From the NCBI RefSeq assembly GCF_002075885.1, contig NZ_MDET01000056.1, forward strand, positions 124,001 through 188,000: a stretch of 64,000 nt of DNA, written 5' to 3'. The DNA is from Manganibacter manganicus (lineage in GTDB: Bacteria > Pseudomonadota > Alphaproteobacteria > Rhizobiales > Rhizobiaceae). Positions 1 through 64,000 of this stretch are shown here, in pieces. Under the pieces are notes generated by a model. It saw nothing but the letters and a program-made list of their open reading frames with translations, searched no databases and was not told where the DNA came from. Every line of letters starts with the position of its first letter. The first letter of the stretch is position 1. Both the position numbers and the translations under genes were made by a program.

Positions 1-940
1 TTGCCTGCACGACCTGGATCGACAGCATCAGGAGTGACGGAGAGACGATCACGACACGCACGCGATGCGCGCGCTGCACGACGGCCTCGAAATTCTCGTG
101 AATCTCGGCAAAGATCGATTCCGACGGCACGAACATGAAGGCCGTATCCTGCGTCTCGCCCTGGATCAGGTATTTTTCGGCGATGGCGCGGATATGAACC
201 TCAACATCGCGCCGAAAAGCTTGCGCAGCGAGTTTCTGCGCCGCTTCGCCCTCGGCGGCACGAATGGCGTTCCATGCCTCGAGCGGAAATTTGGCATCGA
301 TGACCAGCGACGGCGCATTGTTCGGCATATTGACGAGGCAATCCGGCCGGCTTCCGTTCGACAATGTCGCCTGAAATTCGTACGCGCCATGCGGCAGACC
401 GTCGGCGACGATCGCCTCCATGCGCGACTGGCCAAAAGCACCGCGCGTCTGCTTGTTGGACAGGATCGACTGAAGTTGCACCACTTGACCGGCCAGTGAC
501 TGGATATTGGTCTGTGCGGTATCAATCACCGCCAGCCGCTCCTGCAGTTTCGCCAAGCTCTCATGCGTCGATTTCGCCTGCTCGCTCATCGATTGGCCGA
601 GCCGTCCGGTCATGGCGTCGAGACGCTGGCCGATAGATTGAGTCAGTTCGGCCTGACGCGCTCCAAACACCTCGGCCAGCGCACCCATGCGGCCCTGCAT
701 TTCTGATTGCGCCTGAAGGACCGAAGCCATGCGCGCTTCAGCCGCGCGCGATTGTTCCGCGGCATCCGCCGCCGCGCGCTGCCTAGCCTTGGCCGAACGC
801 CAGAATACAAAAGCCAGCAATATCAGGCAGCCAACCAGCAGCAGGCTGGCGCCCACAAGGAAACCGCCTAGCGTAACGTTGGTCGTCCCCAGGCGAAATA
901 TCGGGGCTGAAAGCCCGGTACCCATACTTTCCATTGCCAT
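1..940 (-). CDS. rmuC: DNA recombination protein RmuC, C-terminus beyond window edge
   Basis: RmuC-family protein, an inner-membrane-anchored coiled-coil protein with a nuclease-like fold that is linked to limiting DNA inversion and recombination. About 313 residues are visible. They show an N-terminal membrane segment (about residues 20-42, rich in L, G and V), a long Ala/Gln/Glu-rich coiled coil (about 45-150), then the start of the conserved core with LVIDAKFPLEAW and FMFVPSESIFAEI. The reading frame stays open to base 1, so the C-terminus lies outside the window. The chosen start is an ATG at 940; internal ATG codons at 934 and 925 are possible. The gene is divergent from def, as in related Rhizobiales. 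Confidence 0.93.
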   Translation of the reverse strand, partial: MAMESMGTGLSAPIFRLGTTNVTLGGFLVGASLLLVGCLILLAFVFWRSAKARQRAAADAAEQSRAAEARMASVLQAQSEMQGRMGALAEVFGARQAELTQSIGQRLDAMTGRLGQSMSEQAKSTHESLAKLQERLAVIDTAQTNIQSLAGQVVQLQSILSNKQTRGAFGQSRMEAIVADGLPHGAYEFQATLSNGSRPDCLVNMPNNAPSLVIDAKFPLEAWNAIRAAEGEAAQKLAAQAFRRDVEVHIRAIAEKYLIQGETQDTAFMFVPSESIFAEIHENFEAVVQRAHRVRVVIVSPSLLMLSIQVVQA

Positions 941-1035
941 AGCATACCCGATTCGCGGCAGGCGTGCAGATCAAAACATGAACATATGGAATCGCGAAGG
1001 TTGACGCTTTCCAACCGACGTCTTAGGTGAGCGGC

Positions 1036-1566
1036 ATGTCGATCAAGCCGCTTGTCATTCTTCCCGATCCGGTCCTGCGCCAGCTTTCCAAGCCGATAGA
1101 GCGGGTGGACGAGCCTTTGCGCAAGCTGGCCGACGACATGCTGGCAACCATGTATGACGCGCCTGGTATCGGGCTTGCAGCGATTCAGATCGGCACACCG
1201 CTGCGCATGCTGGTCATCGATCTCGCCAAGGAAGACGAAGAGCCGGCGCCTCACGTCTTCATCAATCCGGAAATCCTGTCTCGCTCAGACGAGCGTTCGG
1301 TCTATGAAGAAGGCTGCCTGTCCATTCCCGATTATTATGCGGAGGTTGAACGCCCGGCCGCGGTACGCGCCAGATATCTCGATCGCGACGGCAAGATGCA
1401 GGAAATCGAAGCCGAAGGGCTGATGGCAACCTGCCTTCAGCACGAGATCGATCATCTCGACGGGGTGTTGTTCATCGACCATATCTCCAAGCTCAAGCGC
1501 GATATGGTGGTCAGGAAATTCAAGAAACTCGCCAAGGAAAAGGCACCCAGCCGGATGGTCGGCTGA
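1036..1566 (+). CDS. def: Peptide deformylase
   Basis: Removes the N-formyl group from nascent proteins in the cytosol; a metal (Fe2+) hydrolase. All three signature motifs are present: GIGLAA, EEGCLS with the metal-binding Cys, and HEIDH with two metal-binding His and the catalytic Glu. The length of 176 aa is normal. A GTG lies in frame nine bases upstream (1027), but it sits inside the likely ribosome binding site AGGTGA, so ATG 1036 is preferred. fmt follows 50 bases later; together they form the usual def-fmt pair that handles formyl-methionine. Confidence 0.97.
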
Positions 1567-1616
1567 GCGATCTTTTTCGTTTCGGCATCGCCCCGTCCAT
1601 CGATCGAGAGGGAACC

Positions 1617-2552
1617 GTGTCGCTACGCGTCGTATTCATGGGTACGCCGGATTTTTCCGTACCAACACTTCGCGCCATTCACGAAGCCGGCCATGAAGTC
1701 GTTGCCGTTTACACCCAACCGCCGCGCGCCGCAGGGCGACGCGGTTTGGAACTTACCCCCTCGCCAGTACAGCGTGAGGCGGAGCGGCTCGGCCTCCCGG
1801 TGTACACACCGCTTTCCCTGAAAGGCGAGGCGGAACAATCCGTCTTTCACGCACACAACGCCGATATCGCCGTCGTTGTCGCCTATGGGCTGCTTTTGCC
1901 GAAAGCGGTATTGGAAGCGCCACAATTCGGCTGCCTCAATGGCCATGCCTCGCTGTTGCCGCGCTGGCGCGGCGCGGCGCCGATTCAGCGTGCCATTATG
2001 GCCGGAGATCGGGAAACGGGCATGATGGTGATGAAAATGCAGGAAGGGCTCGACACCGGGCCAGTGGCGCTGGTTGAAAAGATGCCCATCGATCCCGACA
2101 TGACTGCCGGCGAGTTGCACGATCGGCTTATGGCGGTCGGTGCCGCTTTGATGGTACAGGCATTGGAGAAACTGGAGCGGAGTCGCCTCACCTTCACGCC
2201 GCAACAAACCGAAGGGATGACCTACGCCCGGAAGATCGACAAGGCGGAAACGCGCATCGACTGGCACGCGGCATCCGGCGGAGTGCATAACCATATACGC
2301 GGTCTTTCGCCGTTTCCCGGCGCATGGTGCGAAGTGGTAATTGGTGAGCGCACAGAACGCATGAAATTGCTGCGCTCGATACAGATAGAAGGTTCGGGTG
2401 CAGCCGGTGAGATTCTCGATGACGAATTCACGGTCGCCTGCGGGAGTGGAGCAGTCAGGCTGATCGAAGTGCAAAAGGCCGGTGGCAAGCCCACTGCTGC
2501 GGCGCAGTTTCTGCACGGCGCAAGATTGGAAAAAGGAATGAAACTGTCATGA
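1617..2552 (+). CDS. fmt: Methionyl-tRNA formyltransferase
   Basis: Transfers a formyl group from 10-formyl-THF to Met-tRNA(fMet) for translation initiation. The 311-residue protein has the N-terminal formyltransferase domain ([12 protein letters not shown] at the start; [19 protein letters not shown], with the catalytic Asn and His) and the C-terminal OB-like tRNA-binding domain (from about residue 205, YARKIDKAE). It starts at GTG 1617 behind GAGAGGGAA, and there is no better ATG before the conserved [10 protein letters not shown]. Its stop overlaps the start of the acetyltransferase gene by four bases (ATGA), indicating translational coupling. Confidence 0.97.
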
Positions 2553-3058
2553 GCATGATGGCGATACGCGCAGCCACGCCGCGCGACCGCGATGCAATCC
2601 GCCTCGTCGAGGAACATGCTTTCGGCCAGCGCAGCGAAGCCGGCTTGGTGGACGCCATCGTCGCGCAAGGCGGCGCGGTGGTCGAACTGGTCGCCGTGGA
2701 AGACGGCCAGGTCGTCGGCCATATCCTGTTCTCCCGCCTCTATATCGAGGACGATACGGGTGAGTTTCCGGCTGTGGCGCTGGCGCCGCTTGCCGTCGAG
2801 CCCTCCTTCCACGGCACGGGCATTGGCGGCGCTCTGGTGCGCGAGGCCCATATAAGGCTGAAGACTGCCGGCGAGCGACTTTCCGTCGTGCTGGGCGATC
2901 CTGCCTATTACGGCCGCTTCGGCTATAGCCACGCGCGCGCGGCCGGCTTCGAAAGCGAATATCAGGGCGAAGCCTTGCAGGCATTGGCCTGGGACGAAGC
3001 CCCGGAAGCCGGTCGGCTTGTCTACGCACCGGCTTTCGGTTCCGAACTGGCTGCCTGA
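2549..3058 (+). CDS. GNAT family N-acetyltransferase (YhbS-like)
   Basis: A 169-residue single-domain GNAT acetyltransferase. The acetyl-CoA binding motif A region is visible as [17 protein letters not shown] (about residues 80-98), followed by [17 protein letters not shown], which is typical of the YhbS/COG3153 group. The substrate is not known. It is translationally coupled to fmt by a 4-bp overlap and followed 15 bases later by truA. The position between fmt and truA suggests a cotranscribed accessory enzyme, but the sequence gives no target. Confidence 0.85.
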
Positions 3059-3073
3059 CAGACCCGCAGCCGG

Positions 3074-3820
3074 ATGCCACGCTTTCGCCTCGACATCGAA
3101 TATGACGGCTTGCCCTATGCCGGCTGGCAGCGGCAAGCCGGGCAGCCATCGGTGCAGCAGGCGATCGAAGAGGCGATCAAGAAATTCTGCGGTGAGGAGG
3201 TTTCATTGCGCGGCGCCGGTCGTACCGACGCCCGCGTTCACGCCACCGGCCAGGTGGCGCATGTGGACCTTGTAAAAGCATGGCCGGACGATACGGTGCG
3301 CGATGCCCTCAATGCCTACCTTTCACAAGCTGGCGAACGTGTCGCGATCCTGGCCGCCACGGCGACAAGCGACGAGTTTGACGCCCGTTTCTCGGCGATT
3401 GCACGCCACTATGTCTATCGCATCGTAAACCGGCGCGCTCCACCCGCGCTCGACAAGGGCAAAGTCTGGTGGGTGCCAAAACAGCTCGACGCAGAGGCCA
3501 TGCAAGCGGCCGCGCGAGTGCTGCTCGGCAGGCACGATTTCACCACATTCCGCTCGACGCAGTGCCAGGCCAGCAGCCCGCTCCGCACGCTCGACCGGCT
3601 CGATGTGGAACGTATGGGCGAGATAATCGAAATCCGCGCCTCGGCCCGGTCCTTCCTGCACAATCAGGTGCGTTCGATGGTCGGCTCGTTGAAGCGCGTC
3701 GGCGAAGGCGCCTGGACGGGCAAGGATCTCAAGGCCGCACTCGACGCCCAAAGCCGCGCCGCCTGCAGCCAGGTCGCGCCGCCCGACGGGCTTTTCCTCG
3801 TCAAGGTCGATTATCCCTGA
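3074..3820 (+). CDS. truA: tRNA pseudouridine(38-40) synthase
   Basis: Isomerises uridines 38-40 in the anticodon arm of tRNAs. The protein has 248 residues, the normal length. The catalytic Asp lies in the [12 protein letters not shown] motif (about residues 46-57), and the [13 protein letters not shown]-terminal strand and the [11 protein letters not shown] motif are present. It is the last gene of the plus-strand def-fmt-GNAT-truA run and converges with a membrane protein gene. Confidence 0.97.
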
Positions 3821-3836
3821 TTTGTTTCTGGCGGTG

Positions 3837-4430
3837 CTATTCCAGCAAGGTAATGCCGAGCAGCGCTTGCAGGACAAGCAAAAAGGCAAGCGAAGCCAAA
3901 AACATGCCGCCAAAGACGGCGGTTCCGACAACCGCGCCCTTGCCGATGACGGCATTGGTCATGCGCCATGTCATGACCATCGCCAGGAAGAACAAAGTGA
4001 GTGAAACCAGCCAGACAACACCATCGCTGGCAGGCAGCACCAGCCGGACCAGCGCCGATGGCAGCATCATCCAGGCGATAATCGCCGAACTCCAGTTCGA
4101 CGCCACGACATAATGGACGAAGCGGCCGCCGATGCCGGCATGCGGCGCCAGCACCGCAAGTCCGATCAGTGGCAGGACCCAGGCACCGAGATCGATCGCG
4201 GCAAGACGGAGGAGCACGCCCAGCCGTCCAAGAAAAAGATCGGGATCGCCGATCTCGTTGGCAACCTCCACCCAGCCGACAATCATGGCGGGCAGAGCCA
4301 CCAGAATGGCAAAGAACGAATTCCAGAAGCCATCAGCCGAAAGGTCAAGCAACCGCAAGCCATCGGCTTTGCCTAGCATCAGGCGCCAGGCGCCAGTCAG
4401 CGCCGATTGGGTTTCATCCGCCGATAGCAT
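3837..4430 (-). CDS. Polytopic membrane protein, function unknown
   Basis: A 197-residue protein with about five hydrophobic helices (roughly residues 38-57, 73-95, 105-125, 135-157 and 168-194) and few charged residues. I do not recognise a catalytic motif. It lies 5 bases downstream of dapE on the same strand, and its likely ribosome binding site (AGGTG) overlaps the dapE stop codon. It is therefore probably the last gene of the dapD-DUF805-dapE transcript. Conserved position next to dapE in relatives is plausible but was not checked. Confidence 0.7.
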   Translation of the reverse strand: MLSADETQSALTGAWRLMLGKADGLRLLDLSADGFWNSFFAILVALPAMIVGWVEVANEIGDPDLFLGRLGVLLRLAAIDLGAWVLPLIGLAVLAPHAGIGGRFVHYVVASNWSSAIIAWMMLPSALVRLVLPASDGVVWLVSLTLFFLAMVMTWRMTNAVIGKGAVVGTAVFGGMFLASLAFLLVLQALLGITLLE

Positions 4431-4435
4431 GGCAC

Positions 4436-5635
4436 CTAATTCCGCCCTTTTGCGAACCAGTCCCCGATGAAACGGAGATAAATCTGCGTCAGCGTCTCGA
4501 GATCGGCCAGTGCTACGCGCTCATCGACCATATGCATGGTCTTGCCGACGAGCCCGAATTCGACGACGGGGCAATAATCCTTGATGAAGCGCGCATCCGA
4601 AGTGCCGCCCGACGTCGATAGAGCCGGTTCGCGGCCAATCACTGCCTTTACCGAAGCACCGAGCGTATCGACGAGTGCCGCGTCTCGGGTCAGGAATACG
4701 TGACTAGGCCGATCGCGCCACACAAGATCGTAGTCGATCCGCTCCTTGCGTCCCGTGCGGTACTTCCTGCGACCGCTGGCGGTATCGAGCCGGTTGTGGA
4801 TTTCGGCCTGAAGGGTTTCGGCGCTCCAATTGTCGTTGAAGCGGATATTGAACACGGCGGTTGCCTTGGCGGGGATGACATTGCTGGCCGGATTGCCGAC
4901 ATCGAACGACGTGATCTCCAGATTGGTCGGCTGAAAATCGGCACTTCCCTCGTCGAAGATCGGATTGAGCAGCGCATCCGCAAGGGTCAGAAGACCCCGC
5001 ACCGGATTGTCGGCCAGATGCGGATAGGCAACATGGCCCTGCCGGCCATGGACCGTGATTGCGCCGGAAAGCGAGCCACGCCGGCCGATCTTGACCATGT
5101 CGCCGAGCCTGTCGGGATTGGTCGGCTCGCCGACAATCGCCGCGTCCCATTGTTCGCCGCAGGCCGCCGCCCATTCGAGCAATTTCACCGTGCCGTTGAT
5201 GGCGGCCCCTTCCTCGTCGCCAGTGATCAACAACGACACAGAGCCCTCAGGATCACCCTTTTCAGCGATGTAGCGGGCCAGGGCCGCCACGAAACAGGCG
5301 ATGCCGCCTTTCATGTCCACGGCACCACGTCCGAACATCTCACCGCCGGCAATGTCGGCCGAAAATGGCGGGTGGCTCCAGGCCGATTCATCGCCGACCG
5401 GCACCACATCGGTATGGCCGGCAAACAACAGATGCGGTCCGTTGCCGGAGCGGCGGGCATAAAGATTTTCGATATCCGGGGTGCCGTCTTCGGCAAAGAC
5501 CGGCCGCTCGACAGAAAACCCGAGCGGTTCCAGCATTGTCTCGAGGGCTGCAAGCGCGCCGCCCTCGTTCGGCGTAACCGACGGGCATCGAATGAGGGTT
5601 GCAAGATTAGCGGCGGGATCGGTTGTTGAGCTCAT
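4436..5635 (-). CDS. dapE: Succinyl-diaminopimelate desuccinylase
   Basis: Hydrolyses N-succinyl-LL-2,6-diaminopimelate in the succinylase branch of lysine and peptidoglycan DAP synthesis; a di-zinc M20 peptidase-family enzyme. Visible motifs are FAGHTDVVPVGD (metal ligands), GRGAVDMKGG (bridging Asp), LLITGDEEG (catalytic Glu) and the C-terminal TSGGTSDARF. With ATG 5635 the protein has 399 aa; an in-frame GTG at 5677 would add 14 residues that are not typical of the family. It works with dapD, which is transcribed just upstream on the same strand. Confidence 0.96.
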   Translation of the reverse strand: MSSTTDPAANLATLIRCPSVTPNEGGALAALETMLEPLGFSVERPVFAEDGTPDIENLYARRSGNGPHLLFAGHTDVVPVGDESAWSHPPFSADIAGGEMFGRGAVDMKGGIACFVAALARYIAEKGDPEGSVSLLITGDEEGAAINGTVKLLEWAAACGEQWDAAIVGEPTNPDRLGDMVKIGRRGSLSGAITVHGRQGHVAYPHLADNPVRGLLTLADALLNPIFDEGSADFQPTNLEITSFDVGNPASNVIPAKATAVFNIRFNDNWSAETLQAEIHNRLDTASGRRKYRTGRKERIDYDLVWRDRPSHVFLTRDAALVDTLGASVKAVIGREPALSTSGGTSDARFIKDYCPVVEFGLVGKTMHMVDERVALADLETLTQIYLRFIGDWFAKGRN

Positions 5636-5722
5636 ATGAGAAGCGATAGGCGAAAGCGCATCGCCTGTCACGACCACAAGTAAGGGCCAGGCGCCGGTGA
5701 CGATTGGACCTCACACCACGCC

Positions 5723-6094
5723 TTACATGGGCGCGTTGGTCTGCTTGCCATAGCGGTTGGCCCCAAGCTGGCCGGGAAACAGGCAAAGTACAAGGAAGGC
5801 AACAATGGACACGAAAGGCACGAACAAGACGATCGCCGCGAGGCCCGGCTTACCGAGATCGTGCAGCCGTTTTACCGCCAGAGCGATATTCGACCATAGC
5901 GACACGAGGAAAGCAGCCATGAAGAGCATCGACCAGAATTCGCTTTCCGGCGTGCCTTCGGCGACCAGCGTGAAACGGTACAGCGGGAAAGCCTGCAGGA
6001 TCGCGATCAGCAATCCTCCGAGAAAATAGGCCGCGCGACTGACGCGGCCACTCATCCTGAAGAAAAACCAGACGAGTTGAGATCCGTTCAACAA
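5723..6094 (-). CDS. DUF805 small membrane protein
   Basis: A 123-residue membrane protein of the DUF805 family with about three hydrophobic segments. The family pattern is visible: an aromatic N-terminus (VWFFFRMSGRVSR), a central NIALAVKRLHDLGKPG motif, and a short polar tail (FPGQLGANRYG). The only start that keeps the N-terminal pattern is TTG 6094, since a stop lies three codons upstream; GAGGT in the leader is a reasonable ribosome binding site. It sits between dapD and dapE on the same strand. Molecular function is unknown. Confidence 0.85.
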   Translation of the reverse strand: MLNGSQLVWFFFRMSGRVSRAAYFLGGLLIAILQAFPLYRFTLVAEGTPESEFWSMLFMAAFLVSLWSNIALAVKRLHDLGKPGLAAIVLFVPFVSIVAFLVLCLFPGQLGANRYGKQTNAPM

Positions 6095-6166
6095 AAATTC
6101 TTACCTCAGTCGTCTCAAACACGATTATCCGATTTGATGGCCGCGCTCACCGATAACAGATAGTTA

Positions 6167-7021
6167 TCAATCCCTGAGCAGTTCGTTGATCGAGGTTTTG
6201 GAGCGGGTTTTTTCATCCACGCGCTTGACGATCACCGCGCAATAGAGGCTCGGACCGGGATCGCCGTTGGGCAGCGGCTTGCCGGGCATTGAGCCGGCAA
6301 CGACGACGGAGTTTTCCGGTACTTCGCCATAGAATATCTCGCCGGTGGCGCGGTCCACGATCCGTGTCGATTTTCCAATGAATACGCCCATGCCGAGCAC
6401 CGCTCCATGCCGCACGATGCAACCTTCGACAACTTCGGAGCGCGCTCCGATGAAGCAATTGTCTTCGATAATGGTCGGACCGGCCTGCATCGGCTCCAGA
6501 ACGCCACCAATGCCGACACCGCCCGAGAGATGCACGTTCTTGCCGATCTGTGCGCAGGAGCCGACGGAAGCCCAGGTATCGACCATGGTGCCCGAATCGA
6601 CATAGGCGCCGACATTAACGAAAGACGGCATCAGCACCACACCGGGCGCAACGAAGGCTGAGCGGCGCACGACAGCCGACGGTACGGCGCGAAATCCAGC
6701 CTTTTCAAAATCGACGGCACCCCAGTTTTCAAATTTGGAGGGCACCTTATCCCACCATGACGCCTGCCCCGGCCCGCCCTTGACGATTTCCATGGGGTTC
6801 AGGCGGAAGGACAACAGCACCGCCTTCTTCAGCCATTGATTGACATGCCAGATGCCGTTTGCCTGACGCTCGGCAACGCGGGCAACGCCCTTGTCGAGCA
6901 GGTCAAGCGCCGTGCCGATCGCGTCGCGGACTTCGCCGTGCGTAGATGTCGAAATGGATTCACGATCCTCAAAAGCCGCATCGATCGTCTTTTCGAGGCT
7001 CGCCAGATCGGGCTTCGACAT
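6167..7021 (-). CDS. dapD: 2,3,4,5-tetrahydropyridine-2,6-dicarboxylate N-succinyltransferase
   Basis: Succinylates tetrahydrodipicolinate, the committed step of the succinylase DAP/lysine route. The 284-residue protein has an alpha-helical N-terminal domain and a left-handed beta-helix of hexapeptide repeats (about residues 115-220; for example [16 protein letters not shown] and [16 protein letters not shown]). It is the first gene of a minus-strand group dapD - DUF805 - dapE - membrane protein and is divergent from the LOG-family gene, with a 145-base shared promoter region. Confidence 0.97.
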
Positions 7022-7166
7022 GATTGTGCTCCACTTAATGCGCTGCTAAGGGCCGGCTCTTAACCTGTTTGAAAGCCGCGCGGACCCTATTTGAAGGTAT
7101 GGCGAGGGTCAATCGCCACCGCGCCAACGGGGCTGCGCGTATCGACACACTGGGGAAATTCTCGGC

Positions 7167-8006
7167 ATGAATCCAACGGAAAAGTCGGGCTGGACGCCTC
7201 TCCAGCATTCGGGAGAGGATCTCGAGCGTTCGAAAGGTGCGCCGGACACGCCGCAGACACGCGCCGCATCCTATCGGCTTGCCTGGAACGACGAGGACTT
7301 CATGACGCAGCGCGAACTGCGTCCGGTGCGCCTGCAACTCGAACTTCTGAAACCGGAAATGATCCTGGCCGAACGTGGCATCCACTCGACGGTCGTGCTG
7401 TTCGGCGGTGCGCGCATCCCCGAACCCGGCGGCGAGGCGTGGGCGGCCAAGAACATGACGCAGAAGAAGAACCTCGAACGGAATAGCCGCTATTATGACG
7501 AGGCCCGCAAGTTCGCACGGCTATGCTCACAACAGTCGGTGTCCTCCAACTATCGCGAATTCGTGGTCGTTACCGGTGGCGGGCCTGGCGTCATGGAAGC
7601 CGGCAACCGCGGTGCCGACGATGTCGGCGCACCTTCGATCGGACTCAATATCGTCTTGCCGCACGAGCAGGCGCCCAATCTCTATGTGACGCCCGAACTG
7701 TGCTTCAATTTCCACTACTTCGCAATTCGCAAGATGCACTTCGTCATGCGCGCCAAGGCCATTGCCGTGTTCCCCGGCGGTTTCGGCACGATGGACGAGT
7801 TCTTCGAAACGCTCACGCTGATCCAGACAGGCCGCATGGAGCGCGTACCGGTGATCCTGTTCGGCAAGGAATTCTGGCAGCGGGCGATCGATCTCGATTT
7901 CCTGGCCGAACAGGGCACGATCAGCCCCGGCGATCAGGACATCATCGATTTCGTCGATACCGCCGAGGAAGCGTGGGAAATCATCAAGCGGTTCTACAAA
8001 TTATAA
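7167..8006 (+). CDS. TIGR00730/LOG family Rossmann-fold protein
   Basis: A 279-residue protein with the lysine decarboxylase-like (LOG) fold. Both hallmark motifs are visible: VTGGGPGVMEAGNRGA (about residues 134-149) and PGGFGTMDEFFE (about 206-217), which form the nucleotide/phosphoribosyl site of cytokinin-activating LOG phosphoribohydrolases and of PpnN-type nucleotide monophosphate hydrolases. The 60-80 residue N-terminal extension points to the longer bacterial subgroup. The exact substrate cannot be read from sequence. It is divergent from dapD and converges with the pyrimidine nucleotidase gene. Confidence 0.85.
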   Translation: MNPTEKSGWTPLQHSGEDLERSKGAPDTPQTRAASYRLAWNDEDFMTQRELRPVRLQLELLKPEMILAERGIHSTVVLFGGARIPEPGGEAWAAKNMTQKKNLERNSRYYDEARKFARLCSQQSVSSNYREFVVVTGGGPGVMEAGNRGADDVGAPSIGLNIVLPHEQAPNLYVTPELCFNFHYFAIRKMHFVMRAKAIAVFPGGFGTMDEFFETLTLIQTGRMERVPVILFGKEFWQRAIDLDFLAEQGTISPGDQDIIDFVDTAEEAWEIIKRFYKL

Positions 8007-8022
8007 GGCTGGCGCCGCCCGT

Positions 8023-8727
8023 TTATCGCCGACCGGCGATCGAGGTCAAAAACCCGGCCAGATCATCCGTCACGAAATCGACATCGTCCTCATAAGCCGC
8101 GTCGCGCTCCCATATCTCGGAAAAGGTCGGCTCGAAATTGCGGGGCACCACCAACACCGTGGTCATTCCAAGTTCCTTGGGAACACAGAGGTTACGGGCA
8201 AGATCCTCGAACATCACCGCGTTGGAGCCGGTGATGGCATGTAGTTCGGCAAAGCGCTCATAAGTCTTGCGTGCCGGCTTCGGCGTCAGACCAGCCGCGA
8301 CAATATCGAAAATGTCTTCGAAATGGTCGAGGATTCCGAGTTGCTGAGCTGCGCGCTCAGCATGCCTGCGGTCACCATTGGTAAAAATGAACTTGCGACC
8401 AGGAAGCTGGCGGATCGCGGCACCCAGAACCGGGTCCGGCACCAGCCAGGAATAGTCGATGTCGTGGACTTTCTGCAGAAAATCATCCGGGTCGATGGCA
8501 TGGCGGATCATCAGCCCGTTCAGCGTCGTGCCATATTCCCTGTAGAGTTCCTTCTGCAGCTTGCGCGCCTCCTCGCGCGGCAGCGACAAAAGATCCGACA
8601 CATAGGCCGTCATGCGTACATCGATCTGTGAAAACAGATTGGTGTGATGCGGATAAAGCGTGTTGTCGAGATCGAATACCCAATCGGTAACATGGGCGAA
8701 GTGTGTAGGGTCGGGTGCCTCGGTCAT
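8023..8727 (-). CDS. HAD-superfamily pyrimidine 5'-nucleotidase
   Basis: A 234-residue HAD hydrolase of the SDT1/Phm8-type pyrimidine 5'-nucleotidase family. Motif I is WVFDLDNTLYPH (nucleophile Asp), motif II is KFIFTNGDRRHAE, motif III contains the Lys in TPKPARKTYERF, and motif IV is MFEDLARNLCVP. It probably dephosphorylates UMP/CMP or similar small phosphates in the cytosol. It lies 8 bases downstream of argB on the same strand, an arrangement known from Brucella and Mesorhizobium. Confidence 0.88.
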   Translation of the reverse strand: MTEAPDPTHFAHVTDWVFDLDNTLYPHHTNLFSQIDVRMTAYVSDLLSLPREEARKLQKELYREYGTTLNGLMIRHAIDPDDFLQKVHDIDYSWLVPDPVLGAAIRQLPGRKFIFTNGDRRHAERAAQQLGILDHFEDIFDIVAAGLTPKPARKTYERFAELHAITGSNAVMFEDLARNLCVPKELGMTTVLVVPRNFEPTFSEIWERDAAYEDDVDFVTDDLAGFLTSIAGRR

Positions 8728-8735
8728 GCGGGGGG

Positions 8736-9632
8736 TTATGGCACGATCAGCGTGCCCGCGCCATGTTCGGTGAAGAGTTCCAGAAGTACCGAATGCGGGG
8801 TCTTGCCATTGAGGATGACGACGCCCTCCACGCCGCGCTCGATAGCCTCGATGCAGGTCTCGACCTTCGGGATCATGCCACCGGAAATAGTGCCGTCGGC
8901 AATCAGTGCTCTCGCCTCGGCAACCGTCAGTTCCGGTATCTGGCGCTTGTCCTTGTCGAGCACGCCCGGCACATCGGTGAGGAACAAAAGACGCGACGCC
9001 GAAAGGGCGCCGGCGATAGCGCCAGCAAATGTATCGGCGTTGATATTGTAAGTATGGCCGTCGCGGCCCGGCGCGACGGGCGCGATCACCGGGATCAACT
9101 CGGAACGGGCAAGAAGGTCCAGGAGAGTGCGGTCGATCTCAATCGGCTCACCGACGAAACCAAGGTCGAGCACGCGCTCAATATTGCTGTCGGGATCCTT
9201 GATGGTCTTGTGCGCCTTCTCGGCGAAAACCATGTTGCCGTCCTTGCCGCACAGGCCGATGGCCCATTCGCCTTCTGCGTTGATCAGCGCAACAATTTCC
9301 TTGTTGATCGAACCGGCCAGCACCATCTCGACGATCTCGACGGTCTTCTGATCGGTGACGCGCAACCCACCCTCGAATTTCGATTCAATGCCCATCTTGT
9401 CGAGCATGGCGCCGATCTGCGGGCCGCCGCCATGGACGACGATCGGGTTGACACCGGACTGCTTGAGCAGGGCTATGTCACGGGCGAAGGCTTGGCCGAG
9501 TTCGGCATTGCCCATGGCGTGGCCGCCATATTTGACCACGACGGTCTTGTTCTCGTAGCGCTGCATGTATGGCAGCGCCCTGGAAAGCAGCGCGGCCTGC
9601 ATCTCGGCGTTGACGGCGGCATCCGTGGACAT
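8736..9632 (-). CDS. argB: Acetylglutamate kinase
   Basis: Phosphorylates N-acetyl-L-glutamate, the second step of arginine biosynthesis. The 298-residue protein has the amino-acid-kinase fold: [10 protein letters not shown] (phosphate-binding Lys), [10 protein letters not shown], and the C-terminal [10 protein letters not shown] segment with the catalytic Lys. The N-terminal helix (about residues 1-30) resembles that of arginine-feedback-inhibited enzymes. Transcription runs toward the pyrimidine nucleotidase gene; msrB is divergent. Confidence 0.97.
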
Positions 9633-9860
9633 CGGGTTCGGCTCTCGGCTGGCTGGACGGTCCCGGCCTCTTAACGAGAATCAGGGCCGGGAGCAAACGG
9701 CTTCTCGGGCCTGTCTCCAATCGATGTAACGAAAAGGGCCACCATTACGAATAAGCAGTAAGATCGGCCGGATGGCGATCCCCGGCGCGCATCCGTTCAC
9801 CACGATTTGATTTCCGTTCGGCCGTGCAGGTGCGCTCAAAATGCGGGAGTGAGAGAGATC

Positions 9861-10361
9861 ATGGATAGACGTCAGCTTTTATCTGGTAGCGCAGCGGCGA
9901 TCGCTGCAATGGGCGCAATACCGCTGCTGTGGCGTAGCGTACGGCCGGAGAAAGCGAGTGCCGAAACCTTCGCCGTAACCAAGACGGACGCGCAATGGCA
10001 TGCCATATTGTCGGATGAGGCGTTCAACGTGCTGCGAAAAGAGGGAACCGAATATCCCGGATCGAGCCCGCTGCTCAACGAACACCGCAAGGGCACTTTT
10101 GCCTGCGCCGGGTGCGCGCAGCCGGTCTATTCCTCGACAACCAAATTCGAATCGGGCACCGGCTGGCCTAGCTTCTGGGAAGCAATGGCAGGCGGCGTCC
10201 TGACGCGGGAAGATACCTCGCTCGGCATGGTACGGGTCGAATGCCATTGCAGCCGCTGCGGCGGCCATCTCGGGCATATTTTCGATGATGGCCCGCCGCC
10301 GACCGGCAAGCGTCATTGCATCAACGGAGTGGCGCTGAGTTTCACGCCGGCGACGGCCTGA
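9861..10361 (+). CDS. msrB: Exported peptide-methionine (R)-S-oxide reductase MsrB
   Basis: Reduces methionine-R-sulfoxide in proteins. From ATG 9861 the protein has 166 residues. It begins with MDRRQLLSGSAAAIAAM, a short twin-arginine-like signal, so it is probably exported to the periplasm. The MsrB fold follows: zinc-binding Cys82/Cys85 and Cys130/Cys133, GTGWPSF, HLGHIFDDGPPPTGKR and the catalytic Cys153 in RHCIN. GAGAGAG precedes the start. The enzyme likely repairs oxidised envelope proteins; no MsrA or MsrPQ gene is adjacent. Confidence 0.93.
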   Translation: MDRRQLLSGSAAAIAAMGAIPLLWRSVRPEKASAETFAVTKTDAQWHAILSDEAFNVLRKEGTEYPGSSPLLNEHRKGTFACAGCAQPVYSSTTKFESGTGWPSFWEAMAGGVLTREDTSLGMVRVECHCSRCGGHLGHIFDDGPPPTGKRHCINGVALSFTPATA

Positions 10362-10365
10362 AGCT

Positions 10366-10435
10366 CCGCTCCACCCTCCCGACGGGAGGATGGAGCGGCA
10401 CGGCAAGACAGGCCGCGGGGGAAGAAGCCTGTCTT
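10366..10435. terminator. Two back-to-back hairpins between convergent msrB and the MFS gene
   Basis: Two strong inverted repeats fill the 92-base convergent gap. The first spans 10366-10398: CCGCTCCACCCTCCC pairs with GGGAGGATGGAGCGG, with one mismatch and a 3-base loop. The second spans 10405-10435: AAGACAGGC pairs with GCCTGTCTT, followed by GTTTC. T-runs are weak, so these may act as terminators or as 3'-end stabilising stems for both converging transcripts. Confidence 0.65.
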
Positions 10436-10453
10436 GTTTCAAAATGCCGATTG

Positions 10454-12058
10454 CTAGTGTCCGCCACCGCCACCGGCCGATTCCGGCGGCTTGCGCATGA
10501 GAATGGCAAACAGCGCCAATGACGCGAACAGCGCGGTGATCAGATAAAAGACATCGGCAAAGGCCATCACCGAAGCCTGCTGATGAGCCATGCCGGAAAG
10601 CCTCGACAGCGCCGCAGTGGCCGCGTCCATGCCGCCATGTGAATCGAAATTGCGTGTCATGTTTTGAAGTTGCATTGCGGTCTCCGCATCACCCCAACGC
10701 ACATGCTCCGCCAACCTTTCATAGTGGAAAGCACCACGGCCGATCAAAAGCGTATTGATGACCGCGAGCCCCACCGCGCCGCCGAGATTGCGCGTCAGGT
10801 TGAACACGCCCGACGCATTTTTCAGGCGCTCGGGCGGCAGCGTTCCGAGCGCGATATTGCTGATCGGCACCATGCACAGCATCATCGAGGCGCCGCGCAG
10901 GATCTGTGGCACAAACAGTTCCCAGAAATCCCAATCGGCGGTGAGGCGCGACATCTGCCAGGTGCCAAGCGCGAAGCCGAGGAAACCGATCATCATCATC
11001 AGGCGCGGGTCCATCTTGCGCGACAGAAAGCCGGATATCGGCGCCATGACGAACATCGCCAGGCCGGAAACAAACAACGCATCGCCGATCATCATGGAAT
11101 CGTAGCCGCGAATGCGTCCGAGAAAGACCGGGTAGAGATAGGTCAGTCCGTAAAGGCCAATGCCCATGACGAAGGAAAAGATCGAGCCAAAGGCGAAATT
11201 GATGTTGGAGAAGGCGCTCATGTCGACGATCGGCTCCTCCGCGGTGAAGATCCGCCAGAAGAATATGAGTGCGCCGATCACCATGACGACGGCACAGACG
11301 AACACCGCCTGATCCTGCAACCAGTCGTGGTTCGGCCCTTCCTCCAGCACATATTCAAGCGAGCCGAGAAAAGCGGCCATGCCGGCAAGGCCCCACCAGT
11401 CGAATTTCTTCATGAGCGAAAGGTCCGGCTTGTCGAAGTCGATCAGCGCCCAGGCCGCACTCGCCACTAGGATACCGGGTACAACATTGATGAGAAACAG
11501 CCAGTGCCAGGAAAAGGCATGGCTGATATAGCCGCCTATGGTCGGACCGATGGTCGGCGCCATGGTTGCCACCAGGCCGATCATCGGTGTCACCACCGCG
11601 CGGCGCGACGGCGGGAAGATGGTGAAGGCAGCCGCGAAAACGCTCGGGATCATGCCGCCGCCGATGAAACCCTGCAACGCGCGATAGACGATCATCTGAT
11701 CGATATTGGTCGCGGTGGCGGCGAGCGCGCTGGAAGCGGTGAAGCCGGCTGCGGCCACCGTGAACAAAACGCGGGTCGAAAGCATGCGTGAGAGAAATCC
11801 CGACAGCGGGATCATGATCACCTCGGCGATCAGATAGGCCGTCTGCACCCAGGCGATTTCGTCGGAACTGGCGGAAAGGCCCGCCTGAATTTCGGTCAGC
11901 GAGGCCGAGACGATCTGAATGTCGAGGATCGCCATGAACATGCCGAACACCATCGCCAGAAAGGCGACGGTGCGGCGTGGGTCGAGCGCATCTGCACGAG
12001 GCGCCGGGCGCGGCGTGGCGGATGCCGGCGTTCCCAGTGCGACGGTTGCGGTGGCCAT
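10454..12058 (-). CDS. DHA2-family MFS drug efflux transporter (EmrB-like)
   Basis: A 534-residue major facilitator with 14 predicted transmembrane helices, the size of EmrB/QacA proton-drug antiporters. It has the first-loop sequence LDIQIVSASLTEIQ after the first helix and the motif-C-like region MIGLVATMAPTIGPTIGGYIS. It forms an operon with the membrane-fusion protein gene 21 bases upstream (12080-13273), so the pair should work as an EmrAB-type pump, with an outer-membrane channel encoded elsewhere. The efflux substrate is unknown. Control by the divergent TetR regulator is indicated by operators at 13299 and 13355. Confidence 0.92.
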   Translation of the reverse strand: MATATVALGTPASATPRPAPRADALDPRRTVAFLAMVFGMFMAILDIQIVSASLTEIQAGLSASSDEIAWVQTAYLIAEVIMIPLSGFLSRMLSTRVLFTVAAAGFTASSALAATATNIDQMIVYRALQGFIGGGMIPSVFAAAFTIFPPSRRAVVTPMIGLVATMAPTIGPTIGGYISHAFSWHWLFLINVVPGILVASAAWALIDFDKPDLSLMKKFDWWGLAGMAAFLGSLEYVLEEGPNHDWLQDQAVFVCAVVMVIGALIFFWRIFTAEEPIVDMSAFSNINFAFGSIFSFVMGIGLYGLTYLYPVFLGRIRGYDSMMIGDALFVSGLAMFVMAPISGFLSRKMDPRLMMMIGFLGFALGTWQMSRLTADWDFWELFVPQILRGASMMLCMVPISNIALGTLPPERLKNASGVFNLTRNLGGAVGLAVINTLLIGRGAFHYERLAEHVRWGDAETAMQLQNMTRNFDSHGGMDAATAALSRLSGMAHQQASVMAFADVFYLITALFASLALFAILMRKPPESAGGGGGH

Positions 12059-12079
12059 GATCGCCTCCTCGAACCCGCG

Positions 12080-13273
12080 TCAGTTGGCGGCGAGCGCCAT
12101 CGTTGCCGCGGGCGCGGTGCGGCTATCGACATCGGCAACGACCGAAAGGCCAGCGCGCAGTTTGCCGGATTCCAGCACCTTCGCAGGAAGATCGATGCGC
12201 ACCGGGACGCGTTGCACCACCTTGGTAAAATTACCCGTGGCGTTTTCCGCCGGCAGCAGCGAGAAAACGGAACCGGAAGCCGGCGCCAACGATGAGACCG
12301 TGCCCTCGAAGGTCTTGTCCGGCAGGGCATCGACCGACAGGCGCACCTTTTCGCCCGGCACCATTCGCGCGAGCTGCGTTTCCTTGAAATTTGCGACGAT
12401 GTAGAGCTTGTTCATCGGCACGACGACGGCAAGCTTCTGACCGGGACTGACAAGATCACCCCGCTCCACCGAGAGATTGCCAATGACGCCGTCATAAGGA
12501 GCGCGCAGCACCGTGAACGATAGATCGCGCTCGGCCTTGGCCTTGGCCAGTTTCAAGGAGCCTAGCGAACTTTGCGATTCCGCCCGCTGGGCCTCAAGCA
12601 CGCCGATATTGGCCTTTGCGGCAGCGATCTGTGCTTCGGCACCGGCAAGCACCGCATTCGCCTGTTCGACCGCCGTGCGAGCATCGTCAAGTTGCGCCTG
12701 CGTGCCGACATGGGCCTTGAGAAGCCGCGCGGCGCGACTTTCCGTACGCGCTGCATTGTCGGCGGCAGCCTGCGCTGAGCCCTTCTGCGCGTTAGCCTGC
12801 TGGAGCGCCGCCTGTGCCGCGACGATCTGCGCATCAATCCGCTCAAGCGTCTTGCCCAAGGTCGTGATCTCGGCCTGTGCTTGCGCGGCGGCGATCTTGT
12901 AATCGCCGTCATCGACGACAAAGAGTGGCTCTCCGGCCCTCACCTTCTGGTTCTCGATCACCTCAACATGGTCGATATAGCCGGAAATCTTCGGCGACAC
13001 GAATGCCATATCAGCCTGTACATAAGCATCGTCGGTCGAGATCATGAAGCGGCCGTCCGTCCAGTAGCCGTAGCCATACCAGGCACCACCGCCAAGCAGC
13101 ACCAGAAGAACGATCAGCAAGAAGAAGGAACGCGCCGAACGCTTCTTCCCAGCGGGTACTGTGGCGGCAACTTCATCGGGCGCGGGCGGCAGCGGCGCTT
13201 CTGCCGCAGGCGGTGCCTTTGCATTGGGAAAAGGGCGCAATTCGGCTATTGTCGAGGCGGACGGCGAGGACAT
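12080..13273 (-). CDS. HlyD/EmrA-family membrane fusion protein
   Basis: A 397-residue periplasmic adaptor with a single N-terminal membrane anchor (about residues 46-68, FFLLIVLLVLLGGGAWYGYGYW). A biotinyl-lipoyl half motif (PKISGYIDHVEVIENQKVRAG) follows, then a long Ala/Gln-rich coiled-coil hairpin (about 120-240), the second half motif (LRAPYDGVIGNLSVERGDLV) and a beta-barrel domain. It is the first gene of the pump operon. A minus-strand -10 (TATAAT at 13291-13296) lies next to a palindrome, so repression by the divergent TetR protein is likely. Confidence 0.93.
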   Translation of the reverse strand: MSSPSASTIAELRPFPNAKAPPAAEAPLPPAPDEVAATVPAGKKRSARSFFLLIVLLVLLGGGAWYGYGYWTDGRFMISTDDAYVQADMAFVSPKISGYIDHVEVIENQKVRAGEPLFVVDDGDYKIAAAQAQAEITTLGKTLERIDAQIVAAQAALQQANAQKGSAQAAADNAARTESRAARLLKAHVGTQAQLDDARTAVEQANAVLAGAEAQIAAAKANIGVLEAQRAESQSSLGSLKLAKAKAERDLSFTVLRAPYDGVIGNLSVERGDLVSPGQKLAVVVPMNKLYIVANFKETQLARMVPGEKVRLSVDALPDKTFEGTVSSLAPASGSVFSLLPAENATGNFTKVVQRVPVRIDLPAKVLESGKLRAGLSVVADVDSRTAPAATMALAAN

Positions 13274-13290
13274 CTGATCTCTCTTGATCT

Positions 13291-13312
13291 ATTATACTGA
13301 ACCGTTCGGTTC
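13291..13312 (-). promoter_or_regulatory. Promoter -10 and TetR-type operator for the efflux operon
   Basis: On the minus strand a perfect -10 hexamer TATAAT (13291-13296) lies 2 bases downstream of the palindrome at 13299-13312 (GAACCG, TT, CGGTTC). The palindrome would fall in the -35/-10 spacer, a classic repressor position. The same GAACC/GGTTC arms occur in the operator at 13355-13372. Confidence 0.75.
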
Positions 13313-13316
13313 GACA

Positions 13317-13372
13317 TTGACATAAACTTGGCGAGCCGCCACATCAAGAAAAAATCGAACCAATTGGTTCGA
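13317..13372 (+). promoter_or_regulatory. TetR gene promoter -35 and perfect 18-bp operator
   Basis: A TTGACA -35 box is at 13317-13322 on the plus strand; its -10 is poor. At 13355-13372 lies a perfect 18-bp palindrome, TCGAACCAATTGGTTCGA, 21 bases before the regulator's start codon. It is the best candidate for autorepression by the TetR protein and shares arms with the efflux-operon palindrome. Confidence 0.75.
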
Positions 13373-13393
13373 ATAATTTCGAAGGGCTCGGAA

Positions 13394-14104
13394 ATGAGCG
13401 ACAATGAATCCGACATATGCGGCAGCAGACCGGGGACTCCCGAATGTCCGCGTCGCGGACGGCCAGCCGCGGGTCACGACCCCGTCAAGCGCCAGCAGAT
13501 CATCGAGGGTGCGCGCCGCGTCTTCATCGACAAGGGCTTCGATGCCGCCTCAATGAACGACATTACCCGTGCGGCCGGCGTTTCCAAGGGCACCATTTAT
13601 GTCTATTTCACCAGCAAGGAAGAACTGTTCGAGGCGCTGATTGAGGAAGAACGCGGCACGATCTTCAAAAATCTTTACGCAGCGTTAGAGCAAGGAGGAC
13701 CGCTGCGCGAAACGCTGGTGGATTTCGGCATTGCGCTTTCGATCAAGATTACGTCCCATAAAGTAATACTTGCGCAACGCACGATCATCGGCGCTTCGGA
13801 AAGAATTCCGGAGCTTGGCCGTCGCTTCTACGAGCGCGGCCCCAAACACGGACATGAGCATCTGGTTCATTTTCTGGAAATGGCCGTGAAACAGGGACTG
13901 CTCGATATCGCAGACCTGGATCTTGCGGCTTACCAGCTTAGCGAATTGAGTCTGGCAGGCTTGTTTCGCCAGTGCCTTTTCGCCTACCGAACCGAGACTC
14001 CGAACGAGACGGAGATCGAATATGTCGTGCGCTCCGGCATCGACGTATTTCTTAAGGCCTACGGCACCGCCAAACTAGCGCGGCAGGAACACGGCAGGAA
14101 GTAA
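13394..14104 (+). CDS. TetR/AcrR-family transcriptional regulator
   Basis: A 236-residue repressor. The N-terminal helix-turn-helix domain (about residues 30-85) shows IIEGARRVFIDKGFDAAS followed by ITRAAGVSKGTIYVYFTSKEELFEAL, the TetR signature. The C-terminal ligand-binding domain (about 90-225) matches no family I can name. The start is ATG 13394; the frame is open further upstream, but that stretch contains the 18-bp operator. It is divergent from the EmrAB-type pump and is its probable drug-responsive repressor. A degenerate third box before the acyl carrier protein gene suggests a wider regulon. Confidence 0.92.
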   Translation: MSDNESDICGSRPGTPECPRRGRPAAGHDPVKRQQIIEGARRVFIDKGFDAASMNDITRAAGVSKGTIYVYFTSKEELFEALIEEERGTIFKNLYAALEQGGPLRETLVDFGIALSIKITSHKVILAQRTIIGASERIPELGRRFYERGPKHGHEHLVHFLEMAVKQGLLDIADLDLAAYQLSELSLAGLFRQCLFAYRTETPNETEIEYVVRSGIDVFLKAYGTAKLARQEHGRK

Positions 14105-14143
14105 AGTAAGCCCGTCATTCGGAATGTACAGGCATTGCGTCAC

Positions 14144-14155
14144 AACCAATCGGTT
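14144..14155. promoter_or_regulatory. Possible third TetR box upstream of the acyl carrier protein gene
   Basis: AACCAATCGGTT matches the core AACCAATTGGTT of the 13355 operator at 11 of 12 positions. It lies about 110 bases before the acyl carrier protein start. It is a suggestive single site only. Confidence 0.4.
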
Positions 14156-14267
14156 TCTATAGAGAATGATAGGATTTGCGGGTTATGATGAAGGCCCGTC
14201 GATCAAAAAGAAAAATGCGGCCATTAGGCGATAGGCGCTTGGCCGGATTGGGGGAGAAAGGGACCGG

Positions 14268-14525
14268 ATGGCTGATCAGCTCGCAACAGAAATTATCGAC
14301 AAGATCAAGGCTCATGCCGAACCTGGTGATGAGGAGATCACGGTCAATACCGAGCTGACATCGTTGGGCATCCACTCTCTCGAACTCACCGAGATCATTT
14401 TCGACCTGGAGGAAGAATACAATATCGAGATCGAGATGAACACGGTCGACGCCTGGAGCAATCTCAAGAATGTCGGGGACATGGTCGAGGCGGTCCGCGC
14501 GCTCATAGACAAGAAGCGCGCCTGA
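14268..14525 (+). CDS. NodF-like acyl carrier protein
   Basis: An 85-residue acyl carrier protein. It resembles rhizobial NodF more than housekeeping AcpP: TELTSLGIHSLELTEII and IEMNTVDAWSNLKNVGDMVEAVRALI follow the NodF pattern. The phosphopantetheine-accepting Ser37 is kept, but the Asp of the usual DSL motif is His (HSL), which may alter recognition by the transferase. The next gene, a ketosynthase, begins at the base after this stop codon (TGA then ATG), a NodF-NodE arrangement. The role is likely synthesis of a special acyl chain. No nodABC is in the window, so a nodulation role is not implied. Confidence 0.85.
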   Translation: MADQLATEIIDKIKAHAEPGDEEITVNTELTSLGIHSLELTEIIFDLEEEYNIEIEMNTVDAWSNLKNVGDMVEAVRALIDKKRA

Positions 14526-15734
14526 ATGCGCAGACGTGTTGTTGTCACCGGCCTGGGTGGAATTTGCGGTCTTGGAAACGATGTGACCACGATCTGGCAC
14601 GAGATGCGTGCCGGTCGCTCGGCCATCGGTCCGATCTCCAATACATCCCTGCACGACATCAAGATCAAGACCGGTTGCGAGATCAAGGCGTTCCCCGAGC
14701 ATGACATCGAGCGCAAGCAGCTTGTCTCCATGGATCGCTTCAGCCTGCTGGCGGTGATTGCCGCTCGTGAAGCTGTGAAGCATTCGGGCCTCAGCATCAG
14801 CGACAACAACACCTACCGCATTGGTACAACTGTCGGCGTCGGCGTCTGCGGCTGGGAAGCAATCGAGGAAAATTATCGCGCCATCCTGCTCGAAGGCAAG
14901 AATCGCGCCGGCATCTTCACCGTCCCGAAGGTAATGCCCAGTGCGGCAGCGGGGCAGGTTTCGATGAATCTCGGCCTACGCGGTCCTGTCTTCGGTGTCA
15001 CCTCGGCCTGCTCGTCGTCGAACCACGCCATCGCCTCGGCAGTTGACCAGATTCGCCTCGGGCGTGCCGACGCCATGCTGGCCGGCGGCACCGATGCACC
15101 TATGGTCTGGGGCATCCTGAAAGGCTGGGAAGCGCTGCGCGTGCTTTCGCCCGACACCTGCCGCCCGTTCTCCGCCAATCGCCAGGGTCTGGTGCTCGGC
15201 GAAGGCGCCGGCATGGCGGTTCTGGAGAGTTTCGAGCATGCCAGCGCGCGGGGGGCCACCATTTTGGGTGAAATCATTGGTGTCGGCCTTTCAGCGGATG
15301 CGTCGGATATTGTCGCGCCCACGGTCGAAGGGCCGGAAAACGCCATGCGCGCTTGCCTGGCCGATGCCGGCCTCACACCCGAGGATGTCGACTACCTCAA
15401 TGCGCATGGCACCGGCACCAAGGCCAATGACCAGATCGAGACCGCCGCGATCAAGCGCGTCTTCGGCCAGCATGCCTATGCGTTATCTGTATCCTCGACG
15501 AAATCCATGCACGCCCATTGCCTCGGCGCTTCGGGCGCGCTCGAGATGATCGCGTGCGTGATGGCAATCCGCGAAGCTATTGTGCCGCCAACCGCCAATT
15601 TCGTTGAGCCTGACCCGGAATGCGATCTCGACGTGACACCGAACACGGCGCGCGAACGCAAGCTGAATGTCGCCCTGAGCAACGCATTCGCCTTTGGCGG
15701 CACGAATGCGGTGCTGGCTTTCAAGGGCGTATGA
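14526..15734 (+). CDS. Beta-ketoacyl-ACP synthase, FabF/NodE-like
   Basis: A 402-residue condensing enzyme that elongates acyl-ACP with malonyl-ACP. The active-site Cys162 lies in [12 protein letters not shown], the first His in [11 protein letters not shown], and the second His in [12 protein letters not shown] (usually KSMTGHLLGAAG, so the surrounding loop is diverged). [12 protein letters not shown] closes the C-terminus. It is coupled without a gap to the NodF-like carrier protein, its presumed partner. The product chain is unknown; dedicated lipid A, capsule or signal-lipid acyl chains are possible. Confidence 0.9.
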
Positions 15735-15821
15735 TCCTGGCGGCATATTGATTGCGAGTCTCAGCACACTAATTTTGAGGCATCCCGCCACGGCGTCCGC
15801 GCCGAACTTCTCCCGGAGCCC

Positions 15822-16529
15822 ATGATGACCGACCTTTCCGCCTTTCCGATCGTCCGGCGTTGGCCGGCCAAACATCCGGACCGGCTTCAGCTCTACTCGG
15901 CGCTGACGCCGAATGGCGTGAAGGTTTCGATCATGCTGGAAGAAATCGGCCTCCCCTATGAGGCCCATTCCATCGATATCGGCAAGGACGAAAGCTGGAC
16001 TCCAGAATTCCTGTCGCTGAATCCCAATGGGAAGATCCCTTCCATCATCGATCCCAACGGTCCTGAGGGAAAGCCGCTCGGTCTGTTCGAATCCGGCGCT
16101 ATCCTGCTCTACCTCGCAGAAAAGACCGGAAAGCTTCTGCCCAATGATCCCTCTCTCCGCTACGAGACGATCCAGTGGGTGTTCTTCCAGATGGCGGCCA
16201 TCGGCCCGATCTTCGGCCAACTCGGCTTCTTTCACAAATTCGCCGGCCGGCAGATTACCGACAAGCGACCGCTGGAACGCTATCGCGCTGAATCGCGCCG
16301 GCTGATCGGCGTGCTGGAAGGCCGGCTCGACGGGCGCGAATGGGTCATGGGCGAGGATTACACCATCGCCGACATTTCGATGCTGGGCTGGGTACGCAAC
16401 CTGATCGGTTTCTACGAAGCGCGCGATCTGGTCGGCTTTGACGACTTTCCCAATGTCGCGGCATGGCTGGAGCGCGGCCTCGCGCGCCCGGCTGTGCAGC
16501 GTGGCCTGACGATCCCGGCAAAACCCTGA
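15822..16529 (+). CDS. Glutathione S-transferase family protein
   Basis: A 235-residue GST with an N-terminal thioredoxin-like domain (about residues 20-110; LYSALTPNGVKVSIMLEEIGLPYEA and the glutathione-binding ESGAILLYLAEKTGKLLP) and a C-terminal helical domain containing DYTIADISMLGWV. The asparagine-containing TPNG and the general layout fit the nu-class/Ure2p-like YfcG-YghU group, which has disulfide reductase activity. ATG 15822 is followed by a second ATG. It stands alone downstream of the ketosynthase and converges with the kinase gene. Confidence 0.9.
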   Translation: MMTDLSAFPIVRRWPAKHPDRLQLYSALTPNGVKVSIMLEEIGLPYEAHSIDIGKDESWTPEFLSLNPNGKIPSIIDPNGPEGKPLGLFESGAILLYLAEKTGKLLPNDPSLRYETIQWVFFQMAAIGPIFGQLGFFHKFAGRQITDKRPLERYRAESRRLIGVLEGRLDGREWVMGEDYTIADISMLGWVRNLIGFYEARDLVGFDDFPNVAAWLERGLARPAVQRGLTIPAKP

Positions 16530-16557
16530 AAAACGCGAAGACCGGTTCGGCCTGCTG

Positions 16558-17184
16558 TCAAGGTACTGCGCGCATGCCGACAATCATGTCGGCGGGGCGA
16601 CGATGCGAAAGCACACGCTCGATATTTGGCATGTCGTTGGAAGCGATCCAGGCGCGGGCATCCTCGTCGGATCGGCCAAGATCGCGCCAACGCTGCATAA
16701 GCCGCCGCTCCAACTCCGCGCGCGGAACATCAACAAAAACCGTCATGTCGAACAGCGGCGCCAGTCTCGCCCATGGCGCTTCGTCGAGCAGCAGATAATT
16801 GCCTTCGACGAGGATGAATTTCATCTCGCCTGAAATGACTGCAGCCGCGGCGCGCGACAATTCCACGCTGCGGTCGAAAATCGGGATTGCAATTTCCGAC
16901 TCCCCGGCCCGGATGCGCTTCAGCAATGCCTCGAAGCCGGTGAAATCGAACGTCTCGGGCGCGCCCTTGCGAGAACGCAAGCCACGACGTTCCAGAATGG
17001 CATCGTCGAAATGGAAGCCGTCCATCGGCACCACCTCGACTGTCTCCTGGGGCAACACATCGCGGAGCCTGGCCGACAAGGTGGATTTGCCGGAACCCGG
17101 CGGCCCGGCAATCGCGACGACAAAGCGCTTGGCCTTGCCCGCATGTTTGAAGATCGTTGCGGCGATGGTGGCAATTTCAGACAT
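16558..17184 (-). CDS. Nucleoside/sugar kinase of the FrcK/YggC type
   Basis: A 208-residue P-loop kinase with Walker A in IAGPPGSGKSTLS (about residues 25-37), the PMDGFHFDDAILE substrate motif, and RKGAPETFDF and FILVEGNYLLLDEAPW, all typical of the phosphoribulokinase/uridine kinase-like group that includes rhizobial FrcK and pantothenate kinase relatives. ATG 17184 has GGGGAG in front. In rhizobia frcK accompanies a fructose ABC transporter; here no transporter is adjacent, and the upstream partner is a mutarotase-like protein (55-base gap). The substrate is probably a sugar or nucleoside. Confidence 0.8.
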   Translation of the reverse strand: MSEIATIAATIFKHAGKAKRFVVAIAGPPGSGKSTLSARLRDVLPQETVEVVPMDGFHFDDAILERRGLRSRKGAPETFDFTGFEALLKRIRAGESEIAIPIFDRSVELSRAAAAVISGEMKFILVEGNYLLLDEAPWARLAPLFDMTVFVDVPRAELERRLMQRWRDLGRSDEDARAWIASNDMPNIERVLSHRRPADMIVGMRAVP

Positions 17185-17239
17185 GGAAACTCCCCACTTC
17201 TCAAGCCATCTTGATGAACCCAAACGACACCGTTTGCCA

Positions 17240-18322
17240 TCAGTTCCCGAGGAACATGCCGTCGAACGGAATATCGCGCCGCGAACCATCGGGCATATCG
17301 AGTTGCAGACGGTCGCTTCGCGACTGGACCGAGAGCGGCGGCCGGCCGCCGACCAGCGGCACCGCTCCAATCACCTGCCGGAATGCAACACGGCGTCCAA
17401 GTTCAAAACAGGTGGCAACCCCCTCGCGCTTCAGCCAGTTATCGCCCAGCGAAGCCGCATGGCCAACGGCGGTACGGCCATCCTCAATGCCCAGAACACC
17501 ACGATGCCGGCCACTCCACGGCGCATAGTCACGACCGCCATTACTGATCCAAAGCATGGTGACCGGAAGTTCGGAAGGATTCTTCAGAACCAGCACCAGA
17601 TCGGCCTCGGCCTCGCGCGCCACGGCAGTCCAGCCCGGACCGTCATGCGCGGCTTCAACCAGGACAACGAAATCCTCGTGACGGCGGTCCATGCGATAGT
17701 CGGTCAGATCGACTGTGCCACCGTCAGCGGCGAGAAAATGCGAAGGATCATCGCTGCGCGCGGGGTAGGCCAGAAGATAGCGCCCGCGCGCCGGGTCCGG
17801 CTCCAACGGATCGCCTGATGTGGCCACGAGGCGCTTCGGCGAAAAGGATAGACGTCCGCCCGATGCCATGACCGTCATGGCGTGGTGGGCAACAGGCATC
17901 GCACCGACGCCCCCGTTAAAGACATGTTCCTGGTAGAGAAAAGGATGCCCATCGCGCAAAGTCAGGATCTTGTCTACCTGCGCACCCATAATCCTGCGCT
18001 GCAACCGCAGGCGCGCGCACCAGCCACCATCGACCGGTCCGTTCTCTATAACAGTCCACGGGCTGTTGGCGCTCCAGCCATGTAGCGGCGCTTCCTCGAT
18101 ATCGCTGGCCGAAAACGGTGCGCACAGGAAATCGCCTGAAAGGCGCGCGACACCCTCGGGCAAACCTTCCGGCAGCATTGCGGCAGGCTCGTCGATCCAG
18201 GGCGCGCGATGCAGCGGCGTCAGTCGACGTCCATCATTTTTGACTTCCATTTTGCTGAGATGGCCGATCGCCAGATCGACCGATACGGAAATGCCGTCTG
18301 CCTCGATTTTCAGTTCGTCCAT
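17240..18322 (-). CDS. Aldose 1-epimerase-like (galactose mutarotase fold) protein
   Basis: A 360-residue all-beta-looking protein with no signal peptide. Features suggesting the galactose mutarotase/DUF4432-like fold are an early RRLTPLHRAPW segment, HGWSANSPW (a His near residue 98), LYQEHVFNGGVG, and VLKNPSELPVTMLWISNGGRDYAPWSGRH with an aromatic-Asn strand near the C-terminus. A strong ribosome binding site, GGAGGGAAA, precedes ATG 18322. It probably acts on a carbohydrate, and its operon partner is the FrcK-like kinase downstream. The fold assignment is an inference; the exact reaction is not known. Confidence 0.6.
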   Translation of the reverse strand: MDELKIEADGISVSVDLAIGHLSKMEVKNDGRRLTPLHRAPWIDEPAAMLPEGLPEGVARLSGDFLCAPFSASDIEEAPLHGWSANSPWTVIENGPVDGGWCARLRLQRRIMGAQVDKILTLRDGHPFLYQEHVFNGGVGAMPVAHHAMTVMASGGRLSFSPKRLVATSGDPLEPDPARGRYLLAYPARSDDPSHFLAADGGTVDLTDYRMDRRHEDFVVLVEAAHDGPGWTAVAREAEADLVLVLKNPSELPVTMLWISNGGRDYAPWSGRHRGVLGIEDGRTAVGHAASLGDNWLKREGVATCFELGRRVAFRQVIGAVPLVGGRPPLSVQSRSDRLQLDMPDGSRRDIPFDGMFLGN

Positions 18323-18463
18323 TTTCCCTCCGATTCGCCTTTTTCGAGCAAAGCGACCCGCGCTCGATCGCGCAAGCATCTCTCATTGCCAAACGCGGTA
18401 ACATCGGTGGATCATCCTTAAGCGAAATGGACGTCCTAGCCGGCTTGCTGTAGGGTCCTCACC

Positions 18464-18469
18464 TATAAT
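18464..18469 (+). promoter_or_regulatory. -10 box candidate before the D,D-carboxypeptidase gene
   Basis: A consensus TATAAT lies 18 bases before the TTG start. No convincing -35 is found at 16-18 bases upstream. If used, the leader would be only about a dozen bases. Confidence 0.45.
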
Positions 18470-18487
18470 ACCCGTCTTGCACAGATT

Positions 18488-19387
18488 TTGCCCTTGCTGT
18501 CTCCTCATCTGTTATCTTCCTCATTCAAACTGCTCGTCGTGGCGGCTCTCATAGTCTTCGTCACAGGCTGCACGACGACCACATCACCGGAAGCCGTTCT
18601 GACCGTGCCGGCGGCGCCGCAAAAATATGCCGCCATCGTTGTCGATGCCCATACTGGCCAGCAATTGTTCGCCGAAAATGCCACGGCAGAGCGCTATCCG
18701 GCCTCGCTGACCAAGATGATGACGCTTTACCTGCTGTTCGAAGCCCTTCAGCAAGGGCGTGTAACAAGGACAACGCCAATCCCGGTTTCCGCGCATGCGG
18801 CATCACAACCGCCAACCAAGCTTTATTTCAAGCCGGGGCAAACGATCGATGTAGATACCGCCATTCATGCCCTGACAGTCAAATCCGCCAACGATGTCGC
18901 AGTGGCGGTTGCCGAATATCTCGGCGGTAGTGAGGAAAATTTCGCGGCAAGAATGACCGCCAAAGGTCGCCAGATCGGCATGCGCAATACCGTATTCCGC
19001 AATGCTTCAGGTCTGCCGGACCCGGCCCAACACACGACAGCCCGTGACATGGCCTTGCTGGGAATGGCGCTACGCAAACATTTCCCCCAATATTATTCCT
19101 ATTTTTCGGCCACCGAATTCGTTTTCCGCGGCAAACGTATCCGCGGCCACAACAGAATGCTGAAGAAAGTGGCTGGCGTGGATGGCATCAAGACCGGCTA
19201 CACAAGAGCGTCCGGCTTCAACATTGCGACGTCCTACAATGCAGGTGGGCGCAGCCTGGTGCTGGTGGTAATGGGTGCCGACAGTTCGCGTAAACGCGAG
19301 GCGCATTGCCAGGCGCTGTTGCAAAGGGTGCTTGGGAAGTCGCTGGACGACACAAGGCTGGTCTATGCCGACCAGCCCGCGCTTTAA
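18488..19387 (+). CDS. Lipoprotein D-alanyl-D-alanine carboxypeptidase (PBP5/DacF-like)
   Basis: A penicillin-binding serine D,D-carboxypeptidase that trims peptidoglycan pentapeptides. All three family motifs are visible: SLTK (Ser73 nucleophile), SAN in VKSANDVAVA, and KTG in GIKTGYTRASG. The N-terminus is a hydrophobic segment ending in VFVTGC, a lipobox with Cys28, so it is predicted to be a periplasm-facing lipoprotein. At 299 aa it lacks the usual C-terminal membrane-association domain; the lipid anchor may replace it. No ATG is in frame before the signal peptide, so TTG 18488 is the best start. Confidence 0.9.
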   Translation: MPLLSPHLLSSSFKLLVVAALIVFVTGCTTTTSPEAVLTVPAAPQKYAAIVVDAHTGQQLFAENATAERYPASLTKMMTLYLLFEALQQGRVTRTTPIPVSAHAASQPPTKLYFKPGQTIDVDTAIHALTVKSANDVAVAVAEYLGGSEENFAARMTAKGRQIGMRNTVFRNASGLPDPAQHTTARDMALLGMALRKHFPQYYSYFSATEFVFRGKRIRGHNRMLKKVAGVDGIKTGYTRASGFNIATSYNAGGRSLVLVVMGADSSRKREAHCQALLQRVLGKSLDDTRLVYADQPAL

Positions 19388-19406
19388 ATTAAGCGGGCAG
19401 GAACGC

Positions 19407-19976
19407 TCAGGCGACCTGCTCGACCTGCTGAACCTCCGGCACGAAATGGCGCAGAAGATTCTGGATGCCGTGCTTCAGCGTTGCTGTCGAGGACGGGCAG
19501 CCCGCGCAGGAGCCCTTCATGTGCAAGAACACGGTGCCGTTCTGGAAGCCGCGGAAGGTGATGTCGCCACCGTCCTGCGCGACCGCCGGACGTACGCGCG
19601 TATCAAGTAGCTCCTTGATGGTCAGCACCAGTTCTTCGTCGCCCTGATCGTAAAACTCATCGGTCTCGCTGGTTTCCTGAGCCGGACCGGCATTTGCCAT
19701 GACCGGCTGGCCTGACATGAAGTGTTCCATGATGGCGCCAAGGATAGCCGGCTTGATGTGCTGCCAATCCGCCTCTTCCTTGCTGACGGTAATGAAGTCA
19801 TAGCCGAAGAACACGCCGGTAACGCCTGGAATATCGAACAATCGGCCAGCTAGCGGCGAAGCGATCCGGGCGCTCTCGGCATCGCGAAAATCAGCGGTGC
19901 CTTCCACAAGCACCTCCTTGCCGGGCAGGAATTTCAAGGTTGCCGGATTGGGCGTCGCTTCGGTCTGGATGAACAT
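19407..19976 (-). CDS. nfuA: NfuA/NifU-like iron-sulfur carrier
   Basis: Scaffold/carrier for Fe-S clusters. The 189-residue protein has an N-terminal Nfu_N domain (FIQTEATPNPATLKFLPG) and a C-terminal NifU-like domain with VRPAVAQDGGDI and the cluster-binding CxxC in GSCAGCPSS. ATG 19976 has GGAG six bases before it, and an in-frame ATG at 19994 is less well placed. The gene lies downstream of the universal stress protein gene on the same strand, an order found in other Rhizobiales (trpS-usp-nfuA). Confidence 0.94.
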   Translation of the reverse strand: MFIQTEATPNPATLKFLPGKEVLVEGTADFRDAESARIASPLAGRLFDIPGVTGVFFGYDFITVSKEEADWQHIKPAILGAIMEHFMSGQPVMANAGPAQETSETDEFYDQGDEELVLTIKELLDTRVRPAVAQDGGDITFRGFQNGTVFLHMKGSCAGCPSSTATLKHGIQNLLRHFVPEVQQVEQVA

Positions 19977-20102
19977 CGTCGTCTCCATGCCCATTAGGGC
20001 CGCAAAGATTGGAATAATTCTAAATAGACTTTTGGCCGAGCGGTTTCAAGCAAGGACAGAAGCGATGGCGGTACAAATCCGCGCCGGACCTCTCGCGAAA
20101 GC

Positions 20103-20136
20103 AAGGCTGGCACAGGGCTGGCTGTGCCTCAGCCTT
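20103..20136. terminator. Long bulged hairpin between the usp and nfuA genes
   Basis: AAGGCTG-GCACAG (20103-20115) pairs with CTGTGC-CAGCCTT (20122-20136) with a 2-base bulge and 6-base loop. It lies just after the universal stress gene on the minus strand. Without a T-run it is a possible weak terminator or mRNA-stabilising stem. Confidence 0.45.
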
Positions 20137-20182
20137 GTAACGCTCGATGGCATTGCCGAAAAGCTCTGGCGATCATTCATCC

Positions 20183-20674
20183 TCAGCTCAGGCTGTCGAT
20201 CTCGTCGTCCGAAAGGCTTTGCGGTATAACTGTCACCGGAATCGGGAAGGCAGCCGCCTTGCCGGCGATCGACGCGACAAGCGGTCCGGGCCCTTCCTTA
20301 GTGGCACTGGCTGCCAGGACGAGGATCGAAATATCCTGATCCTCCTCGATCAATTTGTGGATTTCCTCCACGGCCTTGCCTTCGCGCACCACCAGTTCCG
20401 GCTCGATGCCAAAACGCTCGCGCACCTTGTTGGCATAAGTGTCCAGCGCGGAATGGGCGGCCGAACTGGCTTCCTCGCGCATGATCTTCTCGACGCCGAG
20501 CCAATGTTGAAAATCGTCCGGCTCGATAATGTAGAGCAGGACGAGTACACCATTGGTGCTTTTCATGCGGCTCGCGGCATAGGCGACCGCGCGCTCACAC
20601 TCAGGCGAATCGTCTACGATCGATAGAAATTTGCGACGGTGGCCGGCTTCGCGGCTGAGGCGCTTTGAAACCAT
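20183..20674 (-). CDS. Universal stress protein (UspA family)
   Basis: A 163-residue single-domain Usp. The FLSIVDDSPECERAVAYAA N-terminus and the ISILVLAASATKEGPGP strand-loop near the C-terminus mark the family. The ATP-binding glycine motif is poorly kept, so nucleotide binding is uncertain. It is encoded between trpS and nfuA on the same strand. Such proteins usually aid survival under stress; the specific role is unknown. Confidence 0.88.
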   Translation of the reverse strand: MVSKRLSREAGHRRKFLSIVDDSPECERAVAYAASRMKSTNGVLVLLYIIEPDDFQHWLGVEKIMREEASSAAHSALDTYANKVRERFGIEPELVVREGKAVEEIHKLIEEDQDISILVLAASATKEGPGPLVASIAGKAAAFPIPVTVIPQSLSDDEIDSLS

Positions 20675-20785
20675 GGATCAGCTCTCCCTCACATGCGGGC
20701 AATCTGCCACCGGCGCGTCACCGCCGCAAGCAACGGATGGAACCGATGTGGCATCGGCGTGCAATGGCGCGTGGTTCGCGGTCAT

Positions 20786-21868
20786 TCAACCCTGGATCAG
20801 GCCGATAATATCGCGCACATTCTTCATCGTGGCTTCCGCCAGAACACCGGCACGTTCGCCGCCATCCTTCAGCACGGCATCTATATAGGCGCGATCGCCG
20901 AGGGTCCGGCGCATTTCGGAGGCGATGGGGGCCAGCCTGTCCACCGCCAGATCGGCAAGCGCCGGCTTGAACGTGGAAAATTGCTGGCCGCCGAACTCCT
21001 TCAGCACGGCTTCCTTGGTCATGTCGGAGAGACCGGCATAGATTCCGACCAGATTTTCCGCCTCGGGACGCCCTGCCAGGCCTGCGATCTCGGAAGGCAG
21101 CGCTTCCGGATCGGTCTTGGCCTTCTTGATCTTCTTTGAAATGGCATCGGCATCATCAGTAAGATTGATGCGCGAGAGGTCCGACGGATCGGATTTCGAC
21201 ATTTTCTTCGATCCATCGCGCAGGCTCATGATGCGCGCCGCCGGCCCGCCGATCACCGGTTCGGTGATCGGAAAGAACCCGTTGACCACCTCGTCGCCCA
21301 TCTTCATCTCGACGCCCAATCCGAGAGCGGCGATGCGGTCCGAAAAATCATTGTTGAATTTCTGGGCGATGTCGCGCGTCAATTCCAGATGCTGCTTCTG
21401 GTCTTCGCCAACCGGCACATGGGTGGCACGGTAGACCAGAATGTCGGCAGCCATCAGGCTCGGATAGGCAAGCAGGCCCAGCGACGCATTCTCGCGGTCC
21501 TTGCCGGCCTTGTCCTTGAACTGCGTCATGCGGTTCATCCATCCGATACGCGCTACACAGTTGAATATCCAGGCCAGTTCCGCGTGCTGCATGACCTGCG
21601 ACTGGTTGAAGACGATATGCTTCTTCGGGTCGATACCGGCGGCCAGATAGGCAGCGGTGATTGCACGTATCTGATCCTTGAGATCGGGATAGACAAGTTG
21701 GGCAGTCAACGAATGCAGATCGACCACGCAATAGATGCAGTCATAGCTGTCCTGCAAGGCAACAAAGCGGCGAATGGCGCCGAGATAGTTGCCGAGATGC
21801 AGATTGCCTGTCGGCTGAACACCGGAAAAGACGAGAGGACGAAAAGAAGCTGAACTGACGGCGGTCAT
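20786..21868 (-). CDS. trpS: Tryptophanyl-tRNA synthetase
   Basis: Class I aminoacyl-tRNA synthetase charging tRNA(Trp). The 360-residue protein has [16 protein letters not shown], containing the HIGH-like motif (HLGN), and the KMSKS motif in [21 protein letters not shown] precedes ATG 21868. In several relatives murJ lies upstream of trpS; here the divergent neighbour is an ECF sigma factor gene, so this side of the locus has been rearranged or replaced. Confidence 0.97.
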
Positions 21869-22075
21869 GATATCCTCATGGCTTGTGGAGGGCCGTTGAG
21901 CATGAGCCCTGAAAAGTTGCAGACTTTTCGGACAAGATCATGCGTCTGGAAACTGCGCGGCGAATGTCTTTCGACGGCGCGTTTATGGCTGATCGCGAAG
22001 GCACGATCAAGAGGCTTGCACACCGATCTGCATTACTGGCAAATCGTATCAACACAGATAAATTGCGAGCTTGCC

Positions 22076-22103
22076 GGAACCTTTTCAACCGTTCGCCATC
22101 CAA
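22076..22103 (+). promoter_or_regulatory. Sigma-factor promoter-like element 1 (before the ECF sigma gene)
   Basis: GGAACCTTT at 22076-22084, a 12-base spacer, then CATCCAA at 22097-22103. An identical pair of blocks with identical spacing lies before the DUF4142 gene (22848-22875). GGAAC is a typical -35 for ECF sigma factors, so the likely reading is an autoregulated ECF promoter. The element starts 44 bases before the sigma gene. Confidence 0.65.
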
Positions 22104-22119
22104 GGGAACGGAGGATGTC

Positions 22120-22824
22120 ATGCCGCAAACGAGACAACAGAAACAACAGCCCCTTTTCGATGCCACCGATGCAACCCTTGTTCGCCTCGCTCTATCGCGC
22201 GAGGCAGAAGCATTTCGTGTCATCATGACACGCAACAACCAGCGGCTTTACCGCATGGCGCGTGCCATTCTGCACAATGACAGCGAGGCTGAGGATGCGC
22301 TGCAGGATGCCTATATGCACGCCTTCGCGCGGCTCGAAAGCTTTCGTGGCGATTCCGCGCTGGCAACATGGCTGTCACGCATTGTCATCAATGAAGCGCT
22401 GGGGCGCCTGCGCGAGAAACGCCGCGAAGCCGAAAGGAGATTTCCAACCGAACAGACGGTGCCGGACGCGCAGATCATACGCTTTCCCGTCGCCACGAGC
22501 GCCGACGATCCGGAGCGGAACATGGCACAGCGACAGATACTCGAATTGATAGAGCGGACAATGGACGGCCTGCCCGAGAAATTCCGCGTCGTCCTTATGG
22601 CGCGCACGATCGAAGGACTGAATGTCGAGGAAACGGCGGAACTGCTCGGCATCAAGCCCGAGACCGTGAAGACGCGGCTATATCGAGCCCGCAGGCTGCT
22701 GCACGAAAAGATCGACGAACAGATCGGACCGGTCATGCTCAACGCGTATCCTTTTGCCGGGCGCCGCTGCGAACGTGTCACAGAAGCGGTGCTTAGCCGA
22801 TTGGCCCTCGAAACACAGGGTTAG
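22120..22824 (+). CDS. ECF-family RNA polymerase sigma factor
   Basis: A 234-residue group IV sigma factor. Sigma region 2 is at about residues 30-95 (DAYMHAFARLESFRGDSALATWLSR) and region 4 at about 155-210 (LPEKFRVVLMARTIEGL, ELLGIKPETVKTRLYRARRLL). A C-terminal tail of about 25 residues carries FAGRRCERV. The frame is open further upstream to 21940, but GGAGG before ATG 22120 decides the start. No anti-sigma gene is adjacent, which is unusual. The shared promoter-like motif before this gene and before the DUF4142/cupredoxin pair suggests it activates itself and them. Confidence 0.93.
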   Translation: MPQTRQQKQQPLFDATDATLVRLALSREAEAFRVIMTRNNQRLYRMARAILHNDSEAEDALQDAYMHAFARLESFRGDSALATWLSRIVINEALGRLREKRREAERRFPTEQTVPDAQIIRFPVATSADDPERNMAQRQILELIERTMDGLPEKFRVVLMARTIEGLNVEETAELLGIKPETVKTRLYRARRLLHEKIDEQIGPVMLNAYPFAGRRCERVTEAVLSRLALETQG

Positions 22825-22847
22825 ACCGCCCGATCAGTGAAACCGCG

Positions 22848-22875
22848 GGAACCTTTCTTTAAACAACACATCCAA
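22848..22875 (+). promoter_or_regulatory. Sigma-factor promoter-like element 2 (before the DUF4142 gene)
   Basis: GGAACCTTT at 22848-22856, a 12-base spacer, and CATCCAA at 22869-22875, matching element 1 in both blocks and in spacing. It lies about 25 bases after the sigma factor stop and 44 bases before ATG 22919. Confidence 0.65.
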
Positions 22876-22884
22876 TCGGGTGCT

Positions 22885-22904
22885 GGGTGCACGAGGCTGC
22901 ACCC
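22885..22904 (+). promoter_or_regulatory. Leader hairpin before the DUF4142 gene
   Basis: GGGTGCA and TGCACCC form a perfect 7-bp stem around a 6-base loop, ending 4 bases before the AAGGAG ribosome binding site. It may protect the 5' end of the mRNA or modulate initiation. Confidence 0.45.
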
Positions 22905-22918
22905 GAAAGGAGATCATG

Positions 22919-23443
22919 ATGATAAAGACACTGCGTATGATCCTGGGCGGCACCTGCCTTCTGGTAATGGCCGGGCTCGCTCAAGCTGCCGATAAGCCGA
23001 ACGATGCCCAGATCGCACATATCGCCTATACGGCCGGGGTCATCGATATTGATGCCGCCAAGCAGGCAATCAAGACGTCCAAGACCAAACTGGTCGTGGA
23101 CTTCGCCAAGGACATGCTGCGCGATCACGAGGCGGTCAACAAGCAGGCCCTCGACCTGGTCAAGAAGCTCAAGGTCACGCCCGAGGACAATCCCACCTCG
23201 CAGGCGCTGACCAAGGCTGCCGAGGCCGAACGAGAAAAGCTCGCCAAGCTCCAGGGCGCCGCGTTCGACAAGGCCTACATCATCAATGAGGTGGCCTTCC
23301 ACAAACAGGTTGATGATGCACTCAAGACCGTGCTCATTCCCTCGGCAACCAACCCCGAACTCAAGAGCCTGCTGGAAACCGGCCTGAAGATATTCGAAGG
23401 CCATGAGCAGCACGCCGAAATGGTTGCTGCCGAGATGAAATAG
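22919..23443 (+). CDS. Exported DUF4142 family protein
   Basis: A 174-residue predicted periplasmic protein. The signal peptide ends at about GLAQA-AD. The mature part is almost all helix, with the DUF4142 pattern: HIAYTAGVIDIDAAKQA, VVDFAKDMLRDHEAVNKQAL and a C-terminal FEGHEQHAEMV rich in His and Glu. The fold resembles ferritin-like four-helix bundles, and the His/Glu content would suit metal binding, but no metal site is proven. ATG 22919 has better spacing to AAGGAG than ATG 22916. The cupredoxin gene follows 2 bases later. Confidence 0.87.
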   Translation: MIKTLRMILGGTCLLVMAGLAQAADKPNDAQIAHIAYTAGVIDIDAAKQAIKTSKTKLVVDFAKDMLRDHEAVNKQALDLVKKLKVTPEDNPTSQALTKAAEAEREKLAKLQGAAFDKAYIINEVAFHKQVDDALKTVLIPSATNPELKSLLETGLKIFEGHEQHAEMVAAEMK

Positions 23444-23445
23444 CG

Positions 23446-23763
23446 ATGATGGCGAAACATATTTCGCTGATTGCGGGTGTTTTCGCACTGGCAAGCAGCG
23501 TATTGCCGGCACACGCCAGGACGATACAGGTCACCGTCACGGGGATGGCCTTTTCTCCGGCATCGGTGACGGCGAGCGTCGGCGACACGATCGAGTGGGT
23601 GAACAAGGACCCATTCGCCCATACGGCAACCGTCAAGGGAGCCTGGGAAGTGATGCTGCCGGTAGGCAAATCGGCAAGCAAAGTGATAAAGAAGTCTGGC
23701 ATGGTCGATTATTATTGCCGCTTCCACCCCAATATGAAGGGCCGGATCACCGTGACACCTTGA
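23446..23763 (+). CDS. Small exported cupredoxin (blue copper protein)
   Basis: A 105-residue single-domain cupredoxin with a signal peptide ending at about residue 24 (PAHA-RT). Type 1 copper ligands fit His59 (PFAHTATV), Cys91, His94 and Met97 (CRFHPNMKG), the pseudoazurin/plastocyanin order. It is presumably a periplasmic electron carrier or copper-binding protein. It is cotranscribed with the DUF4142 gene behind the ECF sigma factor; partner enzymes are not in the window. A strong terminator follows. Confidence 0.92.
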   Translation: MMAKHISLIAGVFALASSVLPAHARTIQVTVTGMAFSPASVTASVGDTIEWVNKDPFAHTATVKGAWEVMLPVGKSASKVIKKSGMVDYYCRFHPNMKGRITVTP

Positions 23764-23785
23764 TTTGGAATGGCACTTGAACGGC

Positions 23786-23826
23786 AAACGGGCGACGGAG
23801 AAACCCGCCGCCCGTTTTGATTTTCG
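23786..23826. terminator. Rho-independent terminator between cupredoxin and hydrolase genes
   Basis: AAACGGGCG (23786-23794) pairs with CGCCCGTTT (23809-23817), with an inner CGG/CCG extension and a TTTTGATTTT tail. It can serve both the plus-strand cupredoxin transcript and the convergent minus-strand gene. Confidence 0.8.
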
Positions 23827-23841
23827 TGATCTGCCGCCGCT

Positions 23842-24687
23842 TCAGGCGTCGGCCTTGAACGTCTGCTTCTGAGAGCCAAGCCCCTCGATACCGAGTTCGA
23901 CGACATCGCCCGCTTTCAGATAGCGTGGCGGCTTCATCCCCATGCCGACGCCCGGAGGCGTCCCGGTCGAGATCACATCGCCCGGATGCAGGCTCATGAA
24001 CTGCGACAAATAAGAGACAAGGTTGGCAACACCGAAAACCATCGTTTTCGTCGAGCCATCCTGCATGGTCTGACCATTCACCTTCAGCCACATCTTCAGG
24101 TTTTGCGGATCCGCAACTTCGTCTTTCGTAACCAGCCATGGACCGATCGGGCCGAACGTGTCGCAGCTCTTGCCCTTGGTCCATTGGCCCTTGCGCTCGG
24201 TCTGGAAGGCACGCTCCGAAACGTCGTGCGAGACGCAATAGCCAGCCACATAGTCGAGCGCATCGGCTTCCGTGACATATTTGGCCGTCTTGCCAATCAC
24301 CACGCCAAGCTCGACTTCCCAATCGGTCTTTTCCGAGCCGCGCGGGATCAGCACGTCGTCGTCGGGGCCGACAATGGCGGAATTTGCCTTCATGAAGATG
24401 ATCGGCTCGCTCGGCACCTGGGCGCCGGTTTCGGCAGCATGATCGGAATAATTGAGGCCGATGCAGATGAATTTGCCGACATCGGCCACGCAAGCGCCAA
24501 GTCGCGGATTGCCGGAAACGACCGGGAGCGTCTTTATGTCGAGCTTCGAAAGGGCTGCAAGCGAAGCCGGCTCCAGTCCCTTGCCACCAAGATCGGCCAC
24601 ATGTGCCGACAGATCACGGATCATCCCCTCCGCGTCCAGCAGGCCCGGCTTCTCCGATCCTTCCTCTCCATACCGCAACAGTTTCAT
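23842..24687 (-). CDS. Fumarylacetoacetate hydrolase family protein; candidate 2,4-diketo-3-deoxy-L-fuconate hydrolase
   Basis: A 281-residue FAH-family enzyme. The catalytic domain starts near residue 70 with FICIGLNYSDHAAE and contains DWEVELGVVIGK (metal-binding Glu residues) and ISTGTPPGVGMG. Family members hydrolyse C-C bonds of 2,4-diketo acids or isomerise related acids. The upstream SDR gene resembles 2-keto-3-deoxy-L-fuconate dehydrogenase, so the best guess is cleavage of 2,4-diketo-3-deoxy-L-fuconate to pyruvate and lactate. Other acylpyruvase-type substrates remain possible. A 132-base AT-rich gap separates the two genes. Confidence 0.8.
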   Translation of the reverse strand: MKLLRYGEEGSEKPGLLDAEGMIRDLSAHVADLGGKGLEPASLAALSKLDIKTLPVVSGNPRLGACVADVGKFICIGLNYSDHAAETGAQVPSEPIIFMKANSAIVGPDDDVLIPRGSEKTDWEVELGVVIGKTAKYVTEADALDYVAGYCVSHDVSERAFQTERKGQWTKGKSCDTFGPIGPWLVTKDEVADPQNLKMWLKVNGQTMQDGSTKTMVFGVANLVSYLSQFMSLHPGDVISTGTPPGVGMGMKPPRYLKAGDVVELGIEGLGSQKQTFKADA

Positions 24688-24766
24688 GAAAATCCTCTCC
24701 TGTGATCGTTGGTCTCAGCGAAACAATGTTCCGGTGCGAATGGAAGCTCACTCGCTTCGCTATTCA

Positions 24767-24780
24767 AAGTAAAATTACTT
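24767..24780. promoter_or_regulatory. Palindrome between the SDR and FAH-family genes
   Basis: AAGTAA and TTACTT flank a 2-base centre, a perfect 14-bp inverted repeat in an AT-rich intergenic stretch. It is a candidate operator or an internal promoter element for the FAH-family gene. Only one copy was noticed. Confidence 0.4.
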
Positions 24781-24819
24781 GCCTACAATGAAACTTAAAT
24801 GTCAGCCGCGCAAGCTCTG

Positions 24820-25551
24820 TCAGATCGACCAGCCGCCGTCGATGTTATAGGCTTGGCCCGTTGTGTAGGTGGCGCCGGCAAGATAGACGGCAAGGTCGGC
24901 GATCTCCTCCGGTGTACCAAGCCGGCCCATCGGCTGACGAGAGATGAATGCGGCGCGGGCCGTGTCATAGTCACCCTGTGCCCGCATGCGCCCTTCCAGC
25001 GACGGGCTTTCCACCGTGCCGGGGCAGATAGCGTTGCAGCGGATGCCCTTGCCCACGTAATCGGCGGCGATCGCTTTGGTCAGCCCGACCACCGCCGCTT
25101 TGGTCAGCGAATAGACAAAACGGTTCGGCACGCCTTTCGGCGCGCCCGCCAACGACGACATATTGATGATGGCGCCCTCGCCCCGATCCAGCATGCCGGG
25201 CAGCACGGCGCGGATGGTGCGCACCATGGCGCGCACATTAAGATTGACGGCGAAGTCGAAATCCTCGTCCTTCACCTCCAATATGCTGCCGGAATGCACG
25301 AAGCCGGCGCAGTTAAAGAGAACATCCACCGGCCCGATCTCGGCAAAGCCGGCCTTCACCGCCGCATCGTCCAACACATCCAGCCGGCGCGTGACAACGC
25401 CAGGCGTGCCGGCCAATTCGGCCAGCGCCGCCTCATTGATGTCGGTGGCATGGACAGTCGCGCCTGCTGCGGCAAAGGCCAGCGCGCTCGCCTTTCCGAT
25501 TCCCTGCGCCGCCGCAGTCACGACAACAACCTTGCCCGCCAGATTTGCCAT
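24820..25551 (-). CDS. SDR oxidoreductase; candidate 2-keto-3-deoxy-L-fuconate dehydrogenase
   Basis: A 243-residue classical short-chain dehydrogenase. The NAD site is TAAAQGIGKASALAFAAAG (about residues 13-31), NCAG follows near residue 83, and the catalytic pattern is Ser in NMSSLAG with YSLTK. The AICPGTVESPSLEGR segment resembles BDH2/L-fuconate-pathway dehydrogenases. ATG 25551 was chosen because the conserved start MANLAGK follows directly. With the FAH-family gene it would complete the last two steps of oxidative L-fucose breakdown; no earlier pathway genes are in the window. Confidence 0.8.
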   Translation of the reverse strand: MANLAGKVVVVTAAAQGIGKASALAFAAAGATVHATDINEAALAELAGTPGVVTRRLDVLDDAAVKAGFAEIGPVDVLFNCAGFVHSGSILEVKDEDFDFAVNLNVRAMVRTIRAVLPGMLDRGEGAIINMSSLAGAPKGVPNRFVYSLTKAAVVGLTKAIAADYVGKGIRCNAICPGTVESPSLEGRMRAQGDYDTARAAFISRQPMGRLGTPEEIADLAVYLAGATYTTGQAYNIDGGWSI

Positions 25552-25727
25552 TCCATATTCTCCCTGCTGCCTTCGCAAACGTTCTGTAGACAACCAAATT
25601 CCCGGTGTCGGGCCAAACAGCCTGGATCGCTCGGCAGACGGCCTGCGGCTAAATGTTTTTTCTGGCTAAAGAACACCTGCCACGCCGTCAAGGTGCTTGG
25701 GCACGCATTGCCATTCAGACTTGGCGC

Positions 25728-26015
25728 TCAAATCTGACAAATCACCTGGGCGAAGAACCTGTCACGAGAGTTGTAATCCGGATGATCACGCTGAAAGTGC
25801 CGGTCGCTCATGGCGAGTGCCGAAATACCTTCGACCGAAAAACTGCGAAAGCCCTTGCCGCTGCCACCCAAGACCTGGACTGCCGAAAGCGTCAATCCTC
25901 CCCCTTCCTCATAGCCCAGAATATAGGGTTCAACTGTGCGAATGCTGCCCTTGTAGACAAAACTCAACAAACGCTGCGTGCCGATCGCCCGACAGATGGT
26001 TTCGCTGGCTGACAC
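25728..26015 (-). CDS. Stand-alone WYL-domain-like protein
   Basis: A 95-residue protein that looks like a single WYL ligand-sensing domain without a DNA-binding domain: AIGTQRLLSFVYKGSIRTVEP, then ILGYEEGGGLTLSAVQVLGG and a C-terminal DRHFQRDHPDYN. WYL domains usually sense nucleotides or nucleic acid in larger regulators; free-standing copies have no settled role. It lies between the SDR and ferredoxin reductase genes with gaps of 176 and 80 bases, so it may have its own promoter. Confidence 0.65.
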   Translation of the reverse strand: MSASETICRAIGTQRLLSFVYKGSIRTVEPYILGYEEGGGLTLSAVQVLGGSGKGFRSFSVEGISALAMSDRHFQRDHPDYNSRDRFFAQVICQI

Positions 26016-26095
26016 GCATTGCTCCCGATCATTTCACCGGAAGACATAAGGCGCGGAAACGTCTCATCCAGAGATGTTTAATGAGAGGCCGGAAT

Positions 26096-26923
26096 CTACC
26101 CGACGAAAGCCCGTTCGACGACGACGCTCGCCGGCTGGCTAAGGGAACCCTCGCGAAAACCCATTGTCTCCACCAGTTCCTTGACATCCTTGAGCATATG
26201 CATCGAGCCGCAGATCATGACGCGGTCGGTTTCGGGATCAAGCTTTTCCAGACCGAGATCGGCATAGAATTTTCCCGACCCGATCAATGCGGTGATACGC
26301 CCCATGCGCGGGGAATCTTCTCGCGTCGTGGAATTGTAGAGCGTGACGCGCCCATGCGTCAGTTCACCGATCAAGGGATCGGTTTGAAGCCCCGCAACAA
26401 GTTCCTGGCCATAGACCAATTCGGCCTTGTCGCGACAGGTGTGGGTAAGAACGACCCGCTCGAATTTCTCATAGGTGTCAGGATCACGCAGCAGGCTGGC
26501 AAACGGCGCGATGCCGGTGCCGGTCGATATCATGAACAGGCGCCGCGCCGGCGTGAGCGCGTCGAGTACCAGTGTTCCCGTCGGCTTCTGCCGCATGATG
26601 ACAGTGTCGCCGGGCTGGACCTTCTGCAAGTGTTGGGTAAGCGGGCCATCCGGCACCTTGATCGAAAAGAATTCGAGTTCGTCATCCCAGGCCGGGCTTG
26701 CCACCGAATAGGCACGAAAGATCGGCTTCTCGGCATTGGGCAGGCCGATCATGACAAACTCGCCCGAACGGAAGCGCAGTGACTGCGGCCGGGTAATGCG
26801 AAAGGAAAACAGCCGGTCGGTGTAATGGCGAACCGATATAACCTTCTCGGCGTGGACATTGGCAGGAATGGGGAAGCCGAGCGGCTCGGCGCCGTCCGTT
26901 CTTGGCGTGGCAGCGGTGTTCAT
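26096..26923 (-). CDS. fpr: Ferredoxin-NADP+ reductase
   Basis: A 275-residue flavoprotein passing electrons between NADPH and ferredoxin or flavodoxin. FAD binding is shown by RAYSVASPAWDD (RxYS), NADP binding by MISTGTGIAPFASLL and the Cys-Gly-Ser in VMICGSMHM; the protein ends in VVVERAFVG, typical of proteobacterial Fpr. ATG 26923 is preferred to longer frames. It is divergent from hyuA, and the candidate MarR box at 27035 lies between them, so coregulation with the heterocycle-type catabolic genes is possible. Confidence 0.93.
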   Translation of the reverse strand: MNTAATPRTDGAEPLGFPIPANVHAEKVISVRHYTDRLFSFRITRPQSLRFRSGEFVMIGLPNAEKPIFRAYSVASPAWDDELEFFSIKVPDGPLTQHLQKVQPGDTVIMRQKPTGTLVLDALTPARRLFMISTGTGIAPFASLLRDPDTYEKFERVVLTHTCRDKAELVYGQELVAGLQTDPLIGELTHGRVTLYNSTTREDSPRMGRITALIGSGKFYADLGLEKLDPETDRVMICGSMHMLKDVKELVETMGFREGSLSQPASVVVERAFVG

Positions 26924-27034
26924 GAAACCATCCTTGGGCCGTGACCCACAGCAGCAGAGCGTCGCGTGCCGAACCTGAAGTCCGCACCTGCCCATGCTGG
27001 CAAAACGGTAAGACCTTGTCTGCGAAATTGATTA

Positions 27035-27049
27035 GTATACAAATGATAT
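27035..27049. promoter_or_regulatory. Candidate MarR operator copy 1 (hyuAB/fpr)
   Basis: GTATACAAATGATAT, an imperfect palindrome (TAT, CAAATG, ATA). With flanks it matches the site at 38057 at 17 of 19 positions. It lies 72 bases before hyuA. Confidence 0.6.
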
Positions 27050-27121
27050 TTCCGTCAAGGCGGGCTCTCGAAACGACGTCTCGGGCAGCTCGTTCCATGT
27101 CCGCCCACCCCGTTTGCAGCG

Positions 27122-29203
27122 ATGAACGAAAAACTCCTCGAACCGGCGAACGACCTCTCCGAAGGCAATGCTGTTGCCGGCATCGATGTCGGTGGAACCT
27201 TCACCGATCTCATCCTGATCGACAGCGGAGGCGGCAGGGTCCATATCGCCAAGACGCCGACCACACTCGACAATCAGGCATTCGGCGTGGTTTCCGCCTT
27301 AGGCGAGACGGGCTTTCCGATAGCCAATATCGATTTGATTGTCCATGGCACCACCACCACCACGAACGCGGTGCTGGAACGACGGTTGGCCAAGACCGGC
27401 ATGATAACCACGCGCGGCTTTCGTGACATTATCGAGCTTGGCCGGCGCACCCGCCCACAGGCCTATGGCATGACTGGCAGCTTCGTGCCCGTCATTCCCC
27501 GCAATCTCAGGTTCGAAGTCTCCGAGCGTATGGAAGCGTCCGGTGCTGTGCGCACGCCGCTCGCCGAAACGGAAATGCGCGACGCCGTCGCCCGGCTTCT
27601 GGCTGCGGGATGCGAGTCGCTGGTGATCCATTTCCTGCATGCTTATGCCAACCCGGCGCATGAGCGCCGCGCGGCGGAGATTGCGGCCGAGACGTGGCCG
27701 AACGGCTACATCACAACCGGCCACTCGCTGCTTTCTGAAGCGCGTGAATTCGAACGCGGCGTGACGGCCGCCGTCAACGCATCGGTGCAGCCGATCCTTG
27801 AGCGATATGTCGAGAAGCTGCGCGCGGAACTCGCCGCCAAGGGCTATGCGCGCGAATTCCTCATCATGAACGGCAATGGCGGCATGATCTCGGCCCGCTT
27901 CGTAACGAAGGAAGCGGCCAAGACCGTGATGTCGGGGCCGGCCTCAGGCGTCATCGCCGCCGCCTATACCGGGCGGAGCGCCAGCTATCCGAACCTCGTC
28001 ACCTACGATATGGGCGGCACCTCCACCGATGTGGCTCTAGTGCGCAATGCCGAGCCCGCGGTCTCCAACGAGATCGAGATCGAATATGCCATGCCGATCC
28101 ATGTGCCGATGGTCGCCGTGCATACGGTGGGCGCCGGCGGCGGCTCAATCGCGCGCGTCGATGCGGCAGGGCTGATCCAGGTCGGGCCGGAAAGTGCCGG
28201 GGCAGCCCCCGGTCCGATTTGCTATGGGCGCGGCGGCACGGAGCCAACATTGACCGACGCCAATCTGGTGCTTGGCAGGCTCTCGCCGAAGAAGCTGCTT
28301 TCGGTCGACAATCCGGTGACCATCGAGCATGTCGCCGGCATCTTTGACGACAAGATCGGCATTGCCACCGGGCTTTCCGGCATCGAAGCCGCCGGCGCGG
28401 TATTGAGGCTCGGCAATATGAAGATGGCGGGGGCCATCCGCATGGTTTCGGTGGCGCGCGGACATGACCCGCGTGACTTCGCCTTGTTTGCCTTTGGCGG
28501 CGCCGGGCCGCTGCATGCCTCGGCGCTGGCGCGCGAACTTGGCCTGCCGAAGGTACTGGTGCCGGCGCGGCCCGGCATCACCAATGCGCTCGGCTGTGTG
28601 GTGGCGGACATGCGCCACGACTTCGTCAACACACTCAATCAGCCAGTCGCCGTTCTCGACGAGACGAAGGTGCAAGCCATCCTCGAAGATCATCGCCGCG
28701 AAGGCGAAGCGCTGATCGCCAAGGAGGCGATCAGGCCGCAGGTGATTCGCGTCACCCATTCCGCCGACATGCAGTTCATCGGCCAGACTCATATCATCAA
28801 CGTACCGCTGCCATCACCCGCAATCGATCGCCAAACGCTGCAAGGTCTGTTCGAGAAGGCCTATTTTGCCCGCTTCAAGGTGGAGTTGCCGGAAATCCGG
28901 GCCAATCTGGTCAACCTCAACACGTCCGTAACGGGCGTGCGGCCAGTCGTCGATCTCAGCCGCCTGATCGATCCGGCCGGGCGCAAGGCAACACTTGAGG
29001 AAGCGTTGAACGAGACACGGCCGGTCTGGTTCAACGGCGCGTGGCACGACACGCCGGTCTATGCGCGCGAGAAGCTGCCACTCGACGCGACAATCGAAGG
29101 GCCGGCCATTCTGGAACAGATGGACGCGACCACCGTACTGGAACCCGGCGACCGGGCAAATAGCGATGCCGACGGGAACATCATCATCGAAGTCGGAGCC
29201 TGA
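27122..29203 (+). CDS. Hydantoinase/oxoprolinase family protein, A subunit
   Basis: A 693-residue ATP-dependent amidohydrolase alpha subunit (HyuA/OplaH N-terminal type). The N-terminal ASKHA-like ATPase is seen in AGIDVGGTFTDLILID and IVHGTTTTTNAVLERR; later come YDMGGTSTDVALV, FGGAGPLHA and the C-terminal beta-rich domain. With the B subunit 2 bases downstream it should open a lactam, hydantoin or similar cyclic amide at the cost of ATP, or carboxylate a ketone (acetone-carboxylase-like). Its promoter region carries the same box as the molybdenum hydroxylase operon. Confidence 0.9.
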   Translation: MNEKLLEPANDLSEGNAVAGIDVGGTFTDLILIDSGGGRVHIAKTPTTLDNQAFGVVSALGETGFPIANIDLIVHGTTTTTNAVLERRLAKTGMITTRGFRDIIELGRRTRPQAYGMTGSFVPVIPRNLRFEVSERMEASGAVRTPLAETEMRDAVARLLAAGCESLVIHFLHAYANPAHERRAAEIAAETWPNGYITTGHSLLSEAREFERGVTAAVNASVQPILERYVEKLRAELAAKGYAREFLIMNGNGGMISARFVTKEAAKTVMSGPASGVIAAAYTGRSASYPNLVTYDMGGTSTDVALVRNAEPAVSNEIEIEYAMPIHVPMVAVHTVGAGGGSIARVDAAGLIQVGPESAGAAPGPICYGRGGTEPTLTDANLVLGRLSPKKLLSVDNPVTIEHVAGIFDDKIGIATGLSGIEAAGAVLRLGNMKMAGAIRMVSVARGHDPRDFALFAFGGAGPLHASALARELGLPKVLVPARPGITNALGCVVADMRHDFVNTLNQPVAVLDETKVQAILEDHRREGEALIAKEAIRPQVIRVTHSADMQFIGQTHIINVPLPSPAIDRQTLQGLFEKAYFARFKVELPEIRANLVNLNTSVTGVRPVVDLSRLIDPAGRKATLEEALNETRPVWFNGAWHDTPVYAREKLPLDATIEGPAILEQMDATTVLEPGDRANSDADGNIIIEVGA

Positions 29204-29205
29204 CC

Positions 29206-30882
29206 ATGTCGCTCGACGCCATCACCCTTTCCGTCATCCAGGCCGCACTTCAACAGACTTGCGACGAGATGGACCTGACCTTTTCCCGCGCCGCCTTCTC
29301 GCCGGTGATCGCCGAGGCCAATGACCGCTCCGACGGCATCTATTCGGCAGTGGACGGCTCGCTGATCGCCCAGGGCAATCAGGGCCTGCCCGTCTTCGTC
29401 GGCGTCATGCAGTATTCGACCAAAACCGTCATCGAAATGATTGCCGAGGGTCGCTGCCTGCCTCCACAACCGGGCGACATCTATATCGTCAACGACCCCT
29501 ATCTCGGCGGCACGCATCTGATGGATGTGCGCTTCCTGATGCCGGTTTATCGCGGCGGCAAAATCTTCTGCTGGCTCTCAAACACCGGTCATTGGCCGGA
29601 CACTGGCGGCGCGGTGCCGGGCGGCTTTTCCGCCTCGGCCACCGCCGTCGAGCAGGAGGGATTGCGGCTGCCACCGGTCAAGCTGTTCAAGCAGGGCGTT
29701 CTCGATCTCGAAATCTATTCCATAATTTCGTCCAATATCCGCGTCGCCGACCAGCGCATCGGCGACATCAAGGCACAGGCGGCGGCGCTGATGGTCGGGC
29801 AGGACCGCCTTAATGAAATCCTGGATCGTTACGGTGACGATACGGTTCTCGATGCGGTTGCCGAACTGCGCCATCGCGCCTCCGACCAGATGCGTGCCAA
29901 CATCGCGCTGATCGCAGACGGCATCTATCGCTCGACCGCCTTTGTCGATTCCGACGGCGTGGTGGACGCGCCGCTTGCCATCGCGCTTGCGGTGGAGAAG
30001 AAGGACGATGTTCTGATCTTCGACTTCGCCGGGTCTTCACCACCCTGCGCCGGGCCGATGAACAGCGTTCTGGCCACGACCCTGTCATCGGTCTATCTCG
30101 CCATGCGCCACATTTTCCCCGACGTGCCGATCAGCGCCGGCGCTTTTGAGCCGCTGGTGGTGAAAAGGCCGGAAGGCACCTTTCTGGACGCGAAATATCC
30201 GCGTCCCGTTTCAGGCTGCGCGGCAGAGGTGTCACAGCGCATCGCGGAAGCCGTGTTCGCCGCGCTGGTGCAGGCATTGCCGGAAAAGGTCACCGCCGCC
30301 CCTGCCGGCTCCAGCGGAAATTTCGCGCTCGGAGGCCACGACCCGGCGCGCGGCCGCGATTACGTCATGTACCAGATTTCCGGTGGCGGCTATGGCGGCA
30401 ATTTCACCCAGGATGGGCTATCCAACGGCTGCTCGACCATCGGCATCTCGAAGTCGCCGCCGGTCGAGATCATGGAACAGGCTTTTCCCGTGCTTTATAC
30501 GCATTACGCGCTCCGCGAAGGATCAGGCGGAGCGGGGAAACATCGCGGCGGCTTCGGCCTCGCCTACGAGGTCGAACTGCTGCGCGGCGAGGCCCGCGCC
30601 TCCTTCGTCATGGACCATGGCCGGGTCGGGCCGCAAGGCGTGCTCGGCGGCATGGACGGCGCCGTCAATTCCGTGACGGTGATCCGCGACGGTAAGGCGC
30701 ATGTGCCACAGCATCTTTCCAAGGAACAGGACATTGCGCTGGAAGCCGGCGACCGTGTGCGCGTCGGGACGCCGGGCGGCGGCGGCTATGGCGACCCACG
30801 CGAACGGAACCACAATGCGGTGCGCCGCGATGTCGAACTCGGCTACTATACGGCCGAGCAGGCAAAGGCATTGTTCGGCTGA
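29206..30882 (+). CDS. Hydantoinase/oxoprolinase family protein, B subunit
   Basis: A 558-residue HyuB-family protein, the partner of the A subunit. Family features are the N-terminal DEMDLTFSRAAFSPVIAEANDRSDG, the IVNDPYLGGTHLMDVRF motif with likely metal ligands, NTGHWPDTGG, and a glycine-rich C-terminus (GTPGGGGYGDPRER). The 2-base spacing to hyuA implies a stable heteromer. The substrate is unknown; the context suggests a nitrogen heterocycle lactam. The gene converges with the marR gene. Confidence 0.9.
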   Translation: MSLDAITLSVIQAALQQTCDEMDLTFSRAAFSPVIAEANDRSDGIYSAVDGSLIAQGNQGLPVFVGVMQYSTKTVIEMIAEGRCLPPQPGDIYIVNDPYLGGTHLMDVRFLMPVYRGGKIFCWLSNTGHWPDTGGAVPGGFSASATAVEQEGLRLPPVKLFKQGVLDLEIYSIISSNIRVADQRIGDIKAQAAALMVGQDRLNEILDRYGDDTVLDAVAELRHRASDQMRANIALIADGIYRSTAFVDSDGVVDAPLAIALAVEKKDDVLIFDFAGSSPPCAGPMNSVLATTLSSVYLAMRHIFPDVPISAGAFEPLVVKRPEGTFLDAKYPRPVSGCAAEVSQRIAEAVFAALVQALPEKVTAAPAGSSGNFALGGHDPARGRDYVMYQISGGGYGGNFTQDGLSNGCSTIGISKSPPVEIMEQAFPVLYTHYALREGSGGAGKHRGGFGLAYEVELLRGEARASFVMDHGRVGPQGVLGGMDGAVNSVTVIRDGKAHVPQHLSKEQDIALEAGDRVRVGTPGGGGYGDPRERNHNAVRRDVELGYYTAEQAKALFG

Positions 30883-30900
30883 ACGCCCGCCCGCGAAGCG

Positions 30901-31359
30901 TTACGCGATCTTCGTCAACAGCCGCATCAGGGAGACGGCTTCCTTCGCCGTCAGCGGCGCCAGTGTCTCGCTGGTGATTTCGCGCGCCAGCGGAATCAGG
31001 TTTTCGATCATCGTGCGGCCCTCGGCAGTCAGATCGACCATCAGACGACGCCGGTCGATCTCGTGCCTGCCAAGCCTGACTAGTCCTCGCGCCTTCAGCC
31101 GGTCGATGACGCCCTTGATGGTCGCGGCATCCATCGCAATGCTGGCGCCAAGCTGGCTTTGCGCGGTCTTGCCCCCTTCATGGAGCTTCGCAAGAGCCGC
31201 GAACTGCGGCGGGGTCAGGTCGGCCAGACGAGCGGTAAAGATGGCGATATGGCGCTGATTCGCCTTGCGCAGCACGAAGCCGATCTGATCCTGCAGATGA
31301 TAGGTTTCGGCCGTGTCGTCGGCCTCGACCAGTTTCAGCAGGTTCTCCTCCTTGCTCAC
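30901..31359 (-). CDS. MarR-family transcriptional regulator
   Basis: A 152-residue winged-helix regulator: LTPPQFAALAKLHEGG, then SQLGASIAMDAATIKGVIDRLKARGLV (recognition helix) and the wing HEIDRRRLMVDLT. It starts at GTG 31359, overlapping the preceding stop by four bases (GTGA), so it is translated as the last gene of the six-gene operon. It is the best candidate to bind the repeated GTRTRCAAAYKAWAT boxes at 27035, 38057 and 45014 and to respond to the pathway substrate, including feedback on its own operon. Confidence 0.9.
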   Translation of the reverse strand: MSKEENLLKLVEADDTAETYHLQDQIGFVLRKANQRHIAIFTARLADLTPPQFAALAKLHEGGKTAQSQLGASIAMDAATIKGVIDRLKARGLVRLGRHEIDRRRLMVDLTAEGRTMIENLIPLAREITSETLAPLTAKEAVSLMRLLTKIA

Positions 31360-31940
31360 CGCTGCCCGTCCCAGACCTTGATATCCTTCTCCTCCAGGCC
31401 GCCCATGCGGCTGTGGATGCGCGGGCCGCAACTCATGGCCAGGCAGAACAGGATTTCATCCGCTCGCGGGCCGTCGCTCAGGCCGACCTCGAAAGCGTCG
31501 AAATGGCTGCGGACATAGGCTGCATTGATATGGCCCAGCGGCACATCAAGGCGTGAACCGAAAGCGCCTACCTTCATCGCCGAAGGCACGATTGCTTTGG
31601 CCTGGCCAAGCCGCTCGCGCATGGCGTAACCACCCGGCACATGCCATAACGCCCCGTGCTCGATCTCGCCTGCGCTTCCAACAATGGCGCCTTTGCCATA
31701 GCCGTCAATCGTTTTCACATCGCCCCCCAGTGCAGCGATCAGCCGGTCGGTCAGCAGCAGGCCGAGCGGCTTCAAATCCTCCATTGCCGATTGTAGCTCC
31801 TCAATATATTTGCCGGCAAAGGGATTGCTTACAATCGCCAGCGCGGCTGCCCTGCGTCGCGGCATTTTTGCTGTCGGACCACCTTCATGGAATATCTCTT
31901 CGACCAGCACGGAGATCTTTCGAATAGGAAATTCAGGCAT
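31356..31940 (-). CDS. Amino acid synthesis family protein (DUF1185/AA_synth)
   Basis: A 194-residue protein of the DUF1185 (AA_synth) family, known from structural genomics but without an accepted reaction. Conserved-looking segments are VEEIFHEGGPTAK, NPFAGKYIEEL, KGAIVGSAGEIEHGALWHVPGG and SMGGLEEKDI-type C-terminal residues (here SRMGGLEEKDIKVWDGQR). Its start overlaps the UPF0280 gene by 8 bases and its stop overlaps marR. The position inside a molybdenum hydroxylase/reductase operon suggests a catabolic enzyme, perhaps a hydrolase or lyase for a ring-derived intermediate, rather than amino acid synthesis. Confidence 0.8.
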   Translation of the reverse strand: MPEFPIRKISVLVEEIFHEGGPTAKMPRRRAAALAIVSNPFAGKYIEELQSAMEDLKPLGLLLTDRLIAALGGDVKTIDGYGKGAIVGSAGEIEHGALWHVPGGYAMRERLGQAKAIVPSAMKVGAFGSRLDVPLGHINAAYVRSHFDAFEVGLSDGPRADEILFCLAMSCGPRIHSRMGGLEEKDIKVWDGQR

Positions 31941-32844
31941 GACTGGTTCTTTCCAGAGTGGGTTTTGAAATACGGGAAGGCATGTGGGTTAACGCCGGCG
32001 TTTCATTCAATACGCGTCCACACAAGCGGACATTGCCGCAGAGAAACATCGCAGCCGCTTGGATCAAGCCGCACAGGCGAAAATTTTCCGCCACACGGAG
32101 TCCTCGTTCGAGCGCCGCGGCAACCTCAACCGGCGACAACACACTGACACCTGTAGTTACGAGCCTGCCGCCAAGGTCACTATCGGGTGCAAGGTCACGC
32201 GCCGGCCGACGCGCGACTGCCGGATGACCGGGCAGATCGATCGCATTGGCAATTAGCGTCGCAGCAGCATCGGCAGCCGCGCCGGTATGGGCAAGCACTG
32301 TGACCGCATCGGCGATACCAAGTGAAAAAGATCGACCGCGCCAGCCGCTGGTGGCGACACCACGCACCGGGTCCGCCGCATGAACAGCGATCCGATCAGA
32401 AAGGCCGTGGCCGGTTCCCGCAATGGCGAACCGCATCGCCTGGTCGGAAGCGAGAAAGAAGGCCGTATCACCGCCATTATTGACATAGGCGCGCTCCAGC
32501 TTCCGCTCCGCGACCATCGCGGCCAGAATCTCATCGGCAACCGCCCCGGCAACGGCGGCCATCGGCGTGATGAACGCGTTGCTGGCCAGCGCCGCGACCG
32601 CAACTTCCATGCGCCGGGCCGTGGGACCGGTAAAGGAGCGTCGAACGACTGATGCCGGATATCGCAATTTCGGCAGTTCCGCGACGAGCTCGTCCAGAAC
32701 AGTCCTGAACCGATCCACCGCCTGCTGATAGGCAGCCTGGCGTTCCTGCGGTGCGCCAAAAGCCTGGACGATCAGGTCGATCGGCCCGTGATTGAGGTGG
32801 AGCCGCTTACCATCTTCCAGCCAATGCGCCTGTGGTCCGGTCAT
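31933..32844 (-). CDS. UPF0280 family protein
   Basis: A 303-residue member of the UPF0280 family, distantly related to the ApbE flavin-transferase fold. Visible landmarks are SFTGPTARRMEVAVAALA, FITPMAAVAGAVADEIL, YVNNGGDTAFFL and VATSGWRGRSFSLGIADAVTVLA; the GGD and SGWRGRS motifs sit where ApbE binds FAD and metal. Its role here could be flavin transfer to, or maturation of, the neighbouring redox enzyme, or a separate catalytic step. Its start overlaps the reductase-like gene by four bases (ATGA). Confidence 0.82.
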   Translation of the reverse strand: MTGPQAHWLEDGKRLHLNHGPIDLIVQAFGAPQERQAAYQQAVDRFRTVLDELVAELPKLRYPASVVRRSFTGPTARRMEVAVAALASNAFITPMAAVAGAVADEILAAMVAERKLERAYVNNGGDTAFFLASDQAMRFAIAGTGHGLSDRIAVHAADPVRGVATSGWRGRSFSLGIADAVTVLAHTGAAADAAATLIANAIDLPGHPAVARRPARDLAPDSDLGGRLVTTGVSVLSPVEVAAALERGLRVAENFRLCGLIQAAAMFLCGNVRLCGRVLNETPALTHMPSRISKPTLERTSHA

Positions 32845-34370
32845 GGAGTGCTCCCCGGCCGTCGCAATTGCGCCAGCGGCGGCCAGATATTTTCCGCCGG
32901 CTCCATTCGGCGCGGATTGAGGTATTCACCGCCCCGCGCAAGCACATCCTCGACGCTGCGGATCTCGGATTCGTAGCCGCCGAGCCGCACATAATCGCCA
33001 CGGCGCATGGTGAACTCGATGGGCGCAACGAGAGCCGGTGTGGGAACATAACCGAACGCGCCTTGCGGCACGCGCATGACATCGACCATCAGTGTTATGC
33101 CGCCGCCCGGCCACACATAGGTTGGTGCACCGCCAACCGTGACATAAGTCTTGAGGCCCTGAACCGAGCGGGTGAGATTAACAGGGTTTTCAGTAACGCC
33201 AGCGCGCAAACTGCCGCCAGCGCCGCCAACAAACAACACCGTGCACAAAGCCGGTTCGCAATTCTCCTCGATCAGTTCGACCGATTTGTTCAGCCGCGCC
33301 GGAAATGGCTTTTCGACCGGCTTCAGATTCTCGTCCAACTCGAAATAGGCGAACTGCTCACCTGTCGTGGACACCATCAGCAGCGAGAGGCCAGCACGAG
33401 CGCCTTTGTTCGGGTTCCATTCGCCGAGAATGGAAAGCGGATCGGAAATCGTCGTGCCGCCCCAGCCGAGCCCCGGTTCCGACACCTTGAAATAACGGCC
33501 GGGCGTCGAGCGACGGCCGATGATCTTGATACCGGTATCGTCCCAGCCCAGTACCTTGCCGGCCTGATGCTCTGAAACCACCCCGGTGATGTGGTCGTCC
33601 ACCACCACGACCTCGTCCACCAGCCCGCGCCATTGCGCGGCGAACATGCCGATGGTGGCCGACCCGCAGCCGACGCGCATGCGCTGCTCCGTCTTGCCGC
33701 CGATGACAGGCGGTTGGCCTGCCTGCACCACCACCGTTTCGCCGCCGTCAATGGCAAGCTCCACCGGCTTGCGATTGCACAGGTTGAGCAACGCATCGCA
33801 GGTTGCACGTCCTTCCGCCTTCGAGCCGCCGGTGAGGTGAAGCACACCGCCCAACGACAGCATCTGCGAGCCATATTCGCCAGTCGTGACGTGACCGACC
33901 ACCTCGCCCTCGGCACGCACGATAGCAGTTTCGTCGCCGATATGGCGGTCGGTATCGACCTTTACCTTGACGCCACAATAGGAGAAAATGCCTTCCGTCA
34001 CCACGGTGACGAGATCGACGCCTTCAACCTCCTGGCTGACGATGAAGGGCGCCGGCTTGTAGTCGGGATAGGTGGTTCCGGCACCGATTGCCGAGACGAA
34101 ACGCCGGCCGGTATTGACCAGTTCGCCGCTCCACTCCTCACCCTGCGCGGCAAAAGGCACCAGTGCCGAACCGTTATCGGCTGCATGGTCGAGAATGGTC
34201 AGCGGATCACAACGCACGATACAGCCGTCCTGATTGCCATAGCGGTCGCAAGCGCCTGTACGCCCTTCCGCGATATAGCACATGACCGGGCAGGCATCGC
34301 AGCGGATCTTTTCCGCGACTTTCTTTTCGCCGGGATCATGCGTCTCGAAGCGCTCCGAAAGCTCGCTCAT
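32841..34370 (-). CDS. 6-hydroxynicotinate reductase-like iron-sulfur protein
   Basis: A 509-residue protein with a Cys-rich N-terminus: Cys24, 27, 31, 41, 50 and 54 ([22 protein letters not shown]), enough for an Fe-S cluster. A large domain with many Gly/Thr strands follows ([61 protein letters not shown]). I recognise it as the family usually named 6-hydroxynicotinate reductase, the ferredoxin-dependent enzyme of clostridial nicotinate fermentation that reduces 6-hydroxynicotinate to a tetrahydro lactam. In this organism the substrate is unproven. It is coupled by ATGA to the molybdenum hydroxylase gene. Confidence 0.72.
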
Positions 34371-37123
34371 GAGCGGGCCTTCTTTATCGCCGCCATTATG
34401 CGCGAAGGCGTCGCCGGAACCTTCTCCACCATGATGCCGGGGGCATGCCGAATGGCATTGAGGATCGCGGGAGCGGTCGGGATCAGCACATGCTCGCCAA
34501 GCCCCTTGGCGCCGAAGGGGCCTTCCGGGTCCGGAACCTCGATCAATATCGTCTCGATCGGCGGCACGTCGCCGACCGTGGGGATGAGATAGTCGTGCAG
34601 GTTCTCGGTGCGGCCGGGGATATATTCCTCCATCAGCGCCATGCCGATGCCTTGCGCGATCCCGCCTTCGATCTGACCCTCGGCGAGAGCCGGATTGACG
34701 GCGCGACCTACATCATGCGCGGCTGTGATCTTGAGAAGTTTCACCGTGCCGAGTTTCATATCGACTTCCAACTCCGCGATCTGCGCGCCGTAGCCATAGA
34801 CGGCATAGGGCTTGCCCTGCCCTTTTTCGTCCAGCGGGCTCGTGGGCGGATCGTAAGTCTCTTGAGCGCGGAAGATAAAACCTTCGGCATCAATGGGGAG
34901 CGCCGCAAGATCAATGCGGCGTACAGCGTCGCCTTCACGAACGACAAGTTGACCAGGCTCCAGATACAGGCTGGCCTTTTTTGAAACATTGGCAAAGCGC
35001 AGAATCGTCTCGCGCAAGGCGCGGCCGGCCTTTTCCGCCGCTTTGCCGGTCACGAAGGTCTGGCGTGAGGCGGAGGTCTTGCCGGCATCAGGCGTGATCG
35101 CAGTATCGGCGCCGACCAATCGGAATTTTTCCAGCGGCAGGCCGAGCGCATCGGCGCAGATCTGCACAATCACCGTGTTCGAACCCTGCCCAATATCGAC
35201 TGCGCCCTGATGCAGTACCACCTCACCAGCCGGAGACATGCCAACCTTGATCGTGGACGGATTGGGCAATGAGGTATTGCCGCAGCCATACCAGCACGAT
35301 GCCAGGCCGACACCCCTCATTACCGATGCATTGTTTGCGTTGAAACATTCGGCTTCCGCCAGGGCGCGATTCCAGTGCGGTTTCAGGGCCTCGAGGCAAT
35401 CGACAATACCGACGCCGCATTCTAGGCGCTGCCCGGTCACCGTTTCGCTCCCGTTACGGAGTGCGTTTTTCAGGCGAAATTCGAGCCGGTCCATGCCGAT
35501 CCTCTCGGCCAGTTCGTCATAAAGCGTTTCCTGGCAGATAGTCGCCTGCGGCACACCGAAACCGCGAAAGGCTCCCGCGATCGGTCCATTGGTGTGGATG
35601 GCGCGGCCCTCGGCACGATAATTCGGTGTGACATAAGGGCCGCTGGCATGTACCGGCACGCGGTTGGCGACGGTCGGCCCCCAACTTGCATAGGCGCCGG
35701 TGTTGAAATCGCCGTCGAAGATCATTCCGGTTACGAAACCATCCCGGTCGGCAGCGATTCTCGCCGTCATGGCAGCGGGATGACGCTTCGTCGTGGACAT
35801 CATCGACTCGGCCCGCGTATAGGCAAGCGCTGCCGGCCGGCCAGTCTTCATCGCCACCAGGCCGATCAGCGGCTGCAACGATACATCGAGTTTGGAACCG
35901 AAGCCTCCACCGACCGCAGTCGGCACGACGCGAAGCTTTTCCGGCGACAACCCCAGCACCCTCGCCGTGTCGGCCCGGTCCATATAGGGTGCCTGCGTAC
36001 AGGCGACGATGGTGAGCGTCTCACCGTCCCAGGCGGCAAAACCGGCCTCCGGCTCTATATAGGCATGTTCGACATAGGACGTTTCGACCGTTCGTGAAAC
36101 GACATATGCGGCGCCGGCCAATGCCGCATCCGGCTCGCCCTTTTCGACAAAGCCCTTGATCAGAAGGTTTTTTGGCCGGTTGTCGTGGATAAGTTGGGCG
36201 CCATCGGCCCGCGCCGCACCCGGATGAAGGGCATGCGCCAGTTCTGTCCAGACGATCGGAAAATCCTCAAGGTCGAGATCGGCAATCGCCGCCGGTTCAC
36301 CGGCGATAATGGCCACCGCCTCGCCACGAAACCGCGCAAAACCTTCGGCCAAAGCGGGTTGGTCGGCAAAAGGCGCGATGACGCCAAAGCGATTCTCGCC
36401 GGGAATATCGGCAGCGGTGAAAGCGGCGATGATGCCCCGGTGCTGTTTCAACCAGCCGTCAATATCTCCGAAGCTGAACCGGGCATGATAATGCGGTGAA
36501 CGGACCACGAGCACGGACAGCGCATCTTCCGGAAAGCTGTCTCCGCCGAATTTCTCTGTCCCGAGAATTTTCGGCATGCCGTCCAGGCGAACCGGCGAAG
36601 CTCCAACTGCATGGCCGACTTCGGGGAGGCGCGGGTCGAGCGGCGCGCAGGAACTGTGTGGACGCGCCAGCGCAATCACCGCTTCGACGATCTTGCGATA
36701 GCCGGTGCAGCGGCAAAGGACACCGCCGAGTGCGTCTGCGACTTCCACTTCCGATGGCGTGGGATTTTTTTGCAGCAGGGCTGCAGCCGCCAGCAGCATG
36801 CCGGGGGTGCAGATGCCGCATTGTGTGGCGCCATGCGCCAGAAAAGATGCTTGCAGCGCCGAAAGACTACCATTGGCAAGCCCCTCGACCGTACAGACCG
36901 ATTTGCCCGCGACCGAAGCGACCGGCATCAGGCAGGCACAAACGGGCTCGCCATCGACCAGTACGGTGCAGGCGCCGCAGTCGCCGGCATCACAGCCGAT
37001 TTTGATGCCGGTCAGATGCAGATTATCACGCAGCGCCGCCGAAAGACGCCCGACCGGCGATGCCGTAACGCAAACCGACTTGCCATTGACCTCGAAGGCC
37101 ATGTCTACGCGTGCCATACTCAT
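34367..37123 (-). CDS. Molybdenum hydroxylase, fused [2Fe-2S] and Mo-cofactor subunits (xanthine dehydrogenase family)
   Basis: A 918-residue fusion. Residues 1-155 form the small subunit: a plant-type [2Fe-2S] domain with Cys44, 49, 52 and 62/64, and a second cluster with Cys102, 105, 137 and 139 ([14 protein letters not shown]). From about residue 170 the large Mo-binding subunit follows, with [20 protein letters not shown] and, near the end, GAKGLGEHV, whose Glu is the expected catalytic base. Such enzymes hydroxylate N-heterocycles or aldehydes. The FAD subunit is the separate gene just upstream, so the holoenzyme is a two-polypeptide FeS/Mo + FAD type. Confidence 0.93.
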
Positions 37124-37980
37124 GCTGCGGCCTTGTCGTCATGGCGAATGCCCGCCGAGCCGAGCACGGCGCGAGCGACGATCTCACGTGCCGCGTCGTG
37201 CCGATATTTCGCGGTGCCGCGCACATCGTCGATTGGAGCAAGCTCATCAAACGAAGCGGAGCGCACGACGTCGGCAAGCGCAATATCGACCGCCCGCCCG
37301 CATAGACCCGCTTCGACATGGGCGAGCCGGACGGCGACCGCCGAGCAGGCGCCAACCGCGACCAAAGCATCGGTCACTCTGTCGTTCTCGATCACAAGCC
37401 GTGCGGCAGCCATCGCAATGGAGATAACCAGATAGCGACGCGCGCCGAGCTTGACGAAGGAAGATGTCCCGGCAACGGATCTCTTCGGCACACGGATCGC
37501 TGTCACCATTTCCCCGGCCGCAAGAGCCGTGCGGCGATTGCCAAGGATGAAATCGCGTAGCGGCAGAACGCGTGTGGCGGCCACTGAACGGATTTCCACC
37601 TCGGCATCCAGCACCAGCAAAGCTGGGACACCATCGGCCGCGGGCGATGCGTTGCACAGATTGCCGGCAAGCGAGGCGACATTCTGAATCTGCACGGACC
37701 CGACTTCCCGCGCTGCCTGCTTCAATGCATCGAAAGCACGCGGCAAGGGGAAGCGCAGGACGTCGCTCCATGTCGCGCGCGCGCCAATCCGCCAATGGTC
37801 TTGCATTTCCACGATGTCGCGCAAGCCGGGAATGCCATTTAGATCAAGGATGTTCTCACGCAATGGTTTCGCACCAAGCGCGGGGTAAAAATCGGTTCCA
37901 CCGGCGAGAATCCGCCACGCATCGCTGCCGAGAAGCGCAAGCGCCTCATCAAGCGTGGCAGGCTTTGCGTAACGGGTCAC
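37120..37980 (-). CDS. Molybdenum hydroxylase FAD-binding subunit (CoxM-like)
   Basis: A 286-residue FAD subunit of the xanthine dehydrogenase/CO dehydrogenase family. FAD contacts are [12 protein letters not shown] (about residues 24-35) and [24 protein letters not shown] (about 101-124). It starts at GTG 37980 behind GGGGAGG; a longer frame from 38034 is less likely because that stretch holds the ribosome binding site. It is the first gene of the six-gene coupled operon, and the candidate MarR box lies 76 bases upstream. Confidence 0.9.
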
Positions 37981-38056
37981 GCCATCCTCCCCAACAGGGA
38001 TCCTCCAAAGGCCGTTCCCAAGCCCGGGCGGCACGTATGCCGGTCAAAATTCATTC

Positions 38057-38071
38057 GTATGCAAATGATAT
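38057..38071. promoter_or_regulatory. Candidate MarR operator copy 2 (molybdenum hydroxylase operon)
   Basis: GTATGCAAATGATAT, differing from copy 1 by one base within the 15-mer. It lies 76 bases before the FAD-subunit GTG and 127 bases before the divergent pncA gene, so it may affect both. Confidence 0.6.
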
Positions 38072-38198
38072 CAAGCGGCGACGGATTGTCAAAGCCAGCG
38101 TCGACGATGGCATCGATGGTTGACGCGACGCACCATCTGGTCAAGGGTCTGCCGCCATGCCCTTTTCAGGGTATCGGCATCGTCCCTGTCTTGACGCG

Positions 38199-38810
38199 AT
38201 GGAGGCATTTTTGGCAGAGGAAGCGCTCGTCGTCATCGATTTGCAAAACGATTTCTGCCCCGGTGGAACATTGGCCGTCGAAGGTGGCGATGAAATCGTG
38301 CCGCTGGTCAACGATCTGATCCGCAATGCCGAGCACGTCATCCTGACACAGGATTGGCACCCAGCCAGCCATTCCAGTTTCGCTTCCAGCCATCCGGACA
38401 AGAAGCCATTTGAGTCGATGACGATGCCCTATGGCGAACAGACGCTGTGGCCGGATCATTGCATTCAGGGCAGCATCGGCTCGGACTTTCATTCCGGGCT
38501 TGCCTGGACCAAGGCCGAACTCGTCATTCGCAAGGGATTCAGGCCGACAATCGACAGCTATTCCGCCTTTTTCGAAAACGACCATAGAACACCGACAGGG
38601 CTTGCCGGCTATCTTCGAGAGCGCGGTATTGTCGCAATCACGCTTGCTGGCCTTGCCACGGATTTCTGCGTCGCTTATTCGGCCCTTGACGCGGTTCGGC
38701 AGGGTTTTGCCGCGACGGTGCGGCTCGATGCCTGTCGCGGCATCGATCTCAACGGGTCGCTCGACACAATGCTCGGCCAGATGCGCACCGCCGGTGTGAC
38801 ACTCGTATAG
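38199..38810 (+). CDS. pncA: Nicotinamidase (pyrazinamidase)
   Basis: Hydrolyses nicotinamide to nicotinate in NAD salvage. The 203-residue isochorismatase-fold protein has the catalytic triad Asp14 (VIDLQNDF), Lys112 (VIRKGF) and Cys157 (ATDFCV), and the metal ligands Asp52, His54 and His58 (DWHPASH). These ligands favour true PncA over other isochorismatase relatives. ATG 38199 is chosen to match the usual short N-terminus. It is divergent from the molybdenum hydroxylase operon and followed by the nhaD-like gene; its salvage partner pncB is 8 kb away at 46656. Confidence 0.93.
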   Translation: MEAFLAEEALVVIDLQNDFCPGGTLAVEGGDEIVPLVNDLIRNAEHVILTQDWHPASHSSFASSHPDKKPFESMTMPYGEQTLWPDHCIQGSIGSDFHSGLAWTKAELVIRKGFRPTIDSYSAFFENDHRTPTGLAGYLRERGIVAITLAGLATDFCVAYSALDAVRQGFAATVRLDACRGIDLNGSLDTMLGQMRTAGVTLV

Positions 38811-38877
38811 CATCGGCCTGCTGACTGTCTAAGCCAACAGGCGCTTGAACAGCGCAGCACAAATTCGAGGGAACCCG

Positions 38878-40305
38878 ATGCGCCTCTGGAAAATGACGAC
38901 GGCTTGCGCAGTTCTCGCCGCCGCCATCCTCTTCGGCGGCCCCGCATTAGCCGCCGAGGCGCATGGGCTACCCGGCGCGACCATGTCGCTGTGGTGGGCC
39001 TTGCCCTTCGCCGGCCTGCTGCTTTCCATTGCCACCGGCCCATTGCTTTTTCATCATTTCTGGGAAAACCACTATGGCAAGATTGCCGCGCTGTGGGGCG
39101 CGCTGACCGTTATCCCGCTGGTGATGGGTTTCGGCATTCCAACGGCGACGGAAGCTGTTCTGCATGCCATCCTGCTGGAATATATTTCTTTCATCATCCT
39201 CTTGTTTGCGCTGTTTACGATTTCGGGCGGCATCCTGATCGCCGGCAATATCCACGGCACGCCGACGGTCAACGCCGGCCTGCTTTTGATCGGCGCCATC
39301 CTTGCATCGGTCATCGGCACGACCGGCGCTTCGATGATCCTCATCCGGCCGATCATCCGCGCCAACGACAACCGGCCGTTCAATGCGCATGTCGTCATCT
39401 TCTTCATCTTTCTCGTCTCCAATATCGGCGGTTCACTGACCCCGCTTGGCGATCCACCACTGTTCGTCGGCTTCCTGCGTGGCGTCGATTTCTTCTGGAC
39501 GACGGTCCACATCCTGCCCGACACGCTGTTCGTCGGTGGCGTGGTGCTCGGCGTCTTCCTTGTCATCGACATCATCCTGCATCGCCGAGAGGGCGGCGCC
39601 CCAAAGATCAAGGACCCGACACCCGATTCGAAAGTGCGGTTGCGCGGCCTTGCCAATCTTCCACTACTGGCCGGCGTCATCGGCGCCATCCTGATGTCTG
39701 CCGCGTGGAAGCCGGATGTCGTCTTCACCATCCAGGGCGTTGCGGTTGAACTGCAGAACATCGTGCGCGACGTCATCATTGTCGCACTGGCGCTGATCTC
39801 GCTTGTCGTGTCGCGCAAGGAATACCGGGAGGCCAACGGCTTCGAATGGGGACCGATCGCCGAAGTGGCCAAACTGTTCGCCGCCATCTTCATTTGCATC
39901 GTACCGGTGGTGGCAATCCTGAAAGCCGGGCATGACGGCGCGCTTTCGCCGCTGGTGGCGCTGGTGTCATTGCCGGGCGGGGAGCCCAACGATCTCGCCT
40001 ATTTCTGGCTCACCGGCGTCCTGTCGTCGTTCCTCGACAATGCCCCCACCTATCTCGTTTTCTTCGAGATGGCCGGTGGCGACGCGCAGCACCTGATGAC
40101 CACTTTCGCCAGCACGCTGGCTGCGATCTCGGCAGGTGCCGTGTTCATGGGGGCCAACACTTATATCGGCAATGCGCCCAATTTCATGGTCTATGCCATC
40201 GCCAAGCGGCGCGGCGTGAACATGCCGAGTTTCTTCGGCTATATGCTGTGGTCCGGCCTGGTGCTGATCCCTACCTTCATCGTGTCGAGCCTGATCTTCT
40301 TTTGA
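38878..40305 (+). CDS. nhaD: NhaD-type sodium:proton antiporter
   Basis: A 475-residue polytopic membrane protein of the ion-transporter superfamily with about 12 helices and an N-terminal signal-like segment (LFGGPALAAEAHG). NhaD-like motifs are NIGGSLTPLGDPPLFVGFLRG and SSFLDNAPTYLVFFEMAG, which hold the ion-binding Asp/Asn residues. GAGGGAA lies before ATG 38878. It exchanges Na+ or Li+ for H+ across the inner membrane. It follows pncA by 67 bases and converges with livF, leaving 3 bases between the stop codons. Confidence 0.9.
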   Translation: MRLWKMTTACAVLAAAILFGGPALAAEAHGLPGATMSLWWALPFAGLLLSIATGPLLFHHFWENHYGKIAALWGALTVIPLVMGFGIPTATEAVLHAILLEYISFIILLFALFTISGGILIAGNIHGTPTVNAGLLLIGAILASVIGTTGASMILIRPIIRANDNRPFNAHVVIFFIFLVSNIGGSLTPLGDPPLFVGFLRGVDFFWTTVHILPDTLFVGGVVLGVFLVIDIILHRREGGAPKIKDPTPDSKVRLRGLANLPLLAGVIGAILMSAAWKPDVVFTIQGVAVELQNIVRDVIIVALALISLVVSRKEYREANGFEWGPIAEVAKLFAAIFICIVPVVAILKAGHDGALSPLVALVSLPGGEPNDLAYFWLTGVLSSFLDNAPTYLVFFEMAGGDAQHLMTTFASTLAAISAGAVFMGANTYIGNAPNFMVYAIAKRRGVNMPSFFGYMLWSGLVLIPTFIVSSLIFF

Positions 40306-40308
40306 GAA

Positions 40309-41016
40309 TCAGCCGACGCCAACATAGCGGTTGACCGCCGATGGATCGGCGCGGAGCGCCTCGACGGAAACGGTCTCGCGATTGCGGCCGTTCTCAATGA
40401 AGGCGACGCGATTGGCCACCGGCAGCACAGCATCGACGCGCTGCTCGACCAGAATGGTCGACACGCCCATCGCGCTAAGCCCGGCCACCGTTTCTCGGAT
40501 TTTTGTGATCATCGATGGCATCAGTCCCTCGGTCGGTTCGTCGAGCAACAATACCTTGGGTTCCAGGCAGAGCGCGCGAGCCATCGCCAGCATCTGCTGC
40601 TCGCCGCCTGAAAGTGTCCCGGAGCGCTGCTTCAACCGCTCGCGCAGGCGCGGAAAAAGGTCGAGCACACGTTCGCGGACGGAGCCACCCTTGTTTCGCG
40701 CATTCAGGCCGATCTCGATGTTTTCGGCCACCGTCATCTCGGCAAACAGCCGCCGCCCTTGCGGCACATAGGCGATGCCGGCCTTCGGCACCTCATGCGC
40801 AGGCAGACGGGTGAGTTCCGTGTCGCCGAGGCGGATCGACCCGGCGCGCGCGCGCATCAGGCCCATGATCGCCTTCAGCGTCGTCGTCTTGCCTGCTCCG
40901 TTGCGGCCAAGCAGACACAACACTTCGCCTTCGCACAGCGAGAGATCCAGCCCGCGCAGCACCTGCACCTCGCCATAGTAGCAATCCAGCCCGGATATGG
41001 TCAGCGCATCAGCCAT
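40309..41016 (-). CDS. livF: Branched-chain amino acid-type ABC transporter ATPase LivF
   Basis: A 235-residue ATPase of the HAAT (LivF) family: Walker A GRNGAGKTT, signature LSGGEQQMLAMARAL, Walker B VLLLDEPTEGLMP. ATG 41016 overlaps the livG stop by 8 bases. With livG, livM, livH and the binding protein it makes a complete importer. Given the shared operator and neighbours, the cargo is more likely an aromatic or heterocyclic acid or amide than a branched-chain amino acid. Confidence 0.94.
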   Translation of the reverse strand: MADALTISGLDCYYGEVQVLRGLDLSLCEGEVLCLLGRNGAGKTTTLKAIMGLMRARAGSIRLGDTELTRLPAHEVPKAGIAYVPQGRRLFAEMTVAENIEIGLNARNKGGSVRERVLDLFPRLRERLKQRSGTLSGGEQQMLAMARALCLEPKVLLLDEPTEGLMPSMITKIRETVAGLSAMGVSTILVEQRVDAVLPVANRVAFIENGRNRETVSVEALRADPSAVNRYVGVG

Positions 41017-41737
41017 GCTGTGTTCCGAGATAAGCATCCTGCACACGAAGGTCGGCGCGGATTTCGTGGGGCGTGCCTTCGGCAAGGATGCGACCGGCAT
41101 CGAACACGGTAATGCGGCCGGCAAGCTGCATGACGACGGGCATGTTGTGCTCGATGATGAGCACCGTGGCATCGCGGGCGATGTCGCGCACGAGGTCGAT
41201 GAAATTCTCGATCTCACCGTCAGACAAACCCTGCGTCGGCTCATCGAGGATCAACAGGCGCGGCTTCAGAGCCAGGCCCATCGCCACTTCGAGCAGGCGC
41301 TGATGGCCATAGGCGAGTTCGCCGGCCGGCATTGATGCGCGGTCGGCCAAGCCGGTGCGTTCAAGCGCCCCCATGACGCCCGAACGGATCGATGCGGTTG
41401 AGCGGCTGTCCGACAGTCGCCGCTGCACCGGCAGCGCGACATTGTCATAAGCCGACAGCTTGGCAAAAACGCTGGTGATCTGGAACGTATAGGCAATACC
41501 TCTCCGCACGCGGCGAAAAGCAGGCAGGCCGGTGATATCGGCACCATCGAACATTACCGTCCCGGTGGACGGCAGGATGCGGCCACACAGAAGGCTGACG
41601 AAAGTGGTTTTTCCGGCGCCATTGGGGCCAATAATCCCACGTATTTCGCCGGGCATCAGCGTGAAATCGACGTCATCGACCGCGCGTAAACCGCCAAAGC
41701 GTCGAGACAAGCCAGAAGTGGTCAGAAGCGGCTTCAT
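41009..41737 (-). CDS. livG: Branched-chain amino acid-type ABC transporter ATPase LivG
   Basis: A 242-residue ATPase of the LivG family with Walker A GPNGAGKTT, a signature-like YGHQRLLEVAMGLA (LAYGHQR in place of LSGGQ), Walker B LLILDEPTQGLSD and the switch His in IIEHNM. The LAYGHQR variant is normal for LivG. The start ATG overlaps the livM stop by four bases (ATGA). It pairs with LivF as the energising dimer. Confidence 0.94.
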   Translation of the reverse strand: MKPLLTTSGLSRRFGGLRAVDDVDFTLMPGEIRGIIGPNGAGKTTFVSLLCGRILPSTGTVMFDGADITGLPAFRRVRRGIAYTFQITSVFAKLSAYDNVALPVQRRLSDSRSTASIRSGVMGALERTGLADRASMPAGELAYGHQRLLEVAMGLALKPRLLILDEPTQGLSDGEIENFIDLVRDIARDATVLIIEHNMPVVMQLAGRITVFDAGRILAEGTPHEIRADLRVQDAYLGTQHG

Positions 41738-42696
41738 GGCAGCCACCCCAGCCATCGTTGGCGCACTGAGCCTAGAATGCCCTTCGGGAAAAACAGCACA
41801 AGCAGGATCAGCACGACACCAACGACCAGAAGATAAGCGGTGGTGTAACCTGAAGCGACATCGATGACATAATACATGGTGAGCGTGCCGAGAAGCGGCC
41901 CGAGCGTTGTCGCCGCACCGCCCACCAAAACCCACAAAAGCGGCAGGATCGAATATTGCACGCCGGCGAAGTTCGATCCGACATAGCCGAACAGCAGCGC
42001 ATAGGCGGCACCCGCCGCCGCACAGATGGTGCCGGAAACGACCACGGCGGCCAATTTGTTGGAAAAAGTGTCGTAACCGAGCATTGTCGTGCGTTCCTCG
42101 TTCTCGCGAATGGCGACCAGCACGCGGCCGTAGCGCGAGCGCACAAGGGCAAGGCAGGCGAGAAGCACTGCCGCAAACAGGGCAAGCGCCGTGAGATACC
42201 GGACTTGTGGATCGGCCAGATCGAAGGGCTGGTCGCCAATCGTCAGGACACGCGCCTGCCGCGGCACCACCAGCCCCTGATCGCCACCCGTCCAGGGCGC
42301 GAAATAGAGGATGGCGAGATAGAAAACCTGCGCAAACATCATGGTTACGATCATGAAGGCGACACCGCTGGTACGCAGCGACAACAGGCCGATGACCAGC
42401 GAGAGCACCGCACCACAGGCGAGACCGGCGGCAAAGGCCGGCGGCGCGCCCCAACCCAGATGGACGACCGCCAACCCGGCACCGTAGAGGCCAGCGGCAA
42501 AGAACATGGAATGGCCAAGCGAAAGCAGCCCGGCATAGCCGAACAGCATGTTGTAGCCCATGGCGAAGACAGCCAGCACCAGAATGCGCGCCATCAGGCC
42601 ATGATGATAGGCCGGCAAAAGGAAATTGAGCGCAAACAGCACTGCGATCACCGCCAGGTGCAAGGCGTAGAACCTTGCCGGCGCAATATCCCTCAT
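41734..42696 (-). CDS. livM: Branched-chain amino acid-type ABC transporter permease LivM
   Basis: A 320-residue membrane permease with about 8-10 helices and the family motifs NMLFGYAGLLSLGHSMFF near residue 50 and an EAA-like loop VAIRENEERTTMLGYD with SNKLAAV. The start ATG overlaps the livH stop (ATGA). It forms the translocation pore with LivH. Confidence 0.94.
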   Translation of the reverse strand: MRDIAPARFYALHLAVIAVLFALNFLLPAYHHGLMARILVLAVFAMGYNMLFGYAGLLSLGHSMFFAAGLYGAGLAVVHLGWGAPPAFAAGLACGAVLSLVIGLLSLRTSGVAFMIVTMMFAQVFYLAILYFAPWTGGDQGLVVPRQARVLTIGDQPFDLADPQVRYLTALALFAAVLLACLALVRSRYGRVLVAIRENEERTTMLGYDTFSNKLAAVVVSGTICAAAGAAYALLFGYVGSNFAGVQYSILPLLWVLVGGAATTLGPLLGTLTMYYVIDVASGYTTAYLLVVGVVLILLVLFFPKGILGSVRQRWLGWLP

Positions 42697-43574
42697 CGTT
42701 GCGTAGCTCCGAACAGGCCTTGCGGGCGGAAGACCAGCACCATGGCGACGAGCAGCGTGGCGATCATCTTCGCGAGCGTGGGAGAAAAGAACATCGAGAC
42801 GATGCCATCCGAAAGGCCGATGAGCAGGGCCGCAACCAGCGTTCCGCGCAGCGAACCAAGGCCGCCGATGATGACGACGATGAACGACAGCAGCAACGGA
42901 TCCTGTCCCATGAGATAGTGTGCCTGGCTGATCGGCACGATCAGAACGGCAGCGATGGCGGCCAGCATGGCGCCCAGCGCAAAGACACCGGCATAGACGC
43001 GCTCTACTGGAATGGCGAAGGCCTGCGCGGTTTCGCGATCATATTGCGTGGCGCGCATGACAAGGCCGATCTTCGTGCGCGTGAGCACGAGCCAGACCGA
43101 TAGAAGCAGGACGATGGCTGCGGCAACGACCGACAATTTATAGGCGGAATAGCCGAACCAGGGCAGCGACAGGCGGTAACTGAAGGGCGGAGCCACAGGC
43201 CTCGCCTCCGGCCCGTAAAAGGTCAGCGCCAGTTGCTGGATGATGTAAAGCAGGCCGATCGTGGCGACGATGGTGGCTTCGGGATCATAATTCAGCCGGC
43301 TCAGCACCAGCCGCTCTGACGCCCAGGCTATCGCGCCGACAATCAGCGGCGACAGCACCAGAGCGGCAAAAAAGCCAAGTGCAGGGTGCCCTCCAAGGGT
43401 CGAAGCGATGGCCCAGGCCAGAACCGCGCCCAGCATGAAAAACTCGCCATGCGCGACATTGACGATGCGCATGACACCGAACACCAGCGAAAGACCGAGC
43501 GCGGTCAACGACAGAACGGCAGCGCTGACCAGGCCTTCAAGAGTGGCCAGCAGGAGATGCGGTCCGAAGGCCAT
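42693..43574 (-). CDS. livH: Branched-chain amino acid-type ABC transporter permease LivH
   Basis: A 293-residue permease with about 8 helices; family motifs are GLSLVFGVMRIVNVAHGEFFMLGA at the N-terminus and the EAA-like loop MRATQYDRETAQAFAIPVERVYAG. It lies 55 bases downstream of the binding-protein gene and overlaps livM. Confidence 0.94.
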   Translation of the reverse strand: MAFGPHLLLATLEGLVSAAVLSLTALGLSLVFGVMRIVNVAHGEFFMLGAVLAWAIASTLGGHPALGFFAALVLSPLIVGAIAWASERLVLSRLNYDPEATIVATIGLLYIIQQLALTFYGPEARPVAPPFSYRLSLPWFGYSAYKLSVVAAAIVLLLSVWLVLTRTKIGLVMRATQYDRETAQAFAIPVERVYAGVFALGAMLAAIAAVLIVPISQAHYLMGQDPLLLSFIVVIIGGLGSLRGTLVAALLIGLSDGIVSMFFSPTLAKMIATLLVAMVLVFRPQGLFGATQR

Positions 43575-43629
43575 TCACAGTCCTTGACAGGGGCCGAGTG
43601 GAAAACGCGCGAGGCCGAGGCGAAATCGG

Positions 43630-44934
43630 CTAAAGCGGCATGGTCGTATAGTCAGCCTCGGGCTCGTACATACCGTCCTCGATGGCCGTCTTGTGCACCA
43701 CGTTGAGCCGTCCGCCTTCCAGCTTGGAGATGTTCTGGATACCGAAGACCTGATGGATTTTGCCGTTGAATATCTTGGGGCCTTGCGGATGCTCCGGCCC
43801 CTCGGCGAACTTCGTCAGGGCCTCGGTCGCCTCGACCAGTTTGGCGCGATCCTGCGGCCCCTTGTAGCCGGCATCTTCCATAGCCTGCTTGATGACGTAA
43901 AGCGTCTCCCAGCAGCCGAACATATGCGCTGCCGTCGAAACGTCCTTCGGATCATCGACCGAAGCGCCATTGTCGTCGATGCCGACAGCGGCGCGATAGG
44001 CTTTTTCGGCATCCGTGTCGTTGGGCTGGGAATAACGAGGCGAGCCTTCCCAGAAATGGCTGCCGTCGATGTATTCCAGGCCGGGACTGTTGATATCGAC
44101 GGCTTCAAGCGAGTCGATAAAGCCGAACAGCTTTGGCCCATTGGAGCCGTAGAACTCGCCGAGTTCCTTGACGAAGGTCAGCACGGCCGGGCCAACCATG
44201 ACATGATAGATGACCTCGGTTTCAGACGGGATCTGCGGAAAATATTTGGTGAAGGAGGATTCCGTCGGCGGAATGGCGATCTTGGCCACCACCTCAGCAC
44301 CGGCCTTCTCGAGCGCTGGCGGCAGGTAGTCGCGATGATCGTAGCCGAATGCGTAATCGGGGAAGACCATGGTGATCTTCTTGCCGAGATTGGCGGCAAC
44401 CCACGGCGCAACGGATGTTACCTGCGCGCGCACATCGGTAATGCCGGGCTGCAAGCACCAGCGATTCAGCTTGCCGGAAGCGACATGGTAGCCCTCGCTG
44501 ACCACATAATAAGGGATTTTCAGTTCGCCCGCCGTCGGCGCCGAGCCGATCACGACATTGGAGAATAATGTTCCATAAACGATATCGGTCTTGTGCTGCT
44601 TGGCGAATTTGGCGACCACTTCAGCGCCGCGTCCCGCATCCGTGCCGTCATCCTCTATGATGACTTCCACCGGCCGCCCGTTGATGCCGCCCGCCGCGTT
44701 GATCGCCTTGATGGCGGCACTTGTGGTGCGCTCATACCAGCGGCCATAGGCGGCGCCGATGCCGGTACGATGCGACTGGAAGCCAATCCTGATCGGTGAC
44801 GAACTTTCAGCCTGCGCATAGCGCACGAAGCCGGGGGCCGCGATAAGGCCGCCTGCAGCAGCCAATCCCTTAAGAGCGTTGCGGCGCGTGATCGGCACCT
44901 TGGTGGGTATAAGAATTCCCTTGCTGTCAGTCAC
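43630..44934 (-). CDS. Liv-type ABC transporter substrate-binding protein with Tat signal
   Basis: A 434-residue periplasmic binding protein of the amide/urea/branched-chain type (Peripla_BP_6). The N-terminus carries a twin-arginine signal, TRRNALKGLAAAGGLIAAPGF, ending at about YAQA-ES. The mature start PIRIGFQSHRTGIGAAYGRWYERTT is typical of HAAT receptors. GTG 44934 behind GGGGAA is preferred; the TTG at 44955 is in frame but has no ribosome binding site. Tat export is less common for this family and may mean folding before export. It is the first gene of the liv operon. Confidence 0.92.
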   Translation of the reverse strand: MTDSKGILIPTKVPITRRNALKGLAAAGGLIAAPGFVRYAQAESSSPIRIGFQSHRTGIGAAYGRWYERTTSAAIKAINAAGGINGRPVEVIIEDDGTDAGRGAEVVAKFAKQHKTDIVYGTLFSNVVIGSAPTAGELKIPYYVVSEGYHVASGKLNRWCLQPGITDVRAQVTSVAPWVAANLGKKITMVFPDYAFGYDHRDYLPPALEKAGAEVVAKIAIPPTESSFTKYFPQIPSETEVIYHVMVGPAVLTFVKELGEFYGSNGPKLFGFIDSLEAVDINSPGLEYIDGSHFWEGSPRYSQPNDTDAEKAYRAAVGIDDNGASVDDPKDVSTAAHMFGCWETLYVIKQAMEDAGYKGPQDRAKLVEATEALTKFAEGPEHPQGPKIFNGKIHQVFGIQNISKLEGGRLNVVHKTAIEDGMYEPEADYTTMPL

Positions 44935-45013
44935 TGAGGTTCCCCTGATTTTCAATTATGGACCAACGGTTGAATGTCGAATTCGGCTCCCGGAAGGACA
45001 GGAAAAATCGCAT

Positions 45014-45028
45014 GTGTACAAACTAAAT
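45014..45028. promoter_or_regulatory. Candidate MarR operator copy 3 (liv operon)
   Basis: GTGTACAAACTAAAT shares 11 of 15 bases with copy 1, including TACAAA. It lies 79 bases before the binding-protein start, close to the 72- and 76-base distances of the other two copies. It is the weakest of the three. Confidence 0.45.
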
Positions 45029-45100
45029 CATCAAAGGCCGGAACTGACAAGCCAGCTTTCCGACCGGCCGCGCCGTCGCGGCGGGTAACAAGCCGCGAGC

Positions 45101-46591
45101 TCATCCCGCGGACGGTGTTGCCAGAAGCCACAGGCCGAAGACCGTATAGAGGATCATCAGAACGGTAAGCGGCAATTGGCTGGAGGTCGCGTGACGCGTG
45201 TCGCCGTGCAACCGAAAGGCCAGACCGTGGGCGATCAGAACCGCCAGCACATGCCCGACGATGATTGCGCCGGCCTGGAAATTCCATAGCACCCAGGCCG
45301 ATTGGGCGCCGGCGACGATGCCCGCCTCGACATGCCAGTGTGCCGTGCCGAGCAGGTTCCAGCCAAGCGCGTAGGGATCGGATAAGGCAACCAGCGCATA
45401 TTGGCCACCGACCAGAAAAGCCGTCAGGTAATGGGCAAAATGATACGCAAGTGCGATTGGCACGATCGACCAGACCAGCAGGCCGGCAGCCTGACTCAAC
45501 CTGGTTCGACCGTCGGCCAGCCGGTGACCGAGAAACACCGCTGCCAAGAATATACCGGTCAACAGCACGAACATTCCGGCAAGCCCTACGGTGCCTATTC
45601 CCATCACTGCGGTTCGACCCGGAAATTCCAGCGGATTGATGCCGTTCAGCCCCAGCCAGAAGAAGGTCCGCGCCAGACCATCGAACGACACCGATGACAG
45701 GGCAAGCAGGACGAAGGCGATCCCGCTTGGCCGTAAAGGCTCGGCGTCGAGCAATCTGACGCCGGGCCAGCACAGAAGCAGCCGCCCGCTTTCACTGCGG
45801 TCTATGATTGAAAAACGTGCCACCATGGCGAAAAAGACGGAGAGAAATTCGCCGCGCCGGCTCCATTGCGCATAGCCGAAGACCAGCATCGCCGCGAATG
45901 TGAATAGCCAATAGAGGCCGGCCGCCGCCGCCAGCCGGGCAGGGTCGTCCGGCGCCGGATAGATCAACTCGAACCAGGCAAAGGCAAAAAACAGCAGACA
46001 GGCTGGCCAGTTGCCTATCCACGCCGGCAGGCGAATCAGCGGCGCGTTTGCGGATCGCCCGCTGAAACGGGCGACCACACGACAAAGCCCGTACCAGGGA
46101 TTGAGCCATGTCCAGAGATTGCCGAGCAAGGCATGCAGCAGGGCCAGCCCTACCCAAAGCAGCGTCCAGATCGTCAGTGGCAGCGGGTTGGACAGCGGAT
46201 CGCGGCTGCCCCATATGCCGGCGGCAAGAAGAACAGCGAAGATGACCAGCGAGAAAAGGCTGATTACCGGCCGCAGTCTTTGTCCGAAACGGAACAACGG
46301 CAGGCGGCGATGCCAATAGCGTTCGATAAAATCGTCAGGCAACAGAGCCAGGACCAGAAATGAAACCGCCACCGCCGCCGCGCCGCCGACAACATAGTAG
46401 CCGGTAGGCAAAAGCAGCACATGGCCGCGATCCGAAGCATGGGCAAAGGCGGCGACAGGAGAGAGGATCGCAGCAAGGCCGCCGAGAATAAGCGTCGCGG
46501 CCTGTCGCCCTGCCTGTGAAAACCCGTGTCCCTTCTCTAACCGTTCCGGCCGACCGGCAGATGACAATAAAGACAGGCAATTCTCAGGCAC
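45101..46591 (-). CDS. Polytopic inner-membrane protein, function unknown
   Basis: A 496-residue protein with about 11-12 hydrophobic helices and a signal-like N-terminus (AAILSPVAAFAHASDRG). His-containing helices (YHFAHYLTAFLVGGQYALVALSD and GTAHWHVEAGIVAG) could bind a metal or heme. Similar proteins are sometimes labelled fenitrothion hydrolase in genomes, a name I would not transfer. The frame starts at GTG 46591 and the true start may be later. It lies downstream of pncB on the same strand with a 64-base gap and upstream of the liv promoter region. Confidence 0.6.
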   Translation of the reverse strand: MPENCLSLLSSAGRPERLEKGHGFSQAGRQAATLILGGLAAILSPVAAFAHASDRGHVLLLPTGYYVVGGAAAVAVSFLVLALLPDDFIERYWHRRLPLFRFGQRLRPVISLFSLVIFAVLLAAGIWGSRDPLSNPLPLTIWTLLWVGLALLHALLGNLWTWLNPWYGLCRVVARFSGRSANAPLIRLPAWIGNWPACLLFFAFAWFELIYPAPDDPARLAAAAGLYWLFTFAAMLVFGYAQWSRRGEFLSVFFAMVARFSIIDRSESGRLLLCWPGVRLLDAEPLRPSGIAFVLLALSSVSFDGLARTFFWLGLNGINPLEFPGRTAVMGIGTVGLAGMFVLLTGIFLAAVFLGHRLADGRTRLSQAAGLLVWSIVPIALAYHFAHYLTAFLVGGQYALVALSDPYALGWNLLGTAHWHVEAGIVAGAQSAWVLWNFQAGAIIVGHVLAVLIAHGLAFRLHGDTRHATSSQLPLTVLMILYTVFGLWLLATPSAG

Positions 46592-46655
46592 GTCTCAATT
46601 CTCCCCACCCGCGCTGCAATCCGTTCCGGCCGGGCCGCTCCCCGGCAAATCCGCC

Positions 46656-47960
46656 TCACACCTTGACCAGTTGCTCCACACGCCCCTTCCCGCCGAAGAT
46701 CTTGAGATAACGCGCGATCTCGCGTGGATCGCCTGTCGCCTTGGCGGGATTGTCGGACAGCTTGACTGCTGGTCGGCCATTCGCCTCGGAAACCTTGCAG
46801 ACCAGCGATATGGCGTCCAGACCTCCCGTCGGCGTCGGCGCGCAATCTTCGAAATCATTGGTAAGGTTGGTACCCCAACCGAAGGACATGCGGACCTTGC
46901 CCTCGAAATGGCGGTAGGTCTCGATAATCGTATCGACCTCCAGCCCGTCGGAGAAGATCAGCAGTTTCTTTTTCGGGTCCTTGCCCTTCTCGCGCCACCA
47001 GGAAAGAATCCGCTCGCCGCCTTCGATCGGCGGAGCGCTGTCGGGACGAAAACCGGTCCAGTCGGCCACCCAGTCCGGCGCATCGCGCAGGAAGGCGGCT
47101 GTACCGAACGCATCCGGCAGGACGATCAGCAGATTGCCGCCATAATAGCGCTGCCAATCCTCAAGCACTCGATACGGGGCCTGGCGCAGTGCTTCGTCAC
47201 TATCGGCAAGCGCCGCCAGCACCATGGGCAATTCATGCGCGTTGGTGCCGAGCGCCTCCAGGTCGCTGTCCATGGCGAGAAGCACGTTGGACGTGCCGGT
47301 GAAGGCTTCTCCGATGCCCTCCTTCAGCGCTTCGACGCACCAACGCTGCCAAAGGAAGGAATGGCGGCGGCGGGTGCCGAAGTCGGAAATGAGGATGCCC
47401 GGCAGTTTCTTCAATCGTTCGGTCTTGGCCCACATCCTGGCCTTGGCGCGCGCATAAAGCACATCGAGCGCGAAGGGGCCGAAAGCTTTCAGAGCCGAAC
47501 GCGAACGCAATTCGTTGATGATGGCGAGCGCCGGGATTTCCCACATGGTCGTGTACATCCACGGTCCATGGAAGGTCAGTTCGAACTGGCCGTCCCGCCT
47601 TGAAAGCTCGTATTCCGGCAGGCGGAAATCCTCCAGCCAGGCGAGAAATTCCGGCTCGAATATCTGCTTGCGGCCATAGAAATTGTTGCCGCCCAGCCAG
47701 ATCATCTCCTTCTTGGAAAAGCGCAGCGTGCGCGCATGATCGAGCTGCTCGCGCAGTTCCTGCTCGTCGAGTTCGTCGGCGAGACGAACCGTGGTCGCGC
47801 GATTGATGAGCGAGAAGGTGGCATCGACCTTCGGGTAAAGCCCCCATATCATCTGCAGCATCAAAAGCTTGTAGAAATCCGTATCCAGCAGGCTGCGGAT
47901 AATCGGATCGAGCTTCCAGGTGTGGTTGTAAACGCGCCGTGCGATGTCCGTCTTAGGCAT
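46656..47960 (-). CDS. pncB: Nicotinate phosphoribosyltransferase
   Basis: Converts nicotinate and PRPP to nicotinate mononucleotide in NAD salvage (Preiss-Handler route). The 434-residue length is normal. Motifs include [16 protein letters not shown], the autophosphorylated-His region, [14 protein letters not shown] and [10 protein letters not shown], and the phosphate-binding [12 protein letters not shown] with [13 protein letters not shown] 47960 was chosen over a longer frame. It uses the product of PncA (38199). MATE is upstream on the same strand with a 117-base gap. Confidence 0.96.
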
Positions 47961-48077
47961 GGGTGCTTTCGCCTTTATTGCTCGGTGCTGCAAACCCGCG
48001 GCACGCCTCTTAGCACCGATTGCGTTTAAGCGCCTCCCGCTTCGCAAGATGGCCAGAGAAAAAATCAGCGGCTTTAT

Positions 48078-49481
48078 TCAATGATCGAAGCTCAGTGGCG
48101 GCGCAAGCCGGTCCCGGCGTAGCCAGCGCAGCAAAAGCAGCAGAGCGACCACTGCCAATCCTGCGGAGAGCCCGGCCCAGATGCCGGCGCCGGCGAAACC
48201 GAAATGGAAAGCCAGCAGCACGCCCAGCGGCAGGCCGACACCCCAATAGCCGATCGCCGCATAGATCATCGGCACCCTGGTGTCATGCAGGCCGCGCAGC
48301 ATTCCGGAAGATACCGCCTGGGCACCGTCGAAAATCTGAAACAATGCCGCAAATGCAAGAAAAGTGACGGCAAGCGAGATGACCGGGGCATTGGCGGGGT
48401 CGTGCACGTCGATGAAAGCCCGCAGCAAAAGATGAGGTGCCGCAATCATCATCAGCCCCATCAAGGCCATGAAGCCGATGCCGATGACATAGGCCGTCCA
48501 GCCCGCACGGCTGACCCCTTGCGGATCCCCGGCTCCGTGCGCGAGCCCGACACGTACCGTCACAGCCTGATTGAGACCAAGCGGCACCATGAAGGTGATG
48601 GAAGCGATCTGGATGGCGATGGCGTGCGCCGCGAGCGAATCCGGGCCGATCAACCCCATCAGCAGAGCCGATATATTGAAGATGGTGACTTCGAACGCCA
48701 GTATGCCTGCGATCGGCAAGCCGAGCCGCATGAGGCCGGCAAAACGAGGCCAGTCGGAGCGCCAGAAGCGGCCGAACAGCCGGTAACGGCGGAATTTCGG
48801 CTCCAACAACACCACCGCAACCATGCCGACGAACAGGAAGGTGGAAGAGAAGGTGGTGGCCATGCCCGATCCGGCAATGCCGTAAGCGGGCATGCCGAGA
48901 TTGCCGAACATGAAGACCCAGTTTCCCAGCGCATTCAAGGCAACGCCCAAAAACACGATGACCAGCGCCCAGCCCGGCCTCTCCAGCGTCGAAATGAAAG
49001 TACGAAGCACGATATAGCCATAGAACGGCAGGACTGCCCATTGCAGCGTGCGCAGGTAGATGCCCGCTTGACTCGCCAGCGCCGGCTCCTGCCCCATGAC
49101 GAGCAGAATTGCCTCACCGTTCCACAAGAGCAGCCAGATCGGAATGGCGATGAAGACAGACAGCCACAGACCCTGCCGCACGGTGCGGCGGATGTCACGC
49201 ACCGAATAGGGCTTGCGGCCGAGCTCCGTCGCCATCATTGGCGACGTGGCCAATATCAGGCCGAGACCAAAGATCATCAGCATGAAGTAAAGATTGGCGC
49301 CGAGCGCGCCGGCGGCAAGCGCATCGGGGCCAAGGCGGCCCATCATCATGACGTCGGTGGCCGTCATGGCCGTCTGGCCGAGATTCGTCAAAACCATCGG
49401 CAAGGCAAGCACGACAGTCGCCTTGATTTCGGAGCGCCAGAGAAATCCCGGCGCACGCACGCCGGACTCGATCGCGGTCAT
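48078..49481 (-). CDS. MATE family multidrug/Na+ efflux transporter
   Basis: A 467-residue protein with 12 predicted helices in two homologous halves, typical of NorM-type MATE exporters. Family segments are LALPMVLTNLGQTAMTATDVMMMGRLG at the N-terminus and the second-half LGLPIAGILAFEVTIFNISALLMG. It exports cationic compounds using Na+ or H+. It is transcribed toward pncB. The substrate is unknown. Confidence 0.93.
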   Translation of the reverse strand: MTAIESGVRAPGFLWRSEIKATVVLALPMVLTNLGQTAMTATDVMMMGRLGPDALAAGALGANLYFMLMIFGLGLILATSPMMATELGRKPYSVRDIRRTVRQGLWLSVFIAIPIWLLLWNGEAILLVMGQEPALASQAGIYLRTLQWAVLPFYGYIVLRTFISTLERPGWALVIVFLGVALNALGNWVFMFGNLGMPAYGIAGSGMATTFSSTFLFVGMVAVVLLEPKFRRYRLFGRFWRSDWPRFAGLMRLGLPIAGILAFEVTIFNISALLMGLIGPDSLAAHAIAIQIASITFMVPLGLNQAVTVRVGLAHGAGDPQGVSRAGWTAYVIGIGFMALMGLMMIAAPHLLLRAFIDVHDPANAPVISLAVTFLAFAALFQIFDGAQAVSSGMLRGLHDTRVPMIYAAIGYWGVGLPLGVLLAFHFGFAGAGIWAGLSAGLAVVALLLLLRWLRRDRLAPPLSFDH

Positions 49482-49648
49482 CGGTCATTCTTTCAGGTTA
49501 CGGCACGTCGGCGAAAAGCCGGAAGCCGCCAAATCAGCCACACTACCGGGCATGCCGGGCTAGCGCATCCATGAACGGATTTGTGCTTGAGATGAAGCTG
49601 ATTGGCAAGAGGCCACACAAACGGAAAGAATGGATAGCGACCACCGCC

Positions 49649-51235
49649 CTACTGGATTACTTCGAGAGCCCTTCGCTGTCGATGCATTTCGAGAAAAATG
49701 CGATAGTCGCGATCGAAGCGGCCGGCCGCGGCGGGATCTGGCCTTCGCACATGTCCCTTCTGCCGCATCGCCACACATGCGGCTTCGAGGTTGGCATGGA
49801 CATTGGCGGCGGCAGCGGCCACCATGCCGGTCCCGGCGAGCATCGCGTCACCCGCCGATGGCTCGATCACCGTACAATCAAGAACGTCGGCATAAAGCTC
49901 CATCAGCAGCGGGTTGCGGGCATGGCCGCCTGCCACATGCAATGTGTCGATCATGTGGTCATTTCCGTTCAGGGTATCGAGAATATGGCGCACGCCGAGC
50001 GCGATGGCGACGGCCGTGCGCCAATAGAGCCGGCACAGAGAATCGAATGAGGAGTCCAACGCCAATCCGCTAATGACACCCAATGCATGCGGATCGGCGA
50101 AAGGCGCGCGATTACCGTGAAAATCCGGCAGCACATGCAGGCGGCCGGCCAATTCGAACCCCTCGACGGCTCGCAATTCCGCAATGCGGGAACCGATCCG
50201 GTCATGCATAAGGGCATCCGGCTCGCCACCGGCGCTGTGGCTGCGAATGACGTGATCGAGCAGCGCCCCGGTAGCGGACTGACCACCTTCCGACACCCAC
50301 AGACCGGGGAGCGCTGCACCGAAATAGGGGCCCCATGCGCCAGCGAAAGGCCGCGGCTCGGGAGATATCGCCATGATGCAACTGGACGTGCCGGCAACGA
50401 GCGCGACATGCCGCCCGATCTGGTCGCTGTTTGAGGCAAAACCGCCAAGCACGCCGAGCGCACCGGCAAAAGCATCGATGAGGCTCGCACCAACCCGGCA
50501 GTTTTCAGTGAGACCAAGCGCCGCTGCTGCCTCTGCCGTCAAACATCCGAGTCCGGCGCCGGCCGGACTTGCCTTTTCCGGCAGGCTGCCATGATCAAAT
50601 AGATCGCCGAGACCTAACTGTTCGAAAAAATCTCGGCGCCAAGGCTCTTCCTCATGTGCCAGATAGGTCCATTTGGCGGTCAGCGTGCATTGCGAGCGCC
50701 CCAGAGACCCGCAAGCCTTCCAGGTGAGAAAATCGGCAAGGTCGAACAGATAACCGGCCCTGGCCCAGCTTTGCGGCAAATGGCGTTTCAGCCACATCAG
50801 TTTCGGCGTCTGCATCTCCGGCGACATAACGCCCCCGATGGAATTGAGGACAGCGTGGCCGGTGGCAGTGCATTCATCAGCTTCTTCGATGGCGCGATGA
50901 TCGAGCCAGACCATTGTGTCCCAGTGCCGGTCGCTATCCGTCGAAACGCTAAGCTGGTTGCCCTCCCGGTCTCGCACCACCAGAGAGCAAGTGGCATCGA
51001 AAGCGATACCGACGACATCGCCGGCGGCCATACCCGCAGTCTCGCGCGCGGCCCGCACGGCCGCACCCACGGCATGCCAGATGTCCTGCGAATCATGCTC
51101 GGCATAGCCAGGTCTTGGCCTGTTCATCCGGATCGGGTGTTCGCCCCTGCCAAGCAAGTGTCCGTTGGCGTCCAGGATTCCGGCGCGCGCACTTCCCGAA
51201 CCGACATCGACCGCACAAACGACTCCGCTTGCCAA
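49649..51235 (-). CDS. FGGY-family pentulose kinase (ribulokinase-like)
   Basis: A 528-residue FGGY carbohydrate kinase. The N-terminal ATPase domain begins VCAVDVGSGSARAGI and holds GIAFDATCSLVV; the C-terminal domain has VAGTSSCIM, EGGQSATGALLDH and LHVAGGHARNPLLMELYAD, a pattern typical of the D-ribulokinase subgroup rather than xylulokinase. The start is TTG 51235 with GAAGG upstream; no ATG is available. It is the last gene of the polyol operon, phosphorylating the ketose made by the dehydrogenases. Confidence 0.88.
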   Translation of the reverse strand: MASGVVCAVDVGSGSARAGILDANGHLLGRGEHPIRMNRPRPGYAEHDSQDIWHAVGAAVRAARETAGMAAGDVVGIAFDATCSLVVRDREGNQLSVSTDSDRHWDTMVWLDHRAIEEADECTATGHAVLNSIGGVMSPEMQTPKLMWLKRHLPQSWARAGYLFDLADFLTWKACGSLGRSQCTLTAKWTYLAHEEEPWRRDFFEQLGLGDLFDHGSLPEKASPAGAGLGCLTAEAAAALGLTENCRVGASLIDAFAGALGVLGGFASNSDQIGRHVALVAGTSSCIMAISPEPRPFAGAWGPYFGAALPGLWVSEGGQSATGALLDHVIRSHSAGGEPDALMHDRIGSRIAELRAVEGFELAGRLHVLPDFHGNRAPFADPHALGVISGLALDSSFDSLCRLYWRTAVAIALGVRHILDTLNGNDHMIDTLHVAGGHARNPLLMELYADVLDCTVIEPSAGDAMLAGTGMVAAAAANVHANLEAACVAMRQKGHVRRPDPAAAGRFDRDYRIFLEMHRQRRALEVIQ

Positions 51236-51322
51236 TTTGCCTTCTCTCGCTTCCGATGCTGCGACACAACGACGGCGCGACTATAGACAGCGATCGGGGC
51301 GGCGCAAGCCGGCGCGATATGG

Positions 51323-52801
51323 TTAGAGGCGGCCGGCCAGATAGCGAGTCAAGGTCTCGCGGGCACCATGTGCCCACAGCGTTTTCAACGCATGGGCGAA
51401 GGCTTTGGCGAACACCTGAGAGCGCCCGACATCGCCGTAGATATCATCCATGGTGAGCCAGGCCGACGGATTGTCCCTGGCAGCGACGGCGGTTGCCTGC
51501 ATGCGGTCCCAATTCGGGTCGTTCGGCTCGATTACCGCGCCCGAATCGGTCTCGCCAAAACAGTAGCGACACCAGAGCGCCGATTCCAAAGCCAGTCCCT
51601 GGACCGGGCGCCCGCCTTTCAGGCGATCGGCAATCGTCGGAATGATGAATTTGGGCTGGCGATTCGAACCGTCGAGGCAAAGCCGGCGCACCGTGTCGCC
51701 GATGCGCGGGTTGGCGAAACGCTTGTCGATGAGACGGTAATAATCTTCAAGATCGGTATCGGGCACCGGCGGCACTTCGGGAATGATCTCGTCATGCTCG
51801 ATCTTGTCGAGGAAGCCGCGCACCAACGGTTCCTGCATCGCCTCATGGACGAAGTGAATGTCCATCAGCCCGGCCGGATAGGCGATCGCCGCATGGCCGC
51901 CATTCAGGATGCGGATCTTCATCACTTCATAGGGCGAAACGTCCGGCACGAACTGCACGCCGACCTTTTCCAGCGGCGGGCGGCCATCGGTAAAACGGTC
52001 CTCCAGCACCCATTGACGGAACGGTTCACAAAAGACCGGCCAGGCATCGTCCACGCCGAACTCGTCGGCCAGGATCGCCCGCTCGCGATCGCTGGTAGCC
52101 GGCGTGATGCGGTCGACCATGGAATTGGGGAACGCGACATGATCGCGGACCCAGGCGGCCAGATCGGGGTCGATGAGGCTTGCCAGGCCGATGACGCCAT
52201 CGGCGGTGACGCGGCCATTATGGGGAATGTTATCACAAGACATGACGGTGAACGGCTTGATGCCGGCTGCGCGGCGGCGCACAAGGCCGGCAAGGATAAG
52301 GCCGAACACGGTTTTCGGACCGGCGGGATTGCCCGCGTCGGCAGCGATATGCGGATGTTTCGGGTCAAAGACGCCCGAAGCCGGATCGATGAAATACCCG
52401 CCTTCGGTAATCGTCATCGAGACAATGCGGATCGCGGGATCGGCGAGCCGAGCGATGATCGCCGAGGCGTCTGCCGGCGCTACGAAGTCGATCATCGACC
52501 CGGTGACGCGCGCGCTGCGTTTCTCTTCGTCCTGCTCGACGATCGTGGTCAGCCAGTCCTGTTGCGCGAGCTTGTCGCGACCTGCCTTTTCGCCGTCAAA
52601 GACGCCCGCGCCGACCAATGCCCAATCGTGTCCAAGCCCTGCATTGAACAGATCGTCGAGATAAACCGCCTGGTGGGCGCGATGAAAATTGCCGACGCCG
52701 AAATGCAGGATGCCAGGCGTCAGCGCGCCACGTTCATAGCGGGGATAAGCGACATTGGCCGGCAGGCTGGAGAGAGCCGCAAGCGAAAGTTTCGTAGTCA
52801 T
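51323..52801 (-). CDS. Mannitol 2-dehydrogenase family protein (MtlK-like)
   Basis: A 492-residue polyol-specific long-chain dehydrogenase. The family landmarks are FGVGNFHRAHQAVYLDD (NAD site), GGYFIDPASGVFDP, VMSCDNIPHNG and KIRILNGGHAAIAYPAGL, which contains the catalytic Lys and His/Asn. Members oxidise D-mannitol to fructose or D-arabitol to xylulose. It sits between the SDR and the kinase in the polyol operon. Confidence 0.93.
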   Translation of the reverse strand: MTTKLSLAALSSLPANVAYPRYERGALTPGILHFGVGNFHRAHQAVYLDDLFNAGLGHDWALVGAGVFDGEKAGRDKLAQQDWLTTIVEQDEEKRSARVTGSMIDFVAPADASAIIARLADPAIRIVSMTITEGGYFIDPASGVFDPKHPHIAADAGNPAGPKTVFGLILAGLVRRRAAGIKPFTVMSCDNIPHNGRVTADGVIGLASLIDPDLAAWVRDHVAFPNSMVDRITPATSDRERAILADEFGVDDAWPVFCEPFRQWVLEDRFTDGRPPLEKVGVQFVPDVSPYEVMKIRILNGGHAAIAYPAGLMDIHFVHEAMQEPLVRGFLDKIEHDEIIPEVPPVPDTDLEDYYRLIDKRFANPRIGDTVRRLCLDGSNRQPKFIIPTIADRLKGGRPVQGLALESALWCRYCFGETDSGAVIEPNDPNWDRMQATAVAARDNPSAWLTMDDIYGDVGRSQVFAKAFAHALKTLWAHGARETLTRYLAGRL

Positions 52802-52866
52802 GGCGTTTCAGCCTTTCATTCATCCATTGTCCGGCGACGCCCTGTCCCATCGTGAAAACACGAGAT

Positions 52867-53637
52867 TCAGCTCATCCACTGGCCGCCATCAACATTGTAG
52901 GTCTGGGCAACGATGTATTCGGCCTCGCTGCTGGCGAGGAACACCGCCATGCCCGTCAGGTCCTCGGCGCGGCCCATGCGCCCGTAAGGCACGCCCTCGC
53001 CGACCAGTTTCTTCTTTTCGCCACGCGGCCGGTTCTCGTATTTCGCAAAAAGCGCATCGACGCCGTCCCAGTGCTCGCCATCGACCACGCCCGGCGCAAT
53101 GGCATTGACGTTGATGCGATGCTTGATGAGATCGAGCCCCGCCGACTGGGTGATAGAAATGACGGCGGCCTTGGTCGCGCAATAGACCGCAACCAAGGGC
53201 TCGCCGCGCCGCCCCGCCTGGCTAGCCATGTTGATGATCCTGCCCCCTTTACCCCGGCGGATCATCGAGCGGGCGGCCGCCTGCAGCATGAACAGCGTGC
53301 CGGCGACATTGACCGAGAACAGACGCTCGTAGCCTGCCCTCGGAATTTCCACGATGGGCGCCGCATCGAAGAGGGCAGCATTGTTGATGAGAATGTCGAG
53401 CCCATCGGTCTTTTCCTCGACCGAGCGGACCGCCGCGTCGATGGACGTCTGGTCGGTGACGTCGAGTTCGACGGCGTAAGCCGCCGCGCCGATCTCCACC
53501 GCCGTCGCCCGCGCGGCCTCAATGTTGATATCGGCGATCGCGACCGTGGCGCCTTCGCGCGCATAAGCCTCCGCAAAAGCGCGGCCAATGCCGCGCGCGG
53601 AGCCGGTAATGAGCGCCGATTTACCTGCAAGACGCAT
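52867..53637 (-). CDS. SDR polyol dehydrogenase (sorbitol dehydrogenase SmoS-like)
   Basis: A 256-residue classical SDR: NAD site TGSARGIGRAFAEAYAREGA, NNAALFDAAP, catalytic Ser in NMASQAG and YCATK with Tyr and Lys. It is similar in layout to Rhodobacter SmoS, which oxidises sorbitol, galactitol or iditol to ketoses. It starts 2 bases after the ABC ATPase stop in the operon order smoE-F-G-K-S. Confidence 0.9.
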   Translation of the reverse strand: MRLAGKSALITGSARGIGRAFAEAYAREGATVAIADINIEAARATAVEIGAAAYAVELDVTDQTSIDAAVRSVEEKTDGLDILINNAALFDAAPIVEIPRAGYERLFSVNVAGTLFMLQAAARSMIRRGKGGRIINMASQAGRRGEPLVAVYCATKAAVISITQSAGLDLIKHRINVNAIAPGVVDGEHWDGVDALFAKYENRPRGEKKKLVGEGVPYGRMGRAEDLTGMAVFLASSEAEYIVAQTYNVDGGQWMS

Positions 53638-53639
53638 TA

Positions 53640-54638
<999 letters not shown>

Positions 54639-54666
54639 GGTCTTTTCCTAAGTTGCCGGGCCGGAC

Positions 54667-55491
54667 CTATTTCACCGCGCCGAAAGTCAGGCCGCGCACG
54701 AGTTGGCGTTGCGAGAACCAGCCCATGATGAGAATGGGGGCGATCGCCAGCGTCGACGCCGCCGAAAGCTTTGCCCAGAAAAGGCCCTGCGGGCTGGAGA
54801 AGGAGGTGATGAAAGCCGTCAGCGGCGCGGCGTTTACGGTGGTCAGCCGGATCGTCCAGAAGGACTCGTTCCAGGCCAGGATAATGTTCAGCAACAGCGT
54901 CGAGGCGATGCCGGGCACCGCCATCGGCGTCAGCACATAGACGATCTCGCCCCACAATGTTGCGCCGTCCATGCGGGCGGCTTCCAGAATCTCGCCCGGA
55001 ATCTCGCGGAAATAGGTGTAAAGCATCCACACCACGATCGGCAGGTTGATGAGCATCAGCATCACGGTGAGACCGATGCGGCTGTCGAGCAGGCCCCAAT
55101 CGCGGAACAGCAGATAGATCGGCACCAACACCGCCACCGCCGGCATCATCTTGGTGGAGAGCATCCACATCAGGATGTCCTTGGTGAAGCGACCCGGCGA
55201 AAACGCCATCGACCACGCGGCGGGAATGCCGACAAGCAGCGCCAGCACAGTCGACCCGACCGATATGATCACGGAGTTCATGAACGGCTGGAAATAATTA
55301 TAGCGCGACTGCACTTCCCAGTAGCTTTCCAGCGTGCCCGAAGGAATCAGGCTGAAGCCGGAGATCGCCTCCGGCTCGGTCTTGAATGACGTGATGATCG
55401 TATAAAGGATCGGAAAGAAGATCAGCAGGGCGACGATCCAGGCGGCAATTGTCCAGCCGATCTTGGTGCGGGTCGAGACTGCGCGGGCCAT
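54667..55491 (-). CDS. Polyol ABC transporter permease (SmoG/MalG-like)
   Basis: A 274-residue CUT1 permease with six helices and the EAA loop in EIPGEILEAARMDGATLWGEIVYVLTP-type sequence (EAARMDGA, about residues 170-178). It ends with the usual RQLVRGLTFGAVK. It lies 10 bases downstream of the other permease gene. Confidence 0.94.
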   Translation of the reverse strand: MARAVSTRTKIGWTIAAWIVALLIFFPILYTIITSFKTEPEAISGFSLIPSGTLESYWEVQSRYNYFQPFMNSVIISVGSTVLALLVGIPAAWSMAFSPGRFTKDILMWMLSTKMMPAVAVLVPIYLLFRDWGLLDSRIGLTVMLMLINLPIVVWMLYTYFREIPGEILEAARMDGATLWGEIVYVLTPMAVPGIASTLLLNIILAWNESFWTIRLTTVNAAPLTAFITSFSSPQGLFWAKLSAASTLAIAPILIMGWFSQRQLVRGLTFGAVK

Positions 55492-55501
55492 GACGTTCTC
55501 C

Positions 55502-56374
55502 TCACCTGTCCAGATTCTTGCCGACGGCGCGCATCAGGAAGATGGCGACGATGTTGGCGAGCACCACGGCGATGATGCCGCCCGCTGACGCCCCGCCAAT
55601 GTCATAGCCAAGCAGCGCGGTGCGATAGATCAGGAATGGCAGGTTGGTTGTGGCATAGCCCGGACCGCCATTGGTCGTGACCAGGATTTCCGCGTAGATG
55701 CCGAGCAGAAAAATGGTCTGGATCAGGATCACGACGGTAATGGCGCGCGCCATATGCGGCAGGGTCAGATAGATGAAGCGGCTGACGAAGCCCGCGCCGT
55801 CCATTTCCGCCGCTTCCTTCTGTTCGGTGTCGAGAGACTGCAACGACGTCAGAAGAATGAGCGTGGCGAACGGCAACCACTGCCAGGCGACGATAATGAC
55901 AATGGAAAACAGCGGGAAACTGGCGAACCAGTCCACCGGTTGAACACCAAGAGCGTGCGCGATATCGGCGAAGACACCATAGCTCGGGTTCATCAGCATG
56001 TTCTTCCACACCAGCGCCGCCACCGGCGGCATGACGAAGAAGGGCGAGATCACCAATATGCGAACGATGCCCTGGCCGAAGATCGGCTGATCGAGAAGCA
56101 GCGCCAGCGCGATGCCGCCAATGATGGTGATGAGAAGGACGCCGACGACGATCACCAGCGTATTCCAGATCGACTGGAAGAAGGCCGGGTCGGTGTAGAA
56201 ATAGCGATAGTTGAACAGGCCGCCGAAGCTGACATTGGCTGGGTTCAGCAGATTGTAGTTCAGGAAGGAGAACCACAAGGTCATGGCCAAGGGCACGACC
56301 ATCCAGATCAGCAGCAGGATGACCGAAGGCGCCATCATGAAACGGGCCAATGTACGGGTCTGTCGCGTCGCCAT
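55502..56374 (-). CDS. Polyol ABC transporter permease (SmoF/MalF-like)
   Basis: A 290-residue CUT1 permease with six helices and an EAA loop (KEAAEMDGAGFVSRFIYLTLP, about residues 188-208). It pairs with the MalG-like subunit. A hairpin separates it from the binding-protein gene, as often seen where the binding protein is made in excess. Confidence 0.94.
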   Translation of the reverse strand: MATRQTRTLARFMMAPSVILLLIWMVVPLAMTLWFSFLNYNLLNPANVSFGGLFNYRYFYTDPAFFQSIWNTLVIVVGVLLITIIGGIALALLLDQPIFGQGIVRILVISPFFVMPPVAALVWKNMLMNPSYGVFADIAHALGVQPVDWFASFPLFSIVIIVAWQWLPFATLILLTSLQSLDTEQKEAAEMDGAGFVSRFIYLTLPHMARAITVVILIQTIFLLGIYAEILVTTNGGPGYATTNLPFLIYRTALLGYDIGGASAGGIIAVVLANIVAIFLMRAVGKNLDR

Positions 56375-56443
56375 GGTTCAGCCTCTGGACCTGCCCTCAT
56401 CCGTGCCGGAATGAAAGCTCTATAATAGTCGGTCTTGGAAGGC

Positions 56444-56472
56444 GGCCGCCCGGACGGAGAAACCGGACGGCC
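56444..56472. promoter_or_regulatory. Intra-operon hairpin after the binding-protein gene
   Basis: GGCCG and CCGG pair with CCGG and CGGCC around a 9-base loop, with one C/A mismatch. It lies 19 bases after the binding-protein stop and before the permease genes, a position where stems stabilise the upstream mRNA or cause partial termination. No T-run follows. Confidence 0.55.
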
Positions 56473-56491
56473 AAGGCACCGGGAGGTTGCC

Positions 56492-57805
56492 TTATTTGAT
56501 GTAGCCGGCGCGGGTCATCTCGCGCACGGACGCTGCTTGCGCGGCGGCCAAGGCATCATCGACGCTCGACTGGCCGGCAAGGGCGGCGGAGAACAACTGC
56601 CCGACCGTCGTGCCAAGGCCCTGGAACTCGGGGATCGCGACAAACTGGCCGCCTGTATAGGGCACCGGCTTGACCGACGGCTTGGTGATGTCAGCCGCCG
56701 TCATGGCCGCCAGTGTCGGCTCCGCGAATGGCGCGGCCTTCAGATATTCCGGGTTCTTGTAGAGCGACGTACGGGTTCCGGGAGGAGCCGCGGCCCAGCC
56801 CTGCTTCGATGCGACGAGTTCGGTGTATTCCTTGCTGGTCGCCCAGGCGATGAACTTCTCGGCCGCATCCGCCTTCTGGCTGCTAGCCGGAATGGCGAGG
56901 TTCCACGACCACAGCCAATTGCCGTGATTGTCGGTGTTTTCATCCGGGAAGATGGCGTAACCGACCTTGTCGGCAACCTTCGAATTCTTCGGATCCGAGA
57001 CGAAGGACGCCGCCACCGTGGCGTCGATCCACATGCCGCATTTGCCCTGCTGGAACAGCGTCAGATTCTCGTTGAAGCCGTTGGAGGACGCGCCTTCCGG
57101 CCCGGCGTCCTTCATCAGCTTGACGTAGAAGTCCATCGTCTTCTTCCACTCGGGCTGGTCGAATTGCGGCTGCCATTTCTCGTCGAACCAACGCCCGCCG
57201 AAGGAATTGTCCATGGCCGTCAGCAAGGCCATGTTCTCGCCCCATCCGGCCTTGCCACGCAGGCAGATGCCATTGATGCCGGCTGCCCGATCCGTGATCT
57301 TGCGGGCGGCATCACCGATAAAGTCCCAGCTTGGCTTTTCCGGCATTTTCAGGCCGGCCTTCTCGAACAGGTCGGTGCGATACATGATCATGGCCGACTC
57401 GCCATAGAAGGGCGCTGCATAGAGCTTGCCATCGACCGTCAGGCCACCGCGAATTGCCGGCAGAAGATCGTCGACATCGTAGTCCGGCCCCAGCTTGTCG
57501 AGCGCGAGCAGCCAGTCCTGCTTGGCCCAGATCGGCACTTCATAATTGCCGATGGTGACGATGTCGTACTGGCCGCCCTTGGTGGCGATGTCGGTGGTGA
57601 CACGCTCACGCAGCACGTTTTCCTCCAGCGTCACCCAGTTGAGTTGGATGTCCGGATTCTTTTTGGTGAAGTCGTCCGCCAGTTTCTGCATGCGGATCAT
57701 GTCGCCATTGTTGACCGTGGCGATGGTGATCGCTTCGGCATGTGCGGCAAAGGCGAAGGCGCTAGCCGAGCAGACGCCGAGAATGAGTGCGCGCAATTTC
57801 ATCAA
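56492..57805 (-). CDS. Polyol ABC transporter substrate-binding protein (SmoE-like)
   Basis: A 437-residue extracellular solute-binding protein family 1 member with a signal peptide (KLRALILGVCSASAFAFAAHA, cleavage at about HAEA-IT). The mature start ITIATVNNGDMIRMQKLADDF resembles sorbitol/mannitol-binding SmoE. It is the first gene of the seven-gene minus-strand polyol operon; the operator-like repeat at 57825-57855 is 20 bases upstream. Confidence 0.93.
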   Translation of the reverse strand: MMKLRALILGVCSASAFAFAAHAEAITIATVNNGDMIRMQKLADDFTKKNPDIQLNWVTLEENVLRERVTTDIATKGGQYDIVTIGNYEVPIWAKQDWLLALDKLGPDYDVDDLLPAIRGGLTVDGKLYAAPFYGESAMIMYRTDLFEKAGLKMPEKPSWDFIGDAARKITDRAAGINGICLRGKAGWGENMALLTAMDNSFGGRWFDEKWQPQFDQPEWKKTMDFYVKLMKDAGPEGASSNGFNENLTLFQQGKCGMWIDATVAASFVSDPKNSKVADKVGYAIFPDENTDNHGNWLWSWNLAIPASSQKADAAEKFIAWATSKEYTELVASKQGWAAAPPGTRTSLYKNPEYLKAAPFAEPTLAAMTAADITKPSVKPVPYTGGQFVAIPEFQGLGTTVGQLFSAALAGQSSVDDALAAAQAASVREMTRAGYIK

Positions 57806-57824
57806 AACCCTCCCGATAAGATGT

Positions 57825-57855
57825 GAGCATTTGCCTTTCTATTGAGCAAATACTC
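57825..57855. promoter_or_regulatory. Candidate SorC-family regulator operator, copy 1
   Basis: GAGCA at 57825 and GAGCAAATACTC at 57844-57855; the two GAGCA half-sites start 19 bases apart. The same arrangement with the same 19-base phasing lies at 60243-60273. The site is 20-50 bases before the binding-protein start. Confidence 0.7.
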
Positions 57856-57960
57856 AGTCGAGAAAATTGTCAAGCCGCAATCGTCATTGCACTGCAACAG
57901 CCTCAAGCCGGAAAATGTAGGGATGAACGGACGTGGGAACAGCGGCGCCTTACACCGATG

Positions 57961-58878
57961 CTACCTTACGGGGCTGCCCGGATCGGCCTGATCGAGAGTC
58001 GCCTTCACCTCGGCAAGGAGCCAGTCTCGAAAGGCGCGGACCTTGGCGACGTTGCGGCGCTGTTCTGGATAAACCAGCCAATAGGCATGGCCGTCGTCGC
58101 AGACCAAGCCGAAGGGCTGGATCAGCCGGCCTTCCGCAAGATCGGTGAGGAAGAAGGAACGTGTCAGCATGGCGACGCCCTGCCCGGCCATCGCGGCATT
58201 GCCCTCATAGGCTTGCGACCCCATGTGCGAACCCGGCCGTTCGAGCAGCGAATCGACCGGAACGCCGGCCGCGGCGAGCCATTGCCGCCACCACGGATCT
58301 CCGGGATCCAGAACAGGCAGGCGCAGGAGGTCGGCAGGTTCCTTCACCCCGCCGATGCTTTCGGCCAGTTTAGGGGAGAGCATCGGCGTGAAATCGGCCA
58401 GCATAAGCCGATGCGAGACAAGGCCGGGCCAGTTTCCCGCGCCTGAACGTATGGCGACATCAGCCTCGCCGCCCACGAGATCGACGATCTGGTCAGTCGT
58501 ATTGAGGCGCACGGCAAGCGCGGGATGCGCCACCTGGAACGAGCCGAGATGCCGCGCCATCCAATTGGATGCAAAGGTCACGACCGTGCTGACGCATAGC
58601 GTGTCCCGTGCTTCGCCGCGCGCCGCCGCATAAGCATCGTTGAGCAGCGCAAAGGCTTCGGTGGCGGCGGCCGCGAACCGCTGTCCAGCGGTGGTCAAAA
58701 CCACCTGGCGCGGTCGGCGCAGGAAAAGCGGCGCGCCAACCCGATCTTCCAGAAGCTTGATCTGATAGCTCACCGCCGCCTGGGTCATGCCCAACTCGGC
58801 AGCCGCCTTGGTGAAGGAAAGATGCCGTGCCGCAGCCTCGAAGGCACGCACGGCGGAGAGCGGTGGAAGTGGCGTCAT
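57961..58878 (-). CDS. LysR-family transcriptional regulator (GcvA-like)
   Basis: A 305-residue LysR regulator. The N-terminal winged helix reads LSAVRAFEAAARHLSFTKAAAELGMTQAAVSYQI; the effector domain follows (about residues 90-300) with WMARHLGSFQVAHPALAVRLNTTD and DVAIRSGAGNWPGL, typical of the GcvA/AmpR group. It is divergent from a small DUF1127 gene, and a LysR box lies just before its start. It separates the polyol operon from its SorC regulator, so its target may be the DUF1127 gene rather than the operon. Confidence 0.92.
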   Translation of the reverse strand: MTPLPPLSAVRAFEAAARHLSFTKAAAELGMTQAAVSYQIKLLEDRVGAPLFLRRPRQVVLTTAGQRFAAAATEAFALLNDAYAAARGEARDTLCVSTVVTFASNWMARHLGSFQVAHPALAVRLNTTDQIVDLVGGEADVAIRSGAGNWPGLVSHRLMLADFTPMLSPKLAESIGGVKEPADLLRLPVLDPGDPWWRQWLAAAGVPVDSLLERPGSHMGSQAYEGNAAMAGQGVAMLTRSFFLTDLAEGRLIQPFGLVCDDGHAYWLVYPEQRRNVAKVRAFRDWLLAEVKATLDQADPGSPVR

Positions 58879-58881
58879 TCA

Positions 58882-58898
58882 CATAAGCCTGCCTTATG
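58882..58898. promoter_or_regulatory. LysR box (T-N11-A) between the lysR and DUF1127 genes
   Basis: CATAAG and CTTATG form a perfect 6-bp inverted repeat around 5 bases and contain the T-N11-A pattern. It begins 4 bases before the regulator's ATG, so binding would block its own transcription or translation start. Confidence 0.6.
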
Positions 58899-58993
58899 CA
58901 TCATACTCGATATTCAATTGGAAGCAAAGGCGTTCGAGGCCGATATTTCCAGTCTGACCCCGGCCAGATGCATCGTAGAGGAGACAGACAATC

Positions 58994-59203
58994 ATGACCA
59001 TGATCCAGCAATGCCTGCCTGCGGGAACTTGCCGGACGCCTTCAGGTGCAGCGGCCAGTCATTGGGTAAAAGCGGTTTTGAAGGGCATGGGATTTGGTCC
59101 GCGAAGGAAACGGACCGTCGTCGACCTGCGCGAACTGCCAGCATATTTGCAGCGAGATATCGGCCTGCGTGACTGCGACGAGCCGCACAACCGGCATGAA
59201 TAA
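58994..59203 (+). CDS. Small DUF1127 protein
   Basis: A 69-residue basic protein with a C-terminal DUF1127-like motif (TVVDLRELPAYLQRDIGLRDCD). Such small proteins are common in Rhizobiales, often near LysR genes, and have been linked to phosphate or stress regulation and RNA turnover in some species; the role here is unknown. GAGGAGA precedes ATG 58994, and a second ATG two codons later is possible. Confidence 0.82.
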   Translation: MTMIQQCLPAGTCRTPSGAAASHWVKAVLKGMGFGPRRKRTVVDLRELPAYLQRDIGLRDCDEPHNRHE

Positions 59204-59217
59204 GGCAGATCGATGCG

Positions 59218-60174
59218 TCAAGCTGAAAGCAGGCCTGCCGCCGTGCGTTCGTCGGTTATAAGCCCGTTGACGAGCCGCCGGTTGATGGCCGCCAGAATGC
59301 CCGGCAGCTTGCGTTCGCCCATGGCAAGCGCCACGACCAGCGATTTCTCGCGCGACGGCAGCGGCGCCGAAGAAACGCGATCATTGGTAAGCCCCTCGAT
59401 CATCCTTCCCTCGCGGTCGAATGCCCAGCCGAGAATCTCGGCGACAGCGCCTGCCTTCTGCAATGCCTTGAGGTCCGCTTCGGACAGGAAGCCGTCTTCA
59501 TAGAGCGGCGCGCTCGGCCCGAGGTCACCAATGCCGACAAAGGTGATGTCGGCGCGCGCGGCCAGATCCAGCGTCGGCTGAATCATTGGCTGGCCGAGCA
59601 GCATTTCGCGCTCCCGAGGCGAGGATGCGAGAACCGGCAGCGGCATCGGGAAAGAACGCGCCTTTATGCGATCGGCCATGGTGAAGATGACATTGTAGTA
59701 TGCCGCCGAGCCATCGGGCGAGATATTGCCGGTCAACGACACCACCTTGTGCTGCGGACATTCCATCGGAGGCAGTTGCTCGATCGCCGCCTTCAACGTG
59801 CGCCCGGTACCTATGCCCAGCACAATCGGCTCCGGCGAACGAAGGCGGCGCTCGATCTCGGCGGCCGCCGCTTCCGCGATGCCGATCGTGGTGGAATTCG
59901 AGGTGGGGTCGCTCGGCACGACTTCGATGAGATCGAGCGCGAAGCGCAATTTGAGACGCGCCGCAAGATCCAGGCAATTGGCGATCGGGTGATCGACTCG
60001 CACCTTGATGAGACCTTCCGAAACGGCGAGCGAGACCAGGCGCTGCGCTGTCTGGCGCGAAATGCCGAGCGTAGTGGCGATCTGATCCTGCGTATTGCCG
60101 GCGACATAATAGAGCCAGCCGGCGCGCGCGGCGTCGTCGAGCCTGGTGGCACCGCTCTCCTGTCGCGAATTCAT
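59218..60174 (-). CDS. SorC/DeoR-type sugar-binding transcriptional regulator (SmoC-like)
   Basis: A 318-residue regulator. The N-terminal helix-turn-helix is YYVAGNTQDQIATTLGISRQTAQRLVSLAV (about residues 20-50). The C-terminal sugar-phosphate-binding domain begins near residue 65 and holds LGIGTGRTLKAAIEQL and VGIGDLGPSAPLYEDGFL. ATG 60174 has GAGGAG in front. It is the likely regulator of the polyol operon and of the divergent phosphatase gene, acting at the GAGCA repeats; the inducer would be a phosphorylated sugar or polyol. Confidence 0.9.
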   Translation of the reverse strand: MNSRQESGATRLDDAARAGWLYYVAGNTQDQIATTLGISRQTAQRLVSLAVSEGLIKVRVDHPIANCLDLAARLKLRFALDLIEVVPSDPTSNSTTIGIAEAAAAEIERRLRSPEPIVLGIGTGRTLKAAIEQLPPMECPQHKVVSLTGNISPDGSAAYYNVIFTMADRIKARSFPMPLPVLASSPREREMLLGQPMIQPTLDLAARADITFVGIGDLGPSAPLYEDGFLSEADLKALQKAGAVAEILGWAFDREGRMIEGLTNDRVSSAPLPSREKSLVVALAMGERKLPGILAAINRRLVNGLITDERTAAGLLSA

Positions 60175-60242
60175 ACTGCTCCTCACCAGTCACGTCCTGT
60201 CGGTCGTGCCCACTGATGCATCATTACAGGGTTTAGCCGCCA

Positions 60243-60273
60243 GAGCAATTATCTATTTAAAGAGCAATTACTC
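60243..60273. promoter_or_regulatory. Candidate SorC-family regulator operator, copy 2
   Basis: GAGCA at 60243 and GAGCAATTACTC at 60262-60273, half-sites 19 bases apart as in copy 1. It lies in the divergent region between the regulator and the HAD phosphatase gene, 69 bases before the regulator's start codon and about 99 bases before the phosphatase start. Confidence 0.7.
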
Positions 60274-60371
60274 GATAACGACCCGCGTGCATGGCCGTCA
60301 TGCAAGAGGTATGCTTTCAGACGGCGGCCATTCGGGGTATGAGGACGGACAGGATTGAGAAAGGGACGCGC

Positions 60372-61004
60372 ATGACGCCGAAGGCGGTCTTCTGGGACAT
60401 GGACGGGACGCTTACCGACAGCGAACCGCTGCACGATATCGCATTGGCGACCGCCTTGCGCAGCCTCGGCATCACGCCGCCCGCCGACCTGCACGAGCGC
60501 GTCCTGGGCGTGGCGGCATGGCCGGTCTACGAAATGCTGCGCCAGGATTGCGGGCTGGACCTGCCGTTCGATGACTGGATCCAGCGCAAATACGACCATT
60601 ACCTGCCACTGACCAAGGGGCTCATGCCGCGCCTTGGCGCCATCGAAATCTTCAAGGAGTTGCGTGCCCGCGGCGTGGCACAGGCGGTCGTGTCCAATTC
60701 CGACCGGCTGATCGTCGATGCCAATCTCAACGCCGTCGGCCTTTCCTATCCGGGTATGCACACGATCAGCCGCAACGATGTGCGCGAAGGCAAGCCGAGT
60801 GCCGAGCCCTTCCTGCGCGCCGCCTGGCTGGCCGATGTCGACCCCAGCGATTGCGTGGCCATCGACGACAGCCGGACCGGCGCGTCGGCCGGCCTGGCCG
60901 CCGGAATGAAGACGATCTTCTGGCCCGAACGGCCAATGGAAGGACCGCCGGGCGCCGTCAACCTGAACACGATCGAGGAATTGCGGGCGGAACTCGGCCT
61001 ATAA
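60372..61004 (+). CDS. HAD-superfamily sugar phosphatase/phosphoglucomutase-like
   Basis: A 210-residue HAD subfamily IA hydrolase: motif I FWDMDGTLTDSEP (nucleophile Asp), motif II VVSNSDR, motif III Lys in REGKPSAEPF, motif IV CVAIDDSRTGASAG. The cap domain is small and helical. Similar genes (smoM-like) accompany polyol loci. It likely removes phosphate from a sugar phosphate, perhaps to limit toxic accumulation or tune the inducer. ATG 60372 follows AAGGGA; upstream in-frame ATGs overlap the likely promoter region. Confidence 0.85.
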   Translation: MTPKAVFWDMDGTLTDSEPLHDIALATALRSLGITPPADLHERVLGVAAWPVYEMLRQDCGLDLPFDDWIQRKYDHYLPLTKGLMPRLGAIEIFKELRARGVAQAVVSNSDRLIVDANLNAVGLSYPGMHTISRNDVREGKPSAEPFLRAAWLADVDPSDCVAIDDSRTGASAGLAAGMKTIFWPERPMEGPPGAVNLNTIEELRAELGL

Positions 61005-61026
61005 AGCGGCCGAACCCATAGCGGCC

Positions 61027-61791
61027 TTAGTTACGGTAAGCCGGCTCCTGCTCGTCCAATATGGCTTTCAACTCCGAAAGGTGCCGCTCGGCCTGGCCGG
61101 GATAGTCTTCCTGTTCCCTGGCCGCCTTCTCGGCAATCTCGGGCGAGAGCATGCGCAACGGCCGGCCGGTCCACAACGCCTTGATATAAGTCTCGGCGGC
61201 GCGCTCGAAATAAAACATGCGGTTGAATGCATCGGCTACATCGTCGCCGATGACGAGAACGCCGTGATTGCCCATCACCATCACCTTGTTCTTCGGGTCG
61301 GCGAGAAGGGCCGAGCAGCGCTCGCCCTCCTCCTCGAAAGCGAGGCCGCCATAATGGCCGTCGACGACATGGCGATTGTAGAAGATCGCCGTGTTCTGAT
61401 CGATCGGCGGCAAGGTGGAATCGGCCAACGAGGCCAGCACCGTGGCATGGATCGAATGCACATGCATGACGCAGCGCGCATGCGGGACATTGCGGTGGAT
61501 GGCGCCATGCAGGCCCCACGCGGTCGGATCGGGAGCATTGGGGCCACAAAGCGTGTCCGGATCGTTGGCGTCGATCAACAACAGGTCGCTCGCCTTGATG
61601 CGCGAGAAATGCACCTGGTTCGGGTTCATCAAAAAGCGGGTTCCGTCGTCGTTCACGGCCAACGAGAAATGATTGGCAACCGCCTCGTGCATGTTGAGTC
61701 GGGCGGTCCAGCGAAAGGCGCAGGCCAGATCGACGCGCTCGTCGTAGAAAGGCAGGTTGGTCAGGGTTTCCTTGAGCCGGGTGACACTCAT
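61027..61791 (-). CDS. Class II aldolase/adducin family protein
   Basis: A 254-residue zinc aldolase-fold protein. Substrate and metal motifs are NHFSLAVNDDG, VMHVHSIHATVLASLAD (His-x-His metal ligands) and VMGNHGVLVIGDDVADAF (second metal His). The absence of sugar-phosphate specificity clues leaves the reaction open: members cleave fuculose/ribulose phosphates, act as epimerases, or have no known activity. GGAGG lies before ATG 61791. It converges with the phosphatase gene at the end of the polyol locus. Confidence 0.85.
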   Translation of the reverse strand: MSVTRLKETLTNLPFYDERVDLACAFRWTARLNMHEAVANHFSLAVNDDGTRFLMNPNQVHFSRIKASDLLLIDANDPDTLCGPNAPDPTAWGLHGAIHRNVPHARCVMHVHSIHATVLASLADSTLPPIDQNTAIFYNRHVVDGHYGGLAFEEEGERCSALLADPKNKVMVMGNHGVLVIGDDVADAFNRMFYFERAAETYIKALWTGRPLRMLSPEIAEKAAREQEDYPGQAERHLSELKAILDEQEPAYRN

Positions 61792-61868
61792 CCGCAAATC
61801 CTCCGTTTTGCCGAGCATGACGCGGTCGCATCATGACCGCAACCGGTTTCGATTGGTACAGGAAGTCG

Positions 61869-62459
61869 TCACGCGATCGTATCGAAATGCCGCAGGATGA
61901 AGAAGACCTGATAAATCAGTGCGAACGTGACGAAAGCGATATGGAAGCGGCGGTCCCGGATCAGGATGGCGGCAATGCACAGCGCGATGAAGAGTGGACT
62001 GCGCAGCAGATATTCCGTCCCGAGATTGGCAAAATGCGCCTTGCCTTTCAACAATGTGTCAACAATGTCGAGCCCATAGGTCAGGCCAAGCAGGCCGAAA
62101 AACCAGGCACGGCGCGCATAGAAAAAATCCTCGTAGCCCTGATAGTCGAGCATACTGTCGGGAAACAGCAACGCGGCAAGCAGGAACAGGATCACGGCAT
62201 AACCAAGCAGAAACAGATACTTGCCGAAGGTCCAGTGTTCAATGTGGAACAGGCCGAATTGCCACCACCAGAAATGCGCAAGCAGCAGCAGGATCGAGGC
62301 AACCCATGCGAGATGCACCGGATAGAGCGGATATTGCTTGGGGTGCTGGACAATACGCGCCACTCCCGACAACAATCGGGTCACGCCAAGGCCGACGATC
62401 ATGCCCATGACGATGCGAAGATGCGGGAAGATATCGTGAGCGAGAGCTTGCTGTTCCAT
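61869..62459 (-). CDS. Polytopic membrane protein, function unknown
   Basis: A 196-residue protein with about six hydrophobic helices and many aromatic residues (HFWWWQFGLFHIEHW). No family is recognised with confidence. ATG 62459 gives a sensible start, MEQQALAHDIF, although the frame is open further upstream. It lies 77 bases upstream of the aldolase gene on the same strand and could be cotranscribed with it. Confidence 0.6.
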   Translation of the reverse strand: MEQQALAHDIFPHLRIVMGMIVGLGVTRLLSGVARIVQHPKQYPLYPVHLAWVASILLLLAHFWWWQFGLFHIEHWTFGKYLFLLGYAVILFLLAALLFPDSMLDYQGYEDFFYARRAWFFGLLGLTYGLDIVDTLLKGKAHFANLGTEYLLRSPLFIALCIAAILIRDRRFHIAFVTFALIYQVFFILRHFDTIA

Positions 62460-62580
62460 GGTCCCGAACGGCTCGACTGAGTCGGCCCACTTTACCGCCA
62501 CCTTATCGTCACGCAATGACCCACCTGCAGACAGTCTCTCGACTCATTTGCCTTGTTGGGTGCCGAAATTGGGGGTGACA

Positions 62581-62607
62581 GCTTCGATGCGCGAGGGCGA
62601 TCGAAGC
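62581..62607. repeat. Perfect inverted repeat in the leader of the following gene
   Basis: GCTTCGAT and ATCGAAGC form an 8-bp perfect stem around an 11-base loop, 18 bases before ATG 62626. It is a possible operator or leader stem-loop; only one copy was noticed. Confidence 0.45.
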
Positions 62608-62625
62608 AATGGAAAGGGACGATCC

Positions 62626-63003
62626 ATGCGAAAGACACTGATCCTTGCCGCCGCTGCGACGATGACGATGATGACGGCCGCCGCCAACGCACAGCAGCAG
62701 CCGGCTGCGCCGACATCGCCAACTCCGGCCACGCCCGCACCCGCGACGCCTGGGGCGCCGACCATCCGCGCCGTCAACATCGTCGATATCGAAAAACTGC
62801 CGAAAGAAACGCAGAATCAGGTGAACGACGCGGTTGCGCAACGCGGCGAGGCGGGCATGAAAGAATTGCGCGGCTCCATCGACGCGACGCCCGAGCTCGC
62901 ATCGGCCTTGAAGGAGAAGGGCTTGACATCGCAAGACGTCATCGTCGCCAGCCTCGATGAGAGGGGCGTGTTGACGCTTGTGACACGCAAGAAAGCCGGC
63001 TGA
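62626..63003 (+). CDS. Small exported protein, function unknown
   Basis: A 125-residue protein with a signal peptide (RKTLILAAAATMTMMTAAANA, cleavage before QQQ), a Pro/Ala/Thr-rich linker (about residues 25-44) and a compact C-terminal part with IVDIEKLPKETQNQVNDAV and LTSQDVIVASLDERG. No known domain is recognised. AAAGGGA is placed correctly before ATG 62626. It is probably periplasmic. Confidence 0.72.
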   Translation: MRKTLILAAAATMTMMTAAANAQQQPAAPTSPTPATPAPATPGAPTIRAVNIVDIEKLPKETQNQVNDAVAQRGEAGMKELRGSIDATPELASALKEKGLTSQDVIVASLDERGVLTLVTRKKAG

Positions 63004-63127
63004 TTGACGCTTTGGTATCTGGAATTGTATGTCGGTTCGGTGCGCAGCCGAGCCGACTTGCTGCATCGGAGCGCAACCTTTCGCCAAGCGGGCGGTTCTG
63101 TGTCGAGGCATGCAAAGGATTAGCGAT

Positions 63128-63631
63128 ATGTTCACCAGCGCCATCATGAAAGATCCACGAGACCGCTGGCTGCACGCCGTCGCGGCGCTCGCCTTCGTGT
63201 CGGCTCTGGTGCCGGGGCTCTCGCTGCAAGCACAAAGCCTCGACAATCCCGACACTATCGATGCCATCGTCGGATCGCCAATTCAGGAAGAAGAACGCAC
63301 CGCAGCCAACAACGAAGACAGGATTATCGCGGCCATAGAGAAGGCGCCTGAAAGTGCGGCGCTGGTGCGCAAGACCACAAATGTCGACAAGGTCGATATC
63401 GTCTTCCTGGCCGATTCGACGGCCATGAAGGGCGGATTGCCTGCGCCCATCGAGAAGGTCGCAGCCGAACACAAGGACGAACTCACCGCGTTGCGCAATG
63501 AGGTCGAGGGCAACGCGATCCTCTATCATGCCATCAATTCCCGGCATGTACTGATGCGCGACATCGTCGCCGTCGAATTCAACGATCCACGCAATGTCAT
63601 TGTCTATGCCGCGGCCAAGCCGACCGACTGA
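63128..63631 (+). CDS. Exported protein, function unknown
   Basis: A 167-residue protein with an N-terminal hydrophobic segment (WLHAVAALAFVSALVPGLSLQAQS) that looks like a signal peptide. The mature part has IIAAIEKAPESAALVRKTTNVDKVDIVFL and a C-terminal AVEFNDPRNVIVYAAAKP, with no recognised family. ATG 63128 is chosen by AAAGGA in the leader; ATGs at 63110 and 63146 are alternatives. A strong terminator follows. Confidence 0.7.
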   Translation: MFTSAIMKDPRDRWLHAVAALAFVSALVPGLSLQAQSLDNPDTIDAIVGSPIQEEERTAANNEDRIIAAIEKAPESAALVRKTTNVDKVDIVFLADSTAMKGGLPAPIEKVAAEHKDELTALRNEVEGNAILYHAINSRHVLMRDIVAVEFNDPRNVIVYAAAKPTD

Positions 63632-63647
63632 ACCAATTCACGAAACA

Positions 63648-63675
63648 AAAAACCGGACTGTAAAGTCCGGTTTTT
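63648..63675. terminator. Bidirectional Rho-independent terminator
   Basis: AAAAACCGGACT (63648-63659) pairs perfectly with AGTCCGGTTTTT (63664-63675) around a 4-base loop. The A-run and T-run serve the convergent genes on both sides. Confidence 0.92.
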
Positions 63676-63717
63676 CGTCAGGTCGTCCTACGTTGCCCGG
63701 ACGGTCCGCTTACATCT

Positions 63718-64000
63718 TCAAAGCACGATAACCTTGGCACCAATCTCGACGCGATTGTAGAGATCGATGATATCCTGATTCATCAACCGGATACAACCTG
63801 AAGAGACATTCCTGCCGATCGATTTCCATTCCGGGTTGCCGTGCAGGCGATAACCCGTATCGCCGTGCTTGTTGAACAGATAAAGAGCACGCGCGCCGAG
63901 GGGATTGGTCAGGCCCGGCGGCATGCCTCCTCTCCATTTGGCCAGTTCCGGCTGGCGCTTGATCATCGGCGCGGGCGGCGTCCAGGTCGGCCACTCGCGC
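63718..64000 (-). CDS. L,D-transpeptidase (YkuD domain), N-terminus beyond window edge
   Basis: The C-terminal 93 or so residues of a YkuD-type L,D-transpeptidase, which cross-links peptidoglycan or attaches proteins to it in the periplasm. The catalytic core is complete here: the HGNPEWKS His and the SSGCIRL motif with the nucleophilic Cys, then LYNRVEIGAKVIVL at the C-terminus. The frame is open to base 64000, so the signal peptide and first part lie outside the window. Confidence 0.92.
   Translation of the reverse strand, partial: REWPTWTPPAPMIKRQPELAKWRGGMPPGLTNPLGARALYLFNKHGDTGYRLHGNPEWKSIGRNVSSGCIRLMNQDIIDLYNRVEIGAKVIVL

Follow-up and report, generated by a model that had tools for sequence, protein, structure and literature searches.

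An ECF29-type sigma factor of Manganibacter manganicus and a predicted regulon pointing to copper supply

The ECF sigma factor encoded in the 64,000-nucleotide stretch of M. manganicus DNA analyzed here (the window) would head a small autoregulated ECF29 regulon comprising its own gene, the adjoining DUF4142-cupredoxin pair and a distant PCuAC operon, with copper supply as the output; judging from sequence comparison, we give this reading a probability of about two in three. The RpoE8-type sigma factor itself would read the promoter elements, transcribing its own gene and the pair from GGAAC-N16-CRTCCAA promoters and the distant PCuAC-YcnI-CopCD operon from a site that closely follows a CruR-like, copper-responsive leader ORF. 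Since the same promoter signature stands before the sigma gene, before an operon for a blue copper protein and, at another place in the genome, before an operon for copper handling, it suggests that the job of the sigma factor is copper supply, presumably to periplasmic cuproproteins. The association of the promoter element with the sigma factor is itself well supported by the genome comparisons below.

The ECF29 arrangement has already been published. Excerpts of PMC6180224 describe Sinorhizobium meliloti RpoE8 (ECF29), with promoters preceding rpoE8 and SMb20593-amcY, and call its control a mystery; the promoter is thus known, yet overexpressing rpoE8 126-fold changed no target. What is new is that, in 61 genomes of the genus, strict sites are confined to the sigma gene and its surroundings and to a PCuAC-YcnI operon. 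The comparison yields a short, unusually clean list of candidate targets, pointing to copper supply, and singles out one residue (Cys217) and one intergenic arrangement as testable. Because rpoE8 is elevated in nitrogen-fixing nodules (excerpts of PMC6180224), a link to copper delivery for low-oxygen respiration, if there is one, would matter to symbiosis too. A literature search, with subscription papers outside its scope, found no published link between ECF29 and copper.

The sigma locus and its two promoter elements

The locus comprises the following features, all on the forward strand.

22076..22103, +, P1, ECF29-type element GGAAC-N16-CATCCAA, 44 bases upstream of the sigma ATG at 22120
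22120..22824, +, ECF sigma factor of 234 aa (sigma2, residues 37-102; sigma4, residues 142-194)
22726..22821, +, sigma factor C-terminal tail (residues 203-234), carrying PFxGxRC; Cys217 is the protein's only Cys
22848..22875, +, P2, ECF29-type element GGAAC-N16-CATCCAA, 68 bases upstream of the DUF4142 ATG at 22916
22916..23443, +, exported DUF4142 protein (PF13628, 117.7 bits)
23446..23763, +, small exported cupredoxin (PF13473, PF00127)

Profile matches bear out the three gene calls of the earlier, sequence-only reading. The sigma factor scores 292.6 bits against NCBIfam NF008888 (cut-off, 204), has only the sigma2 and sigma4 domains and is 56.5% identical to RpoE8 of S. meliloti 1021 over 91% of the query. 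As in S. meliloti rpoE8-SMb20593-amcY, the gene order is sigma factor, DUF4142 (SMb20593-type) and amicyanin-like cupredoxin, an anti-sigma gene is lacking, and GGAAC-N16-CATCCAA occurs at both corresponding places. By its likeness to RpoE8, its promoter core and its neighbors, the sigma factor is assigned to group ECF29; ECF26 and the general stress sigma factors were rejected as its family, since promoter and neighbors disagree. A search for related loci with the window sigma as the single query returned one locus only.

That reading had also described an element, GGAACCTTT-N12-CATCCAA, repeated with identical spacing 44 bases before each of two start codons. The repeat is confirmed: the window holds exactly two copies (22076-22103 and 22848-22875, both on the forward strand), and allowing two mismatches leaves the same two sites. 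The distance of 44 bases holds for P1; P2 lies 68 bases from ATG 22916, which is preceded by an AAAGGAG ribosome site, and there is no start codon at +44 from P2. The genome search that it called for returned no exact copy besides P1 and P2 in 4.84 Mb (reversed pattern, 0). A chance origin of the repeat was rejected on these counts and on 100 dinucleotide shuffles of the window (mean, 0.02 matches; maximum, 1; none with 2). The shorter core GGAAC-N16-CATCCAA has 2 exact and, by hand count of the list, 24 one-mismatch sites in the whole genome. The ECF29 promoter expected before the sigma factor's own gene is -35 GGGAAC and -10 GCATCCAA; its core GGAAC-N16-CATCCAA is present at P1 and P2, the outer G of GGGAAC at P2 only, and that of GCATCCAA at neither. 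P1 is a predicted autoregulatory promoter, and its -10 block CATCCAA is, as first noted, distinct from the CGTT of the general stress sigma factor.

Among 49 sequences each, the DUF4142 proteins conserve His residues in DHEAVN, xxYHK and GHxQHAE motifs and the cupredoxins conserve HTAT and CxxHPxM; the H, C, H and M that we take to be the type-1 copper ligands are all present. The cupredoxin reaches 31.2 bits with the NCBIfam amicyanin model, below its cut-off of 110.2, and the DUF4142 protein had no significant match among PDB sequences (best E value, 0.87). Literature searches on DUF4142 with an ECF sigma factor and promoter found nothing, and those on DUF4142 with a sigma factor, or on ECF, PCuAC, copper chaperone and Mesorhizobium, returned nothing about the locus as judged by titles and the beginnings of abstracts.

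Distribution of the element in the genus and the order

Among 61 genomes of the genus, 47 have both the sigma gene and the strict motif, 1 the sigma gene only, 2 the motif only and 11 neither (uncorrected for ancestry). Of their 101 strict sites, 29 precede the sigma gene, 44 come immediately after it, where DUF4142 is normally located, 22 precede PCuAC-YcnI (2 of them in sigma-less genomes), and 6 are otherwise within 3 kb of a sigma gene; the reversed pattern gave 0 sites. This sorting used 54 of 56 sigma places, two partial matches being omitted, and a subset of 27 YcnI places, and part of the sites were read gene by gene; omitting places could only have raised the number of sites classed as elsewhere, which was 0 of 101. 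At up to one mismatch, the element precedes the sigma gene at 40 of 49 close-clade loci (those with fetched DNA, a part of all places found) and DUF4142 at 45 of the 46 where that gene is directly next.

Across the order (249 genomes, 111 genera), the strict motif occurs in 10/24 genomes with the sigma factor versus 0/225 without it, although candidates were only partly scored in many genomes (e.g., 11/27) and a homolog could be missed; the reversed control hit 1/249 genomes. The element therefore belongs with the window sigma, as the sequence-only reading held, and is the same as the published S. meliloti RpoE8 promoters. P1 and P2 accompany the sigma gene in four families (f1, f2, f35, and f50). 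A genome of the family lacking the sigma gene (G056) has one strict site, and in a more distant sigma clade no element was seen at many loci (L008, L011, L013, L014, L193, and L195 to L201). Defining the regulon by loose matching (two mismatches) was too noisy, with 175 + 161 sites versus 97 + 90 in the reversed control, and only sites with 0 or 1 mismatch were interpreted.

These distributions bear on whether another ECF sigma factor with a GGAAC -35, for instance of the EcfG type, reads the promoters while the adjacent one is idle or has other targets. EcfG-type promoters also have a -35 GGAAC. The same block is found in the S. meliloti rpoE5 promoter, overexpressed RpoE8 had no targets in that species (excerpts of PMC6180224), and two sigma-less genomes carry a perfect PCuAC site. 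Against this, the -10 is CRTCCAA rather than CGTT, the element occurs in the genus only beside the sigma gene or one copper operon, and P1 and P2 go with the sigma gene in all four families named above. To our knowledge, EcfG-type sigma factors are general across the order, yet none of the 225 sigma-less genomes has the strict element. We regard such a substitution as improbable.

Still less probable is that the element is bound by a classical regulator as its operator, and is no sigma factor promoter at all. In favor of this, what the comparisons show is sequence conservation. However, two blocks 16 bases apart, a less conserved spacer and a -10 standing 16 to 55 bases before the start codon at the three sites of this genome fit an ECF promoter, and the element's regular companion is the sigma gene. 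A promoter also agrees with 5'-RACE in S. meliloti, which assigned a transcription start of rpoE8 to this element; the excerpts of PMC6180224 also state that no transcription start was found for SMb20593 and that amcY rose in an rpoE8-SMb20593 deletion.

A third site before a distant copper operon

In the genome of the window, a third site, with one mismatch (-10 CGTCCAA), precedes a PCuAC-YcnI operon whose products match PCuAC (140 bits), DUF1775/YcnI (158.2 bits), CopC (77.8 bits) and CopD (74.8 bits) in Pfam. The same -10 is the best sigma promoter match at 12/49 loci of relatives. GGAACCT-N14-CRTCCAA has exactly three exact sites in this genome, namely, P1, P2 and the PCuAC promoter (reversed control, 0), where some 0.07 would be expected, with the proviso that the pattern was picked after the PCuAC site was known; the -10 lies 16 to 55 bases from the start codon across the three. 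The regulon put forward by the sequence-only reading, small and autoregulated with the DUF4142-cupredoxin pair as its output, thus keeps its core through the association of element and sigma factor and proves too narrow in its output, since the element also occurs at the copper operon and at other genes of relatives.

In the genus, the motif at up to one mismatch lies upstream of PCuAC in 33/41 genomes scored that have the sigma factor, compared with 0.02 on average and 2 at most when 200 letter-shuffled motifs were used. The -35 and -10 columns of these sites are kept, most flank columns are not, and the spacer is less conserved; this conservation is partly circular, windows being set by the best match, which does not apply to the shuffled-motif control. 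In that column scan, rows in which the PCuAC start was not found (4 with and 4 without the sigma factor) were dropped.

The site might alternatively be an inherited relic, or be used by something else, with ECF29 limited to its two local promoters. Sigma-less genomes do retain it, perfectly in G069 and G117 and with one mismatch in G072 and G099; one of the scans behind this dropped rows in which no PCuAC start was found, namely, 5 from genomes with the sigma factor (two being second copies) and 1 from a genome without it. Counted by hand from a leader-anchored list (up to one mismatch at spacing 16, or exact at spacing 17, as in G075, G094, and G101, taken from the column scan), the site is present in 36/45 genomes with the sigma factor versus 4/10 without it (Fisher P = 0.018, uncorrected for ancestry). 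Three other thresholds gave P values of 0.033, 0.053 and 0.33, equally uncorrected, so that the comparison lends weak support to an erosion of the PCuAC site where the sigma gene has been lost. The leader-anchored scan dropped 8/56 genomes in which the PCuAC start was not found; the G085 site and the G077 mismatch value come from other scans, the leader-anchored leader being spurious in both, and G084 (sigma-less, leader not found) is excluded from the 4/10.

Outside the genus, YcnI was found in 11/25 genomes with the sigma factor, at 12 loci, one of which (G031) is partial and was set aside; the element was absent from 10/11 within the 1.5 kb scanned upstream, a span beyond which a farther promoter could be missed. 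Nor was it found at the YcnI operon of S. meliloti 1021 (pSymA), unlike in the window's genome and many congeners, or at six further named plasmid loci (sigma presence seen for two of the six). Such absence in S. meliloti and most other genera examined that have the sigma factor, and the site's persistence in 4 of 10 sigma-less genomes, would suit a relic. Yet the -35 and -10 columns are kept where the flanks mostly are not, with a noncircular control; the site recurs outside the genus, as an exact copy in G033, and Ensifer adhaerens CTYH.Ch1 and S. chiapasense have it with one mismatch; and in the diverged genome of the window only three sites match GGAACCT-N14-CRTCCAA, this one included. A relic, or use by something else, is unlikely, and transcription of the PCuAC operon by the window sigma remains our preferred reading.

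A regulon for copper detoxification or periplasmic redox stress, rather than copper supply, is also rather unlikely, if a little less so. Genes for a Rieske/FAD oxidoreductase, folE, HPP and globin-type proteins have the element upstream in some relatives, and in Myxococcus the ECF sigma factor CorE responds to copper, being activated by Cu2+ (excerpts of PMC8999054). On the other hand, PCuAC is described as serving heme-copper oxidase assembly and YcnI and CopC as binding copper, in operons that come with CruR homologs (excerpts of PMC9426467); among the genes behind those elements that were read, a part of the 101 sites, none for efflux or for a multicopper oxidase was seen.

The leader ORF and the C-terminal tail

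The PCuAC site begins 16 bases downstream of a leader ORF that narrowly passes as DUF2946 (Pfam, 25.2 bits versus a cut-off of 23.7). A transcript made by the sigma factor would, given this position, skip the leader, and such an internal promoter may bypass its copper-dependent termination. As with CruR of Bordetella pertussis, a DUF2946 ORF with a Cys pair and a C-terminal RAPP (here ...NPRAPPAA*) heads a copper operon, and the last Cys lies 46 residues (hand count) from RAPP, versus 45 in CruR (excerpts of PMC9426467). In place of the CXXC of CruR, the leader has CCxxGC (CCAFGC), closer to the CxxxC type of Rhodobacter CutF (PMC9973294), and, unlike CruR, it has an ECF29-type element behind its stop codon.

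The copper starvation operon of Bradyrhizobium japonicum is pcuABCDE, with PCuAC content, and resembles that of the window's genome in combining a CruR-type leader with PCuAC-type copper supply. In excerpts of PMC9426467, it serves oxidase biogenesis and has a cruR homolog at its head; that description includes no ECF29 control, unlike what we propose here.

That an ECF29 copper supply sigma factor overrides a CruR-like translational attenuator (a copper-sensing arrest-peptide leader), with a one-Cys tail replacing the anti-sigma factor as the switch, is a tentative proposal that we consider possible rather than likely. Copper-delivery proteins would then be produced once the sigma factor is active, although the leader would end the long transcript; if true, it would be a case of an alternative sigma factor used for overriding such an attenuator. 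ORFs on both sides of the sigma gene, judged by eye (profiles were run on the three locus genes only), include no anti-sigma gene, in agreement with the sequence-only reading. Its remark that the control mode is unclear holds in that respect, although a lead now exists in the conserved C-terminal tail: PFxGxRC, with its lone invariant Cys, may hold the sigma factor in an inactive state that a copper or redox signal would end. C217 is present in all 70 alignment rows that reach the position (one row is truncated, and the window's own sequence is probably counted in two). The tail lies past sigma4, and the best matching stretches of 24 solved sequences stop at or before residue 205; an AlphaFold model with two sequences as input averaged a pLDDT of 49.7, with values below 50 in the tail, and was too poor to use. 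ECF29 appears under "Others" among the ECFs with extensions in the review PMC8999054, as excerpted. Compared by description, the sigma factor resembles CorE and CorE2 of Myxococcus xanthus (ECF44 and ECF238; excerpts of PMC8999054) in its lack of an anti-sigma factor, its Cys-bearing C-terminal extension and its proposed link to metal, and differs from them in that the extension is about 30 aa long, has a single Cys and lacks a Cys-rich domain.

The ECF29 sigma locus and its S. meliloti counterpart

The locus combines an ECF sigma factor gene with a DUF4142-cupredoxin gene pair and two predicted ECF29-type promoter elements, P1 and P2:

22076-22103: P1, exact copy of the element GGAACCTTT-N12-CATCCAA
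22120-22824, + strand: ECF sigma gene (Pfam; NCBIfam NF008888, 292.6 bits against a cut-off of 204)
22848-22875: P2, exact copy of the same element
22916-23443, + strand: DUF4142 gene (Pfam family)
23446-23763, + strand: small cupredoxin gene (Pfam family)

The DUF4142 protein matched no NCBIfam model, and the cupredoxin scored under the cut-off of the NCBIfam amicyanin model. Both copies of the repeated element described in the sequence-only reading were recovered exactly; scanning the window with up to 2 mismatches returned no further copy, and the exact pattern occurs nowhere else in the whole 4.84 Mb genome. The equal spacing of 44 bases to a start codon holds for P1 but not for P2, which lies 68 bases from an ATG with a good ribosome site. 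The absence of an adjoining anti-sigma gene was borne out, the neighboring ORFs being judged by eye. Just 3' of the cupredoxin gene, a GC-rich inverted repeat followed by TTTTGATTTT (23787-23819, by eye) is terminator-like and may end the DUF4142-cupredoxin transcript.

This arrangement of sigma gene and elements is of a known kind, since the RpoE8 (ECF29) locus of S. meliloti shares its gene order and its two elements. The window sigma shares 56.5% identity with its S. meliloti 1021 counterpart across 91% of its length, and both published elements are present at the S. meliloti locus, with a DUF4142 homologue directly 3'. In its treatment of rpoE8, PMC6180224 gives GGGAAC/GCATCCAA at one mapped start and a near-perfect copy 5' of SMb20593-amcY, where no start was detected; 126-fold overexpression of rpoE8 revealed no target there, and its authors term RpoE8 regulation a mystery. 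A review table (PMC8999054) places ECF29 among the ECFs with regulatory extensions, with the mechanism "Others."

Conservation of the element with the sigma factor

Among 49 close-clade sigma loci with DNA (families f1, f2, f35, and f50, one MAG, and five plasmids), scored with spacers of 15 to 17 and at most 1 mismatch, the element lies 5' of the sigma gene in 40 and 5' of DUF4142 in 45 of the 46 having that gene directly downstream. The sigma promoter reads CGTCCAA in 12 of the 49, and the -10 is therefore CRTCCAA. Across the order, sampled with 249 genomes of 111 genera, 24 genomes have a sigma homologue (E ≤ 1e-30) and 10 have the strict motif, the exact promoter pattern, all of them carrying the sigma (10/24 versus 0/225 others; Fisher 9e-12); the reversed control pattern occurred once. 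In the family sample, the corresponding counts were 11/61 for the sigma and 9/61 for the motif, with the reversed control in 1 genome. One of these nine motif genomes, G056, has no sigma homologue at the threshold used; its site (L081, G056:C91:4612-4639) sits within a coding-looking stretch, and this match in a genome without a close homologue is probably due to chance. Two elements of genome G089 equal those of Mesorhizobium sp. B2-1-8 letter for letter, which points to Mesorhizobium, as GTDB delimits it, as the probable genus of the window. Two ECF29 copies per genome were seen in G066:C37 and G111:C3 (L072-L075), and the copies at L073 and L075 appear to share a trpS neighborhood with the window sigma (by eye, antisense ORFs).

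In a more distant sigma clade (36 to 46% identity), the element is missing at many of the loci read (L008, L011, L013, L014, L193, and L195-L201), while part of the clade shows the order element, TTHB210-like or DUF4142 gene, cupredoxin gene, and sigma gene. These three genes form one operon at L006-L013, L079, L170, and L171, and the element precedes the sigma gene by about 1 kb in several of them and is absent from others. In Thermus, TTHB210 is under sigma-E control. A cupredoxin gene is a frequent neighbor of the sigma gene in both clades.

A third site behind the leader ORF of a copper operon

The strict motif was also counted in 61 genomes belonging to the window's genus. Of its 101 sites, 44 follow the sigma gene immediately, normally with DUF4142 coming next, and 29 precede the sigma gene; 22 are located 645 to 716 bases 5' of a YcnI match (two of these in genomes lacking the sigma), and the other 6 lie elsewhere at no more than 3 kb from a sigma gene, leaving none in any other place. 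The reversed pattern has 0 sites. All 8 YcnI-upstream loci read have a PCuAC-type gene behind the site, followed by YcnI- and CopC/CopD-type genes where the stretch extends far enough (Pfam was run on three representatives). The same operon is present in the window's own genome, with GGAACCT-N14-CGTCCAA 83 bases 5' of the PCuAC ATG. There, GGAACCT-N14-CRTCCAA matches exactly three sites, namely, P1, P2, and the PCuAC site, against about 0.07 expected for a pattern selected only after the PCuAC site had been seen. A less biased measure, the probability that a given 100-base stretch on one strand of this genome holds a site with at most 1 mismatch, is about 3e-4 (26 such sites). In sigma-carrying genus genomes, the motif lies within 1 mismatch upstream of PCuAC in 33 of 41 scored, and none of 200 letter-shuffled motifs exceeded 2/41. 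The -35 and -10 columns of 36 aligned PCuAC sites are conserved and most flank columns are not, a partly circular view since the windows were set by best match.

Directly 5' of the PCuAC site lies a DUF2946-type ORF with a CCxxGC motif and the C terminus NPRAPPxx:

G000:C8 (own genome), L112 3347-3724, - strand: CruR-like DUF2946 leader ORF, ending NPRAPPAA, 5' of PCuAC-YcnI-CopCD

Of 55 leader ORFs recovered across 56 genus loci, those of G085 and G077 were spurious, and the remaining 53 all carry CCxxGC and RAPP (by eye). In Bordetella, DUF2946/CruR is described as a copper-responsive leader whose arrest at RAPP is relieved by copper, leading to Rho termination ahead of the next gene (PMC9426467); the arrest at RAPP is reported as demonstrated in vitro (PMC12992588). 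The own-genome ORF is a probable copper-responsive arrest-peptide attenuator, with CCxxGC in place of the CXXC of CruR; Rhodobacter CutF is described as using CxxxC (PMC9973294). In sigma-carrying genomes with a good PCuAC site, the site begins 5 to 18 bases past the leader stop codon, a position from which an ECF29 promoter would yield a leader-less transcript.

The sigma is missing from thirteen genomes of the genus, where the best matches reach about 30% identity and a best E of about 1e-16. Of the ten with a readable leader, two have a perfect PCuAC site, two have one mismatch, and six have at least 3 mismatches. The site is kept in 36/45 genomes with the sigma versus 4/10 without (P = 0.018, ancestry ignored), a contrast that weakens under other thresholds. 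Beyond the genus, the copper-operon site is patchy: the exact core precedes the YcnI operon in genome G033, and a one-mismatch core does so in Ensifer adhaerens CTYH.Ch1 and Sinorhizobium chiapasense. The YcnI upstream regions of S. meliloti 1021 and 1132, Shinella zoogloeoides, Roseateles sp. XES5, S. fredii NGR234, Rhizobium phaseoli, and Aminobacter SR38 lack the element, as do 10 of 11 YcnI loci in sigma-carrying genomes outside the genus.

Control of the sigma factor and further candidate targets

Behind sigma4, a PFxGxRC tail has its cysteine in 70/70 alignment rows reaching the position, and the cysteine is the only one within the aligned part in 62/71 rows, the window's own sequence probably being present twice. 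The best stretches matching solved structures (24 sequences) stop at or before residue 205. We propose that this tail may keep the sigma in an inactive state; such a block would agree with the S. meliloti overexpression that revealed no target. Judging from gene content, the regulon would more probably serve copper supply than detoxification. Micro-oxia as the signal is a guess from rpoE8 nodule expression and from the cbb3 oxidase and globin neighbors in one unverified record.

Relatives have the element at other genes as well. Within the genus, a Rieske/FAD oxidoreductase gene bearing it is divergent from the sigma gene at L074 (Pfam) and at L072 and L044 (by eye); in another genus, a Rieske-like ORF with the element is separated from the sigma gene by about 33 kb (L077 in G031, by eye). 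The gene folE (GTP cyclohydrolase I) is immediately 5' of the sigma gene at L044 (Pfam), L037 and L043 (by eye), and L168 and L214; its element has the form GGAACCAATCC..GCATCCAA (read at L037, L043, L044, and L168), and the annotated folE of Mesorhizobium sp. B2-1-8 carries the element as well. Further carriers are an HPP-CBS protein gene (L076) and, in another family and far from the sigma gene, a bacterial globin gene (L176 in G310), whose product has a Tat-like signal (by eye).
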